This document shows positions 1 through 15,923 of a DNA stretch of 15,923 nucleotides, piece after piece. A program made the translations under genes and the position numbers. The stretch is from assembly GCA_002421565.1 (NCBI GenBank), contig DIKC01000061.1, forward strand, positions 2,813-18,735, read 5' to 3'. The first letter of the stretch is position 1. Each line of letters opens with the position of its first letter. The notes under the pieces are model-generated. The model was not told where the DNA came from, ran no database searches, and worked only from the letters and a program-made list of their open reading frames with translations. Source of the stretch: Desulfobulbaceae bacterium UBA5628 (GTDB lineage: Bacteria > Desulfobacterota > Desulfobulbia > Desulfobulbales > Desulfurivibrionaceae).

Positions 1-504
1 CAGTCGGCGGTGGCCGAGGAGATGCTGCGCCACACCGGCCCGGCCCGGGTCTTTGATTCCGAGGCCGAGGCTCAAGCCGCCATTCTCGACGGCGCCATCG
101 AACCGGGCCAGGTGGTGGTGATCCGCTACTGCGGCCCCAAGGGCGGGCCGGGGATGCCGGAAATGCTCTCCCCCACCGCCGCCATCATCGGCATGGGGTT
201 GGGCAAAAGCGTGGCCCTGATCACTGACGGCCGCTTCAGCGGCGGCACCCAGGGGGCCTGCATCGGCCATGTTTCGCCGGAAGCGGCCGAGGGCGGCCCC
301 ATTGCCCTGGTCCGGGAAGGGGACGAGATCAACATCGACATTTCCAACCACCGCCTGGAACTGAACGTCCCGGCCGCCGAGCTGGAAAAACGGCGGGCCG
401 CCTGGCAGCCGCCCGCGCCCCGGATCACCAGCGGTTACGCGGCCCGCTATGCCCGGCTGGTAACCTCCGGCAGCACCGGCGCGGTGCTCAAGGATTCCTT
501 TTAA
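1..504 (+). CDS. ilvD: Dihydroxy-acid dehydratase, C-terminal part (5' end outside window)
   Basis: The reading frame is open from base 1, so only the last 167 residues are present, against roughly 560-620 in the family. The enzyme dehydrates 2,3-dihydroxy-isovalerate and 2,3-dihydroxy-3-methylvalerate to the 2-keto acids of valine and isoleucine synthesis, in the cytoplasm, using an Fe-S cluster. Seen here are the two strongest C-terminal IlvD/Edd signatures: [11 protein letters not shown] near 120-175 and [16 protein letters not shown] near 225-270. The serine of the second is the proposed catalytic base in the family. The sugar-acid dehydratase Edd shares the fold, but the 'GHVSPEA' context and ilvC downstream favour IlvD. 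The stop is 5 bp before the lptD start, suggesting co-transcription. Confidence 0.95.
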
Positions 505-509
505 ACGGC

Positions 510-2912
510 ATGACCCTCCGGCCCCGCCCAGCACGCTTCGGCCTCATCGCCGTCCTGGTTCTGCTGCTCTGGCCGCTCCGGCCGGCGGCTTGCGAGACGG
601 GGTCAGGTCTTGCATTGCAACAGGTTGTTGCAATGCAAGACCTGACCCCAGCACCCACAGCACCCATGCTGCCTGCGGCTCCGATCACGCCCACCGCCCA
701 ACCGGCACCTTGGGAAATCGTGGCCGATACCCTCTTCCATTACCAGGAGCCGGAGGGAATTTTCGCCGAGGGCGATGCCATTCTCAGCCGCCCCGGCTCC
801 GATCTGGTGATCCGGGCCGATTGGATGCGTTACGACGTGGAGCGTGGAGTGGTCAAGGCCCGGGGCCAGGTGCTGATGATCTCGGCCAGCGAGGAAATCG
901 AGGCCGACGCCGCCACCATCCATCTCGACAGTCAGACCGGCAGGCTGGAGAGCGCCACCATCTTCCTGGCGGAAAACGAATTTTACATCAAGGGCGAGAC
1001 CATCGACAAAACCGGGGAGGAGAGCTACCGCATCCACCAAGGCTGGTTTTCCGCCTGCCTGCCGGAGGAGGAAAACTGCGGCCAACGGCCGGCCTGGTCG
1101 ATCCGCAGCAAGGAGGCCGAGGTCACCCTGGAGGGGATGGCCCATCTCTATCACGCCACCTTCCAGGTCAAGGAGCAGCCGGTGGCCTATACCCCCTACA
1201 TGATTTTACCGGGCAAGACCAAGCGGGAAACCGGCTTTCTCTTCCCGGAATGGTCCTCTTCCGACCGGGACGGCTTCGGCTTCAACCTGCCTTTTTTCAT
1301 CAATCTCTCGCCCAGCGCCGATGTCACCCTCTACCCCAGCTACCTGAGCGAACGTGGCCTCCTGGCCGGGGCTGAATTCCGCTACGAGGCCGGCCCCGGT
1401 TCCCGGGGGATGTTCATGCTCAGCCTGCTCAAGGACGATCTCACCGACACCGATGTCGATGAATACAAAAGCGACGGCCTTCTGCGCACCAATGAAAACC
1501 GCTACTGGCTGCGGGGCAAGGCGGATCACGATTTCGGGGAAAATCTGGCCGGCCGCCTGGATTTCGATCTGGTTTCCGATCAGGATTTTATTCAGGAATT
1601 CCGCGACGGCGCCCAGGGCCGGGAAGAGAGCAACCGGGGATTCGAGCGGATGTTCAAACGATCGTTGCAGGAAGAAACCCTGACCGAGCGTGAATCCTCC
1701 CTGCAAATGATCAAAAACTGGAACATCATGACCCTGGCCGGCGAGATGCACCTGGTCCAGGATGTGCAAAACGACGTGCTGCCGGGTGGCGGTCGCCTGG
1801 CGCGTCCCACCACCCCCTTGCAGGCCCTGCCCCGGATCGATTTCAGCGGCCGCACCCCCTTGCTTACCGGCCGGCGGCCGCTGAGCCTGGCCTGGAACAG
1901 CGAATACGTCAATTACTGGCGGCAACGCGGGATCGGAGCCCATCGTCTCGATCTTCATCCCAAGCTGATCACCCCCATGCCCCGCAGCGGCGGCTGGACC
2001 GAGGGCAAGGTCAGCGTCGGGGTCCGGGAGACCATGTATCAGGTTCAGACCAATCAGGGCGCCCCTTGGGAACATGAACGGTTCCAGGATCGCACCGGCT
2101 TTGATCTCGAGGCCAACCTGGCCACCCTCCTGATGCGGAAATTCAGCCTCACCCGGAACGAAGGCCAGGCCTGGCTGGAACACCTGATCCGGCCCAACCT
2201 AATTTACAAATACGCCAGCCATTCCCAGGAAAACAAACTGCCCAGCCTGGACGGGATCGACCGCCTGGGGACAAGCAACCAGTTGACTTACGAGTTGAAT
2301 AATTATCTGGAAATGGGCGGCATTAACCGCCAGGAGAAAAACGCGGAAAACTTATGGAGCCAGCAAATTGCCTCTTTCCAGCTGGCCCAAAGCTATGATC
2401 TCAACGAGGCGCGACGGGAATTTTCCGCGCTTGTTGACGAACAGCGGCGGGAATTTTCCGATCTCCGTTTCGACCTGAGCGCCTCCCCCTGGGAACGGCT
2501 CAGCTTCCGCTACCAGACCAACCTCAGCATGTACGGCCAAGGGATCAACCGCTACCATCTGACCGGCGGCTACACCCTGGAACAGGGCACCAGCTTTTCC
2601 ACCGATTACCGTTACCTCAAGCACAGCGGCATGGCCGAACCCTACTTCTACACCACCTCCGGCGACTCCCTCCACGACCTAATAGGCAGCATCACCTCGC
2701 CGCTCACCGAAACGATCACCGTCCACGGCGGCCTGACCACCTCGCTTTCCGACAATCATATCAGCGAAGCGGCCCTGGGCCTGCGCTACAAGCCCCATTG
2801 CTGGATGGTTGATCTTGAGTTCCGCCGCTACATCGATGAAAAAACCTTTATGATTATCTTTACCCTGGACGGCATCGGCCCCGCCTTTGACTGGTACAAG
2901 GAGAAAATTTAG
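510..2912 (+). CDS. lptD: LPS-assembly outer-membrane protein LptD
   Basis: An 800-residue protein, close to the E. coli LptD length (784). LptD is the outer-membrane barrel that, with LptE, inserts lipopolysaccharide into the outer leaflet. Residues 1-28 form a signal peptide (Arg-containing start, a hydrophobic run at 11-22, then PAAC). Residues 31-47 are encoded by the REP-like palindrome at 599-649, and a Pro/Ala-rich linker follows to about residue 68. Residues 69-200 fit the OstA/LptA-like periplasmic domain (start WEIVADTLFHYQ, with repeated 'ad.a' strands). The rest is a strand-rich LptD barrel ending in an aromatic strand. Cysteines at 183 and 190 and a single one at 764 (HCW) remain; E. 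coli has two adjacent C-terminal cysteines, so the disulfide pattern must differ. Cys28 is probably at or before the signal cleavage site. Only a weak AAGGA lies 15 bp upstream, so translation may be coupled to ilvD. Confidence 0.93.
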   Translation: MTLRPRPARFGLIAVLVLLLWPLRPAACETGSGLALQQVVAMQDLTPAPTAPMLPAAPITPTAQPAPWEIVADTLFHYQEPEGIFAEGDAILSRPGSDLVIRADWMRYDVERGVVKARGQVLMISASEEIEADAATIHLDSQTGRLESATIFLAENEFYIKGETIDKTGEESYRIHQGWFSACLPEEENCGQRPAWSIRSKEAEVTLEGMAHLYHATFQVKEQPVAYTPYMILPGKTKRETGFLFPEWSSSDRDGFGFNLPFFINLSPSADVTLYPSYLSERGLLAGAEFRYEAGPGSRGMFMLSLLKDDLTDTDVDEYKSDGLLRTNENRYWLRGKADHDFGENLAGRLDFDLVSDQDFIQEFRDGAQGREESNRGFERMFKRSLQEETLTERESSLQMIKNWNIMTLAGEMHLVQDVQNDVLPGGGRLARPTTPLQALPRIDFSGRTPLLTGRRPLSLAWNSEYVNYWRQRGIGAHRLDLHPKLITPMPRSGGWTEGKVSVGVRETMYQVQTNQGAPWEHERFQDRTGFDLEANLATLLMRKFSLTRNEGQAWLEHLIRPNLIYKYASHSQENKLPSLDGIDRLGTSNQLTYELNNYLEMGGINRQEKNAENLWSQQIASFQLAQSYDLNEARREFSALVDEQRREFSDLRFDLSASPWERLSFRYQTNLSMYGQGINRYHLTGGYTLEQGTSFSTDYRYLKHSGMAEPYFYTTSGDSLHDLIGSITSPLTETITVHGGLTTSLSDNHISEAALGLRYKPHCWMVDLEFRRYIDEKTFMIIFTLDGIGPAFDWYKEKI
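599..649. repeat. REP-like perfect palindrome inside lptD
   Basis: Left arm 599-622 (GGGGTCAGGTCTTGCATTGC then AACA) and right arm 626-649 are perfect reverse complements over 24 bp, separated by the 3-base loop GGT. The 51-bp element is a whole number of codons and adds about 17 residues (31-47) to LptD without a stop. The arm resembles the repetitive extragenic palindromes I recall near IS200-like (RAYT/Y1) transposases in deltaproteobacteria; this family assignment is from memory and not tested. No transposase is in the window and I saw no second copy. As RNA it would form a very stable hairpin about 90 bases after the lptD start. Confidence 0.85.
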
Positions 2913-2947
2913 GGTAAGATAGCGGTTTCATTTTTTCCATTTACGAT

Positions 2948-2953
2948 AAGGAG
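2948..2953 (+). promoter_or_regulatory. Strong Shine-Dalgarno of ilvC
   Basis: AAGGAG lies 7 bases before the ATG at 2961, the best ribosome binding site in the left part of the window. It fixes the ilvC start and suggests that ilvC is translated independently of lptD. No convincing -35/-10 pair is seen in the 48-bp lptD-ilvC gap. Confidence 0.7.
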
Positions 2954-2960
2954 AAGGATC

Positions 2961-4436
2961 ATGGGAGAAAATTACTTCAATCGCCTGCCGTTGCGCCTGC
3001 AACTTGAGGAACTTGGCCAGTGCCGTTTTATGGACGCCGCGGAATTCAACGACGGGGTGGCGGCATTAAAGGGTAAAAAAATCGTCATTGTCGGCTGCGG
3101 CGCCCAGGGCTTGCACCAAGGGCTCAACCTACGGGACAGCGGCCTCGATGTTTCCTATGCCCTGCGGCCGGAGGCGATCAGCAGCCAGCGCCAGTCCTGG
3201 AAGAACGCCAGCGGCAACGGCTTTACCGTCGACACCCCGGAAAAGCTGATCCCCACCGCCGATCTGGTGATCAACCTGACCCCGGACAAGCAGCACAGCA
3301 AGGTGGTGGCCGCGATCATGCCCCTGATGAAGCAGGGCGCCTGCCTTTCCTACTCCCACGGCTTCAACATCGTCGAGGAAGGGATGGAAATCCGCAAGGA
3401 CATCACGGTGATCATGGTCGCTCCCAAATCTCCCGGCACCGAGGTGCGGGAGGAATACAAGCGCGGCTTCGGGGTGCCGACCCTGATCGCGGTCCATCGG
3501 GAAAACGACCCCAAGGGCGAGGGCTGGGAGCTGGCCAAGGCGTATGCCTGCGGCACCGGCGGTCACCGGGCCGGGGTGCTGCAATCATCCTTCGTGGCCG
3601 AGGTCAAGTCCGACCTGATGGGCGAACAAACCATCCTCTGCGGGATGTTGCAGGCCGGCAGCCTGCTCTGCTTCGACAAGATGGTGGCAAAAGGAATCGA
3701 GCCCGGCTACGCCTCCAAGCTGATCCAGTACGGCTGGGAGACGATCACCGAGGCATTGAAACACGGCGGGATCACCAACATGATGGACCGCCTTGCCAAC
3801 CCGGCCAAGATCGCGGCCGCCAAGCTGGCCGATGAATTGAGCGAAATCCTCCGGTCGCTGTTTGAAAAACACATGGACGACATCATGAGCGGCGAATTTT
3901 CCCGGACCATGATGGCGGACTGGGCCAACAACGACGCCAATTTGCTCAAATGGCGGGCCGCCACCGGCGAAACCGCCTTTGAGAAGGCGACCTCCACCAG
4001 CGCCGAAATCAGCGAGCAGGAGTACTTTGACCACGGCATCCTGATGGTGGCGATGATCAAGGCCGGGGTGGAACTGGCCTTCGACACCATGACCGCGGCC
4101 GGAATCAAGGAAGAGTCCGCCTATTACGAATCCCTCCACGAGGTGCCGCTGATCGCCAACCTGATCGCCCGCAAAAAGCTCTACGAAATGAACGTGGTAA
4201 TCTCCGACACCGCCGAATACGGCTGCTACCTCTTTGCCCACGCGGCCGTGCCCCTGCTCGCCGATTTCATGAGCAAGATCGACACCGACGTGATCGGCCG
4301 GGGGCTGACGGTAAAGGACAACGGGGTGGACAACCGGGAGCTGATCCGGGTCAACGAAGAAATCCGCTACACCGGAGTCGAGGAGATCGGGGCCGAACTG
4401 CGGGGCTACATGGGAGCGATGAAGGCGATCCGCTGA
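2961..4436 (+). CDS. ilvC: Ketol-acid reductoisomerase (NADP+), long class II
   Basis: A 491-residue protein, the same length as E. coli IlvC and alignable with it from end to end. It isomerises and reduces 2-acetolactate or 2-aceto-2-hydroxybutyrate to the dihydroxy acids used by IlvD. The Rossmann motif GCGAQG is at 45-50. Arg69, Arg77 and Ser79 match the E. coli NADPH-specifying residues Arg68, Arg76 and Ser78. The Mg-binding segment SDLMGEQ is intact, as is a second knotted repeat with the [10 protein letters not shown] motif. Short class I enzymes (about 330-340 residues) are the commoner form in many bacteria, so the long form is worth noting. The gene is preceded by lptD and converges with the minus-strand ugd gene after 6 bp. 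Confidence 0.97.
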
Positions 4437-4442
4437 GGGGCC

Positions 4443-5747
4443 TCAAGGTGTACCCACCCCTGAGTAAACAAACCCTTGCGCACGCATTTTGGCAGGATCG
4501 TAAACATTGCGCAGGTCGATAAAGATAGGGGTGTTGAGCAGGGCTTTAATACGAGGCAAGTCCAGGGCGCGGTACTGGTTCCATTCGGTCAGCAGCACCA
4601 CGGCATCGGCTCCTTGGCAGGCCTCGTAGGGGGTTTGGCAGAAAGTGCATTCCGGTAGTATCGCCTTGGCTTCTTCCATGGCCTGTGGGTCGTGAACCTG
4701 CAAACGGGCACCTTTTTCCGCCAAAGCTGGCAAGATGGTCAGGGCCGGTGCTTCCCGCATGTCATCGGTTTCTGGCTTGAAGGCCAGCCCCAGCACCGCA
4801 ATGGTTTTATTCGCCTCACTGCCGAGGGCCTGGCGAATCTTTTTGATCATCCGGGCTTTTTGGCCGTGATTTACTTCCACCGCCGCCTCCACCAAGCGCA
4901 AGGCGTTGCCATGTTCCTGGGCGATACGTAATAAGGCCAAGGTATCCTTGGGAAAACATGATCCACCGTAACCAGGCCCTGCGTGTAGAAATTTACGGCC
5001 GATGCGCCCATCCAGTCCCATCCCCAGGGCCAGTTGCTTTACATCGGCCCCAACTTCTTCACAAAGGTTGGCCATTTCATTGATAAAGCTGATCTTGATG
5101 GCCAAAAAGGCGTTGGCTGCGTATTTGGTCAACTCGGCGGTTCGGCAGTCGGTGGCCACAAAAGGGATCGCGAGCCGGTAGAGTGGCTGATATATCTCCT
5201 TGACCAATTCAATGGCTCTCGGGGTGGCCGCGCCGATGACAATGCGATCCGGGTGGGTGAAATCATTGATCGCCGCACCTTCCCTTAAAAATTCAGGGTT
5301 GGAAACCATATCAAACTCCGCCCGTGGATTTTCCTGGCGGATAATCCGGTCGATGTTGTCGGCGGTGCCCACCGGAACCGTACTTTTATCAATCACCACG
5401 GTATAGCCTTGCAGGTAAGGGGCGATATCCCGGGCCGCCTGATAAAGATAGTGAAGGTCGGCATAACCATTGCCGTGACGATGACTGGGGGTACCTACCG
5501 CCAGAAACACCGCCGCCGCCTCAGCCACCGGCTCTGCCACGACGGTGGTAAAATTGAGCCGTTGTTCGGCCACATTCTTAGTAAGCAGCGCGTCCAGGCC
5601 CGGTTCGTAAATCGGCACCTCTCCCCGCTGCAAACCGGCAATTTTTTTCTCGTCGATATCAACACAGGTAACCTGATGACCGAATTCAGCCAGACAAACC
5701 CCTGAAACCAAGCCGACATAACCGGTGCCGATGATGGTTATTTTCAT
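4443..5747 (-). CDS. ugd: UDP-glucose 6-dehydrogenase
   Basis: A 434-residue protein that oxidises UDP-glucose to UDP-glucuronate with two NAD+ in the cytoplasm, supplying uronic acid to surface polysaccharides. It starts with the NAD-binding motif GTGYVGL (7-13). VPVGT is near 124-128, LTKYAANAFLA holds Lys208 and Asn212, and GPGYGGSCFPKD carries the catalytic Cys264. The C-terminal UDP-binding domain contains LAFKPETDDMREAP (321-334). The start is placed at MKITIIG because the GGGGG-rich sequence just upstream can serve as a ribosome binding site; an in-frame start 24 bases upstream (5771) would add 8 residues that the family lacks. A related UDP-ManNAc dehydrogenase is less likely given the UDP-glucuronate epimerase gene next door. 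Confidence 0.95.
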   Translation of the reverse strand: MKITIIGTGYVGLVSGVCLAEFGHQVTCVDIDEKKIAGLQRGEVPIYEPGLDALLTKNVAEQRLNFTTVVAEPVAEAAAVFLAVGTPSHRHGNGYADLHYLYQAARDIAPYLQGYTVVIDKSTVPVGTADNIDRIIRQENPRAEFDMVSNPEFLREGAAINDFTHPDRIVIGAATPRAIELVKEIYQPLYRLAIPFVATDCRTAELTKYAANAFLAIKISFINEMANLCEEVGADVKQLALGMGLDGRIGRKFLHAGPGYGGSCFPKDTLALLRIAQEHGNALRLVEAAVEVNHGQKARMIKKIRQALGSEANKTIAVLGLAFKPETDDMREAPALTILPALAEKGARLQVHDPQAMEEAKAILPECTFCQTPYEACQGADAVVLLTEWNQYRALDLPRIKALLNTPIFIDLRNVYDPAKMRAQGFVYSGVGTP

Positions 5748-5788
5748 CCCTGCCCCCTCTGTTGAGTACAATGATTGATCAGCGCTGG

Positions 5789-5817
5789 AATATCCCCCAA
5801 ACTCCGTTTTTTTCCAA
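5789..5817 (-). promoter_or_regulatory. Candidate sigma70-type promoter for ugd
   Basis: On the minus strand, TTGGAA (5812-5817) and GATATT (5789-5794) are separated by 17 bp. Each matches 4 of 6 consensus bases. The -10 lies about 40 bp upstream of the ugd start at 5747. This is a match by eye only. Confidence 0.35.
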
Positions 5818-5847
5818 GCGTATTTTGTTGAGCATGCTCTTTTTTGT

Positions 5848-5875
5848 TTGTATTGTCGGAGCTTTTCGGTACATT
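5848..5875 (+). promoter_or_regulatory. Weak candidate promoter for the polysaccharide operon
   Basis: TTGTAT (5848-5853) and TACATT (5870-5875), 16 bp apart, match 3 and 4 of 6 consensus bases. They lie 63 bp before the epimerase start. A 10-bp perfect palindrome GAGCATGCTC at 5830-5839 lies just upstream and could be an operator. The whole divergent region (5748-5938) is more A+T-rich than the genes. Confidence 0.2.
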
Positions 5876-5938
5876 CTCAACCAGTGAACACATAACCCGC
5901 AACAGTTTTTGCGCAGACCATGGGAGCACGGCATCAGC

Positions 5939-6958
5939 ATGAAAGTGGAGACGATTCTGGTTACCGGGGCTGCCGGGTTTATTGGCTTTTTTCTTTGTCG
6001 GCGGCTGTTGGCCGAGGGGAAAAAAGTGGTCGGGGTCGATAACCTGAACGACTACTATGATCCGGCCCTGAAAAAGGCCCGCCTCGCTCAATTAAATGAT
6101 CATCCGGCTTTCACCTTCCAGAAACTGGATATTGCGGATCGCCCCGGGGTATCCGGGGTTTTTGCCGCGTATAGCTTTGACGTGGTGGTGAATCTGGCAG
6201 CTCAAGCCGGGGTGCGGTACTCCCTTGAGAACCCCAATGCCTACGTGGATGCCAATCTGGTTGGTTTTGCCAATATATTGGAAGGATGCCGTCACAGTGA
6301 AATAGCGCATCTGGTTTTTGCCTCCTCCAGTTCGGTCTACGGCGCAAACCGCAAACTGCCCTTCTCGGTCCACGACAACGTCGATCACCCCGTATCTCTC
6401 TACGCGGCCACTAAAAAAGCCAATGAATTACTGGCCCACTCTTACAGCCATCTCTACGGCCTGCCGGCGACCGGCTTACGTTTTTTTACTGTATATGGTC
6501 CATGGGGCAGGCCCGATATGGCCTACTTTCTCTTTACCAAGGCGATTCTAGCCGGGCAGCCCATCAAAATATTCAACCATGGCAAAATGAGCCGGGATTT
6601 TACCTATATCGACGATATCATCGAGGGCGTTTTCAGGGTAATGCACAAACGGCCCGAGGCCACCCCGCCTGCCGGCGACGCCGCACCAAACCCGGCCACC
6701 AGTAACTGCCCCTACCGAATCTACAACATCGGCAACAACCAACCAGAAGACCTGCTTCACTTCATCGACATCCTGGAACAACTGCTGGATCGCCAGGCCA
6801 TCCGGGAATATCTGCCCATGCAGGACGGAGATGTGCCCGCCACTTGGGCGGATATCGACGAGCTTGCCAACGATGTCGGCTTCAAACCCGCAACAACGCT
6901 GGCTGATGGATTGCAACGATTTGTTTTATGGTACAAAGATTACTATCTGGCCCGATAA
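5939..6958 (+). CDS. UDP-glucuronate 4-epimerase (NAD-dependent epimerase/dehydratase family)
   Basis: A 339-residue short-chain dehydrogenase-type enzyme predicted to interconvert UDP-glucuronate and UDP-galacturonate. The NAD motif TGAAGFIG is at 9-16. The SSSSVYG segment and the YAATK catalytic pair (Tyr155, Lys159) follow. NLNDYYD, LAAQAGVRYSLENP, VYGPWGRPDMA and KMSRDFTYIDDI are hallmarks of the UDP-glucuronate epimerase branch rather than GalE. The start is the ATG at 5939, right before the Rossmann strand, with GGGAG 12 bases upstream; a TTG at 5909 would add 10 residues with no domain. The divergent neighbour ugd makes its substrate, which supports the assignment. It is the first gene of the + strand polysaccharide run. 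Confidence 0.92.
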   Translation: MKVETILVTGAAGFIGFFLCRRLLAEGKKVVGVDNLNDYYDPALKKARLAQLNDHPAFTFQKLDIADRPGVSGVFAAYSFDVVVNLAAQAGVRYSLENPNAYVDANLVGFANILEGCRHSEIAHLVFASSSSVYGANRKLPFSVHDNVDHPVSLYAATKKANELLAHSYSHLYGLPATGLRFFTVYGPWGRPDMAYFLFTKAILAGQPIKIFNHGKMSRDFTYIDDIIEGVFRVMHKRPEATPPAGDAAPNPATSNCPYRIYNIGNNQPEDLLHFIDILEQLLDRQAIREYLPMQDGDVPATWADIDELANDVGFKPATTLADGLQRFVLWYKDYYLAR

Positions 6959-6968
6959 TGAACAAAAA

Positions 6969-8771
6969 ATGTGGCGCAGGAAACAGGGATCAAGGTTGAA
7001 TTGTTTGTTGATTGAACCTCTTCACATACTGCTGAACCGGCGACGGCGGCTGCGCATGGCCCTGTTGCTGGGCGGACTGCTGCTTGGCGGACTACTGGAG
7101 ATGATCAGTATCGGCAGTATCCCTGCCTTCGTGGCGCTGCTGGTCGCGCCGGAACGCCTCTTTACCTTGTTGCCGGAAAACGATTTAACCATCGGTATGG
7201 TTAACATGGAACCGGCCACCTTGGTGTTTACCGGCGCACTTTTCCTGGCCGGGCTTTTTTTCGTCAAAAATCTTTACCTGGCCGGGCTGATTTATGCCGA
7301 ACAACGCCTGATTCGTGATGTCAACATTACGGTTTCCCTCCGCCTTTTAAGGGCCTATCTTTACGCTCCCTACGTTTTTCATCTGCAACATAATCCCGCC
7401 AAACTTATACGTAAAATTACTTACGACAGCGTTCAGGCAGTACAGGTCATCTCCGGCGCCATGCGGATAATGCGGGAATGTCTGGTACTGTTGGTGGTCT
7501 TTGCCCTGCTGATGCTGATGGACCCACTGGTTTCGCTGGCAATCTTTCTGTTGCTGGGCGCCACTACCAGCGTTTTCTACTTGCGGGTGCGGCAGACCCT
7601 TGCCGCTCGTGGCCGTTTGGAACAACAACACCGGGCCGCCCAACTCAAAGCGGTCAACCAGGGTCTGGGCGCCATCAAGGACGCCAAGGTAATGGGCCGC
7701 GAAGCCAGCATCCTTAAGGAGTACGAGCAGGAAACCCGCGGGCTCCAACGCCAGCAGCTTTACCTGCGGGTGGTGAGCGAGTTTCCCAAACTCTTTTTGG
7801 AAGCGACAGCCATCAGCGCGGTTCTGGTGGTCAGCGTAATTTTTATGTTGCTGGAACGACCGGCTCAGGAGATGTTGCCGGTGCTTACCCTGCTGGCGGT
7901 GGCGGTGGTGCGGATGATCCCGGCCTTCAACGGCATCAGTTGGGTGCTGAGCAGCATGCGCTTTCAGTTGCCTTGCCTGGAAACCGTATGCCGCGAGCTG
8001 ACCCGGTTGCAAGACCCCGCCGGAGAGCAGGAGTTAAACAACGAACCGAATACCGCCGCCGACGCTGATCGTCAACCATTACAAAAGGCTATCAGCCTGG
8101 AAAATGTATGGTTCCGCTACCCCGAAGCCGCCGATGAGACCCTGCGGGGAATATCGCTGACCATCGCGGCGGGCGAATCGGTGGCCCTGGTCGGCCCCAG
8201 CGGTTCCGGCAAAAGCACCCTGGTGGATATCATCCTCGGCCTGCTATCTCCCACCGCCGGGCAGGTGCTGGTGGACGGAGAAGATATTCACAACCGGCTG
8301 GCAAGCTGGCAGCGCCAGATCGGTTATATTCCCCAGGATATCTATCTGCTGGACGACACCATCCGGCGCAACATCGCCTTCGGGCTGGACAACCAGGAAA
8401 TCGACGAGGTCGCTGTGAACGAGGCAATCCGGGCCGCGCAACTGGAAGAATTTGTTGCCACCCTGTCGCTGGGTTTGGACACCGTAATCGGCAACCGGGG
8501 CGTCCGACTTTCCGGCGGCCAGCGCCAGCGGGTCGGCATTGCCCGCGCCCTGTACCATAAGCCCAAAGTACTGGTGATGGACGAAGCCACCTCGGCCCTG
8601 GACAACGACACCGAACGCGAGGTGATTGTCGCCATCAACCGCCTGCGGGGGGAACTCACTTTGATTATGGTGGCGCACCGGCTGACGACGGTGGAGGGGT
8701 GTGATCGTGTATATACGCTGAGTAGCGGGGCATTATTCTATGGGGATACGGCAGACAACCCTGTCGGCTGA
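6969..8771 (+). CDS. Fused ABC exporter, lipid-linked oligosaccharide flippase-like (PglK/MsbA type)
   Basis: A 600-residue half-transporter with membrane and ATPase domains in one chain. Hydrophobic segments are near 30-60, 83-110, 163-205 (two) and about 275-330 (two). The ATPase has Walker A GPSGSGKST (409-417), Q-loop GYIPQD, signature LSGGQ (514-518), Walker B VLVMDEATSALD (from 534) and the H-loop VAHRL. The N-terminal pattern, with an E-rich first helix (LLEMISIGSIPAFVALL), recalls PglK/WlaB flippases. This and the location between sugar genes suggest that it moves a lipid-linked glycan across the inner membrane; the substrate is inferred. The ATG at 6969 (10 bp after the epimerase stop) has no Shine-Dalgarno; TTG codons at 7005 or 7008, after AAGG at 6992-6995, are alternatives. 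Other export substrates are possible. Confidence 0.85.
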   Translation: MWRRKQGSRLNCLLIEPLHILLNRRRRLRMALLLGGLLLGGLLEMISIGSIPAFVALLVAPERLFTLLPENDLTIGMVNMEPATLVFTGALFLAGLFFVKNLYLAGLIYAEQRLIRDVNITVSLRLLRAYLYAPYVFHLQHNPAKLIRKITYDSVQAVQVISGAMRIMRECLVLLVVFALLMLMDPLVSLAIFLLLGATTSVFYLRVRQTLAARGRLEQQHRAAQLKAVNQGLGAIKDAKVMGREASILKEYEQETRGLQRQQLYLRVVSEFPKLFLEATAISAVLVVSVIFMLLERPAQEMLPVLTLLAVAVVRMIPAFNGISWVLSSMRFQLPCLETVCRELTRLQDPAGEQELNNEPNTAADADRQPLQKAISLENVWFRYPEAADETLRGISLTIAAGESVALVGPSGSGKSTLVDIILGLLSPTAGQVLVDGEDIHNRLASWQRQIGYIPQDIYLLDDTIRRNIAFGLDNQEIDEVAVNEAIRAAQLEEFVATLSLGLDTVIGNRGVRLSGGQRQRVGIARALYHKPKVLVMDEATSALDNDTEREVIVAINRLRGELTLIMVAHRLTTVEGCDRVYTLSSGALFYGDTADNPVG

Positions 8772-8783
8772 GCGAAAACGACT

Positions 8784-9797
8784 ATGACTCCCACCTTTTT
8801 GGAATACCAAACAGCGATTCGCAACACTTTAGGCCTACTGATCCCGAATGACGCCCATCTCGCCCTGTTTGATTTTCCCAATTATTCGAACGTAGGAGAC
8901 AGCGCCATTTGGCTCGGTGAATTATGTTATTTACAAACCCTGCCCAAAGTAAAGATTGTGGCGGCTGAAGATCTCAGTGTCATGTCCAGAAGACTCCCTG
9001 ATCTGCCGGACGGAACTTTGATTCTGATTAGTGGAGGCGGCAATCTCGGTGATCTTTGGCCACAACACCAGGCATTGAGGGAACGGCTGATCGAACACTA
9101 CCAGCACCATCGGATTATTCAACTCCCCCAATCCATCCATTTTCAAGACAAACGCAACGAAGCAAGATGTCGAAAGGTTTTCAACAAACACCGTGATTTC
9201 CATCTATTAGTCAGGGATCATGTCAGCCTGGATTTTGCCAGACAAATATATCAGGGTCCGATACACCTCTGTCCCGACATGGCGCTGTATCTGGGCAAAT
9301 TGTCGAGAACTGTTGCGCCATCCCATCCCATTTTTTGTCTGCTACGTTCCGACAAAGAAAAACTGGCATCCCCGCACTCCCCCAGCGTGGGTAACACGGA
9401 GGTGGCCTGCAACGACTGGTTGGAGGAGGCCACAAGCTTATCGCATCAGGCGATCTCCTGGGTTCAAAAGAAAAGAATTCGCCCCTTGTTCCCCCATGCT
9501 TTTTTTCACAAGACACGACTCAATCTTTACAACCATCTGGCCCAGAAGCGGCTGCATCGCGGTTGCAATCTTCTCTGTACAGGTCGGGCAGTAATTACAG
9601 ATCGTCTCCATGGTCATATCCTTTGTACCATGTTGGAAATTCCACATGTGGTATTGGACAACATCTACAGAAAAATCGGAAATTTCCGGGATACATGGAA
9701 TACCGGGCACGGCCTATGCTTGGAATCAACAAGTACGAACGATGCAATACGTCTTGCTCAACACCTCCTGCTTTCGCGAGATGACAGTGATGCGTGA
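8784..9797 (+). CDS. Polysaccharide pyruvyltransferase family protein
   Basis: A 337-residue protein of the polysaccharide pyruvyltransferase/CsaB-like family, whose members add ketal-linked pyruvate from phosphoenolpyruvate to sugars. The family signatures are N-terminal PNYSNVGDSAIWLGE (32-46), SGGGNLGDLWP (83-93) and C-terminal TDRLHGHIL (272-280), followed by IPHVVLDNIYRKIGNFRDTW. Some members are not pyruvyltransferases, so the reaction is inferred. The gene starts 12 bp after the ABC gene. It uses many AGA and ATA codons and is A+T-richer than its neighbours (hand counts: 42% G+C in 9601-9660 and 47% in 9661-9720, against 63% in 8521-8580 of the ABC gene), which suggests separate acquisition. 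Confidence 0.82.
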   Translation: MTPTFLEYQTAIRNTLGLLIPNDAHLALFDFPNYSNVGDSAIWLGELCYLQTLPKVKIVAAEDLSVMSRRLPDLPDGTLILISGGGNLGDLWPQHQALRERLIEHYQHHRIIQLPQSIHFQDKRNEARCRKVFNKHRDFHLLVRDHVSLDFARQIYQGPIHLCPDMALYLGKLSRTVAPSHPIFCLLRSDKEKLASPHSPSVGNTEVACNDWLEEATSLSHQAISWVQKKRIRPLFPHAFFHKTRLNLYNHLAQKRLHRGCNLLCTGRAVITDRLHGHILCTMLEIPHVVLDNIYRKIGNFRDTWNTGHGLCLESTSTNDAIRLAQHLLLSRDDSDA

Positions 9798-9927
9798 CAA
9801 GAAACCCGCCCATCACAGACGGGGCGTAGTACAAGCTACCGCTAAAGATCAGACTAGGTGTGCAGACAGTTCGCAGTTCGCTAAAAGCAACTCCTATAGC
9901 TCTTAACAATGATTACCAAGCTACGCT
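9798..9927. other. A+T-richer intergenic gap in the polysaccharide run
   Basis: This 130-bp gap is the only sizeable break in the + strand run from 5939 to the window end. It holds a 7-bp tandem repeat AGTTCGC at 9868-9881 and a TATAGC that could be a poor -10 near 9895, but no convincing -35. A 5-bp stem (CGCCC/GGGCG near 9807-9827) lacks a T-tract, so no terminator is called. No Shine-Dalgarno precedes the ATG at 9928. Confidence 0.4.
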
Positions 9928-11976
9928 ATGGCCATAAAAAATAATATCCCTTCACCTCCCGGTGTCAGTGTTGTGATCTGTTGCTACAACAGCGCAACTC
10001 GCCTGCCTGACACCATAGGCCACCTGCTGGCGCAGGACATCCCGGCTGGGCTTGCCTGGGAGATCATCGTCATTAACAACGCCTCCACCGACAACACGGC
10101 GCATGTTGCCCATTCACTATGGCCCGAAGATGCTCCTGCTCAGCTCCGGGTGGTCGACGAACCTGAACGCGGCCTCATCCACGCACGCAAGCGAGGGCTT
10201 CGGGAAGCCAGATATGAATTGGTGAGCTTTATTGATGACGACAACTGGATTGCTTCCGATTGGGTTCGGCTGGCCTTCGAGATTATGGCGACAAATCCTG
10301 CAATTGGTGCCTGTGGTGGCCAGAATGAAGCCGTATTCGAAGTCGAACCACCATTCTGGTTTGATCGTTTCAAGCGCTCTTACGCGGTGGGAACCCAAAA
10401 CGACACCCCCGGCGATCTCACCTGGAATGAGGTCCGGTATAACCGTTATCTGTGGGGGGCAGGGCTTATCGTGCGGAAGGCTGCCTGGCAGCACCTTGAA
10501 TCCGAAGGCTTTACCTTTATCCTTTCGGGAAGAACCGGTAACTCTCTCAAGTCGGGGGAGGATTATGAACTGTGCGATGCCCTTCGACTTACCGGCTGGA
10601 AATTGTGGTATGCACCGGAGCTGAAATTGGAACACTACCTGCCTCGTGAAAGACTCACCTGGAATTATCTAAAAAGGCTTCACTACGGCTTTGGGGCAGC
10701 AAACACCGGCCTCGACCCGTACCGGTCACTGGCCGATGGACCCGGCAAGCCTCCCCGCCATCTATTCGGGAAATATTGGATATTTGAAATACTGCGTTGC
10801 GTCTATAGATTAACGATCCGTCACCCAATCGGCTTTCTCTGTGGAAAATCTTTCAGGTTCACCGGAAACCATATCGTTCTTGCCAGCTGCTTCCAGATCG
10901 GCAGATTGGTGGAACTGGTCAAATTGCGCGGCAAGTACGACCGTAACTTCGTAGCAGTAAGGAGTGCGCGCCCTGGGCAGGCCGGGCATTACGGCAGAAT
11001 TGAGTGGCCTATAATGAAAGAGAATTACAAGAAAACACGTAATGACGAGAAAAATATCGTCATTGGCATCCCCACCTTCCGCCGCCCGCAATGCCTGTGG
11101 CGGCTACTCGACTCGATTGCCGCGCAACAGCCCCCTTTCACCCCCCATGTGCTGGTGGCCGACAACGAGGGAGAAGGCGGGGCCGGCCTCCGGGTGGTTG
11201 AGGAGGTTCGCGACCAGGGCTTCCCTTTTCCACTGGTGTCGATTGCCGTCCCGGAACGGGGCATTTCGCGGGTGCGCAACGCCTTGCTGAAGATCGCCTT
11301 TGATGATATGGGGGCCGATGCCCTGGCAATGGTCGATGATGATGAGCGGGTGGAGCCGGGGTGGCTGGCCGCGCTGGTGGCCATGCAGGAACAGGGTGGC
11401 TACGACGCGGTGGGCGGAACCGTGATTCCCGAATTTGAGGTGCCGACACCGAGTTGGGCGGAAGGATTGCACACCTACCGCATCCGAACGCAGCCGGCTG
11501 GGGACGTGCCTGGTATTTATGGGGCAGGTAGCGTCCTTCTGAACCGTACAATCCATACTGATTTTCAGGGCGTTTGGTTTGATCCGGCTTTTGGCTTGAG
11601 CGGCGGGGAAGACACCGAATTTTTCACCAATCTCCAGCACCGGGGTGCCTCATTTGGTTTCGCCCCACTGGCCATCACCCATGAGTTCATTCACGCCAGT
11701 CGCCTTACCAGAAAATGGGCGCTTCAAAGGGAATATCAAGTGGCTGCTTCGGAAGCCAGGCGCTTTAAACGCTACCATCCCACAGTACGGGGCTGGGCCA
11801 ACCACTTTTTCAAAATACCTGCCGCCCTTGTCGTCTCAAGCCTGCTGATGATTACCTTGTTCTGGTCACCACGTCGCCAAATGAGGATGGCCCTGCTAAT
11901 GGCAAGGCAAATTGGTAAACTGAACGGCCTTTTTGGCTCGCCCCCGAAAATTTACCTGAAAACCCATGGCCGATGA
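9928..11976 (+). CDS. Two-domain GT2 glycosyltransferase (apparent gene fusion)
   Basis: A 682-residue protein with two complete GT-A folds. Domain 1 (about 12-345) has SVVICCYNSA, EIIVINNASTDNT, a DDD metal motif at 103-105 and SGEDYEL (209-215), then a helical tail. Domain 2 (377-682) has IVIGIPTFRRP, VDDD at 469-472, SGGEDTEFF from 558, and a hydrophobic helix near the C-terminus. Domain 2 is clearly homologous, along its whole length, to the next gene. The linker holds an out-of-frame relic-like start (ATG at 11042) and an in-frame ATG at 11014 (Met363). The first half is poorer in G+C (hand count 45% in 10201-10260) than the second (72% in 11161-11220), so the halves probably have different histories. 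Sugar donor and acceptor cannot be read from the sequence. A single merged protein, or two products using Met363 as a second start, are both possible. Confidence 0.85.
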   Translation: MAIKNNIPSPPGVSVVICCYNSATRLPDTIGHLLAQDIPAGLAWEIIVINNASTDNTAHVAHSLWPEDAPAQLRVVDEPERGLIHARKRGLREARYELVSFIDDDNWIASDWVRLAFEIMATNPAIGACGGQNEAVFEVEPPFWFDRFKRSYAVGTQNDTPGDLTWNEVRYNRYLWGAGLIVRKAAWQHLESEGFTFILSGRTGNSLKSGEDYELCDALRLTGWKLWYAPELKLEHYLPRERLTWNYLKRLHYGFGAANTGLDPYRSLADGPGKPPRHLFGKYWIFEILRCVYRLTIRHPIGFLCGKSFRFTGNHIVLASCFQIGRLVELVKLRGKYDRNFVAVRSARPGQAGHYGRIEWPIMKENYKKTRNDEKNIVIGIPTFRRPQCLWRLLDSIAAQQPPFTPHVLVADNEGEGGAGLRVVEEVRDQGFPFPLVSIAVPERGISRVRNALLKIAFDDMGADALAMVDDDERVEPGWLAALVAMQEQGGYDAVGGTVIPEFEVPTPSWAEGLHTYRIRTQPAGDVPGIYGAGSVLLNRTIHTDFQGVWFDPAFGLSGGEDTEFFTNLQHRGASFGFAPLAITHEFIHASRLTRKWALQREYQVAASEARRFKRYHPTVRGWANHFFKIPAALVVSSLLMITLFWSPRRQMRMALLMARQIGKLNGLFGSPPKIYLKTHGR

Positions 11977-11998
11977 CACCCCATAACAAAGAAATCAG

Positions 11999-12934
11999 AT
12001 GACGGCAAAAATCGTTATCGGCATTCCCACCTTCCGGAGGCCGCAGGGCCTGACCCGGCTACTGGCGTCAATTGCCCGTCAACAGGCCCCCTTTGTCCCC
12101 CATGTGCTGGTTGCGGACAATGAAGGCAAAAATGGGGCCGGGATACGGGCGGTGGCGGCGGCCCAGCAAGGTGGTTTCCCCTTTCCACTGACCACCATCG
12201 CCGTCCCCGAACGGGGTATTTCCCAGGTGCGCAACGCACTGCTGCGGGTGGCTTTTACGGAGATGAGCGCCGATGCCCTGGCCATGATCGATGATGACGA
12301 ACAGGTTGAACCCAACTGGATCGCCGCCCTGGTGGCCATGCAGCAGCAGGGTCAATTTGACGTTGTTGGCGGCACGGTCTTGCCGGAGTTTGAATCACTG
12401 CCCCCGGCCTGGTCCGATGGGCTGGATATTTACTACCGGGCTACCAAACCGCCCCCCGGCCCGGCCGACATTATTTACGGCACAACCAATGTTCTGCTGC
12501 ACAAAGCCCTTTTCCACCACCAACCCACCACCATTCAATTTGACCCGGCTTTCAGCCTCAGCGGCGGCGGCGACGCCGAATTTTTCCGGCGCCTGCATCG
12601 ACGTGGCACCCGTTTTGGTTTTGCACCAGAGGCGGTCAGCCACGAATGCTTCCAGGCCAGCAGGATGACCAGAAAATGGGCCTGGCAAAGGTCATTTCGC
12701 ATCGGTAGTTCCGATGCCAGGATAATCAAGCTCCATGCTACTCCGCGCCAGTGGCTGGAAAGCATTGCCAAACTGACGGTTGCCCTGGTAGTTTCCCCGG
12801 CGCTGGTTGTGGCGCTGGCCTGGTCACCACCCCGGCAAATGTGGGCGATCCTGCTACTGGCCCGCCAGTTGGGTAAACTCCAGGGATTTTTGGGCAAGCC
12901 GCTAAAAACCTATGAAAACACCCACGGCAAATAA
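11999..12934 (+). CDS. GT2 glycosyltransferase, paralogue of the preceding second domain
   Basis: A 311-residue GT-A fold enzyme starting MTAKIVIGIPTFRRPQ. It keeps the DDDE metal-binding motif (near 98-101), PFVPHVLVADNEG, FPFPLTTIAVPERGIS and a C-terminal hydrophobic segment before WSPPRQM. It aligns with residues 377-682 of the upstream protein over its full length, well above half identical by eye and nearly identical in the first 15 residues, so it arose by tandem duplication. The acidic motif SGGED of the paralogue is SGGGD here (Gly191, Asp192), which may change activity or specificity. It begins 22 bp after the upstream stop; a clear Shine-Dalgarno is absent. The donor sugar is unknown. 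Confidence 0.88.
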   Translation: MTAKIVIGIPTFRRPQGLTRLLASIARQQAPFVPHVLVADNEGKNGAGIRAVAAAQQGGFPFPLTTIAVPERGISQVRNALLRVAFTEMSADALAMIDDDEQVEPNWIAALVAMQQQGQFDVVGGTVLPEFESLPPAWSDGLDIYYRATKPPPGPADIIYGTTNVLLHKALFHHQPTTIQFDPAFSLSGGGDAEFFRRLHRRGTRFGFAPEAVSHECFQASRMTRKWAWQRSFRIGSSDARIIKLHATPRQWLESIAKLTVALVVSPALVVALAWSPPRQMWAILLLARQLGKLQGFLGKPLKTYENTHGK

Positions 12935-12938
12935 GAGG

Positions 12939-13853
12939 ATGAGCGATCACCCCCAGTTCAGCGTCGTCATCCCCACCTACAACCGGGGGCACCTGTTGAC
13001 CGGGGCGGTCAACTCCGTCCTCGCGCAAAGCTGCCGGGATTTTGAACTGCTGATAATCGACGACGGCTCCACCGACAATACCCGTGAAATTGTCGCCCAA
13101 ATTGATGACCACCGTGTTCGCTGCATAATGCGGAAAAACGGCGGCGGCTCAGCGGCTCGCAATACCGGCATTGATGCCGCCAAAGGCAAATTTATAGCCT
13201 TTCTCGACGCCGACGACCACTTTACCCCCAACCACTTGGCCAACGCGCTGCCGTTTCTTGCCTCCGCCCCCAACACCTGCATCTTTACCAGAATCATCGT
13301 CAACCGGGGCCACGGCATCACTTTCCTTAAGCCACCCCGAGCGCCTCGTACCAATGAGCATATCGCCGATTATCTATTACGGGACCGGGGGTTCGTACAA
13401 ACCAGCTCCCTCATCGTGCCGACAGAACTGGCCAGAATGGTGCGTTACGATGAAAAATTAACCCTTGGGGATGACACCGATTTCGCCATCCGGCTGGTCC
13501 ACACCGGAGCCCGCCTGCGGATGCTCGATGAACCGGGGGCCATCTGGAATGATTATTGGTCGCCGAACCGGCTCTCCGGCAAACACGATCCCGATGCGAG
13601 GCTTGCCTGGCTTGACCGGATCAAAGGTCTGCTTCCCCGGCGGGCCTTTCTGGCCGACCAGGGATGGCATGTTGCCAAAGCTTATGCGCGACAAGGGCGG
13701 TTGCTGAGGGCCCTGGGTTATTATCTACGTGCCCTTTTTGCAGGCTGCTACCGGCCAAAATTTGCACTGGTTGTTTTCCTACAGATCGTTCTGCCGACGT
13801 CCACTTACCGGAAGCTGGCCGACAACCTTGCCCGCCGCGGCTTAACCCCGTGA
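12939..13853 (+). CDS. GT2 family glycosyltransferase
   Basis: A 304-residue GT-A enzyme with a canonical N-terminus (FSVVIPTYNRGHLL, then LLIIDDGSTDNT), GGGSAARNTGID, the metal-binding LDADDH and an acidic LGDDTDFAIRL motif likely to hold the catalytic base. The C-terminal 60 residues are helical and basic, suggesting membrane contact. It is not closely related to the two paralogous domains upstream. The start at 12939 is 4 bp after the previous stop and leaves a short N-terminus typical of the family, but AAGAGG directly abuts it. The ATG at 12912, overlapping the previous gene by 23 bp and adding 9 residues, is the alternative. Its role is presumably chain extension of the same glycan; the specificity cannot be read. 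Confidence 0.88.
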   Translation: MSDHPQFSVVIPTYNRGHLLTGAVNSVLAQSCRDFELLIIDDGSTDNTREIVAQIDDHRVRCIMRKNGGGSAARNTGIDAAKGKFIAFLDADDHFTPNHLANALPFLASAPNTCIFTRIIVNRGHGITFLKPPRAPRTNEHIADYLLRDRGFVQTSSLIVPTELARMVRYDEKLTLGDDTDFAIRLVHTGARLRMLDEPGAIWNDYWSPNRLSGKHDPDARLAWLDRIKGLLPRRAFLADQGWHVAKAYARQGRLLRALGYYLRALFAGCYRPKFALVVFLQIVLPTSTYRKLADNLARRGLTP

Positions 13854-13863
13854 AAGTGGCGCC

Positions 13864-13868
13864 AAGGG
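13864..13868 (+). promoter_or_regulatory. Shine-Dalgarno deciding the wecG-type start
   Basis: AAGGG lies 5 bases before the ATG at 13874. The open frame extends upstream to 13664 inside the previous gene, and this site together with the domain start selects 13874. Confidence 0.5.
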
Positions 13869-13873
13869 CCGAC

Positions 13874-14665
13874 ATGAACCAATCCCACCCAACCCTGAAC
13901 CGATCTCCTTTTGCCACGGTCAACATCGGCGGCCTGGATATCGCCTGTGCCGGTCGGGCGGAGCTGGCGGCCATGATGACGGCAGACTGCCTGGCCGCGC
14001 GGGCCGAGAACCGCGTTCCCGAAACAAGCTTGGCCTTCGACGCCAACGGTCACGGGCTCTCCTTGGCGGCCACCGACCCGGCCTATCGCGCAGCGGTTAC
14101 TCGGGCGGATATCATCCATGCCGATGGCGGGTTTCTGGTCACTCTGGCTAAACTTTTCGGGAGCCAACCGATCCGGGAACGTAGCGCCACCACCGATATG
14201 TTCCACGACCTGGCCGAAGCCGCCGCCGGTGCCGGGCTTTCGTTTTATCTGCTTGGCGGCAGTGAAGCGGTCAACGCCGAATGTGCCCGGATCATGCAGC
14301 AGCGTTATCCGGGGCTGAACATCGTCGGTCGGCGCCATGGTTACTTTACCCCGGCTGAAGAACCGGGAATTATCGACCACATCAACGCTGTCCGGCCGGA
14401 CCTGTTGTGGGTCGGGATTGGCAAACCTAAAGAACAGTTGTTTGCCGTTAAATATCGCGATAGATTGCGGGCTGTCTGGTTGATTACCTGCGGCGGCTGT
14501 TTCAACTACATTACCGGCGACTACCGCCGGGCGCCGCTCTGGATGCAGAAATACAATCTCGAATGGCTCCATCGCGCCGTATGCACCCCCCGCAAGCTGC
14601 TGCTGCGCTACCTGACCACCAACCCCCATGCCCTCTGGCTGGCATTAACCAAAAGTAAATGGTGA
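13874..14665 (+). CDS. WecG/TagA/CpsF family glycosyltransferase (GT26)
   Basis: A 263-residue enzyme, normal for the GT26 family. Known members transfer ManNAc or ManNAcA (TagA, WecG) or other sugars onto lipid-linked acceptors at the cytoplasmic face. Seen in order are HADGGFLVTLAKLFG, the RSATTDMFHDL segment, LGGSEAVNAE, PGLNIVGRRHGYFTP, PDLLWVGIGKPKEQ and the C-terminal ITGDYRRAPLWMQKYNLEWLHRA block. That last segment is the membrane-associating appendage in the family. The sugar cannot be assigned. It starts 20 bp after the preceding GT2 and ends 2 bp before the phosphotransferase gene, so the two are probably translationally coupled and act on consecutive steps. Confidence 0.92.
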   Translation: MNQSHPTLNRSPFATVNIGGLDIACAGRAELAAMMTADCLAARAENRVPETSLAFDANGHGLSLAATDPAYRAAVTRADIIHADGGFLVTLAKLFGSQPIRERSATTDMFHDLAEAAAGAGLSFYLLGGSEAVNAECARIMQQRYPGLNIVGRRHGYFTPAEEPGIIDHINAVRPDLLWVGIGKPKEQLFAVKYRDRLRAVWLITCGGCFNYITGDYRRAPLWMQKYNLEWLHRAVCTPRKLLLRYLTTNPHALWLALTKSKW

Positions 14666-14667
14666 GC

Positions 14668-15923
14668 ATGAACCCCAACCTTAACCGACCGATCCGCCCT
14701 CGGATGCCACTTGCTCTGTTGCTGCCGCGCTTGGGAGATATCCTGCTTCTGCCGCTGGTGCTGGTGCTGGCCGCCCTGGTGAGTGGCCGAACCCTGGCCG
14801 GTGAACCCTACCTGTTGGCGGCGCTGGCGGCCATGTTGCTCTTTGCTTTTTTTTCCATGGTGCTGCGTCTTTACCCAGCCGATCAAACCGTGGCGCCGAC
14901 CTTCGGTAAACTGCTGCAGGCCTGGGCGTTGACCATTTTTGTCCTGCTGCTGCTCAGTTTTGCCGGCAAGACTACCGAAATATACTCCCGGCTGGTGATT
15001 GGGCTCTGGTTTGTGGCCGTGCCGGTGGCTCTGCTGCTCTGGCGCCGCTTTTGCCTTTGGCTGCTGACAGCCTTGGGACGACAGGAGAGTAGTCAGCGGC
15101 AGGTGGCGATCGCCGGGGCCGGTGATCTGGGTGCCCATCTGGGCCGCTTGTTGGGCGATGATAACTTTGGGGGCGGGCACTTGGTCGCCTATTATGACGA
15201 CGCCAAAACCGTGGGCTATTGTCCCCTGGAAAAAAGCGACATCGCCGTGGCGGGCACCCTTGATGATCTCTGCCGAAAAGCGCTGGCGGGGAAAATCGAC
15301 CGGGTCTATCTGGCCCTGCCTTTACGGGCCGAAAAGCGGATGGTCGAAGTGGCCCGCCGCTTGGGTGATGCCTGTGTCGAAGTCCATCTGGTGCCGGATC
15401 TCTTCGTCTTTAATCTGGTGCAACCCCGCTGGTTCAGCTTTCACGGCCTGCCCATGGTCAGCATCCACGACACTCCCCACACCGGGCTGGACTCCTGGCT
15501 CAAGCAGACCAGCGACTACCTGCTGACCCTGCTGCTGTTGCTCCTGTTCAGCCCGCTGCTACCGGTGATCACCCTTGGGGTCAAGCTCTCGTCGCCTGGC
15601 CCGATAATTTTCACGCAGCGGCGCTACGGCCTGGATGGACGCGAGATCGTGATCTGGAAGTTTCGCACCATGACGGTCTGCGAAGACGACCTTAAACATT
15701 GCGACCAGGCCCGCCCCCACGACCCGCGCCTGACCCGGTTCGGCGCTCTGCTTCGCCGCTACTCCCTGGATGAATTGCCGCAACTGATCAACGTGCTCCA
15801 GGGGCGAATGGCCCTGATCGGCCCTCGCCCCCATGCCGTGGCCCACAACGAGCAGTACCGGCGGCTGATTCCCGACTACATGCTGCGCCACAAGGTCAAA
15901 CCCGGCATCACCGGCTGGGCGCA
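14668..15923 (+). CDS. wcaJ: Undecaprenyl-phosphate glucose phosphotransferase, WcaJ type (3' end outside window)
   Basis: I translated this frame to the window edge: 418 complete codons, no stop. The enzyme transfers a hexose-1-phosphate from a UDP-sugar to undecaprenyl phosphate, initiating repeat-unit synthesis at the inner membrane. Four hydrophobic segments lie in residues 12-135 and a Rossmann-like region with GAGDLGAHLG near 150-160. A fifth hydrophobic segment is near 280-305. The catalytic domain follows, with SPGPIIFTQRRYG, WKFRTM, SLDELPQLINVLQG, LIGPRPHAVAHNEQYRRLI and YMLRHKVKPGITGWA. The PRPHAVAHNE and YMLRHKVKPG strings are typical of the WcaJ subgroup rather than WbaP. The usual basic cluster ahead of the fifth segment is reduced to KQTSD. 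Only a few C-terminal residues should be missing. It overlaps no other gene and starts 2 bp after the GT26 stop. Confidence 0.92.
   Translation, partial: MNPNLNRPIRPRMPLALLLPRLGDILLLPLVLVLAALVSGRTLAGEPYLLAALAAMLLFAFFSMVLRLYPADQTVAPTFGKLLQAWALTIFVLLLLSFAGKTTEIYSRLVIGLWFVAVPVALLLWRRFCLWLLTALGRQESSQRQVAIAGAGDLGAHLGRLLGDDNFGGGHLVAYYDDAKTVGYCPLEKSDIAVAGTLDDLCRKALAGKIDRVYLALPLRAEKRMVEVARRLGDACVEVHLVPDLFVFNLVQPRWFSFHGLPMVSIHDTPHTGLDSWLKQTSDYLLTLLLLLLFSPLLPVITLGVKLSSPGPIIFTQRRYGLDGREIVIWKFRTMTVCEDDLKHCDQARPHDPRLTRFGALLRRYSLDELPQLINVLQGRMALIGPRPHAVAHNEQYRRLIPDYMLRHKVKPGITGWA

Follow-up and report, generated by a model that had tools for sequence, protein, structure and literature searches.

The window, that is, the whole 15,923-nucleotide stretch of DNA that was analysed, carries lptD (510–2912) with the last part of an ilvD-type dehydratase gene (1–504) on one side and ilvC (2961–4436) on the other, an odd setting for an LPS-export gene; upstream of lptD in several relatives there is likewise sequence that by eye resembles the end of ilvD. 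The remainder (4443–15921) is a polysaccharide cluster with UDP-glucose dehydrogenase, NAD epimerase, ABC transporter, pyruvyl transferase, glycosyltransferase and WecG/TagA genes, and at its end an ORF that, by eye only, is sugar-transferase-like. A 682-aa protein of this cluster (9928–11976) contains two family-2 glycosyltransferase stretches and is followed by a 311-aa glycosyltransferase (11999–12934) that by eye resembles its second half, so that the two look like a fusion or duplication within the cluster.

The features of the lptD region are as follows.

510–2912, + strand: lptD, 800 aa, host gene of the insertion; the element encodes G31–P47 (GSGLALQQVVAMQDLTP)
510–596, + strand: signal-peptide-like N-terminus (judged by eye), common to the closest relative, P0002
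599–649, no strand: 51-bp palindrome, probably a dimer of a 24-bp transposon end (terminal inverted repeat, TIR), as judged from the arm match, the single-stranded DNA fold and copies elsewhere
599–622, + strand: left arm GGGGTCAGGTCTTGCATTGCAACA, identical to the end repeat beside RAYT genes of other genomes
623–625, no strand: loop GGT (GAT and GGC in the other two copies)
626–649, − strand: right arm, the exact reverse complement of the left arm

A sequence-only reading of this DNA had described a perfect palindrome lying in frame in lptD, and arm matching (24/24 positions complementary) together with the ORF confirms this. In 20 first-order Markov versions of the window, with a loop of up to 20 allowed, the longest perfect arm was 8–12 nt, compared with 24 nt in the window itself; the palindrome is therefore not due to chance. 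As single-stranded DNA, the 51-mer is predicted to fold with −30.5 kcal/mol (z = −13). It is 17 codons long, and frames 1 and 2 are open on either strand, with TGA in frame 3.

LptD is the sole Pfam match of the ORF (E = 2.7e-36, residues 329–707). The element starts at the third position of codon 30 and adjoins the signal-peptide-like start (by eye) on its downstream side. The N-terminus read from position 510, MTIRPRPARLGLIAGL, has the same start as MTLRPRPARFGLIAVL in P0002 (80% identical), with the common pattern MT[IL]RPRPAR[LF]GLIA, and since P0002 has this N-terminus too, lptD probably starts there, upstream of the element. The database gene prediction for the same lptD (P0001, 100% identical, 759 aa) takes M42, a residue encoded by the element, as its start, as would be expected if the palindrome were a noncoding 5′ leader upstream of the real start. 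We give this explanation hardly any credence, because the N-terminus is common to P0002, LptD must be exported, and two further copies of the element, described below, are flanked on both sides by homologous protein. The start of P0001 is taken as probably mis-called, which illustrates that an insert of this kind can make a gene prediction start inside the element. A RAYT-type repeat serving as coding sequence between a signal peptide (here recognized by eye) and the mature domain, and adding about 17 residues, is thus supported as had been proposed.

P0002 is without the element and has at the same place its own low-complexity linker of about 60 residues. In nine more distant LptD relatives, an N-terminal hydrophobic stretch is followed by a W-E motif with almost no linker between them, and the genomes of a further lptD comparison show a similar near-absence. 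Since the length of the linker differs among relatives, the insertion site tolerates a change in length. The sequence-only reading had allowed that relatives might encode the same residues with diverged DNA; in all ten aligned LptD relatives, the residues are absent rather than encoded in this way.

Three copies in one genome

The draft assembly (1.80 Mb, 197 contigs, 61% complete) was searched with an 18-nt arm core at up to 3 mismatches. Three complete pairs were found, each exactly 51 bp long, nearly identical and in frame inside a gene, together with one stray single arm site (3 mismatches, contig C120); the assembled part of this 61% complete genome yielded no extragenic pair. The arm thus does occur elsewhere in the genome, an outcome on which the sequence-only reading had made its own proposal depend, and two in-frame genic copies are added to the one that it reported.

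G000:C149:1479–1529: copy two, in a RegB-like histidine kinase gene, in another frame than in lptD, peptide GVRSCIATDCCNARPDP
G000:C178:16837–16887: copy three, in a PLD-like gene, in the same frame as in lptD

The three palindromes, perfect or near-perfect, differ at three positions in total: two loop positions and one arm position. Each adds 17 amino acids to its protein. At every site the reading frame is still intact once the 51 bp are taken out, and any target duplication that can be seen amounts to one base at most.

The kinase copy is the most telling of the three. The element (residues 402–418 of the stop-to-stop frame) lies within a Pfam HisKA match (residues 369–443; E = 6.4e-5 and 23.4 bits, below the Pfam curated cut-off of 26.9). 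The kinase reads HHLREA-[17 residues]-TPELLED where its closest relative, P0242, has HFLRRSPAPAPELLED, and the flanks joined without the insert give HHLREATPELLED. HisKA is a two-helix fold, and the insert would accordingly extend the loop between the helices; the length of this loop also varies among the other aligned kinase relatives. In the PLD-like protein, the alignment places the insert in a variable-length linker between conserved blocks. Only the kinase has a Pfam domain on both sides of the element; the matches of lptD and the PLD-like gene lie downstream only, and homology on their upstream side comes from alignments. All three insertion sites, the LptD N-terminus, the HisKA loop and the PLD-like linker, vary in length among relatives.

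Palindromes can trouble assemblers, and the sequence comes from a draft MAG-like assembly in 197 contigs. Nevertheless, each of the three copies lies on its own contig and has its own loop, one copy also differs in an arm, the reading frame runs on into homologous protein (to either side in the kinase and the PLD-like gene, downstream in lptD), and the nearest lptD matches among relatives belong to the same family. The probability that we are dealing with an assembly or binning artefact is therefore close to negligible.

The closest relatives found for LptD (P0002, 80%), the PLD-like protein (P0122, 77–80%) and the kinase (P0242, 88–90%) are all without the insert. It should be noted that these searches were limited to scoring about 8000 candidates, those with the most words in common with the query, and that P0002, P0122 and P0242 come from separate contigs and may represent different organisms. 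None of the other genomes in the 116-genome search for relatives belongs to the same genus; a Desulfurivibrionaceae MAG and Desulfurivibrio are among the lptD relatives that carry a name, which makes this family likely for the own genome. The arm core (≤1 mismatch) occurs in 16 of these 116 genomes, the own genome counted, and in none of the 26 others of the same family. The near-identity of the copies and the absence of the inserts from the closest relatives, seen at the protein level, point to recent insertion.

Identity of the arm

From its sequence, we consider the arm to be the TIR (GGGGTCAGGTCTTGCA...) of IS200-like tyrosine transposases with a C-terminal HTH, the TIRYT/TIRtron class. 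In the part of Di Nocera et al. 2013 considered here (PMC3733652), TIRYTs have the end motif GGGGWSAS and are flanked by TIRs, which also occur as dimers; the class probably corresponds to subclass 2.1, with C-terminal HTH domains, as far as the relevant part of PMC6006769 goes. GGGGTCAG, present at both outer ends of the 51-mer, fits this motif.

Exact copies of the 24-mer occur in 43 stretches of 25 GTDB species assemblies, assigned by their record titles to Gamma- and Betaproteobacteria, Rokubacteria, Omnitrophota, Aminicenantes, Endomicrobiales, Acetothermia, Chloroflexi and others. At 5/43 loci, the 24-mer has a RAYT ORF no farther than 100 bp away (broken in L055 and L058); at the other 38 there is none within this distance, and at 37 none anywhere in the examined stretch, and a tblastn search of the exact-arm loci added no further RAYT-like locus. 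Inverted end cores stand on both sides of the RAYT at three of the 43 (L037, L065 and L068). The exact 24-mer is present at both ends of the transposase in L065, which is from Endomicrobiales; in L037 and L068, one end has it in full and the other matches it from the first nucleotide over 15 nt or more. Among order-level relatives, RAYT-like DNA was seen at 8/28 partly overlapping loci, two of the matches being just 26 and 34 residues long, and in L080 and L093 such DNA is enclosed by inverted GGGGTCAGGTCTTGCAA ends with a spacing of about 920 bp. Transposase units with the repeat at both ends are thus present in three distant MAG groups and in two relatives of the same order.

L037, L065 and L068 encode transposases with the Y1_Tnp domain, the HYH and Y-x3-NP motifs and matches to a C-terminal HTH, which exceed the Pfam cut-off in L065 (HTH_23) and stay below it for the best matches of L037 and L068.

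Taken together, the end motif, the TIR-flanked HTH transposases and the known TIR dimers lead us to consider the 51-mer a putative TIR dimer, that is, a minimal MITE, rather than a classical REP. Being palindromic, RAYT-linked and dimeric, the element might also be a classical RAYT/REPIN product, two inverted REPs of the GTAG or CGTC class. No GTAG or CGTC was found in or beside it, however, and the GGGGWSAS end and the C-terminal HTH of the linked transposases are TIRYT marks, which makes such an origin quite improbable. GTAG/CGTC REPs are defined by the tag next to a stem, many copies and a mostly extragenic location, and here we see no tag and three pairs, none extragenic. Of the REP-like, RAYT-linked element first suggested, the RAYT-type repeat stands, and the family is replaced by GGGGWSAS TIRYT ends placed head to head.

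Further arrangements of the repeat were observed. In L068, a gammaproteobacterial MAG, the end core is present five times on one side of the RAYT and four times, inverted, on the other (4859–4983 and 2660–3912). A same-order relative (G070; L096, L072, L087) has a variant family, GGGGTCAGGTCTTGTNTTTTGACATT, that forms several dimers; a section of about 1.2 kb in L096 contains three of these. In L064, a Chloroflexi MAG, two direct arm copies (2575 and 3662) are each followed by the same longer sequence; judging from L064, the arm may end other elements as well.

The own assembly contains three Y1_Tnp hits, two 153-aa IS200-like proteins and one 222-aa RAYT, and no matching TIRYT is among them, with about 39% of the genome missing from the assembly. 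A host RAYT for the element, for which the sequence-only reading had proposed a search, accordingly has no convincing candidate in the assembled 61%. The 222-aa RAYT (contig C163) was rejected as the cognate transposase: its ends, GGGGACAGTATAT by eye, differ, an HTH match is missing, and a search of the genome for dimers of its 12-nt end spaced by 0–30 nt gave none. By eye, it lies between GGGGACAGTATAT and ATATACTGTCCCC (L023, G000:C163:2500–6000), a unit that appears to represent another type of TIRtron, again with the GGGGWSAS motif. Carriage by a phage or plasmid was also rejected, as a blastn search of phages and plasmids with the 51-mer gave nothing up to E = 1; the exact 24-mer was absent from viral contigs.

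Coding location and mechanism

Paired cores were found in 6/25 exact-arm assemblies (32 copies) and in 2/395 genomes of the phylum, one being the own genome and the other having two copies; genomes with any pair have 2 to 12. The pattern covered 8–38 nt between cores and missed longer dimers, such as those of L026, L029 and L063. The 37 dimers examined were therefore these 32, the two from the other phylum genome and the three own copies; without L144, which has one imperfect end, 36 remained with GGGG at both ends, 33 of them from other genomes.

A GC-frame coding signal on both sides and one open frame were seen in 1/33 copies from other genomes (L155, 64 bp) versus 2/3 own copies, the lptD copy failing because its left side is the short N-terminus. 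The Fisher test gives p = 0.014 by this rule, which is crude and applied to copies that are non-independent within a genome, so that the value is a guide only; the same holds for p = 0.0006, obtained from a mixed count with lptD added by homology. The dimers of other genomes are 44 to 68 bp long, and 24/33 are not multiples of three. Pfam, run on 13 ORFs over 11 of these copies, matched two, both only downstream of the element, and by the rule of a Pfam domain across the element the own genome scores 1/3 (the kinase), which makes this a weak test. The comparison of coding context favours the own genome, because homologue alignments were made for its copies alone.

In this comparison the own genome looks like an exception within its family. 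Most of a bacterial genome is coding, however, and a largely coding genome takes most random insertions in genes, so three copies cannot show a preference. The three could be genic by chance, and location alone is not telling; only open, tolerated insertions survive in genes. A TIR dimer fixed at 51 bp that is specialised for coding genes and seeds the same 17-residue peptides in hypervariable loops seems to us unlikely; if true, the TIRYT system would be a peptide-inserting engine outside Rickettsia.

The predicted RNA fold of 231 nt around the element (−105.5 kcal/mol, z = −4.8; 1/200 shuffles at least equally stable) retains the full 24-bp stem, in agreement with the stable mRNA stem that had been predicted earlier. 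Such a stem, about 90 nt into lptD, could slow ribosomes or expose a cleavage site and thus be kept for tuning LptD output and with it LPS export. The predicted stem is the one observation in favour of such a role. We nevertheless regard this function as improbable and rejected it as the main reading, because the same element is found in two unrelated genes, far from their starts; moreover, the LptD proteins of the ten aligned relatives manage without it, and perfect arms need no selection in copies that are young and nearly identical.

Overall, the explanation that we consider highly probable, even with only three copies behind it, is that the 51-mer is a minimal non-autonomous element of two 24-nt TIRs head to head, moved by a TIRYT in trans and tolerated where it lies. 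Its full-length relatives would be the TIRtrons, in which a Y1 HUH transposase (RAYT/TIRYT, subclass 2.1-like, with a C-terminal HTH) is placed between the same inverted ends. A TIRYT acting in trans would have copied or moved the folded single-stranded hairpin, and the hairpin would have been inserted without an obvious target duplication. With 17 codons and two of three frames open on either strand, a genic insertion could pass as a 17-residue peptide and survive in frame, presumably in flexible regions. The 17-residue peptides are most likely tolerated passengers.

Relation to known systems

REPINs consist of two inverted REP units that form one hairpin, for which a RAYT acting in trans is presumed to be required. 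The 51-mer shares with them the two inverted units folding into one hairpin and, presumably, the need for such a RAYT; it differs in not being of the GTAG type and in its few copies (2 to 12) in those searched genomes that hold any.

TIRtrons are closest, with the same GGGGWSAS end, inverted ends around a Y1 transposase with a C-terminal HTH, and TIR dimers, as described in the parts of PMC3733652 and PMC6006769 considered. In-frame genic TIR dimers are, however, not stated in that part of PMC3733652, whereas here all three paired copies lie in genes. We found no report of a TIR dimer of the TIRYT class inside genes in the passages of the literature covered, and the first 14 nt of the arm gave no match in the literature.

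Intragenic GTAG/CGTC REPs are also palindromic units or dimers within ORFs; the part of PMC3733652 that treats them argues that they occupy linkers or loops, with more than half being dimers or groups that encode 20–30 residues. The present element has another end sequence and transposase class, and no extragenic pair in the assembled part of its genome.

Rickettsia palindromic elements (RPEs; Ogata et al. 2000, 2002) are described in the passages on them in PMC10969869 and PMC3733652 as selfish and in frame in unrelated proteins. They are about 150 bp long (PMC10969869), and the shorter RPE-4 and RPE-6 are counted as CGTC REPs (PMC3733652), again according to these passages. Like an RPE, the palindrome lies in frame in several unrelated genes, here three, and is absent from the proteins of the closest relatives found; unlike the RPEs so described, it is 51 bp long, has visible full-length transposase relatives and belongs to a distant phylum.

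As far as these sources go, in-frame intragenic REPs and RPEs are already known and the TIR-dimer variant is new. It means that transposon ends, and not only classical REPs and RPEs, come to lie in frame in proteins, here an essential one and a regulatory one of an environmental bacterium, with related proteins that display the insert-free state. For the question of whether new peptide segments of proteins arise through RAYT-class transposases, it offers a clean test case.
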